In this document: positions 1 to 63,103 of the stretch, one piece after another
How positions within the stretch are numbered: position 1 is the stretch's first letter
Layout of the letters: each line of letters opens with the position of its first letter
IMG/VR virus record: IMGVR_UViG_3300048833_000065
Span: 1 to 63,103 of that record
DNA from: a virus
Reading direction: 5' to 3' (one strand)
Length of the DNA stretch: 63,103 nt
Notes under the pieces: generated by a model
Told to the model about the DNA's origin: nothing
The model's database searches: none
The model's input: the letters and a program-made list of their open reading frames with translations, nothing else
Program-made: the position numbers and the translations under genes

Positions 1-127
1 GCTTCACCGCCGCTATGGTCGCATCAGCGACATGCAGGCTTCGTGGTGCCGGGATATCATCGAAGAAAGAAGGCGGGCCTAGCGCCCGCCTATTCGATCT
101 CCATCAATCTCACGCCAGCGGCGCGGG
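1..127. repeat. terminal direct repeat marking circular contig
   Basis: This 127-base stretch is identical to 62977-63103 at the other end of the window. A perfect repeat of exactly 127 bases at contig ends is what a de Bruijn assembler with k=127 leaves on a circular molecule. The simplest reading is therefore a circular or circularly permuted 62,976-bp genome, not a biological terminal repeat. Bases 1-82 are the 3' end of the methyltransferase gene whose complete copy is at 62474-63058. Confidence 0.93.
71..91. terminator. bidirectional hairpin terminator between convergent operons
   Basis: An 8-bp GC-rich stem (AGGCGGGC pairing with GCCCGCCT) closes a 5-nt loop. The stop codons of both converging genes, the methyltransferase on plus and the YspA-like gene on minus, fall inside the hairpin. 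The symmetry suits termination from both directions, but neither side has a long T tract. The same hairpin appears at 63047-63067. Confidence 0.6.
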
Positions 128-422
128 CGCGGTTCACCATGTCGGCTGTTCCGCGCCCGCCTGGAAATGCCACGACGAGGTCGGGCTTCTCCTTGTCGAG
201 CATCAACTGATTGCGCTTCGGGCCTGCCGCCTTGCCGTGGCGCGTCCAATCGGCGGGATAGATCGACCGACGAACACCACGCACCAGCGCCCAATCGTTC
301 GCGCAGCGGTCAGCGCCACTCGCGCCGCCGTGAACGACGTGCTTCGGCTTCAATTCATCAAGCACAGCGAAGACGCGCTTGTGGTCGAGATAGCTGCGAC
401 CGCCGCAAACAAGAACCTTCAT
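90..422 (-). CDS. YspA-like SLOG-family nucleotide-binding protein (DUF2493)
   Basis: A 110-residue protein. Its N-terminus MKVLVCGGRSY and the internal HGGASGADR motif (about residues 36-45) are the signature of the cpYpsA-related SLOG family (YspA/DUF2493), a Rossmann-like fold predicted to bind nucleotides or nucleotide-derived ligands. A second glycine-rich stretch, AFPGGRGTADM, lies near the C-terminus. The start at 422 is chosen because GAAGGAGG sits just upstream; an open frame continues further up but lacks family similarity. It overlaps the upstream gene by 4 nt and is the last gene of the leftward operon. The substrate is unknown. Family members occur widely in phages and near conflict systems. 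Confidence 0.85.
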   Translation of the reverse strand: MKVLVCGGRSYLDHKRVFAVLDELKPKHVVHGGASGADRCANDWALVRGVRRSIYPADWTRHGKAAGPKRNQLMLDKEKPDLVVAFPGGRGTADMVNRARAAGVRLMEIE

Positions 423-619
423 GCGACCTCCTTCGGCATCTTCCATGAGAGCGTGGCGGTCGTGCAGTAGTAGCCACGCCGCCTGTAGCACGCGATTTCC
501 TCGGGCGACGGCCAACCGAAGGCAATCTCCCAAGCGTGCGCCTCGTTGAAGGCGAGGCCAAGCCAGTGAACGCCGTGAGGACCGACGACCACATGAGGCT
601 GCTGCGGCTTGTCTTTCAT
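419..619 (-). CDS. hypothetical protein, 66 aa
   Basis: A small soluble protein starting MKDKPQQPHVVVGPHG, with several His, Trp and Tyr residues and the segment GWPSPEEIACYRRRGYY. No family was recognised. The ATG at 619 is chosen because it overlaps the stop of the preceding gene (616) by 4 nt, and this gene in turn overlaps the YspA-like gene by 4 nt. That coupling pattern supports real coding in one operon. Confidence 0.65.
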   Translation of the reverse strand: MKDKPQQPHVVVGPHGVHWLGLAFNEAHAWEIAFGWPSPEEIACYRRRGYYCTTATLSWKMPKEVA

Positions 620-807
620 GGCTTCTGCTCCATCGCGGCGAGCGCCGCCATCGCAAGAGCCTCGCAGCCGGGATCGTCGCAATCCGGTGCCGGGAATTTC
701 TCGCCCTTGATGATCGAAGTGATCATCCAGCACGCGGGTTCGCCCATGAACGCGCACCGCTCGCGGCAGATGGCGCGGGCCACCTTGTCGATCTTCTCCT
801 TGTCCAT
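616..807 (-). CDS. hypothetical Cys-containing protein, 63 aa
   Basis: Starts MDKEKIDKVARAICRERC and carries five cysteines, including a CDDPGC pair near residues 43-48, so metal binding is possible. The pattern of a helix followed by A-R-A-I-C and a C-terminal Ala-rich helix (LAMAALAAM) recurs in small phage proteins of unknown role. The start overlaps the stop of the upstream gene as TGATG, indicating translational coupling. Confidence 0.65.
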   Translation of the reverse strand: MDKEKIDKVARAICRERCAFMGEPACWMITSIIKGEKFPAPDCDDPGCEALAMAALAAMEQKP

Positions 808-1058
808 CACCGCCTCCGCTTCTTGCGCTTCTTCTTCGTCGGCTTCTTCGTCGCCTTCTTCGTCGCCGCCTTCACGATCTTCGGCTGCGCCAGGCTGACG
901 ACGTTCTGCTCCTGCACCACCTTGAAGGGATTGCCGCTGATGACGTTGACGACCTCGGCGCACGGCGTCTTGCTGACGACGGTCGCCTGATCCGTCGTGG
1001 TGACAGGCGAGATGCAAGCCGCGCCTGTGTAGAGGATAACGCCCATGAGATAGGTCAT
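807..1058 (-). CDS. small protein with hydrophobic N-terminus and Lys/Arg-rich tail
   Basis: An 83-residue product starting MTYLMGVILYTGAAC. The hydrophobic first 15 residues could be a short membrane segment or signal-like helix; the Cys at 15 does not sit in a clean lipobox. The last 20 residues are almost all Lys, Arg, Ala and Thr, like a nucleic-acid-binding tail. An AAGGAAAA ribosome-binding site lies upstream of 1058. The function is unknown. Confidence 0.6.
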   Translation of the reverse strand: MTYLMGVILYTGAACISPVTTTDQATVVSKTPCAEVVNVISGNPFKVVQEQNVVSLAQPKIVKAATKKATKKPTKKKRKKRRR

Positions 1059-1441
1059 GCCGTTTTCCTTTCTGCACCAACCATGATTGGATCGGGAAGC
1101 GGGATCTCCCGACCATCGTTTGGCCTCCATAGATGGAGACAATACGGATGCACGTTGATGTGCTGCGCGGGCGGAACGTGAAGCTGCATCGCGGCTTCAT
1201 CGTCCTTGAAAAATAACCGCTTCACCTTTTCCATTTCCTCCCAATTGGGACAGCGGTTCTTGCGCGAGACAGAGACGTGATCCCATCCCATGCCGCTCGA
1301 CGCGATGACGCACATCGGTGCGCCGTCGATGTGCGAGGGAACTGTGAAGACCCCGCATGTTTCGTCGCCAATGCCGCCCATGTAGCTGACGACATGGGGC
1401 GACCTGTCGCGGTAGATGTCGAGCATCAACAGGTTCCTCAT
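1055..1441 (-). CDS. conserved phage hypothetical protein (DUF7694-like)
   Basis: A 128-residue protein whose C-terminal half reads WDHVSVSRKNRCPNWEEM followed by HPYCLHLWRP. From memory this is a widespread phage/prophage protein family of unknown function; the family number DUF7694 is given tentatively. The start at 1441 lies two bases after the upstream stop and has a GAGGGTG Shine-Dalgarno-like sequence. It sits in the tightly packed leftward early operon. Confidence 0.72.
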   Translation of the reverse strand: MRNLLMLDIYRDRSPHVVSYMGGIGDETCGVFTVPSHIDGAPMCVIASSGMGWDHVSVSRKNRCPNWEEMEKVKRLFFKDDEAAMQLHVPPAQHINVHPYCLHLWRPNDGREIPLPDPIMVGAERKTA

Positions 1442-1442
1442 G

Positions 1443-1679
1443 TCAGCACCCTCCGCAATCGCCGCTCTCGCTGGCATACTCACCGCTGGTGCGGGGCTTC
1501 TCCTTCACCTTGGCGATGATGGCTTCAATCACTGCTAAATCCTGTTTCGCCTCCTCCGACGTCAAAGATAACCCGCATGTTTGTACGAGGACGTACTTCA
1601 CCGCCAGATTTAGCGCATCCAGCATTTCCTTGCGCTCGGCGCGGAGGCGGGTGATCTCGGTTTCATCATCGCTGCTCAT
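1443..1679 (-). CDS. hypothetical protein, 78 aa
   Basis: Starts MSSDDETEITRLRAERKEML. The N-terminal half is probably helical or coiled coil, followed by an acidic/Lys segment and a C-terminus ending GDCGGC. A strong GGAGGTGAAG ribosome-binding site precedes 1679. It overlaps the upstream gene by 4 nt. No family was recognised. Confidence 0.65.
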   Translation of the reverse strand: MSSDDETEITRLRAERKEMLDALNLAVKYVLVQTCGLSLTSEEAKQDLAVIEAIIAKVKEKPRTSGEYASESGDCGGC

Positions 1680-2098
1680 GACTTCACCTCCTTGTCGAAC
1701 TCGGCCTCAAGCTGCTTTGCCGCGATGAGAAGCCCTTGCTTGTGCTGGCGGTCGCGGCACCTGTAGTACTCGATCTGCGCGGCCCGCATCCTGATTGCGA
1801 GGTCAAGAAGGTCGGCCCCGCGTTTGACCGAAGCGGCATGATGTTCTGTGCCGTTGCGAGGATCGGGAACGGGATCGAAGAAGACGTTGAAGACCTTGCT
1901 GAACGCAAACTCGGCCATCAGGCCATCCTCGTCGGCAGCAAGTGGGTCTTGCGGACCCATGCGACGGTCGAGGACGCCGACGCGGCGCGCCATGACGGCG
2001 CGCAGCCCGCCCATCGTCTTGCAGAACCATAGTTCGGCGTCGGTCAACGTGAGTGACCGCTCCGCGCTCTGCGTGGCGATGGACGGCTCGGCGTTCAT
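1676..2098 (-). CDS. conserved phage hypothetical protein, 140 aa
   Basis: Starts MNAEPSIATQSAERSL. The central stretch GLMAEFAFSKVFNVFFDP resembles a G-x-x-x-E-x-A-x-x-K-x-x-N pattern found in many phage hypothetical proteins that sit near replication genes. A nuclease-like core is conceivable, but I cannot see a complete catalytic motif. It overlaps the next gene by 4 nt. Confidence 0.62.
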   Translation of the reverse strand: MNAEPSIATQSAERSLTLTDAELWFCKTMGGLRAVMARRVGVLDRRMGPQDPLAADEDGLMAEFAFSKVFNVFFDPVPDPRNGTEHHAASVKRGADLLDLAIRMRAAQIEYYRCRDRQHKQGLLIAAKQLEAEFDKEVKS

Positions 2099-2101
2099 CG
2101 A

Positions 2102-2560
2102 TCACTCGCTCATGATCTGCGCGGCGTGCTTTTGATTTGCACGATCATCGCAGCACCGCTGGCAAACCTTCGTGCCACCGACGTCGTTCTTCTTCGTCCA
2201 GTCGCGCCCAGGCACGTCGAGCGGCTCGCTGCAATCCGCGCAGCGACCGAGAAGACCTCCCTGCTGATGCCAGCGCTCCGCAAGGCGATCCGATCCAAAG
2301 CATGCGGCGGGCGCGCCGTTGTAAAAGAGCTTCACCCACCGGACAAGAGCGGTCTGGTTCTCTTCGTCACCATGACGAACAGCTTGGAAGAGGTCGCTTC
2401 TGGCGACGGCATAGAGGAAGTCTCCCGGCCTGATCCCCCACAAGACCCAACGGCAGAACGCGCCGCGCATGTAGTCAGGGACGCGATAGAGAAGGGCGTC
2501 GGTGCGGTCGTGCCAATAAAGCGGATATGCCGCAATGGCGGTTTCATCATCGATATGCAT
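2102..2560 (-). CDS. phage protein with C-terminal zinc-ribbon, 152 aa
   Basis: The N-terminal part (VPDYMRGAFCRWVLWGIRPG, then FLYAVARSDLFQAVRHGDEEN) matches a common phage hypothetical family that limits itself to about 80 residues. Here it continues into a zinc-ribbon-like module with CADC and CQRC pairs (about residues 107-136). It lies directly downstream of the DnaA-like gene (start/stop overlap at 2560). A role in early DNA metabolism is inferred from position only. Confidence 0.7.
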   Translation of the reverse strand: MHIDDETAIAAYPLYWHDRTDALLYRVPDYMRGAFCRWVLWGIRPGDFLYAVARSDLFQAVRHGDEENQTALVRWVKLFYNGAPAACFGSDRLAERWHQQGGLLGRCADCSEPLDVPGRDWTKKNDVGGTKVCQRCCDDRANQKHAAQIMSE

Positions 2561-2994
2561 CAGACCAGAACTCCCTTGATGGCTGCGATCTTCGACGCGA
2601 GGCGCGCGGGGTTCGCTTCATGCTTCTGGCGGGCGTGAACCATCGAGGAATGGTCACGGTTGAAATAGCGCGCTGCGCACGCGCCACTGATATGAGGAAC
2701 GACCTCGCGGATAGCGAGGTATGCCGCCGTCCGCCATGCAACTACCTCCGCGATGCGGCTTTTGCTGATCAAAACCTCGGCGCTGATTTGCGACGCCACC
2801 TCTGCCGCGTTGACGACGGCTTTTGCGCTCGGTTTCCCATGCGGCGCGAGCTTGATCTTGGTGCCGGGAAGAAGAACCCACTTCGGTTGGTATTCGTCCG
2901 CCCTGAGAAGAAAGCTTTTCTTCACGTAGACGCTCGGCAAGGGAATGGACTTTAGGCGACGCCCCTCGCGGATAATCTCTGTACTCATCGTCAT
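2560..2994 (-). CDS. protein resembling DnaA domain IV (DNA-binding)
   Basis: A 144-residue product. Its C-terminal half (about residues 70-125) resembles the duplex DNA-binding domain IV of DnaA: an ISKSRIAEVVAWRTAAYL helix, then ISGACAARYFNRDHSSMVHA. The latter parallels the DnaA signature in which G-R-D-H-T-T-V-x-H-A contacts the DnaA box. The AAA+ domain of DnaA is absent. The start at 2994 follows a CCACGGAGCA motif (3001-3010). Its neighbours are the DUF6362 and primase/helicase genes, so a role in origin recognition, or in modulating host DnaA, is inferred. Confidence 0.75.
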   Translation of the reverse strand: MTMSTEIIREGRRLKSIPLPSVYVKKSFLLRADEYQPKWVLLPGTKIKLAPHGKPSAKAVVNAAEVASQISAEVLISKSRIAEVVAWRTAAYLAIREVVPHISGACAARYFNRDHSSMVHARQKHEANPARLASKIAAIKGVLV

Positions 2995-3000
2995 GGTCTT

Positions 3001-3010
3001 TGCTCCGTGG
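3001..3010 (-). promoter_or_regulatory. extended RBS motif CCACGGAG, copy 1
   Basis: CCACGGAGCA lies 6 nt before the ATG at 2994. GGAG serves as Shine-Dalgarno and the CCAC 5' of it is also conserved across twelve early genes. Confidence 0.7.
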
Positions 3011-3013
3011 TGT

Positions 3014-3292
3014 TTAGTTGATCGTGTGCTTGGTGGTCTTCTCGCCTACAGTCTGGATCAGTCCACTTTCCAATCCTCCATTCATGACCAGTTGAAAGAG
3101 AAACCCGTAAAGCTCGCGGCGCTCGGCGGGAGGCGTGATCGCGAGAATGTCCATCGCGACCTCGACCATGCTTCCGAAGATATGAACGCCGCCCGCGTGC
3201 GTGATCTTGTTTGCCTCCTTCGCCCCGTTCTCTTTCGCCCACTTCTGAACGAGAGCGAGCAATTGACAGTGGAGGCATTCTTTGTCGCTCAT
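3014..3292 (-). CDS. hypothetical protein, 92 aa
   Basis: Starts MSDKECLHCQLLALVQKWAK with a CLHC pair near the N-terminus, then a mostly helical sequence. It overlaps the DUF6362 gene by 4 nt and ends about 20 nt before the start of the DnaA-like gene. No family was recognised. Confidence 0.65.
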   Translation of the reverse strand: MSDKECLHCQLLALVQKWAKENGAKEANKITHAGGVHIFGSMVEVAMDILAITPPAERRELYGFLFQLVMNGGLESGLIQTVGEKTTKHTIN

Positions 3293-3834
3293 GGCATCAC
3301 CTGATCCCGCATGAGGCCAAGGGCGATGGTGAGCAAAGCCCGATCCCTCACCCGATAGCTCGTCGCCTTGCTCCACCGCTTCCGCTTGATCGCCTCGCTG
3401 AACTTCCTGCCGCGCGTGACCTTGCAGCGGAGCCAGAGGGCGAGGACGCGGCGCTGCGCTTCGTGCTGGTCGCCGCCGAGATAGGTTGCCGCCCATGAGA
3501 TCGCGGCGGTCATCTCGGAGACCTCGCGGGCCGTCGCCGTGTAGCGGCGCGGCTCCTTGTCCTTGCCGATCTCGTCTGTCTCGACCTGTCCCAGGAGGTC
3601 GCCCCAATCGCGAAGGATCGAAGGCCAGCCCACGGCGCGGTCGGACGGACGGACGGGACCACCGATCCGGTTGCAGAGCCTGACGGCGGCGACGAGCCGC
3701 TTGGCGACCATGTCGACGGTCCAGACGTGATCGGGAGGGAGATCGCGAACCGCTGCCGCGATCTGGTCGAGCAGGGAGACGGTGACGCCTTCCATATCGC
3801 TGACGACGGTCTTGGCTGCGCCCTTCCTTGTCAC
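3289..3834 (-). CDS. DUF6362 family protein, possible DNA-binding replication factor
   Basis: The C-terminal ~100 residues (EVSEMTAAISWAATYLGG, then RRVLALWLRCKVTRG and KRKRWSKATSYRVRDRAL) match the DUF6362 family as I remember it. The helical, Arg/Lys-rich C-terminus with WSKATSYRVRDRA looks like a helix-turn-helix DNA-binding region. I place the start at the GTG at 3834 because AGGGGG lies 5-6 nt upstream and because the sequence further upstream holds a regular repeat array. An ATG at 3957 that overlaps the primase stop is the alternative and would add 41 residues. A role in initiation at the adjacent iterons is inference. Confidence 0.75.
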   Translation of the reverse strand: MTRKGAAKTVVSDMEGVTVSLLDQIAAAVRDLPPDHVWTVDMVAKRLVAAVRLCNRIGGPVRPSDRAVGWPSILRDWGDLLGQVETDEIGKDKEPRRYTATAREVSEMTAAISWAATYLGGDQHEAQRRVLALWLRCKVTRGRKFSEAIKRKRWSKATSYRVRDRALLTIALGLMRDQVMP

Positions 3835-3848
3835 GCCCGCCCCCCTTT

Positions 3849-3944
3849 TGTGACGAGGGAGGGCGCTTTGCGTGACATGATCGACTTCCAGAGTGACAAT
3901 TCCGAAACCAAGCGTGATAATTTCCAGCGTTTCCGTGACATTTG
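3849..3944 (+). repeat. five-copy iteron array, 21-22 bp period
   Basis: Direct repeats with core GTGAC(A)(T)TT begin at 3850, 3872, 3893, 3914 and 3935, spaced 22, 21, 21 and 21 bp, i.e. two helical turns. The best copies read GTGACAATT, GTGATAATT and GTGACATTT. The array lies between the stop of the primase gene (3954) and the Shine-Dalgarno-supported start of the DUF6362 gene (3834). Such spacing and position fit a replication origin with iterons, or a multi-site operator. Confidence 0.65.
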
Positions 3945-3953
3945 TCGCCCGCC

Positions 3954-6116
3954 TCATCCGGGGAAGTCCGAGAGATCGATCTGCTTGCCGAAGGGAACCA
4001 CGTTCGATCCCTCCGCATCCGCCTGCGGCTCGACAGGCGAAGCATCGCCGGGGCGGCGGAAGCCGCGCACCCTCTTCCCGGTCAGCCAGATGAAAGGCGA
4101 CACCCGCCCGATGATCTGCCGGGACATGAGCCACTCCCCATGCCGCTTCATCGCCTGCCGGATCTTCGCCGCCTTCTTCTCCGGGTCCGTCTCGCCGTCA
4201 GCTTCAAAGGTCATGGCCTCGAAAGCCGCGCGAACCTTCTCGCCGCGCACCACCTTGAGGGACGCGGGAAGCTCAAGCGACGGCGGCGGTGTCTCGCCAT
4301 GATCTTCGATGGCCTTGTAGATCGCCCGGAGGAAGCTCTCGCACTGCGGGGAGAGCTTGATGGAGGGATCGACGGTCGCGAGATCGACCTCGGCCATGCG
4401 GCCCCGGTTCGGCGGCACAATCACGCAGGAGGAAATCTCGTCACCCTCGGTGTCCTTGCCGAGAAGAACCTTCTTGAGGACGAACTTGATCGACTTGCCG
4501 TCCTCGCCATCCTTCTGCTTCGTCACCGTCGCCTCGCGGACCAGACGCTCGTCAAGATCGGAGTTGCCTTCGAGCTTCCTGATCGTGATCACGTTGTCGA
4601 GGTTCGCGAAGATGCTCGTATGACCGCGCGGCTTCGCGCCGCCCGCGTTCATGTGATGGACGATCATCACATGGCAGCGGCATTCCTCCGCGATGCGGGC
4701 GCAGCGCGCGAGGACCACACTCATGTCCTCCGATGTGTTTTCGTTCGCTCCAGGCGTCGCGGCAGAGAGCGTGTCGATGACGACGAGTTCCAGCGGCACC
4801 GTGAAGGTCTTCGACCAGTGCCTGATCTCTTCCATGAGAAGGTTGGTCTGGTCCTCGTTGCCGTAGAGATCGACGGGCGATGGCAGGAGGACGAAGGGAA
4901 GGTCGGCGTCGCGGGCGATGCCGTGGAACTGCCGATATGCGCGAAGCCTTTTCTTGATGCCGCGCCCGCCCTCGCCCGCCTGATAGATGACGCCGCCCTT
5001 CATCGTGCGAAGCCCGAAGAAGTCCACGCCGCGCGCGATGGAGAGCGCAATGTCGAGCGTGAAGAAACTCTTTCCGGCTTGGCTCTCGCCCGCGCACATC
5101 GACCGCTCGCCGCGAGTGAGCAGGCCCTTGATCAGCCATTCATGCTCCGGTCCCGGATCATCAAGGTTCGCCCAAGGCAGAGCGTTGAAGTGCGAGCGCC
5201 ATGCGCTCTCGGGCGTCCAGACCTTCGCGCGGGCCTCGACCAGATCGTAGAGCGAGGCGGGATCGTTGCCAGCGTCGATCCAATCGGTGACGTCGCCCTT
5301 CTCCGGAAGGCCGGGAATGTCGAGGACGCGAACGCGGCGCGCGACGGTCGCGAGCTTGGAGCCGACGAGGTCACGATGCTTCCGCCCAGGCTCGTCGTTG
5401 TCGGGAAGAATGACGACGTCCGCGCCCTTGAACCACTCGCAGAGTTCATCGGGCCACTTGCCAGCGCCCATCGCGTTGCACGTCGCCGGAATGCCTTTGG
5501 CGGCAAGGTTCTCTGCGTCCTTCTCGCCCTCGACCACGAAGACCAGAACGTCCTGCGCCGTGGCCTCAATCAACTCGGTCAGCCGATATGGCACCTGTTC
5601 GACGCCCTTGACCGACCAGACCCACTCCTTGCTTCCCTCCGCGAACGGACGGCGCTGGCGGAAGGTCTTCTTCCGCACGCCGCCTTCCTCATACTCATAA
5701 CGGCAGACTTGGAAGCGGAGCGTCCCGGCCTCGTCGGTGTAGTCGTATGTCTTCGCGAGGACCGCGTTCTGCGGCACGCCGGGAGGCAGGCCATCCTGCT
5801 TGCCCTTTGCCGGGGTTTCTGTCGGTCGAGGACGGCTCTCCTGCTTCGTCGGCTCCGGACGCTCGTCTACAGCAAAGCCAGCCTCGGCAAGCCACCGCAC
5901 GGCCTCGCGGCCCTTGCAGCCCGTCTCGCGGGCGACGAGGTCGAGGACGCCACCGCCCTCGTTCACCTCGTTGTCGAACCACGCGCCCTTGTCGACGCGG
6001 ACAGACTTGCTGCCCTGCTTCCCCCACCGGAGTTCCTGCCGCGTCGAGAGATGCTTGTTCGGTTCGCCCCACAGCATCTTGGCGACCTCGGGCATCAGTG
6101 GCGTGAAGTCAGTCAC
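3954..6116 (-). CDS. Toprim primase / RecA-like replicative helicase
   Basis: A 720-residue fusion. The N-terminus (about 30-80) resembles the non-catalytic end of phage primases. A Toprim domain follows, with VVEGEKDAENL (about 194-204) and VVILPDNDEPG (about 234-244) holding the metal-binding Glu and Asp. A RepA/AAA_25-type ATPase comes next, with Walker A GESQAGKS (343-350), Walker B LELVVIDTLSA (D448) and the downstream IVHHMNAGG sensor. The start is a GTG at 6116 that overlaps the methyltransferase stop by 8 nt. It should prime and unwind phage DNA at the fork. The adjacent iterons suggest the origin is close by. Confidence 0.92.
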   Translation of the reverse strand: MTDFTPLMPEVAKMLWGEPNKHLSTRQELRWGKQGSKSVRVDKGAWFDNEVNEGGGVLDLVARETGCKGREAVRWLAEAGFAVDERPEPTKQESRPRPTETPAKGKQDGLPPGVPQNAVLAKTYDYTDEAGTLRFQVCRYEYEEGGVRKKTFRQRRPFAEGSKEWVWSVKGVEQVPYRLTELIEATAQDVLVFVVEGEKDAENLAAKGIPATCNAMGAGKWPDELCEWFKGADVVILPDNDEPGRKHRDLVGSKLATVARRVRVLDIPGLPEKGDVTDWIDAGNDPASLYDLVEARAKVWTPESAWRSHFNALPWANLDDPGPEHEWLIKGLLTRGERSMCAGESQAGKSFFTLDIALSIARGVDFFGLRTMKGGVIYQAGEGGRGIKKRLRAYRQFHGIARDADLPFVLLPSPVDLYGNEDQTNLLMEEIRHWSKTFTVPLELVVIDTLSAATPGANENTSEDMSVVLARCARIAEECRCHVMIVHHMNAGGAKPRGHTSIFANLDNVITIRKLEGNSDLDERLVREATVTKQKDGEDGKSIKFVLKKVLLGKDTEGDEISSCVIVPPNRGRMAEVDLATVDPSIKLSPQCESFLRAIYKAIEDHGETPPPSLELPASLKVVRGEKVRAAFEAMTFEADGETDPEKKAAKIRQAMKRHGEWLMSRQIIGRVSPFIWLTGKRVRGFRRPGDASPVEPQADAEGSNVVPFGKQIDLSDFPG

Positions 6117-6888
6117 TGCGCTGGCCCTCCAGAAATGCGCGCACGTCGCGCCCGATGAGTTCCGGGATCAGAGGAACGAGGCTGTTGCCTAGTGCTTCAA
6201 TTCGGTCCACCCGGTTGGAAATCCCATGAGCCACTCGACCCACGTCGGGTTCAGATGCCCACCACCGGGCGGGGTCTGCTCCACCAGATAGACGCGGCGC
6301 GCGAGTTGATCCGCGCGATCCCTCATCGTGCCGTCCTTGTTCCGGCTCTCCAGCTTCATTCCAGGCGTGTCCTTCCAATCCCGCGCAGTCGGAGTAGGCC
6401 ACGATCCAGATGCGGTCCCGCTCATGCGGTGCGCCAACGTAGGAAGCCGGAATGCAATGCCATTCCGCATCATACCGGAGCGAGGCCAAGGCCCCGAGAA
6501 CGTCGCCCATTCCTCTATGAGTGAGCGCTGCGACGTTTTCCACAATGACGAAGCGCGGTCGAAGCTCGCCAACGAGGCGTGCGAATTCTCTCCAGAGGCC
6601 CGACTGCTCACCAGAAAGACCCGCGCCCTCACCGATGAGGCTGATGTCCTGACACGGGAAGCCGCCGCAGATGGCGTCGATAGCAATTCCATCTGACCGG
6701 AGCCGCTGCGCCGTGACCTCTTCGACCCGATCATAGATGGGAACCTCCGTCCAATGCTTCCGCAAGACCCGCTGACAAAACCTGCTCTGCTCCACGAACG
6801 CGCGCGCCTCGAATGCTCCGGATGCCTCAAGGCCAAGCGAGAACCCGCCGATGCCTGAGAACAGGTCGAGCAATCCGAGTGGCTTCAT
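6109..6888 (-). CDS. DNA cytosine-C5 methyltransferase
   Basis: A 259-residue Dcm-type enzyme that transfers a methyl group from SAM to C5 of cytosine. Motif I is DLFSGIGGFSLGLE (8-21), motif IV GGFPCQDIS with catalytic Cys79, motif VI IVENVAAL and motif X ALGNSLVP near the C-terminus. It is short for the family, with a small target-recognition region between motifs VIII and IX. No cognate restriction enzyme is nearby, so it probably protects phage DNA. Another reading frame inside this gene also looks conserved (see 6189-6836). It overlaps the upstream gene by 4 nt. Confidence 0.93.
   Translation of the reverse strand: MKPLGLLDLFSGIGGFSLGLEASGAFEARAFVEQSRFCQRVLRKHWTEVPIYDRVEEVTAQRLRSDGIAIDAICGGFPCQDISLIGEGAGLSGEQSGLWREFARLVGELRPRFVIVENVAALTHRGMGDVLGALASLRYDAEWHCIPASYVGAPHERDRIWIVAYSDCAGLEGHAWNEAGEPEQGRHDEGSRGSTRAPRLSGGADPARWWASEPDVGRVAHGISNRVDRIEALGNSLVPLIPELIGRDVRAFLEGQRSD
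6189..6836 (-). CDS. alternate-frame conserved ORF nested in the methyltransferase gene
   Basis: A second open frame of up to 215 codons lies entirely inside the cytosine methyltransferase gene. From about residue 85 it reads SSLWKTSQRSL, FSGPWPRSGMMRNG, LPTLAHRMSGTASGSW and ends NPTWVEWLMGFPTGW. From memory these motifs belong to a recurrent phage protein family found beside or within Dcm genes. The same DNA in frame one encodes motifs VIII-X of the methyltransferase. The only upstream start is a TTG without ribosome-binding site, so expression as a separate protein is uncertain. A frameshifted Dcm with this C-terminus is an alternative. Confidence 0.35.
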   Translation of the reverse strand: MALRHPEHSRRARSWSRAGFVSGSCGSIGRRFPSMIGSKRSRRSGSGQMELLSTPSAAASRVRTSASSVRARVFLVSSRASGENSHASLASFDRASSLWKTSQRSLIEEWATFSGPWPRSGMMRNGIAFRLPTLAHRMSGTASGSWPTPTARDWKDTPGMKLESRNKDGTMRDRADQLARRVYLVEQTPPGGGHLNPTWVEWLMGFPTGWTELKH

Positions 6889-7169
6889 CCGCGCCTCCTC
6901 GCTGCTCCGCGCTTGCGCGCGATCATCGCTTTGAATTCTTCCATGTTCGGCTCGACCATCGTCGCCAGAAAGTGCGCGTTGGCGCGGAAGACCTCGGCGC
7001 GACGGACGCGCTCGGGAAGCGGCTCTTCGCCAAGCTTCGCGCGCGCCGCCTCGGTGTTTTCGATCCGCTCCGCTTCGTCGTTGCAGAGGAAGATCATCTC
7101 AAGGAGCGTCGGCTTCTCGCCCGGTTTGAGAAGCGGATATGTCGGAGCCTCGCTCACTTGTTCGGCCAC
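6885..7169 (-). CDS. hypothetical protein, 94 aa
   Basis: Starts MAEQVSEAPTYPLLKPGEKP. It is helical and charged, with a basic C-terminus MIARKRGAARRRG. It overlaps the downstream methyltransferase by 4 nt and the upstream gene by 16 nt. No family was recognised. Confidence 0.62.
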   Translation of the reverse strand: MAEQVSEAPTYPLLKPGEKPTLLEMIFLCNDEAERIENTEAARAKLGEEPLPERVRRAEVFRANAHFLATMVEPNMEEFKAMIARKRGAARRRG

Positions 7170-7390
7170 CGCACCTTGACGTCCTCGCCCGCGTACTGGT
7201 CCGCGATGGTCCAGAGTTCCGCAGCCGCCGCGTGAGGGCCGACCATCATCTTGAGCATGAAGCTCGAAGCGGAAAGGAGGCCGCGCGTCATGATCAGAGC
7301 GACGCGGTCGCCGTGCGATTTGCGAAGGCCGCAGATCGCTTCGACGTTCGCCTTGATGACAAGCTCCTGCATGGCCTCGCGCTCGCTCAT
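7154..7390 (-). CDS. hypothetical protein, 78 aa
   Basis: Starts MSEREAMQELVIKANVEA. It looks like a compact helical protein with a Met/Ala-rich middle and ends VKVRWPNK. It overlaps its upstream neighbour by 4 nt and the downstream gene by 16 nt. No family was recognised. Confidence 0.6.
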   Translation of the reverse strand: MSEREAMQELVIKANVEAICGLRKSHGDRVALIMTRGLLSASSFMLKMMVGPHAAAAELWTIADQYAGEDVKVRWPNK

Positions 7391-7617
7391 TTCACCCTCG
7401 TCAGATTGCGGAAGGCGCGGATCACCGCCGTCGCGATGTGGGGTTCGATGGGCTTCCCCGCGATCTTCGACGCAGCTTCGGCAATGGCCTTCGTTGTCTT
7501 GCTCGTCATGCGGAGCGGGATTTGCGTGATGGTCGCTTCCGGATCGGCGCTCGCCTCCGCGCGGGAAACGAACTTCCCCGACTTGGCGCTCCTGCTGATC
7601 TTCCTGAGTGCGGTCAT
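7387..7617 (-). CDS. hypothetical basic protein, 76 aa
   Basis: Starts MTALRKISRSAKSGKFVSRA. The segment SGKFVSRAEASADPEATI resembles a small-protein motif of the form K-T-G-x-F-V-x-x-x-E-A-x-x-x-P-x-x-T, common in proteobacterial and phage small proteins of unknown role. Basic composition suggests nucleic-acid contact. It overlaps both neighbours by 4 nt. Confidence 0.6.
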   Translation of the reverse strand: MTALRKISRSAKSGKFVSRAEASADPEATITQIPLRMTSKTTKAIAEAASKIAGKPIEPHIATAVIRAFRNLTRVK

Positions 7618-8162
7618 GCCCTTGCTCCTTTCTCGAAAAGCGGCGTGCGGAGATGCGCGATCTTCGGGTTCCGCACGGCGGCGACATAATCAAAGCCCGC
7701 AAGCGCATCGGCTGCGTTGTCATCCTTCGGCTCGTATCCAAGCTGGCGGCAGCGCGCGATGACGGCGCGCTTTCCATCTGCGCCAGGCAGATTGCGACGA
7801 CCGATGAAGTGCTGCCGAATGTCATCGACGCGCGCTTCAAGGACCGAGTGAATGCCCATCCTGTTGCAGACCGCTTCTGTGATGGCGGGAAGGCCCATCA
7901 GCCGCCGCGCGGTGTCCACCGTGGTTTTGCCGCGAAGGAGCGATGGCGGAAGCGGTGCTTCGAAGGCCACGACGCGCGGAGAGTGGACCGCGATCATGTC
8001 GTGCAGCCACTTGAGGAAGTTGCCAAAGACCTCGCTGCTTGGCGCGCCTGACGGCGCGAGGCGCTGCGATCCGGAGATCGGCTTGCCGCCGATGGGACCG
8101 ACTGCCCATCCAGTGACGGTTGCGAGGTCAAGAAACAAAAGCGTCTCGACGCGGTCAGTCAT
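7614..8162 (-). CDS. RuvC-like Holliday-junction resolvase
   Basis: A 182-residue protein with the RNase H-fold acidic set expected of RuvC. D12 lies in LFLDLATVTGWA, E69 in RVVAFEAPLP, and D147, D148 and D152 in KDDNAADALAGFDY at the end of the domain. RuvC relatives in phages resolve branched DNA before packaging. Position between the ParB-methyltransferase and small early genes fits a replication/recombination role. Start and stop overlap neighbours by 4 nt. Confidence 0.88.
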   Translation of the reverse strand: MTDRVETLLFLDLATVTGWAVGPIGGKPISGSQRLAPSGAPSSEVFGNFLKWLHDMIAVHSPRVVAFEAPLPPSLLRGKTTVDTARRLMGLPAITEAVCNRMGIHSVLEARVDDIRQHFIGRRNLPGADGKRAVIARCRQLGYEPKDDNAADALAGFDYVAAVRNPKIAHLRTPLFEKGARA

Positions 8163-9286
8163 TTCCGGTTCCTTGCCTTCGGCTGCTCACTTGCCTCGAC
8201 ATGAAGCGGCGTGAACCCCTTGCGCGGCTCTCCCCTTGCAAACGCCTCACCAAACGGTGCGACGGATGCGCGACGGACAATCTCATAGAAGGCGTCGGGC
8301 TTCGCGCTATGCTCTCCGACTGCGGCCTCGAAATGAGACGGGATGGAGCGGTCGGTGATCGCAAGGTCGCCCTTGACCGCAAGGATGCAATGCTCCGTCG
8401 TATTGCGGAGCCACGCCCCGGCACCGAGAGAAGGCTTCACCCATGTCAGGATGCCCTTGTGCTTGAAGCCCCAATGAGCGACAAGCTCGCAAGCGAGCGG
8501 CATGTGCCAGTTCGTCGTCCAGAGCCACAGGTGACAATTCTCGTCGGCCCAATCCGGAACCGTGATCGCGCGAAGTTCCGGCGCGCGCATGGTCGCATAC
8601 TTTGGCGATCCATGATGCGCCGTTCCGCCTTCGTAGTGCCACGGCGGATCAACGATCAGCGCACGGAACTTCCCCTTCACGACGCGGACGCTCTCGACGC
8701 GCTTGCGGTCCTTCCGCTTCACAAGCTCGCCATAGGCTCCATCGACGGAGCGCGAGCGGTCCATCCGCTCGACCAGATCGCCGTAGACCTCCGGTTCCTC
8801 GCGCGCGGCCTCGACCACCTTGCGCGCCTTGTCATAGGTCATCTTCGACATGCCGACGCGAGCGGCGAGAACATCGCGGGTCTTGCCCGTAGAACCCTGT
8901 GCTAAATTGGCACCGGGTTCCTCGACCTTGACGCCCGCCTTCATCCGCTTCTTCGCCTCGGCCTCGACCTTCTCGCGGATCGCCTCGGCAATGGCGACCG
9001 CCTCGCTCGGCGTGAACTGCTTGCGGACCATGTTCTCGTCATGCTCCGCAGAGAGCATGTGATCGACGTCGATCAGGCGCGCAGGGATCGCCTTACGATC
9101 CATCAGCTTGAACGCTTCAAGGCGGCGCTGGCCGTAGACGAGGCGATATCCTCCCTTCACCTGAGAGACGCCGATGGGCTGCAAGAGGCCCACCGACTTG
9201 ATGCTCTCGACCAACGCGTCTAGGTCGCCAAGGTCTTTCCGGAACCGCTTGCCGACCGTGATGTCGCGGATGACGACCTCCATCAC
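8159..9286 (-). CDS. ParB-like / MT-A70 adenine methyltransferase fusion
   Basis: A 375-residue two-domain protein. Residues about 1-100 are ParB/Spo0J-like, with YGQRRLEAFKLM and ENMVRKQFTPSE; this fold can act as a CTPase or nuclease. A helical linker follows, then an MT-A70 methyltransferase domain with catalytic DPPW (213-216) and the downstream WLWTTNWHMP and GILTWVKPSLG motifs, which methylates N6 of adenine. ParB-MTase fusions are common in phages and plasmids, where they probably target methylation to DNA. A second, different ParB-MTase is in the late operon (55962-57341). Confidence 0.92.
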   Translation of the reverse strand: MMEVVIRDITVGKRFRKDLGDLDALVESIKSVGLLQPIGVSQVKGGYRLVYGQRRLEAFKLMDRKAIPARLIDVDHMLSAEHDENMVRKQFTPSEAVAIAEAIREKVEAEAKKRMKAGVKVEEPGANLAQGSTGKTRDVLAARVGMSKMTYDKARKVVEAAREEPEVYGDLVERMDRSRSVDGAYGELVKRKDRKRVESVRVVKGKFRALIVDPPWHYEGGTAHHGSPKYATMRAPELRAITVPDWADENCHLWLWTTNWHMPLACELVAHWGFKHKGILTWVKPSLGAGAWLRNTTEHCILAVKGDLAITDRSIPSHFEAAVGEHSAKPDAFYEIVRRASVAPFGEAFARGEPRKGFTPLHVEASEQPKARNRK

Positions 9287-11124
9287 GCGACCTCCACGCT
9301 TCCGATCATCGCCGCACGGAATGACTTACGCGCTTCCGCGACCTCACTTTCGAAGTGACGCGAGAGGCGCGCAGTCGCAAGAACCGCCGTCAAGACAATC
9401 GCGCCAAAGCCCATCTTGATCGTCAGTTCATCGCTGACGCCAAGGCTCCGCATCGACAGCGCCGCCGCAATGTGGGTTCCGACCGTCGCATAGACGACGT
9501 TCTTTGCGTGGCGCTTCGCGATATCGTGAGCGACCGAGACAGGGACATTCGGCGGTGCCTTCTCAGCAATCGCGTCAACCACACTCAGGAAAAGCGTGTG
9601 TTCCTCGTTGAAGAAGGCGACGTTGTTGTGCTGCTCGAAATAAGCCGCCATGCCGCCGACACCCAAGTCTTCGAAGACGCTCGCGCTCACCCACTCATCT
9701 CGCGGAGCATCGATAGGAACGCGCCGCTTCGACGCTGGCTTATCGCCTTCATCCTGCAAGGAGCCGCGATTGCGCGTGGACGACTGGTCGTCGTTTGCAT
9801 CGGTGCGGACGTTCTGTGTATGACCGCCGTCGTCACCAAGATCAGAGCCGCTGCGGTCGCGAGCCAGCCCTTCAATCTCGTTCCGGAACTCACGCATGAG
9901 CTTGCGGAGATAGTCCCGAATGCTGGCGCTGTACTTATCATGCTGCGGCTCAAGGGCCTTTTCAATATCAGCAACCCACTGCGGTATATTGGTCCGGACA
10001 ACATCGCAGAAATCCTCCACATCAATCAGCGTGCCGTCGCGATAGTGCAGCGCGATCCGATTGATGTCGTTGAAGGCGACGTTGTCATCAAGCTCGACCA
10101 CAATCGAAACCTGAGTGAAGGAACGAACAAGGCCCCACTTCACGGCAAGGGGCGGCCACGCTTTCGAACCAAGCGTGACCCGTCCGACGTTCCTCGAAAG
10201 ACCCGCGTGGAGGCTGTGGATTTCATTGCGCCAGACGATGCCGCCAAAGGGCGTCTGACCGCCAGTCTGGCAGGGATCAAAGCGGCGGCTATAGCCGCCC
10301 GCGTCATACTTCGTTTTGATGAAGTGGATCGTGCCGTGTTCGAAGTCGATTGCGGAATAGTTGTCGGCGTGCTGCAAAAGGCTCCGCATACCAACGAGAG
10401 ACGTCCAGCTTCCCCATCCCTTGCTGCCCTTCGAACGCGTGATGCTGTGAGCAATCTTAAGGTCGACACCGTCATCAAGATCAAAAAAGCGAAACCCGAT
10501 GGCCTGCACAAGCCAGAGAGACGAAGGAAGGGCTGCGTCGAGGAATGGCCTTTGCGTCGTGTCCTGACCGACCTCATTTCCAAGCAGCGTGACTTCGGTC
10601 CAATCTGTTTCGAGATTGATGAAATCATAAAGACCGCCAGACGCATATTCACTCGTCACGTCGCGCACGAAGCTCGTTCCAGGCACCGGATTATCAACCA
10701 AGATACGACCGACCGTCTCCGCGTCGAGATCGGCGGCGAGCGTGACCTCAAGGACACGCCCTTCGACGCAAGAGCGATAGCGCATCCCTATTGCGTTGGA
10801 GAGGATCGAAGCAATCTTTGCGCCGCGCCCGAAGTTACTGTCGACCGCGTTCCGCTTGTCGATTGCCGCGTTGATATCCGAGAATTGCAAGAGCGAGCGT
10901 AGCGTCATGCCGCCACGGTTCCAGATCGACAGTTTCTGAACGCCGCCGATGGTCGTGCCATAAATGCGAATGAGGCGCTGGCCCTTCTGCTTGTCGCGGC
11001 AACCTTCGATGCCGTTCCGGACAAGCTCGCGGATCATCATTTCGCGCGCGCCCATCTTGCACTGACGCCACGCTTCTCCGGTGGGGTTATTGATCGTGAT
11101 CGGATCAAGGTAAATGCTGGTCAA
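9283..11124 (-). CDS. GHKL-type ATPase (Hsp90/MutL/MORC-like)
   Basis: A 613-residue protein. The N-terminal domain carries the Bergerat-fold motifs: N box RELVRNGIEG (E33, N37), G1-like IWNRGGM (67-73) in place of the usual D-x-G-x-G, and G2-like NFGRGAKIAS (97-106). The missing first Asp of G1 makes ATP hydrolysis uncertain. A long middle region and a charged, Asp/Ser/Arg-rich linker (about 430-480) lead to a helical C-terminal domain. The start is a TTG at 11124 preceded by CCACGGAG. It is coupled by 4 nt to the ParB/MT-A70 gene. MORC-like GHKL ATPases are known from restriction-modification loci. Function here is unknown. Confidence 0.75.
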   Translation of the reverse strand: MTSIYLDPITINNPTGEAWRQCKMGAREMMIRELVRNGIEGCRDKQKGQRLIRIYGTTIGGVQKLSIWNRGGMTLRSLLQFSDINAAIDKRNAVDSNFGRGAKIASILSNAIGMRYRSCVEGRVLEVTLAADLDAETVGRILVDNPVPGTSFVRDVTSEYASGGLYDFINLETDWTEVTLLGNEVGQDTTQRPFLDAALPSSLWLVQAIGFRFFDLDDGVDLKIAHSITRSKGSKGWGSWTSLVGMRSLLQHADNYSAIDFEHGTIHFIKTKYDAGGYSRRFDPCQTGGQTPFGGIVWRNEIHSLHAGLSRNVGRVTLGSKAWPPLAVKWGLVRSFTQVSIVVELDDNVAFNDINRIALHYRDGTLIDVEDFCDVVRTNIPQWVADIEKALEPQHDKYSASIRDYLRKLMREFRNEIEGLARDRSGSDLGDDGGHTQNVRTDANDDQSSTRNRGSLQDEGDKPASKRRVPIDAPRDEWVSASVFEDLGVGGMAAYFEQHNNVAFFNEEHTLFLSVVDAIAEKAPPNVPVSVAHDIAKRHAKNVVYATVGTHIAAALSMRSLGVSDELTIKMGFGAIVLTAVLATARLSRHFESEVAEARKSFRAAMIGSVEVA

Positions 11125-11129
11125 CCTAC

Positions 11130-11139
11130 TGCTCCGTGG
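11130..11139 (-). promoter_or_regulatory. extended RBS motif CCACGGAG, copy 2
   Basis: CCACGGAGCA ends 5 nt before the TTG start at 11124. It helps fix this unusual start codon. Confidence 0.65.
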
Positions 11140-11167
11140 TAAAGCGCGGAACCGCCGCGCGCGGTCT

Positions 11168-11428
11168 TCACGCTCCCGGTTCGGAGAGCGTCAAATGAAG
11201 AGGCTGGATCATCGCCAGCCCGCCAATCGTGAGGATCACCTTGCTGCGCCCGACGATGACGCGGTTGCCGTTCTGGACGCGCGTTTCGAGACGCGTGAGA
11301 AGAAGGGCCTGATCCCGAATGAGAAGGTCGAAGATTTGCTCGACCGTCTCGCACTCGGTTTCGGCGGGCCACCACACATGCGCGGTGCCGTCCCGCGTCT
11401 TGACCGTCGTGGTGGCCGAGATCAGCAT
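11168..11428 (-). CDS. hypothetical protein, 86 aa
   Basis: Starts MLISATTTVKTRDGTAHVWW. The sequence looks like alternating strands and one helix (CETVEQIFDLLIRDQALLL), with a C-terminal RSKVILTIGGLAMI. It is coupled to its upstream gene at 11428. No family was recognised. Confidence 0.62.
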   Translation of the reverse strand: MLISATTTVKTRDGTAHVWWPAETECETVEQIFDLLIRDQALLLTRLETRVQNGNRVIVGRSKVILTIGGLAMIQPLHLTLSEPGA

Positions 11429-11814
11429 CAGTTCACCAGCGCGTTGATCGTGGGATCGGTCGGCGACGGCTGGCGCGGCGCGCCCTTGATGGTTTCGAGA
11501 ATGATCTCCAACGTCCGCACCGTGTCATCGAAGAGGTCGGTCTGATCGAAGAGGCCCGCCTTGTGGGCGTAGTCGAGAAGGCAGCGCATCACCGTCTGCT
11601 GCCGCGCGGTTTCGAGGTTCTTGAGGCGCATGGTCATCGAAAGCGCGGTGCGATCCAGACCGTAGTTTTCGATCTGGTTCTTCACATAGGCACCGTGCTG
11701 GCCGACATACTCGCTCGCGGTCTGCTTGAGGCGCACGGCCTCCTTGATGACGCGATTGAGGTCTTGCTTCGCGACTGTCTTCTTCTGCGCTTCTTCCTTC
11801 ACGGTCTTTGCCAT
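11428..11814 (-). CDS. helical hypothetical protein, 128 aa
   Basis: Starts MAKTVKEEAQKKTVAKQDLN. It is predicted almost wholly helical, with YGLDRTALSMTMRLKNLETARQ in the middle. The N-terminal basic helix and heptad-like spacing vaguely recall GapR/DUF2312-type DNA-binding coiled coils of alphaproteobacteria, but I cannot confirm homology. It is the second gene of the leftward operon. Confidence 0.62.
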   Translation of the reverse strand: MAKTVKEEAQKKTVAKQDLNRVIKEAVRLKQTASEYVGQHGAYVKNQIENYGLDRTALSMTMRLKNLETARQQTVMRCLLDYAHKAGLFDQTDLFDDTVRTLEIILETIKGAPRQPSPTDPTINALVN

Positions 11815-11818
11815 CCGA

Positions 11819-12118
11819 TTAGCTCCAGGCTGTTGAACGAGAGTTGAGGGTCTGCTCGCGAGCCTTCGCGATCTGGCGCGTGTTCGGGCGCGGGACGCTT
11901 TCCGGCCACGGAAGATCATCGGGCCAGTTCTCGGCAAAGCGGCTGACGCTCCGGTCGTAGAAGCGGACGGAGAAGGTTCCGCCGTCGTGGATGCGGGCGA
12001 AGAGCTTGCTGTCACCGAGAAAGCGGCGGGCGACCGTGGAGACGCCCAAGCCCGCGTGGCGGGCGAAGAGCGTGGTCACCTTGATGAGGTTGTCGCGGAG
12101 GAGAGGCTCGTAAAGCAT
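11819..12118 (-). CDS. small HTH-like protein, probable Cro-type early regulator
   Basis: A 99-residue first gene of the leftward operon, divergent from the repressor. Residues about 12-65 (TLFARHAGLGVSTVARRFLG, then ARIHDGGTFSVRFYDRSVSRF) look like an HTH followed by a short wing. The rest (WPDDLPWPESVPRP) recalls phage regulators with a conserved Trp-Pro tail. The promoter at 12127-12155 places transcription start about 2-3 nt before the ATG, so translation is probably leaderless. Cro function is inferred from position. Confidence 0.62.
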   Translation of the reverse strand: MLYEPLLRDNLIKVTTLFARHAGLGVSTVARRFLGDSKLFARIHDGGTFSVRFYDRSVSRFAENWPDDLPWPESVPRPNTRQIAKAREQTLNSRSTAWS

Positions 12119-12126
12119 GGGCCGAG

Positions 12127-12155
12127 ATATAATCGGATGCTTCCGATTTTGGCAA
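12127..12155 (-). promoter_or_regulatory. leftward early promoter with embedded operator
   Basis: Read on minus: -35 TTGCCA (12150-12155), a 17-bp spacer and -10 TTATAT (12127-12132). The palindromic operator fills the spacer, so bound repressor would block RNA polymerase. The predicted start is near 12120, almost at the ATG (12118). Confidence 0.65.
12131..12148. promoter_or_regulatory. operator palindrome O1
   Basis: AATCGGA-N4-TCCGATT is a perfect dyad within the leftward promoter. It contains the TCGGA-N4-TCCGA core shared with sites at 21318 and 58692. Confidence 0.68.
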
Positions 12156-12170
12156 GGCCACTTCCGACCG

Positions 12171-12184
12171 ATCTTAAACCACTA
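12171..12184 (+). repeat. 14-bp direct repeat flanking the repressor, copy 1
   Basis: ATCTTAAACCACTA occurs here and again at 12931-12944, on either side of the repressor gene. The second copy abuts a consensus -35 box, so a regulator-binding role is possible. Confidence 0.55.
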
Positions 12185-12215
12185 AAGGTCTTGGAACCTT
12201 CCGACGCCGTCGCCA

Positions 12216-12237
12216 CTTGTCGGATCGTCCCGACAAG
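12216..12237. promoter_or_regulatory. operator palindrome O2
   Basis: CTTGTCGG-N6-CCGACAAG is a perfect 8-bp dyad upstream of the repressor gene. Within it, TCGGA-N4-CCCGA keeps the operator spacing with one mismatch. It could mediate autoregulation. Confidence 0.6.
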
Positions 12238-12250
12238 AATTGTGCTAACA

Positions 12251-12267
12251 GTCGGTTGGGAACCGAC
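12251..12267. promoter_or_regulatory. operator-like palindrome O3
   Basis: GTCGGTT-N3-AACCGAC is a perfect 7-bp dyad ending 5 nt before the repressor ATG. Its half-site resembles the other operators but the spacing is one base longer, so it may bind a different dimer or affect translation. Confidence 0.5.
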
Positions 12268-12272
12268 AGCTA

Positions 12273-12911
12273 ATGGGAAACATCAATATGGCTCTGTCCG
12301 TAGGAGAGCGCGTACAGGCGCGCATGAGCGATCTACACACGAACTCGACAGAGGTGGCCCGCAGGGCTGGCCTCGAAAGGACTTTCGTCCATGACCTCAT
12401 TTCTGGACGCAAGAAGACCGTCACCGCCGAAGCCCTGATCGCGCTCGCCAAGGCGCTCCAGTGCCTGCCGGAAGAACTCGTCGGAAAGATGGGCGAAATC
12501 CAGCGCAACGCGGTGGAAGGGATAGAGATCGTCGGGATCATCGAACCGGAGGTCTGGCGCGGATCAGCGCCGCGCAATCTCGGAACGATCACGACTTCTA
12601 ACGACGGAAACCCACACGTAAAGGCGTTCGTGGTGCGCGGCGATGAGGCCGCGCCCATAGGGATCAGGGACGGAAGCGCTCTCGTCGTAGACATGTCCGG
12701 TGCGGTTCGCCCAGGAGACATCGCAGTTGTCGAAAGGACGAGAGACAATCTCAGGGAGCTATCACTGTGGCGGGTCGCGAACGGTGATGGGCCGACGATC
12801 CTGTCGTCACTCGACGGCAACCCTGAGAAGATCATCGAAGCGGGCGACGCGGTAAAGGTGATCGGGCGCGTGCAGAGGGCGGTCCTGACGTTCATGTCCT
12901 CGCTGCTCTAG
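12273..12911 (+). CDS. phage repressor: XRE HTH plus degenerate S24-like domain
   Basis: A 212-residue CI-like repressor. An XRE HTH occupies about 8-60 (EVARRAGLERTFVHDLISGR), and a LexA/S24-fold domain about 85-205. The family's catalytic GDSMxP motif is here GDEAAP (123-128), so the serine nucleophile is absent, and no obvious catalytic Lys follows. Self-cleavage on DNA damage is therefore doubtful. It is divergent from the Cro-like gene and surrounded by palindromic operators, as expected for the lysogeny master switch. An in-frame ATG at 12288 is an alternative start; no strong ribosome-binding site precedes either. Confidence 0.85.
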   Translation: MGNINMALSVGERVQARMSDLHTNSTEVARRAGLERTFVHDLISGRKKTVTAEALIALAKALQCLPEELVGKMGEIQRNAVEGIEIVGIIEPEVWRGSAPRNLGTITTSNDGNPHVKAFVVRGDEAAPIGIRDGSALVVDMSGAVRPGDIAVVERTRDNLRELSLWRVANGDGPTILSSLDGNPEKIIEAGDAVKVIGRVQRAVLTFMSSLL

Positions 12912-12930
12912 TCTGGGGAAAACCACCCCA

Positions 12931-12944
12931 ATCTTAAACCACTA
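12931..12944 (+). repeat. 14-bp direct repeat flanking the repressor, copy 2
   Basis: ATCTTAAACCACTA, identical to 12171-12184. It ends 4 bp before the -35 box at 12949. Confidence 0.55.
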
Positions 12945-12948
12945 GCTA

Positions 12949-12979
12949 TTGACAGCCGCTCGCGACGCACCCGTATAAT
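12949..12979 (+). promoter_or_regulatory. consensus sigma-70-type promoter
   Basis: TTGACA at 12949-12954 and TATAAT at 12974-12979 are both perfect consensus hexamers, separated by 19 bp, slightly longer than ideal. Transcription would start near 12986 and read the structured leader toward the DUF932 gene. Confidence 0.65.
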
Positions 12980-13129
12980 CGCGCGATAGCGCGCGCGCGG
13001 CGACAACCTCTGAAGGTTACAACACACCACAAGCCGCAGCGGTGCAGGCGCGGCCTACAGGCCCGCGCCCTGACGAGACAACAACCTATCCCCGAGTTGA
13101 GATGCTTATAGATTGAGGAATACACGCGC

Positions 13130-13147
13130 GCGCGCGAGAACGCGCGC
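13130..13147 (+). terminator. GC hairpin followed by TTT, possible attenuator
   Basis: GCGCGCG (13130-13136) pairs with CGCGCGC (13141-13147) around a 4-nt loop, followed by only three Ts. It could end a short leader RNA from the 12949 promoter. Termination strength is uncertain. Confidence 0.4.
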
Positions 13148-13235
13148 TTTCCGTCTCACGGTCGGATGATGGCTCATATCTGATCCTGCGTCTTTCCGGC
13201 GCACTGTTTCCCGCGTCTCCTTCCAACTAAAAATC

Positions 13236-13249
13236 TCGGTCTTATCCGA
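13236..13249. promoter_or_regulatory. operator-like site, TCGGT-N4-TCCGA
   Basis: Matches the TCGGA-N4-TCCGA core with one mismatch, upstream of the DUF932 gene. Confidence 0.45.
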
Positions 13250-13266
13250 TCAAGGCTCTTGCGGAA

Positions 13267-13280
13267 CCGGAAATATCCGA
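13267..13280. promoter_or_regulatory. operator-like site, CCGGA-N4-TCCGA
   Basis: One mismatch to the operator core. It lies directly after a TTGCGG (13259-13264) that could serve as a -35 box and before TTACCT as a weak -10. That repeats the architecture of the two other early promoters. Confidence 0.45.
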
Positions 13281-13326
13281 TTACCTTCCGCGCATCGCCC
13301 AGGCATGAGCCAGGCGGGAAAACCAG

Positions 13327-13336
13327 CCACGGAGAC
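13327..13336 (+). promoter_or_regulatory. extended RBS motif CCACGGAG, copy 3
   Basis: CCACGGAGAC ends 6 nt before the ATG at 13343 of the DUF932 gene and supports that start. Confidence 0.7.
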
Positions 13337-13342
13337 TACCGA

Positions 13343-14554
13343 ATGATGAACATCGTTTCCCCCATCGCCACGGAGGCCAGCGCGCCTGTCGGGGCGCGCG
13401 CCGTCGATACAGGACGCGGCCAAGCCAACATGATCGCGTCGCGGCAGTGGATCAGCCGCCCTGCCGATCAGAAGTTCCTCTCCCTCACCGCCCTGCGTGA
13501 CAGCGTCCTCGCCCGCCGCGAGAAGAGCCGCGAGCAGCGCGTCAACAACAAGGGTATCGAATTTTTCTCCAATCCCGAGCCGAAGAGCATGGCCGATACC
13601 CATGACCTCTGGATCGGCCTCAACGACGGCAGCGAGATCACGCCGTCCCATTGGTCCTTCGGCCAGCTTTGCTCGCTCGCCAAGGCCCCGGCCTCATACC
13701 TCCGCACGCTCCCGGCGCAGATCGGAAGCGACGCGCTGACCTTCGGCCTTCGGCAGGCGCGGGACGTCGAAGAGGTCAAGCTCTACCATGACAACGAGAC
13801 GCTCTTCGCCGCCACAGGCCCCGACTACGGGCGCATCTTCGATCAGGAGGTGGTCGAGGCGGTCATGCAGATCGCGGGCGACGGGACGGGCGACACGCGC
13901 TGGAAGGTTCCCGGTCGCCTCGATTGGCGCACGATGCAGTATGACCCCGAACACCCGATCACCATCGACACCACGACGCTGTACGCGAGCGACCGCGATG
14001 TCTGGATCATGCTCACCGACGACCGGAACCCGATTGAGATCGGCAAGCTCCGCAACGGCGAACCCGATTACCTCAATCGCGGTTTCATCATCACGAACAG
14101 CGAGGTCGGCAAGAGCGCGCTCAAGATCTTCGCCTTCTACTTCCGCGCCATCTGCTGCAACCACATCCTTTGGGGGGTCGAGAACTTCCAAGAGATCAGC
14201 CTTCGCCACAGCAAGGCGGCACCCTCGCGCTTCATCGAAGAGGCCCGCCCCGCGCTGGCCTCCTTCGCAGAGGGATCGGTGACGCGGCTGGTCGAGGGCG
14301 TCGAGCGCGCCAAGGCGATCAAGCTCGCCAGCGATCAGGACGAGGCGCTGACCTTCCTCACCGAGCGCAAGTTCAGCCGCGCGAAGGCGCTGGCGATCCT
14401 TGAGACGGGCGAGAAGGAAGAAGGCGAGCCACCGCGCACGGTCTGGCAGATGGCTCAAGCCATCACCGCAGACGCGCGGGCGATCCAGAACACCGATGAG
14501 CGGGTGGAACAGGAACTGGTCGCCAAGACCATCCTCGACAAGGCAGCGGCGTGA
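13343..14554 (+). CDS. DUF932 family protein
   Basis: A 403-residue product. The central region (FFSNPEPKSMADTHDLWIGL, later DYLNRGFIITNSEVG and FAFYFRAICCNHILWG) matches the DUF932 / phage-plasmid-like protein family, large proteins common in phages and plasmids with no established biochemical role. The C-terminal quarter is helical (ARPALASFAEGSVTRLVEGV). The start at 13343 is set by the CCACGGAG site. It is the first gene of the rightward operon and is followed by a strong hairpin, so it may be made in excess of downstream genes. Confidence 0.82.
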   Translation: MMNIVSPIATEASAPVGARAVDTGRGQANMIASRQWISRPADQKFLSLTALRDSVLARREKSREQRVNNKGIEFFSNPEPKSMADTHDLWIGLNDGSEITPSHWSFGQLCSLAKAPASYLRTLPAQIGSDALTFGLRQARDVEEVKLYHDNETLFAATGPDYGRIFDQEVVEAVMQIAGDGTGDTRWKVPGRLDWRTMQYDPEHPITIDTTTLYASDRDVWIMLTDDRNPIEIGKLRNGEPDYLNRGFIITNSEVGKSALKIFAFYFRAICCNHILWGVENFQEISLRHSKAAPSRFIEEARPALASFAEGSVTRLVEGVERAKAIKLASDQDEALTFLTERKFSRAKALAILETGEKEEGEPPRTVWQMAQAITADARAIQNTDERVEQELVAKTILDKAAA

Positions 14555-14560
14555 AGGGGG

Positions 14561-14587
14561 CGGGGCGGGCCTAACAAGCCCGCCCCG
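14561..14587 (+). terminator. strong GC hairpin after DUF932 gene
   Basis: CGGGGCGGGC (14561-14570) pairs perfectly with GCCCGCCCCG (14578-14587) around a 7-nt loop, starting 7 nt after the stop. There is no T tract, so it may be a partial terminator or an mRNA 3' end stabiliser. Confidence 0.5.
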
Positions 14588-14597
14588 TAGATCGCCA

Positions 14598-14906
14598 ATG
14601 AGCAGGGCATTGATCTTGAAAATCGAACGCGCAACGAAAACGCAATGCGACGAGGTTCGCCCCGTCATCGTCGCCCTTATGGCGCAAGACCTTCTCGACC
14701 ACGGCGTCGATCTGACGAACGACGACGCGGTGATTTTGAATTTGCTTTCCAACCGCCATTCCTCGCGCTGCATCGCGGCGTGCATGGATGAGGCGGTCAA
14801 GGTCGCAACAATCCTTCAAGGGTTCATCCATGAGCAAGATCACGGCGGAAAGTCTCGGCATCAAGAAGACGCTGCAAGTGCGGTCGATCACTGTCGCCTG
14901 TCCTAA
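14598..14906 (+). CDS. hypothetical protein, 102 aa
   Basis: Starts MSRALILKIERATKTQCDEV; residues 1-80 look like a normal helical protein. The last ~25 residues overlap the next gene in another frame and may be non-conserved. There is no strong ribosome-binding site. No family was recognised. Confidence 0.5.
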   Translation: MSRALILKIERATKTQCDEVRPVIVALMAQDLLDHGVDLTNDDAVILNLLSNRHSSRCIAACMDEAVKVATILQGFIHEQDHGGKSRHQEDAASAVDHCRLS

Positions 14907-15012
14907 AGGCGGCTACAAGAACACGCGGATCGTGAAGCGCAAGGTCAGCCTTGCGAGCGTTCCCGGCGTTGACGATCCCGAGCCGTCGCCGCGCGACTTG
15001 CGGCGGAAGTAA
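14830..15012 (+). CDS. hypothetical basic protein, 60 aa
   Basis: Starts MSKITAESLGIKKTLQVRSI and is rich in Lys and Arg, ending SPRDLRRK. It overlaps the preceding ORF by 77 nt in a different frame, unusually long for this phage, so one of the two may have a different true end. Function unknown. Confidence 0.5.
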   Translation: MSKITAESLGIKKTLQVRSITVACPKGGYKNTRIVKRKVSLASVPGVDDPEPSPRDLRRK

Positions 15013-15083
15013 CGACGAACGCGCGCGCCGCTTCTCCGTGGGGCGCGCAAAGCGGCGGCGAGGGTGGTTCCTTGTCGTCCAAC

Positions 15084-15114
15084 GGGCCGCGCGGAAGTGG
15101 ACACCGCGCGGCCC
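15084..15114 (+). terminator. GC hairpin upstream of the 15151 gene
   Basis: GGGCCGCGC (15084-15092) pairs with GCGCGGCCC (15106-15114). Another stem, GCGCGCC/GGCGCGC, lies at 15023-15048. Together they separate the 15151 gene from the upstream genes. There is no T tract, so termination is likely but unproven. Confidence 0.45.
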
Positions 15115-15150
15115 ACCCATCAACTTGGCGCTTCTTTGAGAGGGTCGGCA

Positions 15151-16005
15151 ATGACTTCACTGGATGAAAGCAAGATCAGGGCGCGCGTGTTCGATGTTGT
15201 CAGGCGCATCATCGATATTCCACCCGCATCCGGGAGCAATCTCAAAAATCTCCGCAAGGACTTTCTTCGACCGCCTCCGATGAAGGAGTTCCAAGGAATT
15301 GATCCAGTTCTTCTGTACAAGGATCAACGCCAGTGGTTTTTTCATCCAAGGGAATGCACCCCGAAAATCCTGTGGCCTGTTGATGTTTGCGTAATTCAGC
15401 CGAGCGGTGGAGACGATATTGGGCTTCTTGTTCAAAGGTGGCGCAGCATCCAGCCTAGGGAGGTCAGGGGATACGCGAAGCTAGTAAGCCCCTATATGAT
15501 GCGTCGAGATGTTGGCGCGGAGAGCGCGGGGCAGTTCGTCACAGTGTCAAGTCTTCATTCCTACATCGGTGGAAGATGGCCCTTTGCCGATGCCCAACCG
15601 ACGAGCGACAATTTGCTTGACGCTGGCGGGCTTGCCATCGCCGTCGCCCTGCGACAGCGTTACGAGTGGGCGGTCAATATCGGCTTCGAAGATTTGCCTA
15701 GCGTGCGTATCGCGACCGATCCAACAGGAATGAAGGAGCTATTTCGCCTTCGCGATGTTGCTGACGGGCGCGACAGGCGCGACGCACTGATGACTTGGGT
15801 ATCCGATCATTGGCGCAAGGATCGCGTTGACCCGGACGTCGAAAGGTATGTTCGCAAGCACATGAGGGGAGCAGCTAAATTCGATTGGCGCGGTATGGTT
15901 TGTGAAATCAAGCCTTCTCAATTTGATCTAGAGCAGAGGGACGCTTTCCTGCAAGAGCGCGAAGCGATGCGAAAAGCAGGATCGGACAAGAGGGTCTCCG
16001 CGTGA
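15151..16005 (+). CDS. conserved hypothetical protein, probable cargo gene
   Basis: A 284-residue soluble protein starting MTSLDESKIRARVFDVVRRI. The C-terminal region (LPSVRIATDPTGMKELFRLR, then RRDALMTWVSDHWRK and FDWRGMVCEIKPSQFDL) recalls a family of uncharacterised proteobacterial proteins. Codon use is visibly less GC-biased than in its neighbours, and hairpins precede it, which suggests recent acquisition as an independent unit. Its function is unknown. The next gene starts at the overlapping GTG at 16002. Confidence 0.75.
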   Translation: MTSLDESKIRARVFDVVRRIIDIPPASGSNLKNLRKDFLRPPPMKEFQGIDPVLLYKDQRQWFFHPRECTPKILWPVDVCVIQPSGGDDIGLLVQRWRSIQPREVRGYAKLVSPYMMRRDVGAESAGQFVTVSSLHSYIGGRWPFADAQPTSDNLLDAGGLAIAVALRQRYEWAVNIGFEDLPSVRIATDPTGMKELFRLRDVADGRDRRDALMTWVSDHWRKDRVDPDVERYVRKHMRGAAKFDWRGMVCEIKPSQFDLEQRDAFLQEREAMRKAGSDKRVSA

Positions 16006-16400
16006 TCCGCGCGCCAACATCGAAGGATGAAGCCTTTGCATGGTGGAGCCTCGCGCTTCGCGGCAAGGCGGTCATCGTCAGCGACGAGCCTCAGTGCGGG
16101 TTCTTCAAGCGGAAGCTCGTCAAGGACGGCCCTTTCGTTCCGGCGCGCATCTGGCTGGATCAGGACGTCGATCCCGAGACGGGCGAGCTTTGCGACGACG
16201 AGCGGCTGCAATGCGAGGTCAACGGCAGCTATGCCGATCCGTTCGACGCGTGGGGCTGGCTCTGCGGCAATCCCATCACCGAGCAGGAGTTCAGATACAT
16301 GGAAGCGATGCGCGAACACGCGCTGCGCCATGAGCCGGATCACCCGATGAGCGATCCGCGCAAGCCGATCAACAATCTTCAAACGCCGATTTTATTCTAG
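16002..16400 (+). CDS. conserved phage hypothetical protein, 132 aa
   Basis: Begins with GTG overlapping the previous stop. The core QCGFFKRKLVKDGPFVPARI with WLDQDVDPETGEL defines a common phage family that often sits just upstream of RecT-type recombination genes, as here. A DNA-metabolism role is inferred from context only. Confidence 0.75.
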   Translation: MIRAPTSKDEAFAWWSLALRGKAVIVSDEPQCGFFKRKLVKDGPFVPARIWLDQDVDPETGELCDDERLQCEVNGSYADPFDAWGWLCGNPITEQEFRYMEAMREHALRHEPDHPMSDPRKPINNLQTPILF

Positions 16401-16412
16401 GAGGACCAGCCA

Positions 16413-17198
16413 ATGGATGACGTGCTTTCAATGCAGGGCCACAACAGGCCACCGCCCGATCTTCTGACGGGCGAGGAGCTTCGCGCGAAGCTGGTCGAGG
16501 AGCATGCCGCCCTCGCCGCTCGCCGCGATGAACTGCTCGCCGCAGGCAACCGCGTCCCGGAGATCGACAGCGAGGACGTGGCCCGCAAGGTTTCGGACTT
16601 CATCGGGCAGATCGCAGCGGCTGCGAAGGCCGCTGACGGCGCGCGCGTCGCGGAGAAGGAGCCATATCTCAGCGGCGGGCGGGTCGTGGACGGGTTCTTC
16701 AAAGGGCTTACCGATCCCCTCGAAACGCTGAAGAAGAACGTCGAGAGGAAGCTGCGCGATTATCTCCGCGAGAAGGAAGCGGCAGAGCGAGCGCAGCGCG
16801 AGAAGGAAGCGCGCGAGGCTCGCGAGCGCGAACTGGAGGCCCGCCGCAAGGCAGAGGAAGCCGCCCAGGCTGCGCGAGATCAGGCGTCGCTCGATGCCGC
16901 CATTGCACAGGAGAAGGCGGCAGAGGTTGCCGCCGCCGACGCGGAAAAAGCGCAGCAGGCGGCAGAAGTGAAGCCCGCAGAGTTGAGCCGCACGCGCGGC
17001 GAGTTCGGCGCGGTGGCGAGCCTCCGCACTTACTGGACCTTCAAAGACCTCGACCGCAACGCCCTCGACCTTGAGGCGCTGCGCCATCACCTCCCGACCG
17101 AAGGTCTGGCGCAGGCCGTCCGGTCCTTCATCAAGGCGGGCGGGCGTGAGTTGAGGGGCGTTGAAATTTACGAAGATAGCCAAGCAGTCGTTCGATAG
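16413..17198 (+). CDS. coiled-coil phage protein upstream of recT
   Basis: A 261-residue protein. The N-terminus (MQGHNRPPPDLLTGEEL) and C-terminus (SLRTYWTFKDLDRNAL, then HLPTEGLAQAVRSFIKAGG) flank a long Ala/Glu/Arg coiled coil (about 105-190). Prophages often carry such a protein next to RecT; the C-terminal globular part is the most conserved piece. It is spaced 12 nt from recT. The precise role is unknown. Confidence 0.75.
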   Translation: MDDVLSMQGHNRPPPDLLTGEELRAKLVEEHAALAARRDELLAAGNRVPEIDSEDVARKVSDFIGQIAAAAKAADGARVAEKEPYLSGGRVVDGFFKGLTDPLETLKKNVERKLRDYLREKEAAERAQREKEAREARERELEARRKAEEAAQAARDQASLDAAIAQEKAAEVAAADAEKAQQAAEVKPAELSRTRGEFGAVASLRTYWTFKDLDRNALDLEALRHHLPTEGLAQAVRSFIKAGGRELRGVEIYEDSQAVVR

Positions 17199-17210
17199 GA
17201 GAAAACGAAC

Positions 17211-18263
17211 ATGAACCAGCCAGCAGATACGAAGACGCCGACGCTCTACGAGCAGCTTGAGGAAAGGACGGCGCAGTTCCAAGCGGCGCTTCCCGCTCAC
17301 ATTCCGGTGGAGCGCTTCTCGCGCATCCTTTTGACGGCGGTGCAGAACAGCCCTGCGCTCGCCTTCGCGGATCGCCGCTCGTTCTTCAACAGCGCCATGA
17401 AGTGCGCGCAGGATGGCCTGCTGCCCGATGGGCGCGAGGCCGCGCTCGTCATCTACAAGACGAAGAAGAAGGAAGGGAACCGCGAGTTCTGGATCGACGC
17501 GGTCCAGTACATGCCGATGGTCGGCGGACTTCGGAAGAAGGTCCGCAACAGCGGCGAGATCGCAACGTGGGACGTCAAGGCGGTCTATGAGAAGGACGAG
17601 TTCCTTTACGAGGAAGGCATCGATATCGTTCTGAAGCATAAGCCGTTCATCGACGGGCCTGCTGGCAAGTTGAAGGCAGTCTATTCCGTCGCGAAGCTGA
17701 AGAGCGGCGAGGTCAGCATCGACGTGATGCCGCTCTGGCAGGTCGAGCGCATCCGCAACCTGTCGAAGGCGAAGGACAGCGGCCCTTGGAAGGACCACTA
17801 CGACGAGATGGCGAAGAAGACCGTCGCGCGCCGTCACAGCAAGACGCTGCCCATGTCCACGGACCTCGATGACCTGATCAGGCGCGACGACGACCTCTAT
17901 GACATGAAGGGCGCGAGCGATGCGGAGAAGCTTCCGCAGGCGCGCCGCCCGCAGCTTTCCGATTTCTCGGAACTGCCGTCGAGCGGGATCACCGAGAAGC
18001 CCGCAGAGGAAGCGAGCGAGAACGTCGATCCGGAAAGCGGCGAGATCACGGAGGCCGACACCGCCCAGGCGGCGGAAGATGAGAAGCCCGCTGACGAAGG
18101 CGGTGCCGCAACGCTCGCCTATGGGCGCGGGCGCGTGTCTCGCCAGAAAGGCGCGAGCTTCCGCGCGGTGCCGGGAGAGTATCGCGACCAGCCGCAGGCG
18201 ACCGAAGATTGGCGCAAGGGCTGGCAGGACGAGGACCGCGCCATCCACGAAGGCAACGCTTAA
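17211..18263 (+). CDS. recT: RecT-family single-strand annealing recombinase
   Basis: A 350-residue RecT-type protein. The hallmark region runs from about residue 25 to 245: RFSRILLTAVQNSPALAFAD, FFNSAMKCAQDGLLPDGREA, VQYMPMVGGLRKKV and VMPLWQVERIRN. These form the annealase core that coats ssDNA and anneals complementary strands. The C-terminal ~100 residues are acidic and probably disordered, as in phage relatives that bind SSB. No partner exonuclease (RecE, lambda Exo or YqaJ type) was found beside it. Confidence 0.92.
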   Translation: MNQPADTKTPTLYEQLEERTAQFQAALPAHIPVERFSRILLTAVQNSPALAFADRRSFFNSAMKCAQDGLLPDGREAALVIYKTKKKEGNREFWIDAVQYMPMVGGLRKKVRNSGEIATWDVKAVYEKDEFLYEEGIDIVLKHKPFIDGPAGKLKAVYSVAKLKSGEVSIDVMPLWQVERIRNLSKAKDSGPWKDHYDEMAKKTVARRHSKTLPMSTDLDDLIRRDDDLYDMKGASDAEKLPQARRPQLSDFSELPSSGITEKPAEEASENVDPESGEITEADTAQAAEDEKPADEGGAATLAYGRGRVSRQKGASFRAVPGEYRDQPQATEDWRKGWQDEDRAIHEGNA

Positions 18264-18290
18264 ACACCACCAGCAACGAAGGAGAAAGAC

Positions 18291-18497
18291 ATGACGACCA
18301 TTGCAGAAGCCGCAGCCGCCTATGAGAGCGCGAAGCTCGCCCTCGCGGATGCGAAGGAGCAGCTTGCCGCTGCCGAAGCGCATGAGAAGTCGTGCGCCAT
18401 GAAGGAGCGCGAGGCTTACAGGGCATTCAACGAAGCCGTTGATGCGATGAAGCCGAAGCGCGGGTCGCGTCCGAAGAAGGGCGAGGGCAATGGCTGA
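18291..18497 (+). CDS. hypothetical helical protein, 68 aa
   Basis: Starts MTTIAEAAAAYESAKLALAD after a GAAGGAG ribosome-binding site. It is an Ala/Glu/Lys-rich coiled coil with a basic tail KPKRGSRPKKGEGNG. It overlaps the next gene by 8 nt. Function unknown. Confidence 0.6.
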   Translation: MTTIAEAAAAYESAKLALADAKEQLAAAEAHEKSCAMKEREAYRAFNEAVDAMKPKRGSRPKKGEGNG

Positions 18498-18672
18498 CGG
18501 CGGATACGCCGTCGCCCTTGTGGCTCTGATCGTGGGCGTCGCTCTGGCGACGCTCGCAATCGCCCGCCTGATCTACGAGCTTCGCACGCAAGGCGAGGAC
18601 CACGACGAGACGCTCTTTGGCGATCTGCCGAAGGTTCCGGAATTCATGCACAGAAGGAGAGACGACGAATGA
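18490..18672 (+). CDS. small single-pass membrane protein, 60 aa
   Basis: Residues about 6-29 (YAVALVALIVGVALATLAIA) form one clear transmembrane helix, followed by a charged cytoplasmic-type tail ending FMHRRRDDE. It overlaps the flanking genes by 8 and 4 nt. Exclusion or membrane tethering is possible, but nothing specific can be read. Confidence 0.6.
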   Translation: MADGGYAVALVALIVGVALATLAIARLIYELRTQGEDHDETLFGDLPKVPEFMHRRRDDE

Positions 18673-19055
18673 CCATCAAGGCAAGGAAGGCGGCAGCGGT
18701 CATGCTGTCCGAGTTGGAAGCGGAGAGCGACGCGATCCGTGAAAGCATCAGCGACGAGCTTCAATTCAGCACGTCGATGATCCTCACACTCACGGAGAGC
18801 CGCGAGGAAGAGCTTCGCGCACTGGACGCGGAGATTGATAAGCGGAAGGCGCGGGTCCGGAAGACCTATGCCGAGTTGATCCGCAACGAGGAGCGCCGGA
18901 TCGCGCTCTACAAGGCGCAGCTTAAGAAGCTGGACGGTCCCGACGCTGTCGATCCGGACTTTGCGGAAGTCGAAGGCGCGGACATTCCTGTCACCAAGAC
19001 CGAGCCGTCTCTGATCGGTCACAACTCCAACGGGGCGGAAGACAAGGCTGCTTGA
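18669..19055 (+). CDS. coiled-coil hypothetical protein, 128 aa
   Basis: Starts MTIKARKAAAVMLSELEAES. Residues about 10-95 form a long charged helix or coiled coil, ending in an acidic tail with PSLIGHNSNGAEDKAA. It is coupled by 4 nt to the membrane protein gene. A strong hairpin follows it. Confidence 0.6.
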   Translation: MTIKARKAAAVMLSELEAESDAIRESISDELQFSTSMILTLTESREEELRALDAEIDKRKARVRKTYAELIRNEERRIALYKAQLKKLDGPDAVDPDFAEVEGADIPVTKTEPSLIGHNSNGAEDKAA

Positions 19056-19063
19056 AAAGCAAA

Positions 19064-19090
19064 GGGCCGCGATCCCGAAGGACGCGGCCC
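19064..19090 (+). terminator. GC hairpin after the RecT module
   Basis: GGGCCGCG pairs with CGCGGCCC (8 bp, 11-nt loop), beginning 9 nt after the stop at 19055. No T tract follows. Confidence 0.5.
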
Positions 19091-19113
19091 GACCCCACCC
19101 GACAAGTTTCTTA

Positions 19114-19123
19114 CCACGGAGAC
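19114..19123 (+). promoter_or_regulatory. extended RBS motif CCACGGAG, copy 4
   Basis: CCACGGAGAC is 17 nt upstream of the ATG at 19141, where a separate GAGG serves as Shine-Dalgarno. The displaced position suggests the motif is not kept merely for ribosome binding. Confidence 0.5.
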
Positions 19124-19140
19124 TTTCTAGCGAGGATGCG

Positions 19141-19470
19141 ATGCAGGATATGGCACGAACAATATCGGAAAACAAGACCGCCAGGATCAAGAGGCTCTCA
19201 GACGAGGGACTTTCCAACAGGGAAATTGCCGAAATCGTCGGGTCCACTCTCAACTCGGTTTCAGTGACCCTCAACTATGTGCGGAACGGATACGGACGGA
19301 AGAACCGGAAGGCGATGATGGTTCGGATGGACCCGATTATGCGTGATGCCCTGATGCTGGAGGCGAAGAGGCGCAATATGCGCGAGCAGGACTTGGCTCG
19401 TGTCGTTCTCGAAACCGTCGTTCGCGACAAGCTGTTTGGCGCGGTGTTTGACGATGGCCCTGACACCTGA
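19141..19470 (+). CDS. HTH DNA-binding protein, 109 aa; candidate excision/regulatory factor
   Basis: Residues about 15-48 (IKRLSDEGLSNREIAEIVGS) form a resolvase-type helix-turn-helix. The second half (MMVRMDPIMRDALMLEAKRR, then LARVVLETVVRDKLF) looks like a ribbon-helix-helix or small dimerisation unit. It lies two genes upstream of the serine integrase. Such placement is compatible with a recombination directionality factor or integrase regulator, which is inference. Confidence 0.65.
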   Translation: MQDMARTISENKTARIKRLSDEGLSNREIAEIVGSTLNSVSVTLNYVRNGYGRKNRKAMMVRMDPIMRDALMLEAKRRNMREQDLARVVLETVVRDKLFGAVFDDGPDT

Positions 19471-19582
19471 GATCAGGGAAATCCTGCGCGCCATCGCCCG
19501 CGCAGCCATCGAAGAAAAGCTCGCGTCGAAGGGCGAGGGATCGGATAGGTCCGAGTTGCCCGCCAAGGCGGCTGCGCGCTAG
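19454..19582 (+). CDS. small helical protein, 42 aa
   Basis: MALTPEIREILRAIARAAIE is an amphipathic helix followed by a short charged tail. It overlaps the HTH gene by 17 nt and ends just before the integrase RBS. Small proteins of this pattern occur near phage integrases. Function unknown. Confidence 0.5.
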   Translation: MALTPEIREILRAIARAAIEEKLASKGEGSDRSELPAKAAAR

Positions 19583-19592
19583 TCTGCCGTCA

Positions 19593-19603
19593 CCACGGAG
19601 GAC
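19593..19603 (+). promoter_or_regulatory. extended RBS motif CCACGGAG, copy 5
   Basis: CCACGGAGGAC ends 8 nt before the integrase ATG at 19612. Confidence 0.65.
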
Positions 19604-19611
19604 CAGCCACA

Positions 19612-21297
19612 ATGACCAGAGCCGCCATCTACGGTCGCTTTTCCACAGACTTGCAGCGGGATCGATCCGTCGAGGACCAGTTCGCGCTCTGCGATGGCTT
19701 CGCGAAGCGCGAAGGGCTTTCCATCGTTCGGTCCTATAGCGACAAGGCGAAGTCCGGAGCGTCCATCTTCGGGCGCGACGGGCTTCTCAATCTCATGGAA
19801 GACGCGCGGGCCGGATTGTTCGACGCGGTGGTGGTCGAGGCGCTCGACCGCATCTCACGCGATCAGGAAGACCTCGCCGGGATATACAAGCGGCTCTCCT
19901 TCGCGGGCGTGAAGCTGATCGCCGTCCACGATGGGCAGGCCGACGCGGTTCAGATCGGCGTGCGCGGCCTTCTCGGCTCGCTCTTCCTTGCCGACCTCGC
20001 CCACAAGGTCAGGCGCGGCCTGCAAGGCGTCATTCGCGACGGGCGGCACGCTGGCGGCAAGGCATACGGCTATCACCCGGTGCCGGGGAAGCCGGGAGAG
20101 CTTTCCATCGATCAAGCGGAGGCCGCTGTCGTGCGCCGCATCTTCACCGAGTATGTCGAAGGAGCGTCGCCCAGGGCCATCGCCAGAAAGCTGAACGACG
20201 AGGGAATACTCCCGCCGCGAGGCACGGTCTGGAACGCCAGCACGATCAACGGCAACGGCAAGCGCGGGACAGGCATCCTCCAGAACCCGCTCTACGCGGG
20301 CGAGATCATCTGGAACCGCGTCCGCATGGTGCGCGACCCGGCGAGCGGCAAGCGGCTCAGTCGCGTGAACCCGGAGAGCGAGTGGCACCGGGCGAAGGCT
20401 CCGCATCTTCGCATCATTGATGACGCGCTTTTCCACGCCGCTCGAGAGCGAAAGATCGACAACTCCCACGACCGCGATCCGTCGAAGCCGATGGTCAAGA
20501 AGCCTCACCTCCTGTCGGGCCTTCTCCGCTGCGGCGTCTGCGGCTCCGGGATGAGCCTGAGTGGAACGGACGACGGTCGCCGCCGCGTGCGATGCAGCCG
20601 CTCAAAGGAGAGCGGATCGTGCAGCAACCGGACGCGGTTCTATCTCGACGTCGTGGAGCAGACGGTGATCGATAACCTCGCGAGCATCTTTCGCGAGCCG
20701 GAAGTGCTGGATGAGTATCTCCGCATCTATCGTGAGGAATGGCGCGCGCGGACGCAGGCGGCGGTCAGGAACCGCGACGCGATCTCTCGCGGGCTTGCGG
20801 ACGTCAAGGGACAGATCGACAGGATGGTGAAGCTCTACGCGAAAGGCGTCATCGATGAGGCAAGGGCCGAGCGCGAGCTTCTGGAACTGCGCGGGCGCGA
20901 GATCGATTTGTCCACGGAGCTTTCGAGAGCCTCAAGCGATGTTCCGGTCATCGAATTGCACGCCGATGCGGTGGCCGAGTTTCGCGCGACCGTCGATAGC
21001 CTCGCGCTGCGCCTGCCGCAGATCGCGAAGAGCGAGGCCGCTCTCGCAGCCAACTTCCGGAAGCTGATCGACGCCGTCGTCGTCCATCCGGGTCGCCCCG
21101 CTCAGATCGAAGTCGTGGGCAAGCTCGCGGCCCTGATCGGGAAGGCGAGCCGGGGCGGTGAGGCCCCGGCTCTATCGATGGTAGCGGGAGACCGTTCTAG
21201 CCGGAAGAGCCGGGAAGTGCGCGGATTGCTCATATTTGGGCCGTGGGAGGCTATCCAGGCGGCGGGTGTTCCCCGAAAACTGGCCGCAAGCCTTTGA
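19612..21297 (+). CDS. int: large serine integrase
   Basis: A 561-residue large serine recombinase. The catalytic domain has IYGRFSTDLQ with nucleophile Ser11 and the ALDRISRD arginines (R80, R83). The recombinase domain follows (AYGYHPVPGKPGELSIDQ, GILPPRGTVWNASTI, then LYAGEIIW). A zinc-ribbon follows with CGVCGSGM and a downstream RCSRSKESGSC, then a coiled coil (about 380-470). It should integrate the phage at a short att site without host factors. attP is expected next to the gene; the best place to look is 21298-21415. Its start is fixed by the CCACGGAG motif. Confidence 0.95.
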   Translation: MTRAAIYGRFSTDLQRDRSVEDQFALCDGFAKREGLSIVRSYSDKAKSGASIFGRDGLLNLMEDARAGLFDAVVVEALDRISRDQEDLAGIYKRLSFAGVKLIAVHDGQADAVQIGVRGLLGSLFLADLAHKVRRGLQGVIRDGRHAGGKAYGYHPVPGKPGELSIDQAEAAVVRRIFTEYVEGASPRAIARKLNDEGILPPRGTVWNASTINGNGKRGTGILQNPLYAGEIIWNRVRMVRDPASGKRLSRVNPESEWHRAKAPHLRIIDDALFHAARERKIDNSHDRDPSKPMVKKPHLLSGLLRCGVCGSGMSLSGTDDGRRRVRCSRSKESGSCSNRTRFYLDVVEQTVIDNLASIFREPEVLDEYLRIYREEWRARTQAAVRNRDAISRGLADVKGQIDRMVKLYAKGVIDEARAERELLELRGREIDLSTELSRASSDVPVIELHADAVAEFRATVDSLALRLPQIAKSEAALAANFRKLIDAVVVHPGRPAQIEVVGKLAALIGKASRGGEAPALSMVAGDRSSRKSREVRGLLIFGPWEAIQAAGVPRKLAASL

Positions 21298-21317
21298 AAT
21301 GTGGGCAGGATAAATAG

Positions 21318-21331
21318 TCGGAAACTTCCGA
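21318..21331. promoter_or_regulatory. operator, TCGGA-N4-TCCGA
   Basis: A perfect match to the operator core, in the 118-bp gap between the integrase and amidoligase genes. It suggests the amidoligase cassette is controlled by the lysogeny repressor. Confidence 0.65.
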
Positions 21332-21401
21332 TCTTTTCCGTTGATCGTTCTGAACGACGAGCTATGTGTGCTTTACCGCCTCGACCGGGCGGCAACGCAA
21401 A

Positions 21402-21411
21402 CCACGGAGAC
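21402..21411 (+). promoter_or_regulatory. extended RBS motif CCACGGAG, copy 6
   Basis: CCACGGAGAC ends 4 nt before the amidoligase ATG at 21416. Confidence 0.7.
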
Positions 21412-21415
21412 TTAG

Positions 21416-22408
21416 ATGACCAGCCTTCCCCTCACCTTCGGCGCAGAGCTTGAATGCTTCCTCCCGATTGGCATGACGCACCGCGCCGCTGCCGCACGGA
21501 TCGCCGCCGAGACCGGGATCGAATGCCACGCCGAAGGATATAACCACTACACTCGCCCGACTTGGAAGATCGTGACGGACGGCTCGCTGGGCAACTACCA
21601 GCGCGGCGCGGAGATCGTCAGCCCGATCCTTTCGGGCGAGGAAGGGATCGAAGCCCTCGCCAAGGTCTGCCGCGCGCTCACCGACATGGGCGCGAAGGTC
21701 AACAAGAACTGCGGCTTTCACGTCCACATCGGAATGCGCGGCGAGAGCCTCGACACTTGGAAGAACGTCATCCGCGCATACGCGGCCTTCGAAACGCAGA
21801 TCGACAACCTGATGCCGACGAGCCGCCGCGCCAATAACAACTGCTACTGCCGCAGCATCGCGCGGATCGATCACGCGGCCCTTGAGCGGGCGACTGACCT
21901 TTCCGGCGTAGACCGCGCGGTTGACCTTCGCGGCGCATACGACCGCCGCTATGCCAAGGTGAACCTCCAGAGCTACTACCGCCACGGCACCATCGAGTTC
22001 CGCCAGCACAGCGGCACGGTAGACGCCGACAAGGCGACCAACTGGGTCCGCTTCCTCCTCGCGATGGTAGAGGCCGCGCGCAAGGGCAAAAAGCCCGCAA
22101 CGACGGCGGCGGCAACCAGCGCCACGGTGACGGCGCGCCCCGGCAGCAAGACGGCTCTGGCCGGGTCGATGCTGACGAGGCCGAACGGCTGCACGCGGCA
22201 GGAGATACTCGCCGCGACAGGCTGGCCCACGGTTTCGGTCCAACAGGTCGCCCGCTCCTGCGGGCTGGCGATCAGCCAGCGCCGCGAAGGCCGGAACGTC
22301 CGCTACTTCGCGCAGGGCGACATGACCGCCTCGCTCGACGGCCTCTTCGCCCTGATCGAAGCGAACGACAACATCGCCCGCTTCTATACGGGCCACGCGC
22401 AGGGTTAA
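21416..22408 (+). CDS. amidoligase family protein (COOH-NH2 ligase)
   Basis: A 330-residue member of the glutamine-synthetase-fold amidoligase family, which forms amide or peptide bonds using ATP. Diagnostic motifs are FGAELECFLP near the N-terminus, GAEIVSPIL, NKNCGFHVHIGM (about 98-109) and HGTIEFRQHSGT (about 195-206), supplying the acidic and His/Arg metal-ATP ligands. The C-terminal ~100 residues, after an Ala/Thr linker, look like a winged helix (SMLTRPNGCTRQEILAATGW). A gamma-glutamylcyclotransferase-like gene follows two small genes downstream, a pairing known from phage amidoligase loci. The substrate is unknown. Confidence 0.88.
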   Translation: MTSLPLTFGAELECFLPIGMTHRAAAARIAAETGIECHAEGYNHYTRPTWKIVTDGSLGNYQRGAEIVSPILSGEEGIEALAKVCRALTDMGAKVNKNCGFHVHIGMRGESLDTWKNVIRAYAAFETQIDNLMPTSRRANNNCYCRSIARIDHAALERATDLSGVDRAVDLRGAYDRRYAKVNLQSYYRHGTIEFRQHSGTVDADKATNWVRFLLAMVEAARKGKKPATTAAATSATVTARPGSKTALAGSMLTRPNGCTRQEILAATGWPTVSVQQVARSCGLAISQRREGRNVRYFAQGDMTASLDGLFALIEANDNIARFYTGHAQG

Positions 22409-22460
22409 CACCGCGCGCGGCGCTCGCGGCTGACCGACCCTTATCAACACGCCAGAGAGC

Positions 22461-22482
22461 GCCGGGGCTTGACTGCCCCGGC
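22461..22482 (+). terminator. GC hairpin after amidoligase gene
   Basis: GCCGGGGC pairs with GCCCCGGC (8 bp, 6-nt loop), 52 nt after the stop. It is a possible terminator or attenuator; downstream bases are not T-rich. Confidence 0.45.
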
Positions 22483-22505
22483 CTCTATCCGAGAGAAAGG
22501 ATGGA

Positions 22506-22745
22506 ATGCGAATGTTCCTGACCAACGACGGCAAGGAGTTTGTGGCGCGCGATGAGGCTCACCTCGTCGCGTTGCTGCGCGCAGACAGTTTCACTCCATC
22601 TCCCACGCTCGCCGCTTTCATGCGTGACGTTGCCGAGCGCGCTCGTCTTCAAGACAGGCGCATCACGCTCCGCACCGATACGACGGAACACTTCGTCTCC
22701 GACATGATCGCGGCTGGTCTTCTCTCGGAGCGGCCCGTCAACTGA
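22506..22745 (+). CDS. hypothetical protein, 79 aa
   Basis: Starts MRMFLTNDGKEFVARDEAHL after an AGAAAGGA ribosome-binding site. One strand-turn-strand and two helices are likely. It sits within the amidoligase/GGCT cassette. No family was recognised. Confidence 0.6.
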   Translation: MRMFLTNDGKEFVARDEAHLVALLRADSFTPSPTLAAFMRDVAERARLQDRRITLRTDTTEHFVSDMIAAGLLSERPVN

Positions 22746-22797
22746 ACGGGCCAAATTCGACTTGCAGACGAGAAGATGCTGGCCCATGTCAGCGCCA

Positions 22798-22806
22798 CCA
22801 CGGAGA
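22798..22806 (+). promoter_or_regulatory. extended RBS motif CCACGGAG, copy 7
   Basis: CCACGGAGA ends 13 nt before the ATG at 22820. A second AAAGGAAA lies between, so the true Shine-Dalgarno may be the latter. Confidence 0.5.
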
Positions 22807-22819
22807 AAGGAAACTTGCC

Positions 22820-23056
22820 ATGAACACAGAACAGACCCTAGAGGCCAACGCCTCAAGCCTCACCGCTTGGCGGGAGGCGATGGGCTTCTCGCAGCGCGAA
22901 GCCGCAGTGGCCCTTGGCTGCTCACGCAACGCGCTCGCGGGATGGGAGAGCGGCGAAGCCCGCACGCCGAAATACATCGCGCTGGCCTGCGCTGCGCTCG
23001 CCTTGAACATCAAGGTAGAGGGCGGCGCTGACGCCGACGAAGACGAAGACCTCTGA
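22820..23056 (+). CDS. XRE-type HTH protein, 78 aa
   Basis: Residues about 12-55 (LTAWREAMGFSQREAAVALG, then CSRNALAGWESGEARTPKYI) form a classic XRE/Cro helix-turn-helix, followed by an acidic tail. It lies between the amidoligase and GGCT-like genes and probably regulates that cassette or a host target. Confidence 0.78.
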   Translation: MNTEQTLEANASSLTAWREAMGFSQREAAVALGCSRNALAGWESGEARTPKYIALACAALALNIKVEGGADADEDEDL

Positions 23057-23063
23057 CCACCGA

Positions 23064-23073
23064 CCACGGAGAC
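23064..23073 (+). promoter_or_regulatory. extended RBS motif CCACGGAG, copy 8
   Basis: CCACGGAGAC ends 6 nt before the ATG at 23080. Confidence 0.7.
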
Positions 23074-23079
23074 CCGCAC

Positions 23080-23634
23080 ATGACCGACAAGCTCTATCTC
23101 GCATATGGTTCTAACCTCTGCATCGAGCAGATGAAAATCCGCTGCCCTGCCGCCGAGCCGCTTGGCACGACCACGATCTTCAACAACCGCCTCGTCTTCC
23201 GGGGCGTCGCTGACATTGAGAAGGCCGATGGCTTCAAGGTTCCGGTCGGCGTCTGGCGCATCACCAAGGAGTGCGAGCGCGCCCTCGACGTCTATGAGGG
23301 CATCAAGAGCGGCCTCTATGTGAAGCGGAACTGCCGCCTGCGCGACGGCGCGGTCGCGATGTTCTACAAGATGAAGTCGACCGATATCCTGCCGCCGAGC
23401 GATTACTACCTCGACGTGATCAGGGAGGGATATGGCGACTTCGGCCTCGACCTCGCGGCCCTCAAGGAGGCGGTAAAGCATTCGAAGCAGCACCGCCGCG
23501 CCTCACGCGGCCTTCTGGAGCGGCAGGAGCGCCGCGACAGACGATGGCGCGAGCGGAAGCGCCGGGAGGAAGAGGAAGCCTTTCTCGCCGCCAACGACCT
23601 CCCCTATTGGACCGACCCCGCGCTCTACGCTTGA
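23080..23634 (+). CDS. gamma-glutamylcyclotransferase-like (GGCT/AIG2) protein
   Basis: A 184-residue protein. It starts with the GGCT fold signature LYLAYGSNL (5-13) and has ALDVYEGIKSGLYVKR, where Glu73 aligns with the catalytic glutamate of gamma-glutamylcyclotransferases. Its C-terminal ~50 residues are an Arg/Glu-rich helix (LLERQERRDRRWRERKRREE). GGCT folds cleave gamma-glutamyl amines by cyclisation, i.e. they undo isopeptide-type linkages that an amidoligase may make. The two genes are three apart in one cassette. Confidence 0.85.
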   Translation: MTDKLYLAYGSNLCIEQMKIRCPAAEPLGTTTIFNNRLVFRGVADIEKADGFKVPVGVWRITKECERALDVYEGIKSGLYVKRNCRLRDGAVAMFYKMKSTDILPPSDYYLDVIREGYGDFGLDLAALKEAVKHSKQHRRASRGLLERQERRDRRWRERKRREEEEAFLAANDLPYWTDPALYA

Positions 23635-23692
23635 CCGCAGAAGCTTGGCTCTGTATCGATCAGGGCCTCTAGGGATTAGACGTCAAACGACA

Positions 23693-23733
23693 AAGAGGCC
23701 CGCCACCGATGCTACTCGGTGCGCGGGCCTCTT
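23693..23733. terminator. bidirectional Rho-independent terminator
   Basis: An 11-bp arm (AAGAGGCCCGC / GCGGGCCTCTT) is extended by an inner CACCGA/TCGGTG stem and a 6-nt loop. The base of the stem supplies short A/T runs in both directions. It separates the converging rightward operon and the late leftward operon. Confidence 0.85.
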
Positions 23734-23772
23734 GCGCTCGACCTGCGGTTCCAGCCGCTGCCGCAGGGAGGT

Positions 23773-24249
23773 CTATGGCACTTCCAAACGAAACACAGCG
23801 TCAGGAATTGCGAAATCCTCATGAACGTAATCATGGCAATAGCGCGTCACATGAGAACGGTATTTATGCGGCCCGCTTGTGAGTGGCGGACGCCCCGGAT
23901 CAGATTGCTTTGGTATGGCCACTGAAATGGGTATTTCAACAATCTCCTCACTCGGCTTGGTGTACCCACCCGCAACGGTCGGCATTCTGATAGGCACTGT
24001 TCCGTCCGGCGCAACGATGAAACTGCGAACATCAGAAGGGCATTGCCTGTTGACGCGCGCCTTGTACACCATCTTGAGTGTTCCACCCGGATGAACAGTT
24101 GGCGTCGTCACGCCAACGCCATACCATTCAATCGGGTTGACAGTCCTTCCCCAAAACCGCTGACCACTCTCAATCGCTGGAAGGATCGTGGTCACAAAAA
24201 TCAGGGCGAGCATTGCCGGGATCAAGTGCTTGATAAGGAACTCTTTCAT
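23773..24249 (-). CDS. hypothetical exported or membrane-anchored protein, 158 aa
   Basis: MKEFLIKHLIPAMLALIFVT is a signal-anchor-like N-terminus; the remaining ~130 residues are beta-rich and hydrophilic with paired cysteines, suggesting a periplasmic domain. It is the last gene of the late operon and overlaps the upstream small membrane protein by 4 nt. A spanin-like or superinfection-related role is possible but nothing diagnostic is seen. An upstream ATG at 24273 is an alternative start. Confidence 0.6.
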   Translation of the reverse strand: MKEFLIKHLIPAMLALIFVTTILPAIESGQRFWGRTVNPIEWYGVGVTTPTVHPGGTLKMVYKARVNRQCPSDVRSFIVAPDGTVPIRMPTVAGGYTKPSEEIVEIPISVAIPKQSDPGRPPLTSGPHKYRSHVTRYCHDYVHEDFAIPDAVFRLEVP

Positions 24250-24479
24250 TGGCGTGAAATCCCCTTGACCCATGCTTCAATCGCGCCGCTCGCTGCGAAG
24301 TAGGCAGTTGCTATAACCGCCGTCCACATGATGAACCTCTTGATGATCTCACCAAGCTTGCCGAGGCTTTCCATTGCCTCCCAAAACTTGACCATCCTTT
24401 CGATTGTTTCGAAGTCGCCATGATCGTACATCTCCTTGATCTTCTTAACTCCGGGGTGGTCTTTGTGATCCTCAGTCAT
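24246..24479 (-). CDS. small membrane protein, 77 aa, holin-like
   Basis: A charged helical N-terminal half (MTEDHKDHPGVKKIKEMYDH) precedes one transmembrane helix (FIMWTAVIATAYFAASGAIE). Similar single-pass proteins near phage lysis and tail genes are often annotated as holin-like. It is not next to the endolysin here, so the call is weak. Confidence 0.5.
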   Translation of the reverse strand: MTEDHKDHPGVKKIKEMYDHGDFETIERMVKFWEAMESLGKLGEIIKRFIMWTAVIATAYFAASGAIEAWVKGISRQ

Positions 24480-24480
24480 T

Positions 24481-26892
24481 TCATATTCCCAAGTTAAGAG
24501 CATTGGCGGCGAAGGCACGACGGCGCGTGCTTGCGCGAGCCAAGACGATTGACCCGGCGCTGAGATGCGCAGATGCACCGCGCAGCGCGAAGGCTTCCGC
24601 CGTAAGGGACGACACCGCCGCCGCTGCCGCCGTCCGCATCCGCTCGCGCATGGCTTGGGCCGCAAGATCGGCGGTCGATGCAATGGCGGCATCTGCGGTC
24701 TTGAACTTCGACGCGGCAACGGTGACGGACGACGAGGCGGCGACCGAAGCGCCGCGATCCCTTGTGCGCCTCGCGCTCGCGGCGACCGTTGCATGAGCCT
24801 CAAGGCGAGCCGCGCCGATCTTGTCGTTTCCGCTCGCCGCGATGAGCGTGACAGTGGTGACGAGGCTTGCGCTTCTGGTTCGATTAGCGCCCGCCTGGGC
24901 GGCAAGAGAAGAAGAGATCGAAAGCGACGCCGAAGCGAACCGCTCGCGCCTTGCATCGGAGGAAAGGGCCGCGCTCGCTGCAAGCGATGCCGACACCTTG
25001 CGTTCGGCGGATGCCTCGCCGCTCGCGCTCGACGTTGCAACGAGAGAAGCCGCCACTTCCTTGACGCGGATCGCGGGCGAGGCAAGAGACGCCGACGCGG
25101 AGAGAACGGCGCGCCCGTCCTTGATGCCTTGAGCCGTGGCGGCAGTCGAAGCGGAGGCTGCAAGCGAGGCGGTGCGCTCGCGCGTCCTTGTTGCCGCCGC
25201 CGCTATGACGACTTGCGAATAGAGAGCGGCGCTCCGCTCGCGCAATGCGAAAGGCTCTTCTGCTTCCGCAACGATTTCCGCAAAGGCATTAAGCGAGGCA
25301 TGAGCAAGGCGGATCGGGTTCGGCGTCGCGGCAAGCGACGAAGCGGCAACAAGGCTTGCCCCGCGCTCATGCACGGTGCCGCTTTCGATCTCGGCGCTGG
25401 CAACGATGGCCGAGGATGCTGCAAGGCTTGCAGTGTTTCCGCGCGTGACCGAGTAGGAACAGGCGAGCGAGGACGATGCAGAGAGCGCCGCCGTGCGATC
25501 ACGAATGCGTGCGGCAGAGGCCGCGACCGCGCCCGTTGCGGAGAGCGATGCGGTGCGAGGCCGGGACGCGCCAGCGAGCGCGGAGAGCGCCGCAGAGACG
25601 GCGAGAGCTGCCTGACGCCCGCGAAGCCTTGTGGCGCTCGCAGCAACCGATCCGCTGGCGGCGATGGATGCCGTGGCACCGCGCGTGACGATCCATGATG
25701 CGGAAACGAGCGAGGTCGCAGAGAGCAGGACTGAGCGGAAGCGAAGACCGCCGCCAACGGTGAGCGATGAGCCAGCGCCAGCAAGGATCGCGGAGCGGGA
25801 GCGGATCGCACCGCGTGCCGAAGTCAGCGTTGCGGATGCCGCGAGGACCGCACCGCGATTGCCGATGCGCTGCGCGGTCGCGCTGATCGTTGCGCTTGCT
25901 GCGAGGACTGCCGTCCTGTTTCGCGTGCGCGTTGCCGATGCGCTGACCGCACCCGTTGCGGTGAGTGCCGCCGATGCCTCGCGCGTTTCCGGTCGCGGGA
26001 GTGTCCCGCGCCACGGCACATGAGGCCACGCGATGTTCGTCCAGACGGAAGGCCGGAAGGCATTCGCGTCGATGGCCGACGACGCCGGGAGAGAAGCCGA
26101 CCGCTCCTGCGGAGGCACGCCGGAAACAAAGGTTCCGGTCGCCTCAAGTGTTGCGCTCGCGGAGAGCGTTGCGGAGCGAACGCGCGCCACGCTTGGCTCG
26201 GCTGCAATGGTCGCAGCGCCAGAAATCGCGGCGGAAGCGTTCCGCACGACCGCCGCCTGTTCGAAGACGATCCACGCCAGCGCGCCGTCTTCGCCGTTGG
26301 AACCGCCTGTGCAAGTGACGGCGGTCGCGGTGAGCGCGGTGGCGCGCGTTGCCGTCGTATGGCGGAAGGTGCCAGCGTCAACGTCGAGGTCTTCGGTCGC
26401 GTTGGCCCATGTCTTCGCGTTGGTGTCGGTCGCGCCAGCGGCGACCGCGATGAACACGCCGCCTTCGGGAATGTCGATGTTCCCGGTCGTGAGGCGATCC
26501 GTGGCGTCCATGTCGGTCGAGCCGTCAACGCCGCTCGACAGGAACACTCCTTCGAGGACGCGATAGACCGAGATGTGGTTCGCCGTGGCGGCGGGCGACG
26601 CGCCGAATGTGACCTTGAAGGTCGCTGTCGTTCCGGTCGGAACATCGAGGTAGAAGATGCGCGCATAGACCGCGCCGAAATTGCCCGTCTCCGTGATGGC
26701 GTTCATCGTCGTGTCGCCATCGCCGAAGTCGATGGTCGCGGAGTTGGGCGAGGCGCTGGCAAGTTCCGCGCCGACGACAAGGACAACTGTGCGGTAAGGA
26801 TCAGCCGCGCCGATGGAGACGCCGCTATAGGTGGCGACGTTGCTTGAGGCTGCTACGCCAGCGGGGTTTGCTGTCCTTGTGACCGATGCCAT
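24481..26892 (-). CDS. large repeat-containing tail protein, 803 aa
   Basis: Residues 1-215 form a beta-rich globular N-terminus (VTRTANPAGVAASS, then FGDGDTTMNAITETGN). The rest is about 27 tandem units of roughly 21 residues with the pattern R-x-R-x-A-x-L-x-A-S-x-x-L-x-A-x-A, rich in Ala and Ser with regularly spaced Arg. Such regularity suggests an elongated solenoid or fibre shaft on the virion. It is followed by small membrane proteins and preceded by an HNH gene and terminator, so it is a distal accessory gene. Biochemical role unknown. Confidence 0.7.
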   Translation of the reverse strand: MASVTRTANPAGVAASSNVATYSGVSIGAADPYRTVVLVVGAELASASPNSATIDFGDGDTTMNAITETGNFGAVYARIFYLDVPTGTTATFKVTFGASPAATANHISVYRVLEGVFLSSGVDGSTDMDATDRLTTGNIDIPEGGVFIAVAAGATDTNAKTWANATEDLDVDAGTFRHTTATRATALTATAVTCTGGSNGEDGALAWIVFEQAAVVRNASAAISGAATIAAEPSVARVRSATLSASATLEATGTFVSGVPPQERSASLPASSAIDANAFRPSVWTNIAWPHVPWRGTLPRPETREASAALTATGAVSASATRTRNRTAVLAASATISATAQRIGNRGAVLAASATLTSARGAIRSRSAILAGAGSSLTVGGGLRFRSVLLSATSLVSASWIVTRGATASIAASGSVAASATRLRGRQAALAVSAALSALAGASRPRTASLSATGAVAASAARIRDRTAALSASSSLACSYSVTRGNTASLAASSAIVASAEIESGTVHERGASLVAASSLAATPNPIRLAHASLNAFAEIVAEAEEPFALRERSAALYSQVVIAAAATRTRERTASLAASASTAATAQGIKDGRAVLSASASLASPAIRVKEVAASLVATSSASGEASAERKVSASLAASAALSSDARRERFASASLSISSSLAAQAGANRTRSASLVTTVTLIAASGNDKIGAARLEAHATVAASARRTRDRGASVAASSSVTVAASKFKTADAAIASTADLAAQAMRERMRTAAAAAVSSLTAEAFALRGASAHLSAGSIVLARASTRRRAFAANALNLGI
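24490..26250 (-). repeat. ~27 tandem 63-nt coding repeats
   Basis: The repeat block of the 803-aa protein. Units are about 63 nt, diverged from each other but with period and the Arg/Ala/Leu pattern kept throughout. A small gap near 26000 (VWTNIAWPHVPWRG) breaks the series once. Confidence 0.65.
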
Positions 26893-26930
26893 CTGTCAGT
26901 GCGCCCCTATGGCGTAAGGTGAAAGGAAAA

Positions 26931-26952
26931 GGCCCGCGCGTGGACGCGGGCC
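26931..26952 (-). terminator. Rho-independent terminator downstream of HNH gene
   Basis: On minus, GGCCCGCG pairs with CGCGGGCC around a 6-nt loop and is followed by TTTTCCTTTC. It lies between the HNH gene stop (26959) and the 803-aa gene start (26892), so it would reduce read-through into the last tail genes. Confidence 0.7.
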
Positions 26953-26958
26953 ACGTCA

Positions 26959-27756
26959 TCAATCGATGGATGCTGGACGAATGTTGCGCGATCCGCACGC
27001 CGCGCACTCATAGGCGATGTGCTTGCCGTGTTTTCCGAAGCGGAGTTGCAGATTGCTCACTTTGTTATTCTCTTTGTTGCCATCGATATGATGGACGGTT
27101 TCATGTTGAAGCAGCGGGCGACCGAGTTCGTGCGCCATGACAAGGCGGTGTTCTTGAACGTAGCCCACGCTATTCATCATTGCCGCGCCGATGGCATCTC
27201 CAGATTGAGGCATGACCATCACATAGCCACCAGCCTTTGTCTTGCCACCCTTCCACATTCCGTGTTGTTCTCGACGCGGCATCCTGCTGTCTGACGACAC
27301 TCCAAGCCTGCGAAGCGTGCGACCGATAATTGGCTGGCTCACCCCTAACTCGTCGGCAATAGCCTGTTGAGACTTGCCCGCTTCTCGCAGAGCAATGATC
27401 TTTGCGCAGTCGCTATTGTCGAAGCGGTGCAATCCGCCCGGTCGCAGTTCGCGCCCCGCAGCCTTGAGAGCAGCCGCCGCAGTTGCAACAGTGCAGTCAA
27501 GCCTTGCGGCTATCTCTGTTGCCGTGCTTCCGTTGTCGAAGAGCCTAAGAGCAAGCTCAAGGTTTTTTCCAGAAACCTTTCGCTTAAACTCCTGACCCCT
27601 CTCCCTGCCACGAGACTTTACGTCGTTGCGCCTGAGAATGTCATAGATGAGGCCATTACTATAACCTATCTCGCGGGCGATGGTGTTAGCTCCAATGCCC
27701 GCGAGATACATCTTGATGACCTTTTTTTCTACTGTCCGGTTAACCTTGTTTGGCAT
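26959..27756 (-). CDS. HNH homing endonuclease with repeated HTH modules
   Basis: A 265-residue protein. The N-terminal 160 residues hold several HTH-like units (GIGANTIAREIGYSNGLIYD, GSTATEIAARLDCTVATAAA, GKSQQAIADELGVSQPIIG) that would give sequence recognition. The HNH nuclease follows with ETVHHIDGNKENNKVSNLQL (about 218-237), and the protein ends with a CAACGS zinc knuckle. Lower GC than its neighbours and its isolated position between tail genes mark it as a mobile intron-less homing gene. The start at 27756 has an AGGAGG ribosome-binding site. Confidence 0.88.
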   Translation of the reverse strand: MPNKVNRTVEKKVIKMYLAGIGANTIAREIGYSNGLIYDILRRNDVKSRGRERGQEFKRKVSGKNLELALRLFDNGSTATEIAARLDCTVATAAAALKAAGRELRPGGLHRFDNSDCAKIIALREAGKSQQAIADELGVSQPIIGRTLRRLGVSSDSRMPRREQHGMWKGGKTKAGGYVMVMPQSGDAIGAAMMNSVGYVQEHRLVMAHELGRPLLQHETVHHIDGNKENNKVSNLQLRFGKHGKHIAYECAACGSRNIRPASID

Positions 27757-27842
27757 GAAACCAACCTCCTGTGATTTGGCTGGAAGCATACCAATGCGAT
27801 TAGGCGGTTTGCAATAGTATAAAAAACGCGTCTGCTATAGCC

Positions 27843-28232
27843 TTAATCCACCGAGATATCGAGACTTCCAGCCGCGAGCTTGAGGCTGTCGTTCACGTTG
27901 ATCGTGACCGGAGACGAGAGCGCACCCTTCGCGAGGCAGTTGCCAGCCGATACGGTATCCCACACAGAGACGTGCGTGACGTTGCCCCAATTCGATCCGG
28001 TGTTCGGGCCGAAGGTCACGTCGCTGTCGTTGTCGACCAGACCGTTCGTGTCTTCGGTGAAGGTCGCGGCTTGCCGCGCGTAGCCGTTGCCGGAAAGCTC
28101 TGCGGTCGCACCCGTCTCGCCGGGATCGGCGGTGTGCAGCGCGACGAACCACGTTGTCGGGCGCGTGACGGATGCGTTCGTCATCAGCCACTTGATGACT
28201 TGGCTTTCGGCGTAGTTGGACAATGCAGTCAT
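27843..28232 (-). CDS. phage tail accessory protein, 129 aa
   Basis: Starts MTALSNYAESQVIKWLMTNA and continues RPTTWFVALHTADPGETG, a pattern common in small tail-fibre-type proteins of many phages; the rest is beta-rich with Asn/Thr. It lies in a cluster of virion accessory genes. Host adsorption or tail-tip decoration is inferred. Confidence 0.72.
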   Translation of the reverse strand: MTALSNYAESQVIKWLMTNASVTRPTTWFVALHTADPGETGATAELSGNGYARQAATFTEDTNGLVDNDSDVTFGPNTGSNWGNVTHVSVWDTVSAGNCLAKGALSSPVTINVNDSLKLAAGSLDISVD

Positions 28233-28247
28233 TTCGCTTGCTCCTTG

Positions 28248-28727
28248 TTAGCGATAATCGAAGCCGACCGGATCGCCATAGATGGTCGCGCCAGCGTCGG
28301 AGGTGGAAAGAATGATGCGGTCGCGCGCACCAGCGCCTCGCGTGATTTCCGGCGCGCTGCCGGACTGCCAGATTGCTCCGTTCGGCCACGCGAGAATGCC
28401 GAAGTCGCCACTATTCAAAATTTCGAGAGTGAGCCGCGCGATGCGATTGACGGCGGGCCACCCGGTGACGGTGAAGGAAGTCACGTCGCCAGCGATAGTG
28501 AGGCGCACATGCTTTCCGAGCGCGTAGTCGATCACGACCTCGCCGCTGGCGCTGATATCTTGGATCGGCTCAAGCCACGGATCGGGACCAGGCGCGCCGA
28601 CAGGGCCGGGCGATGAGACGAGTGCCACCGTTGCCGATGGCGAGACGAGCGAGAGCGTGACGGGCGCGCTCGACTTGACCGCGACCTGAATGGGAACGGT
28701 CCTTGAGACGACTGCGATCTCGCTCAT
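28248..28727 (-). CDS. tail/fibre-like protein with short collagen-like segment, 159 aa
   Basis: A beta-rich protein. A short GPVGAPGPDP collagen-like linker (about 40-50) joins an N-terminal domain to a C-terminal beta domain (VTSFTVTGWPAVNRIARLTL, then GILAWPNGAIWQSG). Phage proteins with this C-terminal motif are structural tail components. The start overlaps the upstream gene stop. Confidence 0.7.
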   Translation of the reverse strand: MSEIAVVSRTVPIQVAVKSSAPVTLSLVSPSATVALVSSPGPVGAPGPDPWLEPIQDISASGEVVIDYALGKHVRLTIAGDVTSFTVTGWPAVNRIARLTLEILNSGDFGILAWPNGAIWQSGSAPEITRGAGARDRIILSTSDAGATIYGDPVGFDYR

Positions 28728-29071
28728 CAGGGAAGCCCGCGCGTGACCGGAAGGACGACGGGAACGGTGAGGATGAAACCAAGATAGGCATCGGGATCAA
28801 CGTCGGTGCGAACGAAATCCATCACGACCGTTCCCGGTGTCCAATCCGCCGATGCGCTGCCGGGAATGGAAATGTCGATATGGCTGTCATCGACGCGAAC
28901 GATTTCAGCCGCCGTCGTGAGCGTGATCAGGATCGCTCCGTCACCCACCTTGCGGCGCACATGGCCTGTGATCGTGACGCCAGCCGGAAAGGCGGCGGTG
29001 TCCGCTTCGATGCGGAGCGACCAGTTATATCCCGCCACGATGGCGGGACCGGATTGAACGTCGGTGGTCAT
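28727..29071 (-). CDS. beta-rich tail accessory protein, 114 aa
   Basis: Starts MTTDVQSGPAIVAGYNWSLR, followed by alternating strands typical of an immunoglobulin-like or BppU-type domain (AGVTITGHVRRK, ILITLTTAAEIVRVDDSH). It overlaps the holin-like gene by 4 nt and the next fibre gene by 1 nt. A virion surface role is inferred. Confidence 0.62.
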   Translation of the reverse strand: MTTDVQSGPAIVAGYNWSLRIEADTAAFPAGVTITGHVRRKVGDGAILITLTTAAEIVRVDDSHIDISIPGSASADWTPGTVVMDFVRTDVDPDAYLGFILTVPVVLPVTRGLP

Positions 29072-29487
29072 TTCGGTGCGCTGCTCCCTCGAAAGACAAA
29101 CGCGCCACCGCCGAGGCAGAGCGCGAGAATTGCATAGGCCCAATCGACCGTGGCTCCTGCGGAAGGCCACGCCTGTCCGGTGATGAGAAGGAACGCGCTC
29201 GCGCCCCATTGGTAGAAAACAAGGACCGCAAGTTGAGTTATAATCACAGCCACATATGCTCGCTGCAATATTGGAGAAGACCTGACGGAGAGCTGGAACT
29301 CAGTATATTGTTTTGCCGCAACATCAGCCCACGCCTTCTCCGTCTCCTTCACTGTATCCTGTACAGCAATCTCGACGCGAGACTTGAACTCTGCCTCCGA
29401 AATTTCTTTCTTGAGATAAAGTTCAAAGATGCCAGACACCTTATCAAGTACTTTGCCAGTGAGAAGGTTCAGGATCGTTCCGATCAT
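29068..29487 (-). CDS. putative holin, two-to-three-helix membrane protein, 139 aa
   Basis: The N-terminal half is a helical, charged region (GIFELYLKKEISEAEFKSRV) and the C-terminal half holds two hydrophobic segments (AYVAVIITQLAVLVFYQ and AYAILALCLGGGAFVF). This arrangement matches the 3TM holin-type proteins annotated in proteobacterial phages. Proximity to the endolysin and a second small membrane protein supports a lysis role. A GIY-YIG gene is inserted directly upstream. Confidence 0.68.
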   Translation of the reverse strand: MIGTILNLLTGKVLDKVSGIFELYLKKEISEAEFKSRVEIAVQDTVKETEKAWADVAAKQYTEFQLSVRSSPILQRAYVAVIITQLAVLVFYQWGASAFLLITGQAWPSAGATVDWAYAILALCLGGGAFVFRGSSAPK

Positions 29488-30131
29488 GCTTTTGCCCTCC
29501 GCGCCAGAGATAAGCGAGCCGCCTCAGAAATCCGCTCCCGTTTCTCCGGGTCCATATTCTTCGCCGCCTTACTCATTTGTGCGCGCCATTCTTCTGATCG
29601 CCTCTTGCCCTTGTGAGTGGCGACTAGCGACGCGATGTGATCTGGTGACAGCTTCCTTCCTTTGTTCTTATTTCCCGCTGCGGCTTTTTGTTCGGGCGTC
29701 CTGTTTAATGCGACCGCACGAAGCTTCGCCTTGGTCGCCTCAGACATTGGAGGACGTTTTTTGCCGAGGCGGCTTGCGCTCATCTTGCGCCGCGTTTCTT
29801 CGGGAAGCCTTTTCCCAATACGAGATGCACTGATCTTGGATCGAACCTCTGGCGTGTGATCGACCCTCCCGGCAATCTGCGAAAGGTTGTAGCGCGGCCT
29901 CAGCGCATCAATGGCAATCTGCTCATACAGGATCAGGTCTTCCTCGCGGCACAAAAGAAGGACGCGACCGCTGAGATCGCCGTGCTTGTTGAAAGCACTT
30001 TGTAGCTTCGGATTTATGTGAGTGCCTTTTCGGAGGAATAGCCTGTGTTCATACAAGCGCCTGTCAATCCTCTTGCTTGAGCCGATGTAGGCACCGTTTG
30101 GGCTTTCGAGAATGTAGACGCCACAATTCAC
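29484..30131 (-). CDS. GIY-YIG homing endonuclease
   Basis: A 215-residue protein. It opens with GVYILESPNGAYIGSS, the GIY-YIG nuclease motif (here GVY...YIG), and carries a Glu at about 71 (LILYEQ). The C-terminal part has NUMOD3-type DNA-binding repeats (SKISASRIGKRLPEETRRKM, SASRLGKKRPPMSEATKAKL). It sits between two lysis genes, overlapping each by 4 nt, as expected for a free-standing homing gene adapted to the operon. Confidence 0.9.
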   Translation of the reverse strand: MNCGVYILESPNGAYIGSSKRIDRRLYEHRLFLRKGTHINPKLQSAFNKHGDLSGRVLLLCREEDLILYEQIAIDALRPRYNLSQIAGRVDHTPEVRSKISASRIGKRLPEETRRKMSASRLGKKRPPMSEATKAKLRAVALNRTPEQKAAAGNKNKGRKLSPDHIASLVATHKGKRRSEEWRAQMSKAAKNMDPEKRERISEAARLSLARRAKA

Positions 30132-30340
30132 GCTTTCGGCTCCATGGGCTTGTTCGCTGGCGACCAGTAAACGACAAAGCCGTTGATGAAGCCCGCGACC
30201 GCGCTCACGATCATGATTTCTATCTCGCTGTTGATGTCGAAACCGAAGGACTGCTCCGCGAGCTTGATGAGAGCGGTGGTGATCGCGCCAGCAAGGCCAG
30301 CCGCGAACATCTTGCTCCGCTGCTTGATGTAGTCGTTCAT
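30128..30340 (-). CDS. putative holin, 70 aa, two membrane segments
   Basis: Starts MNDYIKQRSKMFAAGLAGAI and contains hydrophobic segments at about 11-28 and 44-60 separated by a short acidic turn (FGFDINSEIE). It lies 1 nt from the endolysin gene, the classical class II holin position. Confidence 0.75.
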   Translation of the reverse strand: MNDYIKQRSKMFAAGLAGAITTALIKLAEQSFGFDINSEIEIMIVSAVAGFINGFVVYWSPANKPMEPKA

Positions 30341-31119
30341 CACTGACCTCCCGAGAAAACCCACGCGAAGACCGCGCCCAGGGCGGCGGCGATTGCGCCG
30401 ATGATCCACTGCGCCGCGCTCACGCGCGGCTTCGTCTCCGGAACGGGCGGCGGTGCGGGAGCAGGCGACGGAGGAAGTGGAGTGCTGTCAGAAGGCCGCG
30501 TGATGGGCTTGACGATTGCAGACACTTCCTTGACCTCACCCGTTCCCTCCTTCGTGAGCGCGGCGTTGAGCGCCGCTTCGAACTTCTCGGCATATCCCGC
30601 GATGAGTTGCGCGCGGTCGAGGCCGTTCACGACGCGGCGCATCTGCGAATAGCTTTCGAACTGGCCCATCTTCATTCCGGTGAACCACCCATTCGTCATG
30701 CCGTGGACCATGATGCGCGCGGCGATCTCCGGGTTCAGTGCGAGATCAGGTTCCGCGAGAAGGTCGCGACCGATGAGCTTCGACGCCTTTGCATAGTTGG
30801 CGCGCCCGGTGATCTGGACGTAACCCCTGCCCGAAAACTTGCGACCGTCTCCCGGCTGCGTGTTGCCGAGATCGGAGCGGTTTTCGTATCGCGTCTGCGC
30901 GGCGGTCGGTCCCCAAATTTCCCGGCGCGGCGTCATGTGAAGTGCGGAGGACGTCGGTCCCGTTTCATGCCACGCGGTCGCGAGGACATAGGCGCGATGG
31001 CGGATCGGCAGTCCTTCGGTCGCGGAGACAAGCCTTTCGATCCCGTCCACTTGGCTCTGCGTGAGCGGGCCGAAGCCCGCGCGCAGGGCATCAAACATCA
31101 CCTTCCGGTTGATATTCAT
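30340..31119 (-). CDS. endolysin, GH19 chitinase-fold, with C-terminal membrane anchor
   Basis: A 259-residue protein. Residues about 1-190 are a glycoside hydrolase family 19-type lysozyme with the catalytic Glu52 in LATAWHETG and the conserved GRGYVQITGRANY. A Pro-rich linker (about 208-230) leads to a transmembrane helix, WIIGAIAAALGAVFAWVF, at the extreme C-terminus. No N-terminal signal is present. The C-terminal anchor is unusual compared with SAR endolysins. It cleaves peptidoglycan at the end of infection, with the adjacent 70-aa protein as probable holin. Confidence 0.88.
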   Translation of the reverse strand: MNINRKVMFDALRAGFGPLTQSQVDGIERLVSATEGLPIRHRAYVLATAWHETGPTSSALHMTPRREIWGPTAAQTRYENRSDLGNTQPGDGRKFSGRGYVQITGRANYAKASKLIGRDLLAEPDLALNPEIAARIMVHGMTNGWFTGMKMGQFESYSQMRRVVNGLDRAQLIAGYAEKFEAALNAALTKEGTGEVKEVSAIVKPITRPSDSTPLPPSPAPAPPPVPETKPRVSAAQWIIGAIAAALGAVFAWVFSGGQ

Positions 31120-31259
31120 TTCCGTTTCTCCATTTGCGGCTAGACGGGCCAGAAACGGCCCACAGGCGGCTTTCCCCGGCTGGCTCCTATGGCAGGGCCT
31201 CCCGCCACGACTTGCCGGAAATTGACCGCTCAGTTTTTGAATTTGCGGGGGTCCGGAGG

Positions 31260-32261
31260 CTATTCCGCCCCGCCACCCTCCGACCCGGCAGATTTGAGTT
31301 CCAGTTTCGTCGTGAAGCCGGATCGGGAATATTCGTGGTCCACGCTTTCGATCCGATAGGCTCCGTCGATCCCGGCTCGCGTGCCGCTGACGATGCAGAG
31401 GCCATCCGGGATCGCCCCGGTGTCGCCTTCAATCGTCACCGAGCCTTCGGCAACGTCGCGCTCGCTCGTCGCCTTGTCGCTTCCGGCGCGGTCCTTCGAT
31501 TGCTGCTCGTCCGGTTCGGAGTAGCGGGCGACGCTCTCGGCGTCGGCAGTCGTCTGAACCTCGACCTCCTGCTCCTTCCACTTCGCTTCCTTCCGGTCGT
31601 ACCAGCGCGCCCGCGTCTTCTTGAACGCGGGCCGGCCGAGCGCGGGCGTGATATCCCACGAATGAAGGTTGTCGCCCCAAGCCGCGCGGACGAAGGAAGT
31701 GTAGGAACCCATCCGCTTGCTCATCGTCGCGGTGGTTCCCTGCACACGGAAGTTCCCGCCGATCTCCCGCGCCAGGCGCTCGCCAAGATGGATGAAGCTC
31801 TCATCGCGCATCTCGACATACTCGCGCTTGATCTCGGCAAGGTCCGGATCGACCTCGACGCTCGTCACGCCCGCCTTCTTCCCGGCTTCGGTCAGAACGT
31901 CCTTGATGGTCTTCTTGTCGAAGTGCCGCTGCTGCGGCTCCTTCGCCTTGCCCTTCGTGTCGATCCCCTTCGCGCTCACCGTGATGGTGCGGCCCGAACG
32001 CGAGCCGCTGCTCCTGACCTCGTCCACCGTCCCGGTGAAGACCAGACGCACGCCGCCGCCTTCCCATCCGAGCATGATGACGACGGGAACGCCGTCCTGC
32101 GGAAGCGCGAGCCGCCCGTCCGTGTCGTCAAGCTCTATCGTCGCGGTGTCCGAATGCGTGCCGACCTTGTCGGAGACGCGAAGCGAGATCAGGTGCGGGT
32201 TCAGCTTGCTCGTCACATCGGCACCGCCGATCATCACCATGTAGACCGCGCGCTTCGTCAT
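31260..32261 (-). CDS. D: baseplate hub protein, P2 gpD-like
   Basis: A 333-residue homologue of P2 late-control/tail protein D. The N-terminus (VMIGGADVTSKLNPHLISLR), the mid region FIHLGERLAREIGGNF and the C-terminal YRIESVDHEYSRSGFTTKLEL fit the family. gpD forms the baseplate hub that sits at the end of the tube with gpV. It is followed by a 140-bp gap before the endolysin gene and ends the core tail module. Confidence 0.9.
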   Translation of the reverse strand: MTKRAVYMVMIGGADVTSKLNPHLISLRVSDKVGTHSDTATIELDDTDGRLALPQDGVPVVIMLGWEGGGVRLVFTGTVDEVRSSGSRSGRTITVSAKGIDTKGKAKEPQQRHFDKKTIKDVLTEAGKKAGVTSVEVDPDLAEIKREYVEMRDESFIHLGERLAREIGGNFRVQGTTATMSKRMGSYTSFVRAAWGDNLHSWDITPALGRPAFKKTRARWYDRKEAKWKEQEVEVQTTADAESVARYSEPDEQQSKDRAGSDKATSERDVAEGSVTIEGDTGAIPDGLCIVSGTRAGIDGAYRIESVDHEYSRSGFTTKLELKSAGSEGGGAE

Positions 32262-32264
32262 GCG

Positions 32265-32486
32265 TCACCAGAGCTTGATCGGTTCCAGAATTTCTGTCGG
32301 CCTTGGCAGAGGTATTGGCAAAAGAAACTCCGTGCCGACCGGAAGGACGCTCCCGAGATCGGCAAGGTCTTGGTTTATGTCGAGCGTCAGTTCGACCAGC
32401 CCCGGCATCGGACGATGAAAGCGACGCCAGACGATGAGGGAGAGCGTCAGTTGTTCGCCTTGGATCGTGATCCTTTCATAGACCAT
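32265..32486 (-). CDS. X: tail protein X (P2 gpX-like, LysM-type)
   Basis: A 73-residue protein. The start MVYERITIQGEQLTLSLIVW and GSVLPVGTEFLLP follow the short LysM-like tail protein X pattern. It sits between gpU and gpD exactly as in P2. Confidence 0.85.
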   Translation of the reverse strand: MVYERITIQGEQLTLSLIVWRRFHRPMPGLVELTLDINQDLADLGSVLPVGTEFLLPIPLPRPTEILEPIKLW

Positions 32487-32491
32487 GACGC

Positions 32492-32965
32492 CTATCTCCG
32501 AAGGATGCTGTTGACGGCGGTGGCAACGAAGCCGGACGCAGCGCCACCAAGGCTTCCCGCCATGATTGAAAAGAAGGAGCCGTCAGACGGCTTTCCGGTT
32601 TTGCGGACTTGGATATCAACATCGATGATTTGACCGACGCCCTTTGCATCGAGGTAGGTTGATTTCTCGCTCACGCTTTCGATGGCAACCCACCCCATTG
32701 CCTTGCCGTCGCCGCGCACGAGGTATTGCGGCTTGCCGCTCGCCCTTGCCTGAAAGAGCTTCTGCAAGTCGTCCATGCCACCGAACTTCGCAGGGAACAG
32801 GCGCGCTTGGATCGTCCATGTCTCCGCGCCGTCGCCCACCCATTCAAGCGGCGGGCGCGTGCCGACGACAGGCTTCTCCGCGAACGGCGTCTCATGGTTG
32901 TGCGTGTAGCCCGTCGCGTTGAATGGATAGATTTCGAAGGCCACAGGGCCAAGCTTCATCAACAT
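32492..32965 (-). CDS. U: tail protein U (P2 gpU-like)
   Basis: A 157-residue protein with FGGMDDLQKLFQARASGKPQ and VRGDGKAMGWVAIESVSEKS, the gpU family core. In P2, U is needed for tail completion. The start overlaps the tape-measure stop as TGATG. Confidence 0.88.
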   Translation of the reverse strand: MLMKLGPVAFEIYPFNATGYTHNHETPFAEKPVVGTRPPLEWVGDGAETWTIQARLFPAKFGGMDDLQKLFQARASGKPQYLVRGDGKAMGWVAIESVSEKSTYLDAKGVGQIIDVDIQVRKTGKPSDGSFFSIMAGSLGGAASGFVATAVNSILRR

Positions 32966-35202
32966 CAGGCGAACCTCATTCCTGCATCGGCGTACACGCC
33001 ACGGAAGGCTTGCCGCACCTCGTCGCGCAGGACGCGACGAATGCTCTCGACCGTCGAGGCGTCGGCGTTGCCGTTGATCGATATGTTGAACGTCGGCGCG
33101 ATGGTCGTCCCGCCGCCGCCGAGCGCCTTGTTCGGAATGATCGTGCCGCTTGTCGCGGGCTTGAATATTTCGGGACCACGCTCACCGACGAGGTAAGGCT
33201 TGCTCGTCACAGGCCCACCCTTCGCCTGTCCCTTGAGCGGTGCCGCCGCTGGCGCGGCTTCACCACCGCCGCCACCGAACCATCCCTTGACGCCCGAGAT
33301 CGCATTGGTGATCGGCGCGGTGAGTTCAGCCGCCTTGTTCTTCACCCATGCGATAAGCTGGTCGAACAGCGCGACCATGCCGTCCCACAACGCCTGCACA
33401 ATCGCCATGCCTGCGTTCTTCCACTGCTCCGCAAGCCCGGTGATGACTGCAAGCCCTTCCTCCATCGAGGTGCGGATGCTGTCCGCGATGCCGCGCATCT
33501 TCTGCGGGATCGCATTGGTGAGCGCGACGAACTTCTCATCGATGGTCGTGAACCAGTTTACGATGCCGCCCAGGGCCTCGCCAGCCGTCCTGCCCCACGC
33601 GCGCCAGCCCTCTTCTGTCTGATTGATCGGGCCGAGAATTTCAGTGACCCATCCCCACAGCGTCGAGATGCCTGAGATGATGGTGTCCAGAACCGCCGAC
33701 GCCTCTGGTCCGAGCGCGCTGCGGAACGCCGATCCGAACTCATCAAACATCGCAGCGATGCCTGACCAGTTGTTGTAAATCCAGATGCCAGCCAGCGCGA
33801 TTGCGATCACGACCGCGCCGATGCCCGTCGCCGCGATTGCGCCAGCGAGCGAAGTGAAGGAGGTCGCCACTGTCGCAACGCCTTTCGCAAGCGTCAGCAA
33901 TCCGCCATAGCCGAACGCCGCCGCATACTTGAGCGCAATCGACGCGACGTTGAACGCGAGGATGCCAGCCGTCAGGCCGACGATGGCGGCGACCAGCTTC
34001 GGGTTTTCTTCCGCCCACTTCGCGAAGGCTTCAACGACGGGCGTGATCTTCTGCATGATCGATGTGAGCGCCGGAAGGAGCGCGTTGCCGATGGAGAGCG
34101 CAAGATTGTCGAGCGTGATCTGGAACGCCTTCATCCTCTCGGCGTTCGTCTCCATCTTATTCATGAAGTCTTCCATGACCACGCCAGCGGCCTTGCTCGC
34201 TTCTTCGCGGAGCTTCACATAGTCGTCGAAGAAAGCCATTAGCGGGCGCATCGCCTCAAGGACTTGCTTGTCCGAGAACAAGTCCTCCATGATCGCACCC
34301 TTCTTCATCGCCGCGCGCGTCTGCTCGACCATCACATCGAAGGGCGACTTTCCTTCCGCTATCCCCCTTTCAAGCGCCTTGCGGATATCGATGCCATAGT
34401 CCTCGAACTTCTTCACCGTCAGCGGTGCGCGCGCCTTCTGCAAGAGGTTGGCGACAGCGTTCGCCGCCTGAGAAGTGTCTCCTGTTGAACGCTTCACGAT
34501 TTGCAACGCCGCGCCGAGATCAGCAACAGCGCCGACACCCTCCTGACCGAAGGTCGCGAAGGCCGCGCCGAGGTCAGGGAAGTATTGCGCCATGTCCTTC
34601 AATTCGAAGCCGCCCATCTTGCCAGCTTGAGCGAGCTTGTCGAAGGCAAGCTCTAGCTGCTCGACCGGAACCTTGAGGTTCATGATCGACGCGTTGGCGA
34701 GCTTGGAGAGATCGTCAATCGACGCGCCTGTCGCCGTCGCGGCCTTGCCGATGGTTGCAATGGACTTTGCCGCCGTGTCGAAGTCCATGCCAGCGCCGAT
34801 GAGAATGTCGGCAGACTTGAGCATGTCGGTCGTGAACTGGTTCGTCTCCTTGCCAGCCGCAACCGCCACCTTGCCGAATGCCGCAAGCTGCTCCTTCGAT
34901 GCACCCGACTTGTTTCCGAGTTCGACAAGCTGGCTCTCGAATTCGCGAGCGGCATCGATGGGCCTCTTGAGCGACCGGGCGAAGGCATAGGTGATCGCCA
35001 TCGCATCGACCATTTGCATCCGATAGGTCGCAAGGCGCTGGTTGTTGCGCGCCTGGGCGGCATTGAGCCTGTCCATGACAGTGACGCCGCTTGCGCCCTT
35101 TGCCGCCTTGCCGATGCCAGCGATGGCGCGTCCAATAGCCTTGGCTGGACCCGTCACCTGATCGATGAGACGAACTATGAGCGAAGAAACTTGTTCAGCC
35201 AT
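32965..35202 (-). CDS. T: tail tape-measure protein
   Basis: A 745-residue protein of the TP901/P2 gpT type. It has an N-terminal helical region with LVELGNKSGASKEQLAAFGK and SIATIGKAATATGASIDDLS, hydrophobic helices in the middle (IVGLTAGILAFNVASIALKY; AIAATGIGAVVIAIALAGIW) and a Gly-rich C-terminus with GGPVTSKPYLVGERGPEIF. It sets tail length and is ejected ahead of DNA. The start at 35202 overlaps the E' stop and has an AAGGGGC upstream; a further in-frame extension lacks support. Confidence 0.92.
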   Translation of the reverse strand: MAEQVSSLIVRLIDQVTGPAKAIGRAIAGIGKAAKGASGVTVMDRLNAAQARNNQRLATYRMQMVDAMAITYAFARSLKRPIDAAREFESQLVELGNKSGASKEQLAAFGKVAVAAGKETNQFTTDMLKSADILIGAGMDFDTAAKSIATIGKAATATGASIDDLSKLANASIMNLKVPVEQLELAFDKLAQAGKMGGFELKDMAQYFPDLGAAFATFGQEGVGAVADLGAALQIVKRSTGDTSQAANAVANLLQKARAPLTVKKFEDYGIDIRKALERGIAEGKSPFDVMVEQTRAAMKKGAIMEDLFSDKQVLEAMRPLMAFFDDYVKLREEASKAAGVVMEDFMNKMETNAERMKAFQITLDNLALSIGNALLPALTSIMQKITPVVEAFAKWAEENPKLVAAIVGLTAGILAFNVASIALKYAAAFGYGGLLTLAKGVATVATSFTSLAGAIAATGIGAVVIAIALAGIWIYNNWSGIAAMFDEFGSAFRSALGPEASAVLDTIISGISTLWGWVTEILGPINQTEEGWRAWGRTAGEALGGIVNWFTTIDEKFVALTNAIPQKMRGIADSIRTSMEEGLAVITGLAEQWKNAGMAIVQALWDGMVALFDQLIAWVKNKAAELTAPITNAISGVKGWFGGGGGEAAPAAAPLKGQAKGGPVTSKPYLVGERGPEIFKPATSGTIIPNKALGGGGTTIAPTFNISINGNADASTVESIRRVLRDEVRQAFRGVYADAGMRFA

Positions 35203-35333
35203 CAGGTAAGGCCCCTTGCCTTTGCGATGCGTGCCGCCTCGCGATGCCAATCCGCGAGGTCGCGCACTTCCATTTCAAGAAGGTCGGTGACGGGCGTATG
35301 CAGAACATGCGCCACGTCCGCCACCATTGTCAT
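35202..35333 (-). CDS. E': tail assembly protein E' (P2 GpE-like), frameshift partner
   Basis: A 43-codon frame, MTMVADVAHVLHTPVTDLL then MEVRDLADWHREAARIA, matches the short P2 GpE family (pattern: ADxAxVFHW...L..M....L..WR..A). It lies in the -1 frame after a T-TTT-TTG heptamer in the E gene (35357-35363), so it is expected mainly as the C-terminal part of an E-E' fusion of about 131 residues. An independent ATG exists at 35333. Confidence 0.8.
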   Translation of the reverse strand: MTMVADVAHVLHTPVTDLLEMEVRDLADWHREAARIAKARGLT

Positions 35334-35341
35334 GATCCCGC

Positions 35342-35596
35342 CTAGGCGGGCTTGGGCAAAAAACTTCCCATCGCCTCCGAGATGGTGGCGAAGTCTCGCG
35401 CATCCATTTCTTCAATGACCTCGACAGGAAGCTCCGTCACCGCCGCGAGAAGGGCGATGCCAGCCATCATTTCATCGCCGTCACGGCGCGCGACTTCCGC
35501 CGACTTGAGGTGCTTCACCTTGACGGTGCCGATCACGACGGACTTGATGAGCTTTCCATCCGTTCCGGTGATCGGCGTTTGCAGTTCATGCTTCAT
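35342..35596 (-). CDS. E: tail assembly chaperone E
   Basis: An 84-residue protein starting MKHELQTPITGTDGKLIKSV, with LAAVTELPVEVIEEMDARDF, typical of the P2-type tail assembly chaperone. The last codons hold the slippery heptamer T-TTT-TTG in the right phase (35363-35357), used for -1 frameshifting in P2 and many relatives. The short and long products assist tape-measure folding. Confidence 0.88.
   Translation of the reverse strand: MKHELQTPITGTDGKLIKSVVIGTVKVKHLKSAEVARRDGDEMMAGIALLAAVTELPVEVIEEMDARDFATISEAMGSFLPKPA
35357..35363 (-). promoter_or_regulatory. -1 ribosomal frameshift heptamer T TTT TTG
   Basis: In zero frame the codons are AGT TTT TTG, giving X-XXY-YYZ. Slippage joins the E frame to the E' frame without an intervening stop. 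Confidence 0.82.
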
Positions 35597-35625
35597 TGAA
35601 AACCCCCTTCGTTGTCAGGAAAAAA

Positions 35626-36165
35626 TCAAGCGCCAGTGGACGGAATGCGGAGAAGGCGGTTCTCGTCCGCGTTCTCGTCTTCGCCATCGACCTCCCAAGT
35701 GTTCTCAAAGAAGTCCCACTTGATCTTCGGCTTGCCGTCGAACCAGACCTCATAGTGGGTGACTTCGTTGAGGGCATACTCGTGGCCCATCATCTCGCCG
35801 CGCGTGAAGGCGTCGGCTTCGATCTTGCCGAGACGCGCTTCGATGATCGCCTTCGTCTCCAAGGCGCGGCCCGTCCGCTTGTCGCGCACCACGCCATAAG
35901 CGGTGTAGACGTTCTTGTAGCGCGAGCCGAGGCCGAACTGTCCGAGCAGGGCAGGATCAAAACCAGCGAGCTTGAACGTGGGTTCGAGCTTCTGGATGCC
36001 GACCTCGACCTCGATGGCGACGCGAGCGCCACCGCCGTGGTGATCCGCATAGATCGCTTGCAGCGGAGGCAGCTTGAGTTCCGAGATCGTCAGATGCTTC
36101 GACGCTGTCGGATCGTGGTCGCCGCAGAAGAGGTTGACGGCTTCCATAACATAGATGGTGTTCAT
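35626..36165 (-). CDS. FII: major tail tube protein (P2 gpFII-like)
   Basis: A 179-residue protein. MNTIYVMEAVNLFCGDHDP, KLPPLQAIYADHHGGGARVA and YALNEVTHYEVWFDGKPKI follow the contractile tail tube family. It is adjacent to the sheath gene as in P2. Confidence 0.92.
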   Translation of the reverse strand: MNTIYVMEAVNLFCGDHDPTASKHLTISELKLPPLQAIYADHHGGGARVAIEVEVGIQKLEPTFKLAGFDPALLGQFGLGSRYKNVYTAYGVVRDKRTGRALETKAIIEARLGKIEADAFTRGEMMGHEYALNEVTHYEVWFDGKPKIKWDFFENTWEVDGEDENADENRLLRIPSTGA

Positions 36166-36195
36166 GGTGTTCTATCTCCTAGCCACCGAGTTGGA

Positions 36196-37686
36196 TTAGC
36201 CCGTCACCGCGTCAAGCTGCGAGAGCAGATCGTCCAGAAGCGCATCAAGCGCAGGACGATAGCGCGCAGACTGAATGCCGAGGTAGCGGAGGACGGGCGG
36301 CTCTTCGGCGGCGAAGTTCACCGTGAACTTGCCGAGGCGAAGCTGCTCCGGAGAGTTCTGGTCGCGGGTGAAGCCCACCTTGTAACCGAGAATGTCGCCG
36401 TCAGCCTTGAGGTCACGCATGGCGAAGGCCATCGTGTTGCGGATCGCTTCAATCGTCTGGCCCGTAATGTTGAAGCGGCCCAGGTAGAAGCGAAGCGTCC
36501 GCAGGAACATCAGATGGATGTAATCGCGACCGCGCACGACGTTGTAGAACTGCCAGAGACTATCCTCCGAGCAGGTGTCGGTGCCGACGAAGACGAAGCC
36601 GCCCGAGGCAATCGCCGTCTCGACGCCCATCTCGCCGCGAATGATGATGCCACCGTTCGCTGCAAGGATCGACTGCCCTTCGGTCGCGCCGTCAACGAGA
36701 GAGAAGTTGATCGAACGCGAAGGACCGACAATGCCCTGCACAGGCTGATTGGCCCACGAATGGAACGGGCGACCCTGATATTCGTGGTCGCGGCGCACCG
36801 CGATGCCAAGGACACGCGGCGACGCGGGCTTGACGACGGCAGGAGTTCCGACCTTCACGGCGGTCTCGACCGGGATCAGGCGCTCGCTCTGCATCGTCTC
36901 GCGCCAGTTGATGAACTCCTGCAAGGTCGTCGCAGGGCCATCGACCACGGCAACAGCGAGCAGCTTGTTCAGCACGGAGGGAAGCTCCGCGCACACCGGG
37001 TTGGCGAGGTCGGCAATGGTTGCCGTCGCCGCCGCCGAGGTGCCGCCGCCGCCAGAGAACGAAACGGTCGGAGCCGTCTCGTAACCGCTGCCGGGATTGG
37101 TGATCGTGATCGCGACCACCGCGTCGTCGTCAACGCCTTCCTCCGTTCCGAGGACAGCAACCGCCGTCGCGCCAGAACCGCCGCCGCCCGAGAAGGAGAC
37201 GGTCGGCGCGGACGTGTAGCCGCTGCCGCCGTTGGTGACGGCAATGGTCGTGATCCCCGTATCGCGCTGGTGCGTGAAGCCGGGAGCCGCGATCAGGCGC
37301 GGGATCACGCCGAGAAGCGGGCCAGCCTCCATGAAGGCGTGAACGCCCGTCTTGTTCGTGGAGTTGCCGACGATGTTCGTGATCGTCGCGTCGGCGTCTA
37401 CGCCTTCGGTCACGCGGACGACGACAACCTTCGCGGCGACTTGGAACTCGCCAAGCTGATCGTTGATGCCTTCGATGGCGTCAGGAAGCGTCCCGGTGGT
37501 GCCGAGAGCCGCCGCCATCGTCGCGTCGTCGCTGTACATGAAGACGGGCGTGTTGAGCGGGAAGATGGAAGCGTTCGCGGCGGGCGCGGTGCCGATGAGG
37601 CCCACGACCGACATATCGCTCCAAACTGCGGGGCGCGGCTCGTTGTCGATCCGCTGAATGCTAATGCCAAATGTCGGTTCAGACAT
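36196..37686 (-). CDS. FI: tail sheath protein (P2 gpFI-like) with inserted Gly-rich repeats
   Basis: A 496-residue contractile sheath subunit. The N-terminus (FGISIQRIDNEPRPAVWSDM) and the C-terminal half (RTLRFYLGRFNITGQTIEAI, then DILGYKVGFTRDQNSPEQL) fit gpFI. Residues about 146-222 are an insertion of two related ~35-residue beta units containing GGSGYTSAPTVSFSGGGG and GSGYETAPTVSFSGGGG. This would project from the sheath surface. It is longer than P2 gpFI (396 aa) because of this insert. Confidence 0.92.
   Translation of the reverse strand: MSEPTFGISIQRIDNEPRPAVWSDMSVVGLIGTAPAANASIFPLNTPVFMYSDDATMAAALGTTGTLPDAIEGINDQLGEFQVAAKVVVVRVTEGVDADATITNIVGNSTNKTGVHAFMEAGPLLGVIPRLIAAPGFTHQRDTGITTIAVTNGGSGYTSAPTVSFSGGGGSGATAVAVLGTEEGVDDDAVVAITITNPGSGYETAPTVSFSGGGGTSAAATATIADLANPVCAELPSVLNKLLAVAVVDGPATTLQEFINWRETMQSERLIPVETAVKVGTPAVVKPASPRVLGIAVRRDHEYQGRPFHSWANQPVQGIVGPSRSINFSLVDGATEGQSILAANGGIIIRGEMGVETAIASGGFVFVGTDTCSEDSLWQFYNVVRGRDYIHLMFLRTLRFYLGRFNITGQTIEAIRNTMAFAMRDLKADGDILGYKVGFTRDQNSPEQLRLGKFTVNFAAEEPPVLRYLGIQSARYRPALDALLDDLLSQLDAVTG
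37020..37251 (-). repeat. duplicated Gly-rich insertion within the sheath gene
   Basis: Two coding units share G-S-G-Y-x-(S/T)-A-P-T-V-S-F-S-G-G-G-G, separated by an acidic linker (TEEGVDDD). The flanking sequence matches sheath proteins, so the insertion is bounded. Confidence 0.75.
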
Positions 37687-37757
37687 TGCTCGTTTCTCCT
37701 TTGCAGACGCGCTCCCGCGCGCTGCGGTTCAAGTGACTTTCAATTCAAAACCAGAAA

Positions 37758-38129
37758 TTACTTGCGGCGCACGATGCGCCACACCGAGACGGCCCAATAG
37801 GTGAGCGTCGCGGTAAAGATCGAAGCGCCCAGGACGCGCAACGCTTCATAGAGGATCGCGTCGGACATGACGCGCGAGAAACCATGCCAGCGGCAAAGAT
37901 AGTCGTGCAGCACGAATGCAGCGGCGAACTGCGGATCGTGCGGCGGAACGATGGGCCACAGGAAGCGCGGCACCGTCGCAAGGTCCGTATCGGTTCCGGC
38001 AGGGACCGTGATGGTGAGACCCGATCCCTTCGTGCCGATCTCATAGGAGAAGGCGCGAGAGGTGATCCATGTGCGCTGGTCGTGATCGACGCGAGGCGAG
38101 AGAAAGAGCGGCGCGGTGAACGAAGACAT
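37758..38129 (-). CDS. DUF1353 family protein
   Basis: A 123-residue protein with VPAGTDTDLATVPRFLWPIV and AAAFVLHDYLCRWHGFSRVM, the DUF1353 core including the conserved D-L-A-S/T-V-P and HDYL motifs; a hydrophobic helix lies at the C-terminus. Phage DUF1353 proteins are found among tail and lysis genes; a peptidase role has been suggested but not proven. The start overlaps the upstream stop as TAATG. Confidence 0.8.
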   Translation of the reverse strand: MSSFTAPLFLSPRVDHDQRTWITSRAFSYEIGTKGSGLTITVPAGTDTDLATVPRFLWPIVPPHDPQFAAAFVLHDYLCRWHGFSRVMSDAILYEALRVLGASIFTATLTYWAVSVWRIVRRK

Positions 38130-38665
38130 TAGGCGGGCCATCCGGCGTTGATATCGATGGCGTCCAGTTCCTCCTTCGTCGTCGTCGCCTCAATGGCGGT
38201 CTTCAATTCCGCCTCGCGGTCGAAGCACGCTTGCACATGGGCGCGCACTGCCATTGCCACGTTGACGATTTGCGCCGCGTCGAGCGTGACGAATTGCCCG
38301 TTGCCCGTCTTCCACTTCATCGTGCCTTGCGGGTCCATCTGCGCGCCGACGACTGCGCCGATGTACTTGGTCTGGCTCACCGCGTCGGTCGCGAGCGGCA
38401 TTCCGGCGAAGGTGGTGCCGCTGGTTTCCTTCTGCCAGCGCAACTCGGCCAGCTTCTCTAGCTTGCGTTCCTTGAACTGCTCAAACGTCGGAAGCGCCGT
38501 GCGGATCACCCACTTGTCGTTCTCTATGCCTTCAAAAGCAGTCTCGCCGTACTCGCGGAGAACGTCGAGCCACATGAAATTCTTGTGCGGAATGTCGGCG
38601 GGCTTCTCCGCGTAGTTGCGAATTTCCTTGAAAGCCCCGTCGATCAAAAGAGCATATTCGGTCAT
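38129..38665 (-). CDS. DUF4376 tail protein, fibre assembly type
   Basis: A 178-residue protein. LEKLAELRWQKETSGTTFAG, ATDAVSQTKYIGAVVGAQMD and VTLDAAQIVNVAMAVRAHVQ are the DUF4376 signature found in tail-fibre-associated proteins. It lies directly after the fibre genes. Confidence 0.85.
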   Translation of the reverse strand: MTEYALLIDGAFKEIRNYAEKPADIPHKNFMWLDVLREYGETAFEGIENDKWVIRTALPTFEQFKERKLEKLAELRWQKETSGTTFAGMPLATDAVSQTKYIGAVVGAQMDPQGTMKWKTGNGQFVTLDAAQIVNVAMAVRAHVQACFDREAELKTAIEATTTKEELDAIDINAGWPA

Positions 38666-38680
38666 GGCGTTTTCCTATCC

Positions 38681-40006
38681 TTAGAAGCCAAGCGTCCAAG
38701 CAGCATGGTCCCAAGTGGCTGACATACTGTTCCACGGTGGTCCATCCGGCGATGGACCGCCGCTCGTGTAATACATCCAAATATAACTGTCGGGGTTTGA
38801 ACTCCCGCAGTTCTCGACGGCGACCTCCCACCATTGTTTTTCCCACGGCTCGTCGGCTGTGGTGGACGATGTGACGCGACCGCCAGCAACCGCGATCCCC
38901 AAATTCATCGGCATCGTCGCGGATGGCCAATAAATATTTCCAGTATCGACTGTCGGGCCAGCGACATTCGGTGGTGTTGAAAAGCCTCCAGTGAACCGTG
39001 CGGAGCAATGCCGCATCGTGGTTGCAGACGCACTTGCCGTCACCGTGATCGTCGCGCCTTCCGTTCCGTCTGCAATGCGCCAGCCGACCGTTGCAGAGCC
39101 GTACTCGCCAGCGTTGGCGTCTCCTGCCTCATTCCATCCTGCGGGCCATGTGTAGGAGCGGTTATCGCGGCACCCAATCGCCGCAACGAGAAGGTCGCCA
39201 ACCTGAATGCCAGACGGAAGACTTACGACCGCCGATGCTGTGTTTGACGACTGCGATGTTGCGGTGCCAGTTAGGACAGCCGTGTTAAACGAGTTGATGA
39301 AGTTGGCAGGACGAAGCGCGAGCGAGTAAGCAATACGACTGTTGCCGCTCAAGTTGGTGAACTGAGCAGGATCGAATGATCCCTCCTTCCAATCAAGCAA
39401 GTGCGCCATTGCCACGGAGGCACTGTATGTGTCCGATGATGACGCATGGATGAGGCCGTCCATGTTGGAAATAGTGACACCGCTTGTGGTTCCTTCGACC
39501 GCGCCACAGGCAACGATGGCGGAACCGGGTGTGATCGGCGTGATCGCCAGAGCATTCGCGTTGCCAGAGGTCGATAGAGAAGATCGCGTAGGTTTGACGT
39601 CAAACGGAGCGTTTCGGTCAACCCCACGGAACACCTTGAGCGCCATTGCTTGAGCGTTGGTGGCGAGGCCGGAAGCCTCTACAGTTATCTGCGTGAGTGC
39701 ATCAACGAACCCATATTGCAGCATCGCTGTAATATCCGGCGAAGAAGAAGTCGCAGCATCAACGTATGCGAGTTTTAGTTCTGGCGAATAAACATCTGAT
39801 GAACCTTCGTCGCCCGCGCCGCCATAAAAGACAATGAAGTCATCGGGGAGGGCGACGGTATCAATTCCTCCGGTCAGTCCGCTCAAGGACATGGTTGTGA
39901 CGCCGCTCGTTGCGCCCGCGCGCGTCGCAGTCCTTCCGCCGACATACTCGACCTTGCCGCTGAAACCTCCAGCGCCGAAGCCGATCAACTGATTGAGCCT
40001 GAGCAT
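38681..40006 (-). CDS. putative tail fibre/tip protein, 441 aa
   Basis: A beta-rich Ser/Thr/Ala protein with two related halves, each containing a Y(S/T)-W-P or V-A-C-G motif (ITPGSAIVACGAVEG; GDLLVAAIGCRDNRSYTWPA). The nucleotide sequence is somewhat less GC-rich than its neighbours. It sits between the HxH fibre gene and the DUF4376 gene, so it is probably part of the host-recognition apparatus. Confidence 0.65.
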   Translation of the reverse strand: MLRLNQLIGFGAGGFSGKVEYVGGRTATRAGATSGVTTMSLSGLTGGIDTVALPDDFIVFYGGAGDEGSSDVYSPELKLAYVDAATSSSPDITAMLQYGFVDALTQITVEASGLATNAQAMALKVFRGVDRNAPFDVKPTRSSLSTSGNANALAITPITPGSAIVACGAVEGTTSGVTISNMDGLIHASSSDTYSASVAMAHLLDWKEGSFDPAQFTNLSGNSRIAYSLALRPANFINSFNTAVLTGTATSQSSNTASAVVSLPSGIQVGDLLVAAIGCRDNRSYTWPAGWNEAGDANAGEYGSATVGWRIADGTEGATITVTASASATTMRHCSARFTGGFSTPPNVAGPTVDTGNIYWPSATMPMNLGIAVAGGRVTSSTTADEPWEKQWWEVAVENCGSSNPDSYIWMYYTSGGPSPDGPPWNSMSATWDHAAWTLGF

Positions 40007-40009
40007 GGA

Positions 40010-41062
40010 TCAATCGTCCTTCGCGGCGTTGGTGGTGAAGGTGATCGTCACGCCGAGAAGATGAGCATCAACTGCCATCGTGTCGGAGCCGTCGGCAGGA
40101 TCGCGGTAGAACTCGAAATAAACCACGTCGCCTTCGGCCATCGTGTTGCCGATGGTAATGGTGGAGGTGAATGCGGTCTTGTACTGGTTGCCCGTCGTGC
40201 CGCCTGTGTCCGCGACCTCCTGCTCCGTTCCCCATGCGCCGTCAAGCGCCTCGTTGTCGCCCACGGCGCGAGCGCGAGCGCCCCATGTCACGCCGAAGTT
40301 TACCGTGGTCGCCGGATGCTTCCAAATGAACTCGACCTCGACGCCGACGCTCTCATTCATGCCCTTCGGCATTCTGACGCGAGCCTGAACCGCTTCGCTC
40401 GTCGCGGCATCGAACGCCCAATAGCCCGCCATCACATCGTTGGTGGCAAGCTCATCCTTGGCATAGGACGCGCCATTGGTGGCGCGAGCAGTCATCGCCT
40501 CAGCCGGAATGCTGATTGTCTGCTTACCGACGATGGCGGTCAGTGCCGCCTTCTCATCAAGAGCCGTCTGCAAGCCTGTCACGTTGGCGATGGTGTGCGT
40601 ATGCGATGCCGCCGCGTAGGAGCCAGCCGCTTGCTTGCCATCCAAGGCGGTCTGCAATCCGGTCACGTCGGAGATTGCGTGCGAGTGCGAGCCAAGGCGA
40701 GCGCCCGCAATCGTTCCGGTCGCCACCATTGAGCCGTCGAAGACAACGGGAACCCACTCAGTAGAAACATAGCGAAGGAACATGCCACTCGTTGGAGAGG
40801 CAGCATTGACGTCGGTCAGGCTGTTAAGCGTGAAGGTCGCGCTGGATGAGAGCTTGCCGTCAAGTGCCGCTTGCAGACCAGACACGTCTCCGATGACGTG
40901 ACCGTGGCCCGCCGCCGCCTTGCCGCTCATACTTGTGAACAGCGAGGCCACATCAACGTCGATGGCCTCAAGCGCCGCTATGATGCGGAGCGCATCCTCA
41001 TCCAGAAAGTTGTCGGGATGAGGAAGCTGATAGCTCCGGTTCGTCGTGATGTTCGTTGGCAT
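40010..41062 (-). CDS. tail fibre with HxH metal-binding repeats, 350 aa
   Basis: The N-terminus (SYQLPHPDNFLDEDALRIIA) resembles fibre attachment domains. Three repeats follow, each with an H-x-H pair: GHGHVIGDVSGLQAALDGK, SHSHAISDVTGLQTALDGK and SHTHTIANVTGLQTALDEK. Such repeats form iron- or zinc-binding triple helices in T4 gp12-like and P2-like fibres. The C-terminal beta domain (about 190-345) would bind the receptor. Confidence 0.85.
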   Translation of the reverse strand: MPTNITTNRSYQLPHPDNFLDEDALRIIAALEAIDVDVASLFTSMSGKAAAGHGHVIGDVSGLQAALDGKLSSSATFTLNSLTDVNAASPTSGMFLRYVSTEWVPVVFDGSMVATGTIAGARLGSHSHAISDVTGLQTALDGKQAAGSYAAASHTHTIANVTGLQTALDEKAALTAIVGKQTISIPAEAMTARATNGASYAKDELATNDVMAGYWAFDAATSEAVQARVRMPKGMNESVGVEVEFIWKHPATTVNFGVTWGARARAVGDNEALDGAWGTEQEVADTGGTTGNQYKTAFTSTITIGNTMAEGDVVYFEFYRDPADGSDTMAVDAHLLGVTITFTTNAAKDD

Positions 41063-41075
41063 CGGTTATCTCTCC

Positions 41076-44000
41076 TTAGATCGAGACGGCGCGGAGGTCT
41101 TGAATGGAAGGACGCGCGGCTGGCGATCCGGTAAGCGTGATCTTCATGCGGCCCTGCACTGCGGTGAGCGGATCGACGCGGTACTCGCGCTCAATCCATC
41201 CGAAGTCCAAGACCTCGCTCGCCTCAAGGTCCGCGCTCGTCCAATCATCGTCTGCCTTGTCGAAGGCAACGGCCACCGTCGAACCTGACGGAAGCCAGAG
41301 CTTGAGGAAGGCAGAGAGCCGGATTGCCGTTCCCATCTTGAAGGCGCGCGAGACATAGGTCGCGCTTGTCGCGATCTCACCCGCCACGAAGATCAAGCCG
41401 GGATAGAGAACAGGCGAGAGCTTTTCCGTTCCGGTGAACTTGGCGCGAAGCGTCACCGTCTCGGTGACAAACTCATCCATCTCCCAATTCTGATTGGGAT
41501 GAAGAAGTTTCTTTGATGTATCCGCGCGCTCAATCTCGAACAGGAGCGTCGTATCCTCTGACGGCAGCAAGGTCGCCGCGCGCACAAGAAGATCGGATGC
41601 GGTGTTGAGGTTGAACGTGCCGAAGCTGATCGTCTTCGTCGTCGGAGAGAACTTGCACGCCACAAGCTGGAAGGTCAGGTCTTCCTTCTGGTGCGCCGTC
41701 CACGCTGTTGCGGTCGAGGACGAGAGCAGCATGCCGACAAGATAGGGCTGCGCGCCAACATACTCCTGCGCCACAGGATCGAAGCCACCGATCTCGGCGG
41801 TCGCGAGCGCGTGATCGTCATCATCCGTGCGGACGATGAAGGCATATTCGATGCCGCTCTTTACATAGACGGGAGACGTGAAGCGAACCTCTACCCATTC
41901 GCCAACCACTGCGGTCGTTATGTCGGTGAAGTCCTGCGCGATGCTCTCGCCTGTCGGGAAGCCATGCTCCGTCTTCACAAGCTCGACAAGAATGCCCTTC
42001 GACTTGTCACCGAAGGCGGCGAACTTGAGATTGATGCCAGCAAGGAAACGATCTTCCGGCAATGTGAAGGACTGCGCGACGGGGTCTTTGACAGGAACGC
42101 CCCTTGGATTGTTGACGATGATATTCGGCAAGCCGCTGCCGCCGCCACTAGGACGCGGCGCGGCGGTGACTGTCGTGGTGCGCGTGATGATGCGCGTCAG
42201 CGTCGTGGTGCGCATGATGTTCTCAAGGTCATAGTACCCTTGCGAAACAAAGAGGGCTTGCGCCCAGGAGCCGCCCATGCCTTCGGCATAGACCATGACA
42301 CGGCCTGTCGGCATGTTCGCCGGGACCGTAAAGCTGCCAGCGATCTGCCCACTGCCGTTTGCCGTCTGCGTTCCGGGCGGCTTAACGTCGATGCCGCCGA
42401 AGTCCAGCGTCTTCAATTCCTCACCAACGGCGAAGCCTTCGATGGTGAACAGGATTTCGATCTGCCGCATGAGCGGCGAAAGCTGAACGCTCTCGCCCAC
42501 GAAATCCTCTTCGACCGAAACCTGTTCGCGGACGGACGTCGTGGTCGTGGTGCCGGGATTGCTGCCTGTCACCTGACGATTGACGGTCTGTGTCACCTGC
42601 TGAGTGACAAAGCTTTCCGCAATCGACGTCTCAGGCTGGTCAACCCAAAAGTCTACTGGCGGCTCAATCTTGAGAGACGCGGGAAGAAGCTCGTAGGAGT
42701 TATATGGATTGATCTTGATCTGCCCGGTAATAAGCGGCTGCGAGACGACGACTTCCTCCGTGAAGTCAAGAAGAGCGGGAGCCGCGAGCGTCGGATAGAA
42801 GAACGTCGGATCAATCGGCAACTGCATGGAGCCTTGGAAGACCGCCGCGTTCTGCGTCTCGCCCGCGTCGCGATAGTAATCATGGATGAGCGGGTCAACG
42901 AACACGCCCTTCTTTGCGACAGGCTCGCGGTTGTCGATATCGTTCCGCAACCGCTCAAGACCGAGAAGGTCGAGCATGTCGATCATGCGCCGATACATGC
43001 GGTCGATCTTCGTGAAGTGATAGGAGCGGACGCCGATGTTCTTGACGGTCGGCTTGCCCATCCAATTGTTCTCGATCACCGCAAGCGGCAGGAGCGTGAC
43101 CGGAGCAATGGGCGGCTGCGGAGCAACCCGCATCGACGTGCCTTTGACATAGGCCGGGAGGCCAAGCTCGTTGAGGCACAGGATATCGACGCGCGGCATC
43201 TTCCAATCGTAGCCGAGAAGCACGGTCGTTCCGGTCACACCGCCCGAGAGCGTGACCGTCGTCGCCGTCTGCGAGACGGGAGTCACCGCGTCGAGATAGC
43301 GATAGGTCACGTCATAGGACGAGCCGCTGCTCGGTTCGATGCCACCCGGCGACCAGTTCACCGTGTCGTTGACGAGCGTGTAATCGTCTCCCGGCGTGTA
43401 AGTCGTGCCGCCCTGCACCACTTCAATGATCGACGTGACAGACGAGTTCGGAAGTGCGTCGGCGCTGTTCGTCGTTCCCTTGGTGATCGTCTGCGTCACT
43501 TCCTTGGTGACGATGGCGACGTTGAGCGTCGCAATGGGCGGATGGCGAACCGAGATCACCGCATTGCCAGAGCCGCCGTTCTCGAAGGTGTGCGCCTCGG
43601 CGGCGATCACCTCAATGTCCCAATCTTCTTCCTCGCGATGAATGATCGCGGCGTCGCGGCTGCGCTTGAAGCCATAGATATTTGCCACACCCGCTTCGAT
43701 GGAGAAGACCTGATCGGTTCCGACCTTGCCCATTGCCGTGACGCGGCAACCTTCCACGATGTAGGAGCCGTGAGCGTCGCGGTCATAAGTGGCGAGCGCC
43801 GCGTTGACGCCTGTCAGTTGCGGCGGCGGGGTCTGGTCGACCACCACGCCGTCCTTGAGCAGATAGACGGCGATCAGGTCGCCGTCTTCCTCATCGCCAT
43901 CCCATCCCCATTCAATCGCCTCGCTCTCGCGCGCGGCACCCGGCTCGCCTTCCGCTTCCGTACCAGGGTGAAGGCCGACGAGCGTCGGGTCTTCGATCTC

Positions 44001-44363
44001 GGTGACAATCGTGCTGTTCAGCCGAATGCCGACAGTGACGTTGCCCTCCATCGGCACGCTGTTGATGGTTTTGCCAGCGACCACGCGCACGTCGCCGCGC
44101 GCATAGATGGTTCCCGGCGCGAGGATCACGGTCCCGGTCAGGGGATCGACAAGAATGTCCGCGCCGCTGATCCGGTCGCCATCCTTCGCCACAAGATCGG
44201 AGTTCCGCTTGCCGCGTGCTTCGATGATCGACTGCGCCTCATTGAGTTCCGCGCCCTGTGCGAGCTTGTCCTCGCGAAAGATGACGCGCGCCCAATCGGG
44301 ATTATCGGGCGACCGATCATAGGCGGCAGCAACACCAGACGGATGATTGAAGGGAGCGGGCAT
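41076..44363 (-). CDS. DUF4815 baseplate/tail protein, 1095 aa
   Basis: Begins FNHPSGVAAAYDRSPDNPDW and FREDKLAQGAELNEAQSIIE, the DUF4815 domain found in large contractile-tail proteins. A long beta-rich body follows, including GSGLPNIIVNNPRGVPVKDP and FRLPEDRFLAGINLKFAAFG-type motifs (here FTLPEDRFLAGINLKF). It occupies the position of gene H, the tail fibre, in P2. It probably links baseplate and fibres. Confidence 0.82.
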   Translation of the reverse strand: MPAPFNHPSGVAAAYDRSPDNPDWARVIFREDKLAQGAELNEAQSIIEARGKRNSDLVAKDGDRISGADILVDPLTGTVILAPGTIYARGDVRVVAGKTINSVPMEGNVTVGIRLNSTIVTEIEDPTLVGLHPGTEAEGEPGAARESEAIEWGWDGDEEDGDLIAVYLLKDGVVVDQTPPPQLTGVNAALATYDRDAHGSYIVEGCRVTAMGKVGTDQVFSIEAGVANIYGFKRSRDAAIIHREEEDWDIEVIAAEAHTFENGGSGNAVISVRHPPIATLNVAIVTKEVTQTITKGTTNSADALPNSSVTSIIEVVQGGTTYTPGDDYTLVNDTVNWSPGGIEPSSGSSYDVTYRYLDAVTPVSQTATTVTLSGGVTGTTVLLGYDWKMPRVDILCLNELGLPAYVKGTSMRVAPQPPIAPVTLLPLAVIENNWMGKPTVKNIGVRSYHFTKIDRMYRRMIDMLDLLGLERLRNDIDNREPVAKKGVFVDPLIHDYYRDAGETQNAAVFQGSMQLPIDPTFFYPTLAAPALLDFTEEVVVSQPLITGQIKINPYNSYELLPASLKIEPPVDFWVDQPETSIAESFVTQQVTQTVNRQVTGSNPGTTTTTSVREQVSVEEDFVGESVQLSPLMRQIEILFTIEGFAVGEELKTLDFGGIDVKPPGTQTANGSGQIAGSFTVPANMPTGRVMVYAEGMGGSWAQALFVSQGYYDLENIMRTTTLTRIITRTTTVTAAPRPSGGGSGLPNIIVNNPRGVPVKDPVAQSFTLPEDRFLAGINLKFAAFGDKSKGILVELVKTEHGFPTGESIAQDFTDITTAVVGEWVEVRFTSPVYVKSGIEYAFIVRTDDDDHALATAEIGGFDPVAQEYVGAQPYLVGMLLSSSTATAWTAHQKEDLTFQLVACKFSPTTKTISFGTFNLNTASDLLVRAATLLPSEDTTLLFEIERADTSKKLLHPNQNWEMDEFVTETVTLRAKFTGTEKLSPVLYPGLIFVAGEIATSATYVSRAFKMGTAIRLSAFLKLWLPSGSTVAVAFDKADDDWTSADLEASEVLDFGWIEREYRVDPLTAVQGRMKITLTGSPAARPSIQDLRAVSI

Positions 44364-44373
44364 TCAAAACCTC

Positions 44374-45489
44374 CTAAGCGATACGGAGCAGCGCGCGGCA
44401 ACGCTCGCGCACAGTCCGTCCAAATTCGATAGCGTCAGTCTTCTCGACGGCAACGGTGCCGCCCGTGAGTTCATCCGGCTCGGCCCACAAGAGGCCGGGG
44501 CGCGTGGTGTCGACCAGCGTTGCGCCCAATCTGATCTGCCACTTTGCGGCGGTCGATCCGAAGCCATCGCCAAAGTCCGTCATCGCCTCAAAGTAAAGGC
44601 CCGTTGCATCGGCGGTCGCTGGCTCGCGCATCGCGCTTCCGACGCGATAAGGTGCGCCCTGACCGGACGGCTTGACAGGTCGCCAGACGCGGGCGCGCCG
44701 ATGGCCTATCACGTTGTCGTCGGCATCAAGGAAAGTCGCCCACGCCGACATTGCAGCAAGGTCATCGATGATAAGAACGCGGCGTTCCTGTTCGCCAAGC
44801 TCGCGCCATGTGACGTGAGGCCAAACGACATTCTCCCATGTGTAAGGCCGCTCGTTCGTCACTTCACCGATCCAAACGCCGAGAGCAGTCAGTTCTGCCT
44901 CGGTCATCGTGTGGTCGAGTTCATAGATGCGACCGAAGGACCACTTCGCACCACCCGCGCGGATGCGAGCGCCGGAGTAGGACGACCAGAGCGAACCGCT
45001 CCACTTCTTCCATCCATACTCGGTCGCTCGCACGTCATAGGTCCGATATCCACGCCAGAAGTGCGAGCGGATCGGGACCGAAAGCTGAGTGATGCCTTCG
45101 ATCTGAAAGAGGTCCGGTTCTTCGTCGTCGCGGACACGGTCAAGCTCAAGCTGGAACAGGTGCCAGCGGGTGCGGCGGATCGGTGCTTCCTCTATCGTTC
45201 CGGCGTAGCCGACCCAATCAAGGCCGCGCGCAATCGCATCTGGTGTGCCGCGCACACGCTGCCAATCGATGCCCTCATCGATCAACTCATAAAGGTTCGG
45301 AACGTAGGGGGTGAGTTCGCCCAGGCCATACTCATAGACGAGAAACGGAAGCCACGGCGGCGGTGTGCCGATGAGCTTGATGCCTCTTATCTGCGTGACC
45401 GGAACATCAAGCCTGACGGCTGGATTGGACGCGAGAGAGAATGCCTTCTCAAGCTCCGTCGCGTTCTGCGGAAGCAGATGCTCAGTCAT
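44374..45489 (-). CDS. I: baseplate wedge protein I (P2 gpI-like), extended
   Basis: A 371-residue protein. The N-terminal ~170 residues match phage tail protein I (ATELEKAFSLASNPAVRLDV, PWLPFLVYEYGLGELTPYV, RGTPDAIARGLDWVGY). P2 gpI is about 176 residues; here a further ~195 residues of beta-rich sequence are added. It is directly downstream of gpJ as in P2. Confidence 0.88.
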   Translation of the reverse strand: MTEHLLPQNATELEKAFSLASNPAVRLDVPVTQIRGIKLIGTPPPWLPFLVYEYGLGELTPYVPNLYELIDEGIDWQRVRGTPDAIARGLDWVGYAGTIEEAPIRRTRWHLFQLELDRVRDDEEPDLFQIEGITQLSVPIRSHFWRGYRTYDVRATEYGWKKWSGSLWSSYSGARIRAGGAKWSFGRIYELDHTMTEAELTALGVWIGEVTNERPYTWENVVWPHVTWRELGEQERRVLIIDDLAAMSAWATFLDADDNVIGHRRARVWRPVKPSGQGAPYRVGSAMREPATADATGLYFEAMTDFGDGFGSTAAKWQIRLGATLVDTTRPGLLWAEPDELTGGTVAVEKTDAIEFGRTVRERCRALLRIA

Positions 45490-46346
45490 CAGTAGTTCCG
45501 CCCCGCGACCGTGAGCGTGACCGTGCCGATGGCGATGGCCTCACTCGGCGCGGCGATGACGTCGGCGCTCGGCGTCGAGATGGCGACCTTATAGACGCCA
45601 GCGCGCATGAGCCTTGCGGTAAGCCACGAAAGCGTCATGTCGAAACCAAGGCCGCGCTCCGCAAGCCATTCGGCGCGGAGAGCCGCCTCGATATCCGAAA
45701 GGATGCTCGCGGACGCATTCGGCAAGAGCGTGAGTGTCGCCGTGATGTTCTGGACCTTCTGCACCGCAGCCGTGACGAGGATCGTATCGTTGACCATGCG
45801 GACGTCGGCGGCGGTCAGGTGTTCCTCGACTTCCTGCAACATGGCTGGATCAGGCACGCCGTTATTGTCGGTCGCGAAGATGGCGCAACGAACGAGCGGC
45901 GAGGTTCCCTCGCGCCAGACCACGGCGTCGGCCACGCGCACGTTCGCTGACATGGCAACGAAGCGATAGCGAGGCTCCGTGCCGCCTGTTGAGCGCCCAC
46001 GGATGGCGAGGATCGTGCGCGCGCGAAGCCTTGCGTCGTCTTCGCCGGGAAGGCGCGTGACGTCGTAGAACGCCGCAAGGTGGTCGAGATCGGCGTTGAT
46101 GGCAAAGGCGAGAAGGTTCGCGCGGGCTGCATCATTGACGCGGGCGCGGAGCATCATCTCGCGATAGGCGAAGACCTCGATCAGCTTGCGCGCTGGCTCG
46201 CTCTCAAGATCAACCACGCCGACGATGGCCGGGAAGCGCGCGACAAGATCGTCGCGCATGAGCGTGACAAGCGCCTCGTAATCGACCGTTTCGATCACGT
46301 CGGGCTTTGCGAGGACCGAAAGGTCAATGGCGGTGTCGTGGCTCAT
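45489..46346 (-). CDS. J: baseplate protein J
   Basis: A 285-residue baseplate J-like protein. Landmarks are VIETVDYEALVTLMRDDLVA, AARANLLAFAINADLDHLAA, LPGEDDARLRARTILAIRG and GTEPRYRFVAMSANVRVADA. It is a wedge component. It overlaps gpI by 1 nt and gpW/gp25 by 4 nt. Confidence 0.92.
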   Translation of the reverse strand: MSHDTAIDLSVLAKPDVIETVDYEALVTLMRDDLVARFPAIVGVVDLESEPARKLIEVFAYREMMLRARVNDAARANLLAFAINADLDHLAAFYDVTRLPGEDDARLRARTILAIRGRSTGGTEPRYRFVAMSANVRVADAVVWREGTSPLVRCAIFATDNNGVPDPAMLQEVEEHLTAADVRMVNDTILVTAAVQKVQNITATLTLLPNASASILSDIEAALRAEWLAERGLGFDMTLSWLTARLMRAGVYKVAISTPSADVIAAPSEAIAIGTVTLTVAGRNY

Positions 46347-46759
46347 TCACTCCGCTCCAATTGCGTCATGCCGTTGCGGCCCGATGTTCCGAAGACGCGC
46401 CGCGCGCCTTCGACGGTGAAGTCTCCGAAGGCCGCGCGCGGGCGATACTCGCCGTCCATGTAGAAATGAAACTGACCGTCGCGCGTCACTTTGAGCGCGA
46501 TGATCTGTGTGACACGGAAGCGCGGCTCCCATTGCTCTATCGGCGCGAGAAGCTCTTGGAAGTAGCTTGTCACCTCGCGCGGCGTGATGTTGCGACCGAG
46601 AAGGTTGCTCACGTTGGAGCCGTACCACTCGCGCATGATCCGCTCACCGAAGCGCGTCGTGAAAATGTCCTCCAAGGATTGAAGGACATGCTCCCAATCG
46701 GTGATCGTTCCGCCCGAGTAGCGATCAAGGCCAATGGACGGACTGACAAGCTGCATCAT
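46343..46759 (-). CDS. W: baseplate wedge protein W (gp25-like)
   Basis: A 138-residue GPW/gp25 family protein with VLQSLEDIFTTRFGERIMRE and WYGSNVSNLLGRNITPREVT, the lysozyme-fold wedge protein that initiates the sheath. The position between V and J is the P2 order. Confidence 0.9.
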   Translation of the reverse strand: MMQLVSPSIGLDRYSGGTITDWEHVLQSLEDIFTTRFGERIMREWYGSNVSNLLGRNITPREVTSYFQELLAPIEQWEPRFRVTQIIALKVTRDGQFHFYMDGEYRPRAAFGDFTVEGARRVFGTSGRNGMTQLERSE

Positions 46760-46762
46760 GAA

Positions 46763-46933
46763 TTACTGCGCCAGGCTCTTGAGCCAGTCCGCCGCCATAA
46801 CGAGAAGGCCAGCGAGCAGCGCGGCGAGCGCGCCGATGCCCTTCCACCAATCCATGCCGTTCTGCGTCCACGACTTCCAGACGATGTAGATCACGCCGAC
46901 GATGATCAGCAGTCCCGCAAGATAGGAAAGCAT
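46763..46933 (-). CDS. small membrane protein within baseplate cluster, 56 aa
   Basis: MLSYLAGLLIIVGVIYIVWK is one transmembrane helix and GIGALAALLAGLLVMAADWL a second. The ATG at 46933 is favoured by a GGAGGAAG ribosome-binding site. It is inserted between gpV and gpW, where P2 has no gene. An inner-membrane role during assembly or lysis is possible. Confidence 0.68.
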   Translation of the reverse strand: MLSYLAGLLIIVGVIYIVWKSWTQNGMDWWKGIGALAALLAGLLVMAADWLKSLAQ

Positions 46934-46947
46934 TTCTTCCTCCATTT

Positions 46948-47523
46948 CTATTCGACCGGGACGCCTGTCTGCCCGTTGCCGGGTTCGACGTCCTTGTGCT
47001 TGTGATCCTTGCCGATGTTCTTGTCCTCGTGTTCGATCCGACCGCCTTCGGTCTTGATCCCGCTGCCGCTGATCGTATGCGTGACGCCACCGATGGTGAT
47101 CTTCACATGAGCGCCTGTGATTTCGAGAGTGCAGCCGCCGACAACAACCCGGCAAAGGTCGTCCTTGATGGTGGCGCGGACATTGCCATAGGTCAGCACA
47201 TTCTCGTCGCCGTTGCTGCTCGGGCTTGGGTTCTGGTTCGACCAGTGCATCGGCAAGGCGACGGCTTGCGCCCAATCACCAGTGGGCGCGATGGTTGACA
47301 TTTGCTGGCCCTTGGTCGGCGGTGTGTGGACCTTCAACGCTCCCGCGATCTGCGCGTAGGGAACCCAAGGCGAAAGGAAAGGACCGTCCTCGCCCTCCCC
47401 GAACTTGAGGCGAACGATCTGCTTTGCCGGATCGACTTCCTCGACCGTGCCGTGGCGCATGACGCCAGAGAAGCGGCGCTCAAGATCAGCGACGCGGGAC
47501 GCGAGTTCGACCAGTTCCCGCAT
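46948..47523 (-). CDS. V: baseplate spike protein V
   Basis: A 191-residue gpV-type spike. The N-terminal OB domain includes HGTVEEVDPAKQIVRLKFGE and SPWVPYAQIAGALKVHTPPT. A triple beta-helix follows, and the end has KDHKHKDV, an H-x-H set that binds an iron ion at the spike tip in P2 gpV. It is the membrane-piercing tip. Confidence 0.92.
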   Translation of the reverse strand: MRELVELASRVADLERRFSGVMRHGTVEEVDPAKQIVRLKFGEGEDGPFLSPWVPYAQIAGALKVHTPPTKGQQMSTIAPTGDWAQAVALPMHWSNQNPSPSSNGDENVLTYGNVRATIKDDLCRVVVGGCTLEITGAHVKITIGGVTHTISGSGIKTEGGRIEHEDKNIGKDHKHKDVEPGNGQTGVPVE

Positions 47524-47526
47524 CGC

Positions 47527-48345
47527 CTATTCCTTTACTGCGTCGGCGTCGAGGTCGGAGCTTCCGGTCAGGCTTGCGCCGCGACCGCGCACCGTCTCGG
47601 TGAACGAAAGCGTGCCGTCGATCTCGGCGCGCTCCATGAGCGGTGCCTCACCCTGCTCTGTTGGGTCAACCGGAGCGATGCCGATGGCGTCGGCTTCGTC
47701 GCGCGTGATGCCGATGGCCTCCGCTTGCCGCTTCCACTCAGGCTTCGCCGGGTTCTCGATCACGGCGCGGAGAAAGGCCGCGTATTCTGCGAGGTCCGGA
47801 TCGCTCGCCATCGCCGCCAGGAGCCGCCCATAAGGGAGCGTCGCGTCGATGGCTTCTCCCGGCATCGGAGCCGCGATGGGATCGATCTTGTATGTGATCT
47901 GCCGCGCAGCAAAGCGGACGCCGCGCTCCGCGCTCGCGCCGCGCCGGGACGCCTTGCTGTGAATGCGAGGCACCAGCGCCATGAAGACTTTCGACCACTC
48001 GCTTCCCTCGTCAAGGAGAGCGCGTTCAATCTGGTGTTCGATTATGTCAAGCGTCCACTCTAGGCCGAAGTCCGTCTCCGGGATCGTGAACGATCCATCC
48101 TTCACTTCCGTCGCCACCGCGATCTCAAATACAAGATCAAGCTGGCGGCTTCCTTGCCAGATTTCGCGACCGATCCCGTCAATCTGGTCGTCGTCGGTCA
48201 GGACCGTGATCAGCGGAAGCCTCACATCGGAAATAGCGACGTCAATCGGTTCGATGGCACTGTCGCTCACGCGGGCGGCTGCGAGCGTCCTGTTGAGGAT
48301 GGCGCGGGCGGCGGCGACGCGGACAGCGGTCCTTGCAATACTCAT
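47527..48345 (-). CDS. tail completion/terminator-like protein, 272 aa
   Basis: N-terminal region SIARTAVRVAAARAILNRTL then ISDVRLPLITVLTDDDQID resembles tail terminator or completion proteins found at this position in lambda-head/P2-tail hybrids. The C-terminal region is acidic (about 200-272). It overlaps the connector gene by 4 nt. The assignment rests on position and overall form. Confidence 0.6.
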   Translation of the reverse strand: MSIARTAVRVAAARAILNRTLAAARVSDSAIEPIDVAISDVRLPLITVLTDDDQIDGIGREIWQGSRQLDLVFEIAVATEVKDGSFTIPETDFGLEWTLDIIEHQIERALLDEGSEWSKVFMALVPRIHSKASRRGASAERGVRFAARQITYKIDPIAAPMPGEAIDATLPYGRLLAAMASDPDLAEYAAFLRAVIENPAKPEWKRQAEAIGITRDEADAIGIAPVDPTEQGEAPLMERAEIDGTLSFTETVRGRGASLTGSSDLDADAVKE

Positions 48346-48749
48346 CCTTCGCCCTCGCGAACGAGAAGCGCGCGCACGTCGCCCATGTCGGTCGTCATGA
48401 CGGAGACAACACTGTAGGCGGTTCCGCGCGCAGGGAATTCGATCCTGTCGCCCTTGGAGAGCTTGAAGCCAAGCTCATCGGCTTGAAGCTTGCTCATCCA
48501 CATTTCGGCCTCGCTCAAGTTGAGCCGCGTGCCGCCGACAAGCTCGGAGCCGCGACGCGCACCGGAGAGCCATTCGAGGCCGGGGCTGTCGGAAAGGACG
48601 ACCAGCGCCTTGACGGGCTGGCGGTTTTCGTCGGTCCCCGGCGCGGCGTATGTGCCACCACGCCGGGGAAAGATGCTCGCGGCTTCGCCATAGGCGGTAA
48701 GGACCATCGCGGAAAGCTCTGCGTCCAGATCGTCAAATGGCGAAGCCAT
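48342..48749 (-). CDS. head-tail connector protein, 135 aa
   Basis: MASPFDDLDAELSAMVLTAY begins a small alpha/beta protein ending with RIEFPARGTAYSVVSVMTTD, typical of head-tail joining proteins of the FII/gp10 type. It is two genes downstream of the major capsid gene. Confidence 0.65.
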   Translation of the reverse strand: MASPFDDLDAELSAMVLTAYGEAASIFPRRGGTYAAPGTDENRQPVKALVVLSDSPGLEWLSGARRGSELVGGTRLNLSEAEMWMSKLQADELGFKLSKGDRIEFPARGTAYSVVSVMTTDMGDVRALLVREGEG

Positions 48750-48752
48750 GTC

Positions 48753-48935
48753 TTAGCGCCTCATATCTTCCAAGGTTTCGGCAAAGGCGCGCGCATGCAA
48801 TTCCATCTTGCGCGCAATCACCGCTTGAACCTCGTCAGGCGTCATGCCGCGAAAGAGGTCGGCAAGCTGAGAGACCTCATCGACCTTCAACTCGCAGTCC
48901 TTCAACTCTCGCGGCACCGGGAACCTGATCTTCAT
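48753..48935 (-). CDS. small head-proximal protein, 60 aa
   Basis: MKIRFPVPRELKDCELKVDE followed by a helix (FRGMTPDEVQAVIARKMELH). The start overlaps the capsid stop as TGATG. It is probably a head-tail or capsid accessory protein; no family was recognised. Confidence 0.6.
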   Translation of the reverse strand: MKIRFPVPRELKDCELKVDEVSQLADLFRGMTPDEVQAVIARKMELHARAFAETLEDMRR

Positions 48936-49960
48936 CAGGTGCGGCGACCGGGCATCAGCACGCGCGGGCGCGTGCAGTAGTGCAGAGCGTTCATCTGGAA
49001 CTCAAGCTGCACGCCCTTGTCGTTCGGCATCCGCCACTGCTTCGCGTAGAGACGCTGGCCGGGACGGTTGACGGTTTCGATGTAGTCGGCGGGAGCGTAG
49101 AGGGTCCGGAACAGACCCGGCACGCCGACCGGGAAGATATGGCACTTGTCGTCGGCCACTGAAACGGAGCCGCCGCCGCGATATTCTTCCCACACGATGC
49201 CGCCGAACTCGAAGCCGCCATAGGTCTTGCCCGTGGTCGAGATGTATCCGGCGCGGAGTTCAGCCGCCGCCGAGTGGTTCAGATACGTCTCGCGGACTTC
49301 CTTGTGGGCATAGAAATCATCAGCAAAGTTCTTGCCCATGATCGCCATCACACCACGGAACGGAAGCCCGCCCAGGGTGTCGGCCATCGCGCGCATCACG
49401 GTCGCGCACTTCTTGCGAAGCGCGCCAGCGGCGGGCGAGGCGTTGTCGAGGTCGAAGTCGATCTCGGTGGGAAGGCTCTCACCGAACTCGGTCGCGTAGT
49501 TGTAGATCGGCGTCGTGCCGTCGCTGTCGTAGAGGATGCCGCTCTTGATGACGGAGAGGCGATGGAATTCCTCGGTCAGCGCGAAGTCCTGCGAGTGCGT
49601 CGCGGCCTTCATGGCGATCTTGCCCTGCAAGGTTTCCACCGCGTCTTCCGACGCAAAGGCGCGCACTTGCATGACCTCGTCGGCCATCATGGCGTCGTTC
49701 CGCTGGAAGTGCGGGACGGACAGCTTCCGCATCGAACGCTTGCCGAAGTCGCGCGTATCGCCCGGTCCACCGCGAGGCGAAGACGCGATCAGCAGAAGGC
49801 TTTCCGCGCTCTGCTTCTCGATTGCGACATCGAGGGTGTCGATGCTCTCGACCTGAAAAAGGCCGAGTTCTCCGATGCGCCCAGGCACATAGGAGACTTC
49901 CCGCATGGCTTCTGTCATGCGGGTGACGCTAAAGGCGTCCTGATTGAAGATATCAAGCAT
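48935..49960 (-). CDS. major capsid protein (lambda gpE-like)
   Basis: A 341-residue lambda-type coat protein (HK97 fold). MREVSYVPGRIGELGLFQVE, then PHFQRNDAMMADEVMQVRAF and FRTLYAPADYIETVNRPGQR are family landmarks. It is preceded by the gpD-like decoration gene. Confidence 0.93.
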   Translation of the reverse strand: MLDIFNQDAFSVTRMTEAMREVSYVPGRIGELGLFQVESIDTLDVAIEKQSAESLLLIASSPRGGPGDTRDFGKRSMRKLSVPHFQRNDAMMADEVMQVRAFASEDAVETLQGKIAMKAATHSQDFALTEEFHRLSVIKSGILYDSDGTTPIYNYATEFGESLPTEIDFDLDNASPAAGALRKKCATVMRAMADTLGGLPFRGVMAIMGKNFADDFYAHKEVRETYLNHSAAAELRAGYISTTGKTYGGFEFGGIVWEEYRGGGSVSVADDKCHIFPVGVPGLFRTLYAPADYIETVNRPGQRLYAKQWRMPNDKGVQLEFQMNALHYCTRPRVLMPGRRT

Positions 49961-49985
49961 GGATGCTTACTCCTTTTGCGCCTGA

Positions 49986-50378
49986 TTAGTTGCGGACAAT
50001 GATGCCGACAGCGGCAAGCTGAACGGCCTTCGCCGTCTTCTCGCCAGCCTGATCGACGCTCGCATGATAGGACAGCATATTGCCGTTCCACTGCGCGTCG
50101 CGCGCAATGACGGCAATCTTCTGGTCCGCGCTCGTCGCATCGCAGCCGTAGAGAGCGATGGCGACGGCGGTCTGGTTGCCGACGTCGGGGTCTTCGGCGG
50201 CGGCGGGAGACAGGCAATACTTTCCAGCGTTCGCGCCGCTGGTGTACTTGCCGAGAACGGCACCCGGCGCGATGACGCCAGAGCCAGCGACGATGGTCAC
50301 GGCCTCGCGCGAACGACCGAATTCGGCCTCGGACATAAGTCCTTCGTTCGCGTGACGGCCCTCAGTGAAAACTGTCAT
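49986..50378 (-). CDS. capsid decoration protein (lambda gpD-like)
   Basis: A 130-residue protein. AVTIVAGSGVIAPGAVLGKY with VAIALYGCDATSADQKIAVI is the head decoration protein D pattern. It caps the three-fold sites of the expanded capsid and lies between the protease/scaffold and coat genes as in lambda. Confidence 0.9.
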   Translation of the reverse strand: MTVFTEGRHANEGLMSEAEFGRSREAVTIVAGSGVIAPGAVLGKYTSGANAGKYCLSPAAAEDPDVGNQTAVAIALYGCDATSADQKIAVIARDAQWNGNMLSYHASVDQAGEKTAKAVQLAAVGIIVRN

Positions 50379-50408
50379 CTCGATTTCTCCTTTTGAGATG
50401 AATGGGGT

Positions 50409-50792
50409 TTAGTTCTTCACGCCGATGGCGCGGTTCGCGTTGGCGACCGCCTTCGACCATCCGGCGCGAGCGACGTCGGTGCGATCCACCTTCGGCGCGT
50501 GATCGAAGCCGTTGAATTCGGAGGCGCGCTCCGAGATCGCGGGAGCCGCAGCCTTCGCCGCAACCTCGACCTTGGGCGAGACGGCGAGAACCTTCTTCGC
50601 CTGCTCCGCAGTCAGGTCGGTGTCGAGAGCGATTGCGGTCGCCTGTGCCTCGCGGCCCTGCGCCTCGTCGCAGCGAAGGATCGCCACGATGCGCGTGCGC
50701 TCGGCGGTCGCCCCTTCGGCGCGGAGAGCGTTGCGCTCGGCGTCCGACATTCCCGCTGTTACGGCGGCGGGTGCGCCATTCTCACTATTCAT
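50409..50792 (-). CDS. internal-start capsid scaffold (Nu3-like)
   Basis: In frame inside the protease gene, the ATG at 50792 (MNSENGAPAAVTAGMSDAER) is preceded by AAGGAG 11 nt upstream. The 127-residue product would equal the protease's scaffold tail, exactly the arrangement of lambda C and Nu3. Confidence 0.65.
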   Translation of the reverse strand: MNSENGAPAAVTAGMSDAERNALRAEGATAERTRIVAILRCDEAQGREAQATAIALDTDLTAEQAKKVLAVSPKVEVAAKAAAPAISERASEFNGFDHAPKVDRTDVARAGWSKAVANANRAIGVKN

Positions 50793-51695
50793 CGTGAGGT
50801 TTCTCCTTGTTGAGTTGCGCCCCGCGCGCGGGGTCGATTGAAGTTCATTCAAAAGATCAGAGAAGGAGGAAAGACGATCCGCCAATCCAAGGTGGATCGC
50901 TTCCTCGCCCATGTAGACGCGCGCCTGAGTGTTGCGCGCGGCATCCTGTGAAAACCGCTCGCCGCGCCCAAGGGCGACGGCCTCGGTGAACTTGTCGTAG
51001 AAGGCAAAGACCTTGCTCTGCAATTCAGCCCGCGCGTTCTCAGTCAGCGGCCCGTAGGGATTGCCGTCTGCCTTGTGAGCGCCCGCGAAGATGAGCGTCG
51101 GCCTGACGCCATCCTTCTCCATCTTCGCGCTCTGGTCCGTGTGGATCATGATGACGCCGATGGAGCCGACCATCGACGTGGGCGAGACGACGATCTCGCT
51201 CGCTGCGCTCGCGATGCCGTAGGCAGCGGAAGCGGCCACGTCATTGACCAGCGCAACGACGTGCTTCGTCTGGCGAACCTCGCGGATCGCAGAGGCGAGG
51301 CTGAACATGCCCGTCGCCTCGCCGCCAGGGCTGTCGATGTCGAGCAGGATCGTGTGAACGTCGCGGGCTTCCGCCATGTCGCGAAGCTGCGCCTCAAGGC
51401 CCTCGTAGGAGGTCATGCCGCTGCGCGCGCCGATCCAAGCGCCGCGATTGACGAGCGAGCCGATGACCGGGATGTGGCCCACGCCGTTCTTGATCTGCGC
51501 CAGCGGCATGCTCTCGGGCCGCGTCATCGTCGCAATCCGGTTCGCGTGCGGCGTGGTCATGTCCACGTCGAGGGCGGCTTCGATGTTGCCGAGACGACCG
51601 CTCAAGACGTCAAGAACGATCTGCGCCTTCTCGGGCGCGAGCATGAGCGGGCGATTGAACAGCCGCTCCGCGACGTGCATCAGGTTATCCATCAC
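50409..51695 (-). CDS. capsid maturation protease (S49/ClpP fold) with scaffold tail
   Basis: A 428-residue lambda gpC-like protein. The S49 domain has TILLDIDSPGGEA, the catalytic Ser156 in VAASAAYGIAS and Lys208 in FAGAHKADGNPYG. The C-terminal ~130 residues are charged and helical like a scaffold. An internal ATG at 50792 with its own ribosome-binding site suggests separate production of that part. Confidence 0.92.
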   Translation of the reverse strand: MMDNLMHVAERLFNRPLMLAPEKAQIVLDVLSGRLGNIEAALDVDMTTPHANRIATMTRPESMPLAQIKNGVGHIPVIGSLVNRGAWIGARSGMTSYEGLEAQLRDMAEARDVHTILLDIDSPGGEATGMFSLASAIREVRQTKHVVALVNDVAASAAYGIASAASEIVVSPTSMVGSIGVIMIHTDQSAKMEKDGVRPTLIFAGAHKADGNPYGPLTENARAELQSKVFAFYDKFTEAVALGRGERFSQDAARNTQARVYMGEEAIHLGLADRLSSFSDLLNELQSTPRAGRNSTRRNLTMNSENGAPAAVTAGMSDAERNALRAEGATAERTRIVAILRCDEAQGREAQATAIALDTDLTAEQAKKVLAVSPKVEVAAKAAAPAISERASEFNGFDHAPKVDRTDVARAGWSKAVANANRAIGVKN

Positions 51696-51946
51696 ATTCC
51701 TCCTGCGCGGAGGCCATGACGCGATGGCCTCCCGGTGGTGGCGAGCTTGCAGGCGCTGTCGAGCCTTGAGATTTCAGCCTTGAGGGCATCGATGCTGACA
51801 AACTCCTTCCGGACGCGGCGAGCCGAACCGTTGCCTGCCGTGAACTCGATCTCCTGCGCGCGACCATCGAGCATCGCGCGGTGAAGCACGGCCCGAAGCG
51901 CGGTCGCAGCCGCGCACGGATCGTTCTCGTCAATCGTCGTCGTCAT
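51692..51946 (-). CDS. head-tail joining protein gpW-like
   Basis: An 84-residue protein. The region FVSIDALKAEISRLDSACKL matches the gpW family end, and the small size and location beside portal and terminase fit lambda W. The start overlaps the portal stop by 17 nt. Confidence 0.72.
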   Translation of the reverse strand: MTTTIDENDPCAAATALRAVLHRAMLDGRAQEIEFTAGNGSARRVRKEFVSIDALKAEISRLDSACKLATTGRPSRHGLRAGGM

Positions 51947-53540
51947 TCCTCGGTGCCTCTCTGTCCTCGGCTTGGCGCTGCGCCATATCAAGCTGCGCCT
52001 GCTGCATTTCCTGCTCGCGTTCGATCTCGTCCTTGAGGCCATAGGTCTTCCGCATCTCGGCCTCGCGCGCGCGCTGGACATAGACGTCCTCAATGTCCAC
52101 GCCGAGATCGTTGGCGATCATCTCGTCGGTCATCACGCCCATGTCGCGATAGGTCTTGTGCGCCTGCGCGGCCTTGTTCTCGTCGGCCTGCCCCTTCGGC
52201 GCTCCACGCCAGATGGCGCGGCAAGCGGCGGTGCGGTTCGCATGAAAGCCGTTGATGCCACCCGGAAACTCGATGCGGCCCGTCTCGATCTCTTCCTCAA
52301 GCCACGCCTCATAGGCGGCTTGGCAGAACGGCGCGATGATGAAGGAACGCCGATAGAGCGTGATCGCGAAGATCTCGCCCGTCGCCATGCGGACGGACGA
52401 ATAGGTTGCTCCCTCGTAGTCGCCCGTCGCGCTCTCATAGGTGAGGCCAAGGCAGCGGGAAATCTCGCGGAGAAGGTGGAGCGAGAAGTCCTTGTAGTCG
52501 CTCGACGGATGCTGCGCCGAGTGGAACTCCATCTTCTGGCCGGGGAACAGGTGCGCGATGCGCCCGTTGATGCCGACGTTGATCGTGGCGCTGTCGTACC
52601 ATCCGCTCTGCGCTTCGAACCAGCCGTCCCACGCCGACTGACCGCCCATGTTCAGACGGGCCAGTTCCTGCGGCGTGATGAGGCCCTGCAAGACTTCCTC
52701 GGTCGGCTCGTCCGACGTGATCGTCGCGGCGAAGACCGACTGCACGATGGCGGCGGTGAGCGTCGCATCGGCAAGCTGGTCGAACTGGCGCGCGACGCGG
52801 AGCGCGGGAACGAGCGGCGTGATGCCGCGAACCTGTCCCGGCAGACCGTCGAAGCAATGCACGACGCGCGGACGCCAGAGGCGATCATAGGCCGGGACGT
52901 TCCATTCGACCTCGCCCAGGAGAGCATCCTTCTTGCGAGCGACATAGCCGACCGGGAAGCCGTCGACGTCCATCTTCACGCCCTGCTGAATGCGGGCGGT
53001 GGTGTCGTCCTTCATGGAGACGCGGTGCGATCCGATGAGGCGAACCTTGGTGCCGTATGCCCTCCGCTTCCTCCAAGGAAGCTCCGCGAAGGCTTCGCCC
53101 GTCGCGAAATAGCTCCGGAGGATCGCGGCCTGCATCTGGCCGAAGGTCCGACGCCCTTCGATATCGCACTCGACGCGGTCGTTGGCCCACAGACCGAAGC
53201 GCTGCTCGACGGTGCGCGCCCACTCGCGCGCGACCTCGTCGGTCATGCCGATCTGCTCGCTCTCGGGCGCGGCCTTGAGGCGAAGCCCGGTGCCGACCGT
53301 GTTCGCAACCGCCTGATCGATTGCGCCTGCCACCCATCCGGAGTTCTGGATCGTGTCGATTGCGCGCGCGGCAGCATCCGTCCAGGCGTTGCCGACGTCG
53401 TCCTTCACGTCGCAAAGCGCGGGCCTCCATCCGGCCATGACCACGCCGCGACCACCGCGCATGAACTCGGCGCTTGGCTTCGGCATCATCGGTGCGGTCG
53501 AAGGCGCGAGGAAGTCGCGCAGTCGTTCCATCAAGGTCAT
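51930..53540 (-). CDS. portal protein (lambda gpB-like)
   Basis: A 536-residue lambda-type portal. Landmarks: WTDAAARAIDTIQNSGWVAG, IDQAVANTVGTGLRLKAAPE, YERLWRPRVVHCFDG-like (here AYDRLWRPRVVHCFDGLPGQ), PHPSSDYKDFSLHLLREISR and GLTYESATGDYEGATYSSVR. It forms the dodecameric DNA channel at the capsid vertex. Confidence 0.94.
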   Translation of the reverse strand: MTLMERLRDFLAPSTAPMMPKPSAEFMRGGRGVVMAGWRPALCDVKDDVGNAWTDAAARAIDTIQNSGWVAGAIDQAVANTVGTGLRLKAAPESEQIGMTDEVAREWARTVEQRFGLWANDRVECDIEGRRTFGQMQAAILRSYFATGEAFAELPWRKRRAYGTKVRLIGSHRVSMKDDTTARIQQGVKMDVDGFPVGYVARKKDALLGEVEWNVPAYDRLWRPRVVHCFDGLPGQVRGITPLVPALRVARQFDQLADATLTAAIVQSVFAATITSDEPTEEVLQGLITPQELARLNMGGQSAWDGWFEAQSGWYDSATINVGINGRIAHLFPGQKMEFHSAQHPSSDYKDFSLHLLREISRCLGLTYESATGDYEGATYSSVRMATGEIFAITLYRRSFIIAPFCQAAYEAWLEEEIETGRIEFPGGINGFHANRTAACRAIWRGAPKGQADENKAAQAHKTYRDMGVMTDEMIANDLGVDIEDVYVQRAREAEMRKTYGLKDEIEREQEMQQAQLDMAQRQAEDREAPRNDDDD

Positions 53541-53544
53541 GTCG

Positions 53545-55581
53545 TTACCTGTTCAGCGAGTTGGACAAGCCCGCGAAGCGCGAGCGAAGTGTTGGTGCGG
53601 GTGCCGCCGCTGCCGGGGGCGCAACGAGCGGCGACACCCTATCCGGATCGGACGCGGGATCACTGGGTGGTTCACCCCTCGTCAGGCCCTCCGGAATTCT
53701 CTGGACGTTGAGCGTATAGGCAGCAGCCGCGCACAACGCCTCGCAGTCGAGGAAGTGGTTCGACCGCGAGCGGCGAACCCATTCCGGCTTGCCCGTCTCC
53801 CGGTTCACGGTGCGAACCTCCGAGACGATCTGGCGGCAATAGTCCTCGTCAATGTCGTTCGGCACATAGAATGCGCCGGGAAGCTCCATCGGCGTCCGAA
53901 GGCGCGACATGATCAGCGACTTGAAGAAGTCGGACGAGAGCCACGCGAGGTTGATCGAATAGAGCGCCTTCTTGCCGTCAGGCTTCACTTCGATCTTCGA
54001 AATGCGATAGGGCGGCGACTGCACGTCCTTGCCCTTCGTCGGCACGACGAGCCATGAGAAGCGCCGCGCCAGTTCATAGACCTTGTGTTCGTCGCCGCTG
54101 TCCGGCTTGTTCGGACGGAAGCCGCTGTCGATGAAGACCTTCTCGATCTGCATCCCGGCGACGGGCGTCAGCATCAGGTCGGTCAGATCGGACCAGACCT
54201 GATCGTCGTCCGTGTGTCCGTAAAGCTGGCCCCAATCGATGAGCCACGATGAGCCGCGCGCTCCGAAGCCACGGATCGTGTAGAGCAGCGAGAGCTTCTG
54301 GACGTCCACGCCCATGACGAGGCGAAGCACGCCGTTCGGCAACTCGCCGCGTCGATACGGCAAGCGGCGCTCCATGATCTCCTGCCACTCATGGACGGAG
54401 CCGCTGGACGAGAGCGTATAAAGCTCTCCGAAGTTCGCGTTGATCGCGGTCTGCACTTGCGACTGATCGCCAGAGATATAGGCGGTCAGATACTTGCTCG
54501 CGCGCTCACCCCATGAGACGAAGGGCGACGCGAGGCCGGAAACCCAAATCGAGAACGTATCGCTCTCGGGCGGATCGCCCTGCACGATCCCGTCCTTCGT
54601 GACCTTCTGTCCCGGCGCGACGTAGACGCCGCGCGCGTTCATCTGCTTCTTGTGTTCGTGGTCGGTCAGGACGCCGCCGCAATGAGGGCAAGCAATATAG
54701 CTCTCGCGCTTCGCCTGCGATGGCGTCGAGTTCTTCGGCCACTTCAACATCGTGAAGCGCGGGATGAAATACTCGTCGCAGTGCAGGCATGGCCACGCCC
54801 AATGATAGCGCGTGCCTTGCTGCCAGAGTTTCCAGATCGGTGAAGCCACGTCGTCAGGCTCGCTGACCTTCCAGAACTCGAGGCCGCTTTCCTGATCGAA
54901 TTCCGTTTCCACCATTCCCTGCGAAGGCGTCGATGTGATTGCTGTCACGAAGTCTGCATAGGTGATGCCGCGCGCTTCGATCAGGCCCAAGGCGTCGCCC
55001 TGACCTTTGATGTTCGCGGCCATCTCGTCATACTCGTCCACCAGCGCGAGCGCGGCGGGATCGGATTTCAGTGCGGCAGACGATCCGGCGTGCGCCAGGC
55101 GAACGCGAACGCCCGCCACATGCTTCAACGTCTTCTTCATCCGCCGTCCACGGATCACCTTGTCGCGAAGGCTATCGGCCTCATCGAACAGCGCCATCAG
55201 GCGCGGCTCAAACTGGTCCGTGAGGAAGTCCTTCGTCGGGCCTGCGTACAGGATCGGCGCGGGGCGCTGGTCGAGGCGCGCTCCGATCACGTCGAGGATG
55301 CTGTCCGTCTTGCCCGACTGCGCCGCCGTCACCGCGACGACGCGCTTGTAGAGGCCCGAATGAACCGCCCTCGCCCACGGCACCATGTACGGTGTCAGAA
55401 AGGGATCGCGCGGGCCGGGAATGCCAGCCGTCTCGGGATAGATACGATTTCGAGCCGCCCACTCGTCAGGCGTAATCCTCGGCGCTGGCCTCAGAAGCGC
55501 CGCTCTCAGTTTCGAGAGCTTGGCTCGTTTTCTCGGCGCGGTCGGCCAGGCGCGTGAGAATTCCGTCGCACTCTTTGTCAA
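53545..55581 (-). CDS. terminase large subunit (GpA family)
   Basis: A 678-residue GpA-type terminase. The packaging ATPase has Walker A AAQSGKTDS (87-95) and Walker B LALVDEYDEM. Zinc-finger-like CLHC and CPHCGG pairs follow, then the nuclease domain with VMGVDVQ and VFIDSGFRPN and the C-terminal HFLDCEALC. It cuts and packages phage DNA. The start is probably the TTG at 55581, overlapping TerS by 116 nt, since no better start exists before the ATPase. A downstream CTG is an alternative. Confidence 0.93.
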   Translation of the reverse strand: MTKSATEFSRAWPTAPRKRAKLSKLRAALLRPAPRITPDEWAARNRIYPETAGIPGPRDPFLTPYMVPWARAVHSGLYKRVVAVTAAQSGKTDSILDVIGARLDQRPAPILYAGPTKDFLTDQFEPRLMALFDEADSLRDKVIRGRRMKKTLKHVAGVRVRLAHAGSSAALKSDPAALALVDEYDEMAANIKGQGDALGLIEARGITYADFVTAITSTPSQGMVETEFDQESGLEFWKVSEPDDVASPIWKLWQQGTRYHWAWPCLHCDEYFIPRFTMLKWPKNSTPSQAKRESYIACPHCGGVLTDHEHKKQMNARGVYVAPGQKVTKDGIVQGDPPESDTFSIWVSGLASPFVSWGERASKYLTAYISGDQSQVQTAINANFGELYTLSSSGSVHEWQEIMERRLPYRRGELPNGVLRLVMGVDVQKLSLLYTIRGFGARGSSWLIDWGQLYGHTDDDQVWSDLTDLMLTPVAGMQIEKVFIDSGFRPNKPDSGDEHKVYELARRFSWLVVPTKGKDVQSPPYRISKIEVKPDGKKALYSINLAWLSSDFFKSLIMSRLRTPMELPGAFYVPNDIDEDYCRQIVSEVRTVNRETGKPEWVRRSRSNHFLDCEALCAAAAYTLNVQRIPEGLTRGEPPSDPASDPDRVSPLVAPPAAAAPAPTLRSRFAGLSNSLNR

Positions 55582-55981
55582 TCTTCCGCCTCAACTCCAT
55601 GTCGCGCGTGACCCTTGCACCCATGCCGACGATCTCCGCGCGCGTTTCAGTCACGAAGGCGGCGATCTCGGCCTTCGCGTCATCGATGGGAATGAGATCG
55701 CGCTCGCGCTCGGCAATGCGAAGTTCGATCTCGCGCGCCCTTGCATCGCGGACGCGGCTGTCAGCCTGCACCTTCGAAGTGCGGCGTTCGTCATCCTTGA
55801 GGAACCGGATGTAACCCTGCACCGCGCCCACGATGGGATAGGTGTCCTTCGCGGGCTTCGGGATGTATCCGGCCTTCACAAGCTGCTGGATGCGCTGCTT
55901 CGTGAGCATGAGCAGACGACAGGTCTGCTCAAGGTTCAGCGTGCCGCCAGCGGTCTGCTTCTCACTCGGCGGCTGCGCCAT
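55466..55981 (-). CDS. terminase small subunit (Nu1-like)
   Basis: A 171-residue protein. An N-terminal winged HTH (LNLEQTCRLLMLTKQRIQQL, then VKAGYIPKPAKDTYPI) is followed by a long coiled coil (SRVRDARAREIELRIAERER). This is the Nu1/DUF1441 layout of DNA-recognition subunits for GpA terminases. It overlaps the methyltransferase gene by 20 nt at its start. Confidence 0.86.
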   Translation of the reverse strand: MAQPPSEKQTAGGTLNLEQTCRLLMLTKQRIQQLVKAGYIPKPAKDTYPIVGAVQGYIRFLKDDERRTSKVQADSRVRDARAREIELRIAERERDLIPIDDAKAEIAAFVTETRAEIVGMGARVTRDMELRRKIDKECDGILTRLADRAEKTSQALETESGASEASAEDYA

Positions 55982-57341
55982 TCACCAACTCTTCGCGCTT
56001 CGCCTTCACGAACTCGTTATAGCTCTCCGCGCCATCGGTCGCGGGATCGTACCGCTCGTCGGCCACCTTCGCGAAGGTCTGCCCGGTGGCCTCCAGCTTC
56101 GCCTTGCGCCCGGTGAACTCCTGCCAGCGCTTCACCGCCACGTCGACATAGAGCGGGTTCAGTTCCACCGCGAGGCAGCGCCGCTTCGTCTGCTCTGCCG
56201 CGATGATCGTCGTGCCGCTGCCGCTGAACGGCTCGTAGACCGCGTCACCGACCGCCGAGTTGTTCTCAATCGGCTTCCGCATGCACTCGACAGGCTTCTG
56301 CGTGCCGTGTCCAACGCCGCCGTCCTCGCGAGCCTTGATGCTCCAGAGCGTGGACTGCGAGCGGTCGCCATGCCAGTGCGCCTTTGCGCCCTTCCGGACG
56401 GCGTACCAGCACGGCTCATGGTGCCAGTGATAGTTTCCCCGGCTCAGTGCGAAGCGATCCTTCGCCCAGATGATCTGCGAGCGAAGGTCGAAGCCGCAGG
56501 CGACGATGCTCTCCGCGACGACGCTCGCGAACAGACCAGCGTGCCAGACGTAGATCACGTCGCCGGGAAAGAGCGCCCAGGCTTCGCGCCAATCGGCGCG
56601 GTTGTCGTTCAAGACCTCGCCCATCTTGGCCTTGTTCTTGTTCACGCCAGCCTCGGCGCGCCACTTCGGATCGTACTCCACGCCATAGGGCGGATCGGTC
56701 ACCATCAGGTGCGGCTTCTCATCGCCAAGCAGAGCCTTGACCGTCTCGGCGCTGGTGCAGTCGCCGCAGATGATCCGGTGGTCGCCCATGATCCAGACGT
56801 CGCCGGGGCGGCTTACCGCGCGCGCCGCGACCTCGGGAGCCGCATCCTCGTCGGTGTCGCCCTGCTCGGGTCCGAAGATATCGGCAAGCTCTCCGTCGAG
56901 GAACCCGGTGAGCTTGACGTCGAAGTCCTCTTCGCGAAGGAACAGAAGCTCGGCCTTGAGCATCTCGTCGTCCCACTCGCTGTTCTCGGTCAGCTTGTTG
57001 TCCGCGATCCGATAGGCGCGCTTCTGCGCTTCCGTCCAGCCGCGCGCCACCATCACCGGGACATAGCCGGGAGGAAGGTAGTCGCCGTCCATGCCCTTTA
57101 TCGGATCGTTCGTCTTCGCGGTTTCCTTCGCCGCCATCACGCGACCGTGGCCCGCGATGATCTCTCCGTCCTCGTCAACCAGGATCGGCATCGTGAAACC
57201 GAACTGACGCATCGACGCGGCGATCTGCTCGACCTGTTCCCGCGAGTGCTTCCGGCTATTCCGCGCGGACGGCACAAGATCGTCCGTCGCCCAAAGTTCA
57301 AACTGGCCCGCCGCTGGACGGGCCTTTGCCTTCTTCGCCAT
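55962..57341 (-). CDS. ParB-like / site-specific DNA methyltransferase fusion
   Basis: A 459-residue two-domain protein. The ParB domain spans about 20-75 (RNSRKHSREQVEQIAASMRQ, IIAGHGRVMAAKE), then helices. The methyltransferase domain has motif IV DPPY (216-219) and the C-terminal motif I EPFSGSGTTI, i.e. permuted beta-class order typical of N6-adenine or N4-cytosine enzymes. Such fusions frequently precede terminase in alphaproteobacterial phages, perhaps to mark DNA before packaging. No restriction endonuclease is beside it. Confidence 0.93.
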   Translation of the reverse strand: MAKKAKARPAAGQFELWATDDLVPSARNSRKHSREQVEQIAASMRQFGFTMPILVDEDGEIIAGHGRVMAAKETAKTNDPIKGMDGDYLPPGYVPVMVARGWTEAQKRAYRIADNKLTENSEWDDEMLKAELLFLREEDFDVKLTGFLDGELADIFGPEQGDTDEDAAPEVAARAVSRPGDVWIMGDHRIICGDCTSAETVKALLGDEKPHLMVTDPPYGVEYDPKWRAEAGVNKNKAKMGEVLNDNRADWREAWALFPGDVIYVWHAGLFASVVAESIVACGFDLRSQIIWAKDRFALSRGNYHWHHEPCWYAVRKGAKAHWHGDRSQSTLWSIKAREDGGVGHGTQKPVECMRKPIENNSAVGDAVYEPFSGSGTTIIAAEQTKRRCLAVELNPLYVDVAVKRWQEFTGRKAKLEATGQTFAKVADERYDPATDGAESYNEFVKAKREELVNGAAAE

Positions 57342-57622
57342 TCATCGCCCCTCAACTTCCACCCCGGCGTGCAATTAAAGCCGGATCGAAAAAAAACAAT
57401 AAAGTCTCAAGGATCGCGAAGCGGCGGCCCCGCAGTGCGCCCGGTCGGCAGAAGGTACCTAGCCGAGAGGGGGGGGGGCGGGGGGTCGCCCCGGCCTCGC
57501 CCCTCTGCCCTGCCTTGCCCTTGCCCTGCCCTCGTCGTGGCTCGTCGTTGGCCTTGGCCTTGGTGCTGGCCCTGCCCTGCCTCTGGCTGGTGCTGGCCCT
57601 GCCTGCCCTGTTGTGGGGCTGG
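57342..57622. other. low-complexity intergenic region, possible cos/pac
   Basis: No ORF of note. It contains a run of A (57389-57396 area), a G10-C-G6 tract (57469-57485), and a pyrimidine-biased stretch of GCCCTGCC-like units including a 16-bp direct repeat, TGGTGCTGGCCCTGCC, at 57561-57576 and 57588-57603. It lies one gene upstream of TerS, so it is a candidate terminase recognition or cutting site. Nothing in the sequence proves this. Confidence 0.45.
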
Positions 57623-58168
57623 CTACTTCATCCCGCCCGACATGATGACGCCGAGTAGACGCTGTGCTTCGGTTGCGATCTGGCCGACGCCCTGCTGCCA
57701 CGTTGCGAGGGATTGGTCCTGCATCAGTTCGCGGTGGATGGATGGACCGTACATCTTCTCGATGGGCAGTCGTTTCTTGCTCGTTCGGATGAAGACGTTT
57801 CCGCTCAGGGATTTGACGACGAATGCGTGAGGGAAGTGCTGCGTCTTTCCCCACACGAATGCGCTGGTGCCTGTTGCTCCCTGCTTCGGCTTGAAGTGGG
57901 AGAGACCGAAATACTCACGTCTTCCATCGACGCGGGTTTCGAGTTTCGAGCGGGACGAGTTCCAGAACTTCGTGTTCTTGTGGACGATGCCCTTGGGAAG
58001 CGAGGTCTGCTCGACCAGGGCCTTTTTGATCTGCGTGAAGTTCTTCCTGCCGACCGAGTTCATGGCCATTGAGAAGACGCGCTTGGCAAGACCTGATCCG
58101 ACGCGGTTCACGGTTGCTTCGAACTTGATGCGTGTGTCGTCTGCTTCTTCGATGACGACGCGAGGCAT
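57623..58168 (-). CDS. minor tail protein Z-like protein, 181 aa
   Basis: MPRVVIEEADDTRIKFEATV starts the protein; LVEQTSLPKGIVHKNTKFWN, GRREYFGLSHFKPKQGATG and KKRLPIEKMYGPSIHREL follow the phage minor tail protein Z pattern (KG-I...GPS). It is the first gene of the late operon, separated from TerS by the methyltransferase. The start at 58168 has an AAGG upstream; an upstream extension lacks family similarity. Confidence 0.75.
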   Translation of the reverse strand: MPRVVIEEADDTRIKFEATVNRVGSGLAKRVFSMAMNSVGRKNFTQIKKALVEQTSLPKGIVHKNTKFWNSSRSKLETRVDGRREYFGLSHFKPKQGATGTSAFVWGKTQHFPHAFVVKSLSGNVFIRTSKKRLPIEKMYGPSIHRELMQDQSLATWQQGVGQIATEAQRLLGVIMSGGMK

Positions 58169-58285
58169 AGAGGAAGCCTTTTTCCCTTTGAACGACGCGG
58201 AAGGAATTTGAGAGAGGATCGATCTGATCAGCGCGCGCGCTTTAGGCGCGCGTTCAAGGTCAGTGCTTGTGGTTAGGAAAGAACC

Positions 58286-58316
58286 GCTCTGCAATCGGAC
58301 AGAGCCGATGCAGAGC
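58286..58316. other. long hairpin in late-operon leader
   Basis: GCTCTGC plus ATCGG pairs with CCGAT plus GCAGAGC, giving a 12-bp stem with one bulged A and a 6-nt loop. On minus it is followed by GGTTCTTTCC. It may be a leader structure or terminator upstream of the late genes. Confidence 0.45.
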
Positions 58317-58596
58317 GATGAAGTCTAAATGGGAGGAAACGTCTCGATCCAAGTTCGGAGTGCGCGCGCTATGCGAGACCCCGACGCGTGAATAGGTGGC
58401 CTGTTTTGTCTCAGGCGTCAATCCCCCCACCCGGCGCGTGAGACGGATTTTAGACCGATAGGAACGCCGGGAATGGGCCTTCCAAAAGGACTTAGTCGGT
58501 GTTGGTGCGTCAGTCGGACGCAGGGCCTCTCGGAGAGCCATTTTGGCCTTGACAGATTTTCGTCCCTTAAGCCCGCCCAGGGCTTCTCCAGGGTCG

Positions 58597-58624
58597 ATGT
58601 CACGCAAAGGACGAGAAATGTCAC
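58597..58624 (-). repeat. two iteron-like repeats, 21 bp apart
   Basis: On minus, GTGACAT occurs at 58603-58597 and 58624-58618, exactly 21 bp apart. The flanks match individual repeats of the 3849-3944 array (TTTGCGTGACAT is shared with the 3872 copy; CGTGACATTT with the 3935 copy). Confidence 0.55.
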
Positions 58625-58661
58625 GCCCGTCTTTTCGGGGTTTTCGCGCAAAGGACGAGAA
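58603..58661 (+). repeat. 15-bp direct repeat pair
   Basis: CGCAAAGGACGAGAA at 58603-58617 and 58647-58661, 44 bp apart, upstream of the rightward promoter. It may bind a regulator. Confidence 0.5.
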
Positions 58662-58683
58662 CGGGCGCGTCCGATCTTCGGAC

Positions 58684-58713
58684 TTGCCCTGTCGGAGATT
58701 TCCGACCTATATA
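58684..58713 (+). promoter_or_regulatory. rightward early promoter with embedded operator
   Basis: TTGCCC (58684-58689), an 18-bp spacer and TATATA (58708-58713). The operator at 58692-58705 lies in the spacer, the same arrangement as in the leftward promoter. Confidence 0.65.
58692..58705. promoter_or_regulatory. operator, TCGGA-N4-TCCGA
   Basis: A perfect copy of the operator core between the -35 and -10 of the 58767 operon. Confidence 0.68.
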
Positions 58714-58750
58714 TGCGGCACGCGCATAAAACATGCGCTGAACGGCATAA

Positions 58751-58760
58751 CCACGGAGAC
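58751..58760 (+). promoter_or_regulatory. extended RBS motif CCACGGAG, copy 9
   Basis: CCACGGAGAC ends 6 nt before the ATG at 58767. Confidence 0.7.
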
Positions 58761-58766
58761 ACCACC

Positions 58767-59396
58767 ATGAACGCAAACGTCGAGGCGCTTCGCGCCAACA
58801 TCACCAAGCTCCCGGAGAGCGACCAGACCTTCGCGGCCTCGCTCCTCACCCAACTCGACCGCAAGAAGAGCCTCTCCGAAAAGCAATGGGCATGGGTCGC
58901 CAAGCTGGCCCGCCGCGCCGCTGACGCCGACAAGCCGAAGGAGCAGATCGGAAGCCTCGCCGCCATCATGGCCCTCTTCCAGCGCGCCGCTTCGGGCCTC
59001 AAGAGGCCGCAGATCATCCTCGCCCTCCGCGACGCCGGGATCTCGATCCGGCTCACCATAGCGGGCGACAGGGCGCGCTTCCCCGGCTCCATCAACATCG
59101 TGGAACGCGGCGGTGAGAAGACCTTCTTCGGGCGCGTCAAGCTGGACGGCACGCTCGACCTTCGCGAGGACGCCGCCCCGGCCTCCCTCCCTGCCCTCCT
59201 GCGGGCCTTCGCCGCCGACCCGGCAGGGATCGCCGCCGACTACGGACACGCCACCGGATGCTGCTGCTTCTGCGCCAAGGAGCTTACTGACGCCCGCTCG
59301 GTCGCGGTCGGCTACGGACCCGTCTGCGCCGAGAAGTGGTCGCTGCCTTGGGGCGAGGCCAGCGCCCCGGATTTCACGCTCAAGGCAGCGGCCTAG
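58767..59396 (+). CDS. DUF6011-type zinc-binding protein, 209 aa
   Basis: First gene of the second rightward operon. The C-terminal part contains CCFCAKELTDARSVAVGYGP followed by VCAEKW, the short treble-clef-like DUF6011 motif with four cysteines. The N-terminal ~60 residues are helical (TFAASLLTQLDRKKSLSEKQ), and the centre is beta-rich (ISIRLTIAGDRARFPGSINI). DUF6011 proteins are common early phage proteins of unknown activity, probably nucleic-acid binding. Confidence 0.78.
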   Translation: MNANVEALRANITKLPESDQTFAASLLTQLDRKKSLSEKQWAWVAKLARRAADADKPKEQIGSLAAIMALFQRAASGLKRPQIILALRDAGISIRLTIAGDRARFPGSINIVERGGEKTFFGRVKLDGTLDLREDAAPASLPALLRAFAADPAGIAADYGHATGCCCFCAKELTDARSVAVGYGPVCAEKWSLPWGEASAPDFTLKAAA

Positions 59397-59455
59397 CGGG
59401 GAACTCTCCCGCCGCATCCTGCGGGGTGCGGCGTGGGGGCAATCCCGCCCGACTA

Positions 59456-59465
59456 CCACGGAGAC
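59456..59465 (+). promoter_or_regulatory. extended RBS motif CCACGGAG, copy 10
   Basis: CCACGGAGAC ends 4 nt before the ATG at 59470. Confidence 0.7.
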
Positions 59466-59469
59466 TATC

Positions 59470-59760
59470 ATGCTCACCATCTACGAACCGCCGCGCCAGT
59501 ACGCGGTCCAGCGCGAGACCGAAGACGGAGGCCGCGTCCGCGTCGGCCTATACGACAGCCAGACCGAAGCGATGCAGGCGGTCGCCCGCTCCATCGCACG
59601 CACCGGAGTTCCCGCCGAGAAGCACTCGATCTTCTGGGCCGCTTGGAGCGCGGTCCTCTTCGAAGAATGGAACGGCGAGGTCCAGCGCATGGTCGCGGAG
59701 AACGACCCGATCATGCACGACGAAGACGAGGTCAACGATATCGAAGGCTCGCAGCACTGA
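59470..59760 (+). CDS. hypothetical acidic protein, 96 aa
   Basis: MLTIYEPPRQYAVQRETEDG begins a beta strand/helix protein with SQTEAMQAVARSIARTGVPA and a very acidic C-terminus (IMHDEDEVNDIEGSQH). Acidic small phage proteins can mimic DNA, but nothing specific is seen. Confidence 0.65.
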   Translation: MLTIYEPPRQYAVQRETEDGGRVRVGLYDSQTEAMQAVARSIARTGVPAEKHSIFWAAWSAVLFEEWNGEVQRMVAENDPIMHDEDEVNDIEGSQH

Positions 59761-59843
59761 TGCGGATCACCGCCGATGACCTCGGCACACTTCTGGCGAT
59801 GGGCGCGCTTTGCGCCCTCGCCTACCTCATCCTCATGCTCTGA
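59760..59843 (+). CDS. tiny single-pass membrane peptide, 27 aa
   Basis: MRITADDLGTLLAMGALCAL continues AYLILML: one hydrophobic helix. The start overlaps the previous stop as TGATG and the next gene's CCACGGAG site begins right after its stop. The tight packing supports real expression. Function unknown. Confidence 0.5.
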   Translation: MRITADDLGTLLAMGALCALAYLILML

Positions 59844-59853
59844 CCACGGAGAC
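59844..59853 (+). promoter_or_regulatory. extended RBS motif CCACGGAG, copy 11
   Basis: CCACGGAGAC ends 5 nt before the ATG at 59859. Confidence 0.7.
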
Positions 59854-59858
59854 AGCCA

Positions 59859-60122
59859 ATGACCTTTGAACAGTTCCAAGCCAGCAAGACGCGCGAGGCC
59901 AGCGCGGACTACGCCGAGAAGATCGGCATGCACGCGGAGTATATCGGAGCCTCGCACGTCCTCACCTATTTCGACGGCACGGCATACATCGAAGACGACG
60001 AGGGCGAGGGATACTACCTCATCCTCGGTCGCTCCGATTGGATCAGCAAAGACCTTCCTGCCCTTGAGAAGCGCCTCTTCGATTGGTGCGTGAGCGAAGG
60101 CTATTTCGAGGTGACGCAATGA
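59859..60122 (+). CDS. hypothetical acidic protein, 87 aa
   Basis: MTFEQFQASKTREASADYAE is followed by strands with acidic turns (TAYIEDDEGEGYYLILGRSD) and a Trp/Tyr-containing C-terminus. It overlaps the next gene by 4 nt. No family was recognised. Confidence 0.62.
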   Translation: MTFEQFQASKTREASADYAEKIGMHAEYIGASHVLTYFDGTAYIEDDEGEGYYLILGRSDWISKDLPALEKRLFDWCVSEGYFEVTQ

Positions 60123-60754
60123 CCACGATCCCGCAGTACAAGCATGAGTTCCCCGACTTCGACTATGACGTCGCCGCCCTCATCGCGGAGCTTCCCGCAG
60201 GCTGGTCGGATCGCTCTTGGCACAACGATGCGATGCCGAAGGCCAGCGCCGATCCCGGTGGCTATGTTGAACTCTGGTTCGACTACGCCGACGCCGCGCT
60301 GTCCGAGTTTCCGGAAGGCCGCGAGTGCGAAACGATGAAGCGGTTCTGCCTTACCTCGCACATGAACGACGGCCAGCCGATCTTCGAAACCGACGATTGG
60401 CCGACGATGCGCGAGTGGATCAAGGCGAACGCCGACCTTATCAAGCAGCACGTCTTCGAAGCCGAAGCGAATGATATCGCCCACGGCTTCACGCGGCTGC
60501 TCAAGCAGCAACTCACCATCGCTCAATGGAAGGAGATGGTCGCGAAGAACAAGACCGATCCCCGTTACGCTTCCGGCGCGTGCGCCTCGCAGGACTATCT
60601 CGACGCAAACATGTCGATGGCCGAAGCCTTCAAGGACGTGACGGGCCGCGAGCCTGACGGCGACAACGAGGACGACGCCGCGCTCTGGAACAAGGCGTGG
60701 GAACTCGCTCGCAAGCGGTGGAACGACGAGGCAAGCGAAAGGGCAAAGAGATGA
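60119..60754 (+). CDS. hypothetical protein, 211 aa
   Basis: Starts MTTIPQYKHEFPDFDYDVAA. The first ~90 residues look like an alpha/beta unit (GGYVELWFDYADAALSEFPE); the remainder is helical (IKQHVFEAEANDIAHGFTRL). It is the largest uncharacterised protein of the operon. No catalytic motif was recognised. Confidence 0.65.
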   Translation: MTTIPQYKHEFPDFDYDVAALIAELPAGWSDRSWHNDAMPKASADPGGYVELWFDYADAALSEFPEGRECETMKRFCLTSHMNDGQPIFETDDWPTMREWIKANADLIKQHVFEAEANDIAHGFTRLLKQQLTIAQWKEMVAKNKTDPRYASGACASQDYLDANMSMAEAFKDVTGREPDGDNEDDAALWNKAWELARKRWNDEASERAKR

Positions 60755-60939
60755 ACGAAGGTCGCGTCTTCAAAACGAGAGCCGAATTGCTCGGCGGTCA
60801 CTATCACGTTCGGGTCTATTCCGCGAAGCGGCCCGACTACACCTTCGCGTGCCTTGGGACGCTGGTGATGGATGAAGCCGACTACGTCGCCTTCTCGACC
60901 GCGCTCAAGGCGGAACATCTATCGGAGCAGAAATCATGA
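60751..60939 (+). CDS. hypothetical protein, 62 aa
   Basis: MNEGRVFKTRAELLGGHYHV begins a compact beta-alpha protein (VRVYSAKRPDYTFACLGTLV). It overlaps both neighbours by 4 nt. No family was recognised. Confidence 0.62.
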   Translation: MNEGRVFKTRAELLGGHYHVRVYSAKRPDYTFACLGTLVMDEADYVAFSTALKAEHLSEQKS

Positions 60940-61196
60940 TCAGCAAGGAACTACAGGACGCTCTCGACGCGGCAGAAGACCAGTGCCTCAAGGCGGTGAG
61001 CCACGTCGACGCGCACAACTCAAACGAACGCGGAGCCGACGCCCGTCAATGGGTGCGAGAGGCGTTCGATGTACTGACCGAAGAAATCAAGCTGGAGCCG
61101 CACCGCAAGCTTCTGACCTATTGGCGCAAGGCGGTCGCGGACGGCAAGACGACGCTCGGCTTCGAAGAGTGGAAGAAGGAGAACCCCAATGGGTGA
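60936..61196 (+). CDS. hypothetical helical protein, 86 aa
   Basis: MISKELQDALDAAEDQCLKA begins a charged, almost wholly helical protein with KLLTYWRKAVADGKTTLGFE near the end. It overlaps the HTH gene by 8 nt. Function unknown. Confidence 0.6.
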   Translation: MISKELQDALDAAEDQCLKAVSHVDAHNSNERGADARQWVREAFDVLTEEIKLEPHRKLLTYWRKAVADGKTTLGFEEWKKENPNG

Positions 61197-61539
61197 ATAC
61201 TCGTTCACCATCGCAGACGGCGTCTATGCCATCGCCTGCGGCAACCAGCAGATCGCATCCGCTTTCTCTCGGGACACCGCAGAGAAGATCACCGCTGCGC
61301 TGAACGCAATGGAAGAGGGACCGCGCACCTTCTCGCTTACCAACCGCCTCAAGGAGTGGCGGCTGCGTTGCGGCCTCACGCAGGCGCAGCTTGCCGACCT
61401 CGTTGGTGTGAACCAAGCCACCATCGGAAGGTATGAAGCCGCCAGGCTCGGGCTTGACCTCGAAATATTGGAGAAGATTTCGAACGCACTTCAAGTCGAT
61501 CCTTCCCTTTTAATCAGCAACCACGGAGCAAAGACATGA
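61189..61539 (+). CDS. XRE-family HTH regulator, 116 aa
   Basis: An N-terminal beta segment (YSFTIADGVYAIACGNQQIA) precedes an XRE HTH at about 50-105: LKEWRLRCGLTQAQLADLVG, then VNQATIGRYEAARLGLDLEI. It probably regulates transcription within the early network; its operator is unknown. Confidence 0.82.
   Translation: MGEYSFTIADGVYAIACGNQQIASAFSRDTAEKITAALNAMEEGPRTFSLTNRLKEWRLRCGLTQAQLADLVGVNQATIGRYEAARLGLDLEILEKISNALQVDPSLLISNHGAKT
61521..61530 (+). promoter_or_regulatory. extended RBS motif CCACGGAG, copy 12
   Basis: CCACGGAGCA ends 5 nt before the ATG at 61536, inside the 3' end of the HTH gene, so it is kept despite being coding. Confidence 0.65.
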
Positions 61540-62009
61540 GAACGATAATGGTCGATCCCTTCAAGATGAGCATCACGGAGGCTGACCTTCCAGACCTCTC
61601 TTACAAGAGGATGAAGCAATTGATCGGCGCGGAGTATATCGACCGCACCGGGCTTGGCGGCATGGTCTATGCCTACATAGACGACACCGGATTGAAGAAG
61701 AGCGGCCAGCGCTTCTGGCACTTTGAAGGATCGCTCGTCCTCATGGCTGGCTTCGCCATCATCGTCGGCGTGGATGACTTTGGCGATCCAACAGAACTGC
61801 CGCCCTATGCAACGCTCGACTTCACGAAGCGGGTTGTCGCCTTCCTCGGTGACGCGCGCGGCGCAGAGCGGGCGATAGAGAAGGGTCTGATCCAGCGCCC
61901 ACGGACGAAAATCCACACGGTCAACGGCGGTGCGCTCAAGAGCGAGACGATCTGGCAGTGGGATCACCGCGAATGCCTCGACGCCGCGCAGGAAGGCGGT
62001 GCCGCATGA
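61536..62009 (+). CDS. hypothetical protein, 157 aa
   Basis: MRTIMVDPFKMSITEADLPD followed by YKRMKQLIGAEYIDRTGLGG, then beta strands FWHFEGSLVLMAGFAIIVGV. The layout (small N-terminal beta-alpha unit, then D-x-x-G with a P-rich end) recalls the DUF3846 type of phage protein, but I am not sure. It overlaps the HTH gene by 4 nt. Confidence 0.6.
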   Translation: MRTIMVDPFKMSITEADLPDLSYKRMKQLIGAEYIDRTGLGGMVYAYIDDTGLKKSGQRFWHFEGSLVLMAGFAIIVGVDDFGDPTELPPYATLDFTKRVVAFLGDARGAERAIEKGLIQRPRTKIHTVNGGALKSETIWQWDHRECLDAAQEGGAA

Positions 62010-62296
62010 TCAATGGAAAGCCTGTCACGGTTCAGCCGGATTACAAGTGGGGAAAGGCCCCGGCGCTCGGCGTCGGTGACGACGACGATGTCTATCTCGT
62101 CACCACCGGGCTTGGCGATGAGATGAACCAGAAGGTCGCGGAGCAGACGGCGCTCGCGCTCAACTGCCACGCCGAGATGCTGCAAGCGCTGAAAGACCTT
62201 CTCTTCAATGCTGTTCATGGGAACGGCTTGGAGGCGCACTGGAAGGCGCGGGATCGCGCCACCGCGATCATCGCCAAAGCGGAGGGGCGCGTATGA
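62006..62296 (+). CDS. hypothetical protein, 96 aa
   Basis: MINGKPVTVQPDYKWGKAPA begins a protein with GDDDDVYLVTTGLGDEMNQK and a helical C-terminus (MLQALKDLLFNAVHGNGLEA). The C-terminal helix resembles phage proteins with an A-x-x-L-L-x-A-L-x-x-L pattern. It overlaps both neighbours by 4 nt. Confidence 0.6.
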   Translation: MINGKPVTVQPDYKWGKAPALGVGDDDDVYLVTTGLGDEMNQKVAEQTALALNCHAEMLQALKDLLFNAVHGNGLEAHWKARDRATAIIAKAEGRV

Positions 62297-62481
62297 GCAT
62301 CACGATCTCAACAGACGTCTTTTGCGACGGCGAGGACTGCCTCAACTGGACCCAAGGCGTGACAGGAAGGCGAGCCGCTACATGGCGGGCGCGCGACGCT
62401 GCGAAGCAATCCGGATGGGTCCACAGAAAGGGCCGCGATCTCTGCCCTGCGTGCGCGAAGAAGGAGAAAGCCAATGGATGA
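62293..62481 (+). CDS. small zinc-ribbon-like protein, 62 aa
   Basis: MSITISTDVFCDGEDCLNWT has a C-x4-C pair and the C-terminus has DLCPACAKKEK with a C-x2-C pair, making a plausible zinc knuckle. Arg/Trp-rich centre. A DNA- or RNA-binding role is possible. Confidence 0.62.
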   Translation: MSITISTDVFCDGEDCLNWTQGVTGRRAATWRARDAAKQSGWVHRKGRDLCPACAKKEKANG

Positions 62482-63058
62482 ATTCAAGTGCGAGGTGCCA
62501 GACGGGAAGGCGGGCCAGTGGGCCGTCGAGACGTTTGAAGTCAGCGAACGCGCAGCGCAGACAGAGAACCTTCGGCACGCCCTGCAAGGCGCGTCGTGGG
62601 CCAGCATCCGCCCCGGAACCTACAAGCGGCTTCGTGCGCCAAGCGGCGAGGTGATGATGAGCAATACGCCGATGGAGCTTCGGACGAACTTGTGGATCAT
62701 CGGCAAGGCAAAGGGCCGCATCCTCATCAATGGCCTCGGCCTCGGCTGCGTCCTGACCGCGATCCTCAAGAAGAAGGACGTGACGGAGGTCTGGATCGTT
62801 GAGAAGGAGCAGGACGTGATCGATCTCGTCTGGCCGACCTTCGCCAGCGATCCGCGCTGCAAGCTGATCCACGCAGACGCGCTGGAGTATAAGCCTCCGA
62901 AAGGCGTTCGCTTCGACGTGGTCTGGCACGATATCTGGCTCACCATCTGCGAGGACAATCTTGAGCAGATGAAGACGCTTCACCGCCGCTATGGTCGCAT
63001 CAGCGACATGCAGGCTTCGTGGTGCCGGGATATCATCGAAGAAAGAAGGCGGGCCTAG
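62474..63058 (+). CDS. class I SAM-dependent methyltransferase, 194 aa
   Basis: A Rossmann-fold methyltransferase. Motif I is RILINGLGLGCVLTAILKKK (about 76-95), the acidic loop after strand 2 is VTEVWIVEKEQDVIDLV, motif III KLIHADALEY and motif IV FDVVWHDIW. This resembles the spermidine-synthase-like class. No DNA-targeting DPPY or PCQ motif is present, so the substrate may be a small molecule, RNA or protein. Its 3' end is repeated at 1-82. It is the last gene of the operon and converges on the YspA-like gene at the shared terminator. Confidence 0.82.
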   Translation: MDEFKCEVPDGKAGQWAVETFEVSERAAQTENLRHALQGASWASIRPGTYKRLRAPSGEVMMSNTPMELRTNLWIIGKAKGRILINGLGLGCVLTAILKKKDVTEVWIVEKEQDVIDLVWPTFASDPRCKLIHADALEYKPPKGVRFDVVWHDIWLTICEDNLEQMKTLHRRYGRISDMQASWCRDIIEERRRA

Positions 63059-63103
63059 CGCCCGCCTATTCGATCTCCATCAATCTCACGCCAGCGGCGC
63101 GGG
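62977..63103. repeat. second copy of the terminal direct repeat
   Basis: Identical to 1-127; see that entry. The shared terminator and the first bases of the YspA-like gene are duplicated here (hairpin at 63047-63067). Confidence 0.93.

What the first reader, a model, noticed from the sequence alone, without database searches (positions are those of the whole stretch)
3849..3944. Five-copy iteron array beside the primase/helicase gene
GTGAC(A)-type repeats begin at 3850, 3872, 3893, 3914 and 3935, i.e. at 22, 21, 21 and 21 bp. Regular two-turn spacing, location next to a primase/helicase, a DUF6362 protein and a DnaA-domain-IV-like protein suggests a replication origin of iteron type. That would make one of these small proteins the initiator. 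It could alternatively be a multi-site operator.
Basis: partly seen in the sequence, partly recalled or inferred. Interest (0 to 1): 0.65.

Follow-up and report, generated by a model that had tools for sequence, protein, structure and literature searches.

The report
Phage replication origin behind primase-helicase gene
Five evenly spaced copies of a short DNA word just behind this phage's primase-helicase gene are most likely its replication start site, and many unrelated-looking phages carry a similar but differently worded array, apparently unannotated, in the same place.

Summary
In detail: GTGAC/GTGAT starts at 3850, 3872, 3893, 3914 and 3935 (spacing 22,21,21,21). It is the only GTGAY chain of more than two in the window. 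It lies in the 119-bp non-coding gap between the primase-helicase stop (3954) and the DUF6362 start (3834). On its own it is only moderately improbable (p about 0.03). Relatives settle its type. A blind scan of IMG/VR for the spaced word alone returned L166, which encodes homologs of both neighbours and has its array at the same gene end. Among 65 clusters of homologous primase-helicase loci, the strongest repeat cluster sits at the gene's 3' end in 34 (3.2 expected). In 7 of 14 annotated phage records it is found there too, e.g. 16 GTGACA in Rhizobium phage RHph_X2_25. The word differs between subfamilies. I read the array as origin iterons, most likely bound by the predicted winged helix at the C-terminus of the primase-helicase, not by DUF6362 (absent from most array loci; no array where it abuts the primase) or the DnaA-like protein (no homolog in relatives). 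The logic resembles P4 alpha and PICI Rep, with a TOPRIM plus RepA-type helicase instead. Binding and origin activity are untested.

The parts
3850..3944 (+). Array of five GTGAC/GTGAT sites (3850, 3872, 3893, 3914, 3935), 21-22 bp apart; GTCAC on the strand that codes for the primase-helicase
   Evidence: GC 0.505 over 3850-3944 and 0.44 over 3893-3944 (lowest 1.4% of 52-bp windows) against 0.62 overall
3830..3834 (-). Inverted sixth GTGAC site, overlapping the GTG start codon of the DUF6362 gene, 20 bp from the first copy
3835..3953 (.). 119-bp non-coding gap between primase-helicase stop and DUF6362 start that holds the array; proposed origin
   Evidence: DUF6362 homologs do not extend into it
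3954..6116 (-). Primase-helicase, 720 aa: TOPRIM-type primase part, RepA/AAA_25 helicase, C-terminal winged helix
   Evidence: AAA_25 E=1.8e-40; PHROG DNA primase/helicase E=9e-51 and primase families over residues 190-280; profile match to RSF1010 RepA 1g8y E=1.7e-7
4644..5198 (-). AAA_25 / RepA-type helicase domain (residues 307-491)
4083..4349 (-). Predicted winged-helix domain (residues about 590-678), proposed iteron-binding domain
   Evidence: AF2 with 26 relatives: H-E-H-H-E-E, pLDDT mostly above 90 in the core; weak structural matches to winged helices of ORC1/Cdc6, E2F-DP, CRP
3289..3834 (-). DUF6362 protein, 181 aa, GTG start; considered and disfavoured as initiator
   Evidence: Pfam E=0.0023, below cut-off; phrog_6836 E=9e-22; 16 homologs in primase loci
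2560..2994 (-). DnaA domain IV-like protein, 144 aa; considered and disfavoured as initiator
   Evidence: Bac_DnaA_C E=1.1e-6; no homolog in 139 primase loci; no DnaA box found in window

Best explanation
The array is the iteron set of the phage's replication origin, placed immediately 3' of the gene for its initiator. The primase-helicase binds the GTGAC sites through its C-terminal winged helix. One site per two helical turns puts the bound molecules on one face of the DNA, so that the RepA-type helicase domains assemble as a ring, the AT-richer stretch 3893-3944 melts, and the TOPRIM domain primes. Shown here: the array, its recurrence at this gene end in relatives, the domain make-up, the predicted winged helix. 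Inferred: binding, melting, origin activity.
For: (1) Blind scans for the spaced word alone returned L166, with homologs of both flanking genes and the array at the 3' end of the primase gene, and L137, an AAA_25 helicase gene with the array starting 19 bp after its stop. (2) In 34 of 65 primase clusters the strongest repeat cluster of the locus is at the primase 3' end (expected 3.2, binomial p 1.7e-27). (3) 7 of 14 annotated phage records rank this window first of about 85-125; RHph_X2_25 has GTGACA x16. (4) Of 28 GTGACR arrays with varied spacers from a second blind scan, 21 lie in or within about 0.6 kb of a replication initiator or helicase gene (types checked by Pfam). (5) Predicted winged helix at the C-terminus; helicase domain of RSF1010 RepA type. 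(6) Same-strand spacings cluster near 9-12 and 21 bp. (7) In L166 the primase and a gene on the opposite strand appear to converge at the array, which argues against an operator (read by eye).
Against: Close relatives with DUF6362 abutting the primase (L205, L208, L226-L232, L254, Mae-JY30) have no array there, and the checked virus records show no exact GTGAC triplet elsewhere; L208, L209 and L226 have the most similar winged helices. The motif-to-winged-helix correlation is not robust (hand-chosen motifs r=0.235 p=0.0015; automatic motifs p=0.05, deduplicated p=0.15). GC skew does not mark the site. No inverted second half-array as in PICIs, only one inverted site. The repeat-cluster statistic does not rank the window's own array first.
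Confidence: 0.64

Rival explanations
1. Same origin array, but DUF6362 is the initiator that binds the iterons, and the primase-helicase is recruited to it.
For: DUF6362 lies directly beside the array in the window and 0.9 kb away in L166; the C-terminal part looks helix-turn-helix-like by eye.
Against: Arrays of the same word without DUF6362 in L003, L074, L137, L235, L236, L242 and RHph_X2_25; DUF6362 without an array in 11 loci.
Confidence: 0.13
2. Multi-site operator: a phage repressor or activator binds the array to control DUF6362 and the downstream operon.
For: The array lies directly upstream of the DUF6362 start and one inverted site overlaps its start codon.
Against: In relatives the array follows the primase whatever gene comes next, or lies inside the primase gene with an apparently convergent gene behind it (L166). 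No promoter on the coding strand was found.
Confidence: 0.12
3. A sigma-70-type promoter reading on the + strand: GTGACA-17-GATAAT (10 of 12 consensus positions) at 3893-3921, with a weaker second at 3872.
For: 2 found against 0.0 +/- 0.2 in shuffles.
Against: It would read antisense into the primase gene; it explains neither copies 1 and 5 nor the recurrence at primase 3' ends; GTGACA and the 21-bp period produce the match by themselves.
Confidence: 0.04
4. Chance or a relic without function.
For: 2.6% of simulated windows hold some comparable chain; the closest relatives lack the array.
Against: Position in a short gap at the gene end where relatives have arrays; same word in L166, L003, L137 and RHph_X2_25.
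Confidence: 0.07

Closest known systems
Phage-inducible chromosomal islands (PICI/SaPI) pri-rep-ori (PMC6092414)
   Same: Origin with iterons immediately 3' of the gene for the replication initiator, which can be fused to a primase
   Different: PICI origins have two iteron sets flanking an AT-rich region; here five direct sites and one inverted. Helicase here is of RepA/AAA_25 type. [quoted passage not shown]
Satellite phage P4 alpha protein (as described in PMC4234260)
   Same: One protein with primase, helicase and a DNA-binding domain that binds repeats at the origin
   Different: P4 alpha carries an SF3 helicase (own knowledge); here RepA-type. Placement of the P4 origin was not compared here
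RSF1010 RepA/RepB'/RepC (PMC4234260; PDB 1g8y)
   Same: RepA-type hexameric helicase, sequence match E=1.7e-7; iteron origin
   Different: Three separate proteins in RSF1010; here one chain
Archaeal plasmid pRN1 ORF904 (PMC4234260)
   Same: Primase-helicase with C-terminal winged helix and origin just downstream of its own gene
   Different: Archaeo-eukaryotic primase and SF3 helicase; its origin is a stem-loop without iterons
Lambda-type O/replisome organiser origins (e.g. L093, L125, L097 here)
   Same: GTGACR sites 21 bp apart within the initiator gene
   Different: Initiator is a separate non-helicase protein with DnaB or a loader

Membership tests
Iteron-type replication origin | Directly repeated short sites at regular helical spacing | tested here: met
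   5 sites at 22,21,21,21 bp
Iteron-type replication origin | Adjacent to or inside the replication initiator gene, recurrent in relatives | tested here: met
   34 of 65 clusters; 7 of 14 annotated phages; L166. Not in the DUF6362-abutting subgroup
Iteron-type replication origin | Sites bound by the cognate initiator | not testable with these tools
   needs gel shift
Iteron-type replication origin | AT-rich melting region | tested here: inconclusive
   3893-3944 is in the lowest 1.4% of GC for 52-bp windows, but still 44% GC
Iteron-type replication origin | Supports autonomous replication | not testable with these tools
   needs plasmid test
P4 alpha-like initiator (primase + helicase + DNA-binding C-terminus) | Primase and helicase on one chain | tested here: met
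P4 alpha-like initiator (primase + helicase + DNA-binding C-terminus) | C-terminal winged helix | tested here: met
   AF2 model only; structural matches weak, best E=0.17
P4 alpha-like initiator (primase + helicase + DNA-binding C-terminus) | SF3 helicase as in P4 alpha | tested here: not met
   RepA/AAA_25 helicase instead; so it may work like P4 alpha but is not a member
PICI origin | Two iteron sets flanking an AT-rich region, 3' of rep | tested here: not met
   one direct set and a single inverted site
DnaA-dependent origin | DnaA boxes | tested here: not met
   none of the consensus boxes tried occurs in the window

The most novel reading that the evidence does not exclude
A large, so far unannotated class of phage origins: TOPRIM plus RepA-type helicase plus winged-helix proteins that recognise an iteron array at the 3' end of their own gene, with the iteron word changing between subfamilies together with the winged helix. 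This would be the same logic as in PICIs and P4, reached with a different helicase family.
Probability: 0.5. Interest if true: 0.7.

Novelty: new variant of a known kind. Interest (0 to 1): 0.58.

Why it matters
As far as I could find, the origin is not annotated in phages with primase-helicases of this family. A rule 'look behind the primase-helicase gene' would predict origins, their recognition words and their initiator for many phages, including cultured ones (Rhizobium RHph_X2_25 and RHph_Y3_1, Alteromonas PB15, Idiomarinaceae 1N2-2, Roseobacter CRP-831 and CRP-406, Salicola CGphi29) where it can be tested at once. It also bears on the published statement that the PICI arrangement is found in no other bacterial replicon.

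Tried and rejected
DUF6362 as initiator: no co-occurrence with the array. DnaA-like protein: no homologs in relatives, no DnaA boxes. Array as coding sequence: the DUF6362 frame is open through it, but DUF6362 homologs do not extend there and the 22-bp step breaks the frame. GC skew: uninformative. Terminator scan: none. Single-sequence AF2 of the whole primase was poor, pLDDT 38. First Markov test with 20 copies was too small and is replaced. First Mantel test had a broken L235 protein, corrected; with automatic motifs the effect is weak, so I do not lean on it. The GTGAY x4 scan also returns many in-gene repeats because 21 bp is seven codons; I used only arrays with dissimilar spacers.

Full report
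Observation. The five sites are present as described: GTGACG 3850, GTGACA 3872, GTGACA 3893, GTGATA 3914, GTGACA 3935. No other GTGAY chain of more than two at 20-23 bp exists in the window. In 2,522 Markov copies of the window 66 held some 5-mer in a comparable chain, so the array by itself is only modestly unlikely (p about 0.03); its place is what makes it notable. It fills a 119-bp gap, GC 0.505 (0.44 over 3893-3944, lowest 1.4% of windows), between the stop of the primase-helicase (3954) and the GTG start of DUF6362 (3834). An inverted copy overlaps that start codon.

Neighbours. The primase-helicase has an AAA_25 domain, matches phage DNA primase/helicase families and, as a profile, the RSF1010 RepA helicase structure 1g8y. 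DUF6362 matches Pfam weakly and phrog_6836 well. The DnaA-like protein at 2560-2994 matches Bac_DnaA_C. The window is an IMG/VR virus record.

Relatives, blind. One, L166, encodes homologs of the primase-helicase (40% over 415 aa) and of DUF6362, and its five-copy array lies in the last 110 bp of the primase gene, in the same orientation as in the window. Another, L137, is an AAA_25 helicase gene followed after 19 bp by GTGACAT x4. Other arrays lie in or beside replication initiator genes: Phage_rep_org_N (L093), DnaT (L125), HTH_36 next to DnaB (L097), a gene next to DnaB (L129), D5 (L113), Rep3 (L168). A second scan with GTGACR gave 28 arrays with dissimilar spacers, of which 21 lie in or within about 0.6 kb of such genes. 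About half of these belong to one HTH_36 family and several queries came from the same loci, so this is a count, not 21 independent events.

Relatives, by gene. Homologs of the primase-helicase gave 140 loci in 68 clusters. [quoted passage not shown] The word differs: GTGAC (window, L166, L003, L235, L236, L240, L242, L074, L137), CGGACA (L244-L249), GGGACA (L073, L210, L225, L234, L255), GTATGA (L013 and kin), and others. Sites are often in direct and inverted groups, with same-strand spacings concentrated at 9-12 and 21 bp. Of 14 annotated phages, 7 have the array as the top window of the locus, in gaps of 176-452 bp without annotated gene (for CRP-406, under a small hypothetical gene): RHph_X2_25 GTGACA, RHph_Y3_1 TGGGAA, 1N2-2 GGTACA, PB15 GGTTCA, CRP-831 GTATAA, CRP-406 CTGGAA, CGphi29 GGGACA. 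Seven lack it: Mae-JY30, MA12, ctyzp037, Widow, Oline, Vibrio 1256, fPoEco01.

Which protein binds. AF2 with 26 relatives models the C-terminal 143 residues as a winged helix, with confidence mostly above 90 in the core. Foldseek finds winged helices of ORC1, Cdc6, E2F-DP and CRP-type proteins, none significant alone (best E 0.17), and phage AAA/TOPRIM primase proteins, one of them significant (E 3.5e-5). DUF6362 and the array do not go together. The DnaA-like protein has no homolog in the relatives. A test whether the word follows the winged helix rather than the helicase domain was positive with motifs that I chose by eye (r=0.235, p=0.0015 against r=0.077, p=0.19), but weak with automatic motifs (p=0.05; 0.15 after removing near-duplicates). 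I count it as suggestive only.

Limits. The window's closest relatives by winged helix and with DUF6362 adjacent (L208, L226 and kin, Mae-JY30) have no GTGAC array at the site and no exact triplet elsewhere in the virus records searched. They may use another word or another origin; I did not find it. GC skew is uninformative. Nothing here shows binding or replication.

Comparison. PICI origins lie immediately 3' of the initiator gene with two iteron sets around an AT-rich region, and the authors say that no other known bacterial replicon shares this (PMC6092414). P4 alpha binds repeats at its origin, pRN1 ORF904 carries a C-terminal winged helix and its origin lies downstream of its own gene, and RSF1010 splits the same tasks over three proteins (PMC4234260). 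The present case appears to be the same logic with a TOPRIM and RepA-type helicase chain. It fails the defining helicase type of P4 alpha and the two-set layout of PICIs, so I file it as a new variant, not as a member of either. Literature searches showed no paper describing origins at this place for this protein family, within the open library available.

Noticed in passing
window 8159-9286 (-): Protein with a ParB N-terminal domain joined to an MT-A70 methyltransferase domain.
   Followed up: no
window 9283-11124 (-): 613-aa protein without PHROG or Pfam match; the N-terminal sequence (ELVRNGIEG..., NFGRGAKIASI) looks like a GHKL-type ATPase by eye.
   Followed up: no
window 57480-57640: CCCTG/GGCCTTGG low-complexity stretch, the only other 5-mer chain in the window.
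   Followed up: no
L236, L238, L240, L003, L235, about 60-160 bp after the primase stop: Shared element TTATAACTAACCTA followed by a hairpin, in L236/L238/L240 framed by GTGAC and GTCAC; possibly the melting region of these origins.
   Followed up: partly
L166:1507-1595: Array lies inside the primase reading frame, so the protein tail carries a seven-residue repeat of the kind NVTxxxx.
   Followed up: partly
L097, L103, L117, L142, L201 and kin: HTH_36 initiator family with GTGACA iterons inside the gene, read as heptads such as VTDSESE.
   Followed up: partly
L226-L232, L254, L205, L208, L083: Primase-helicase and DUF6362 genes abut, and no array was found near; where these phages initiate is open.
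   Followed up: partly
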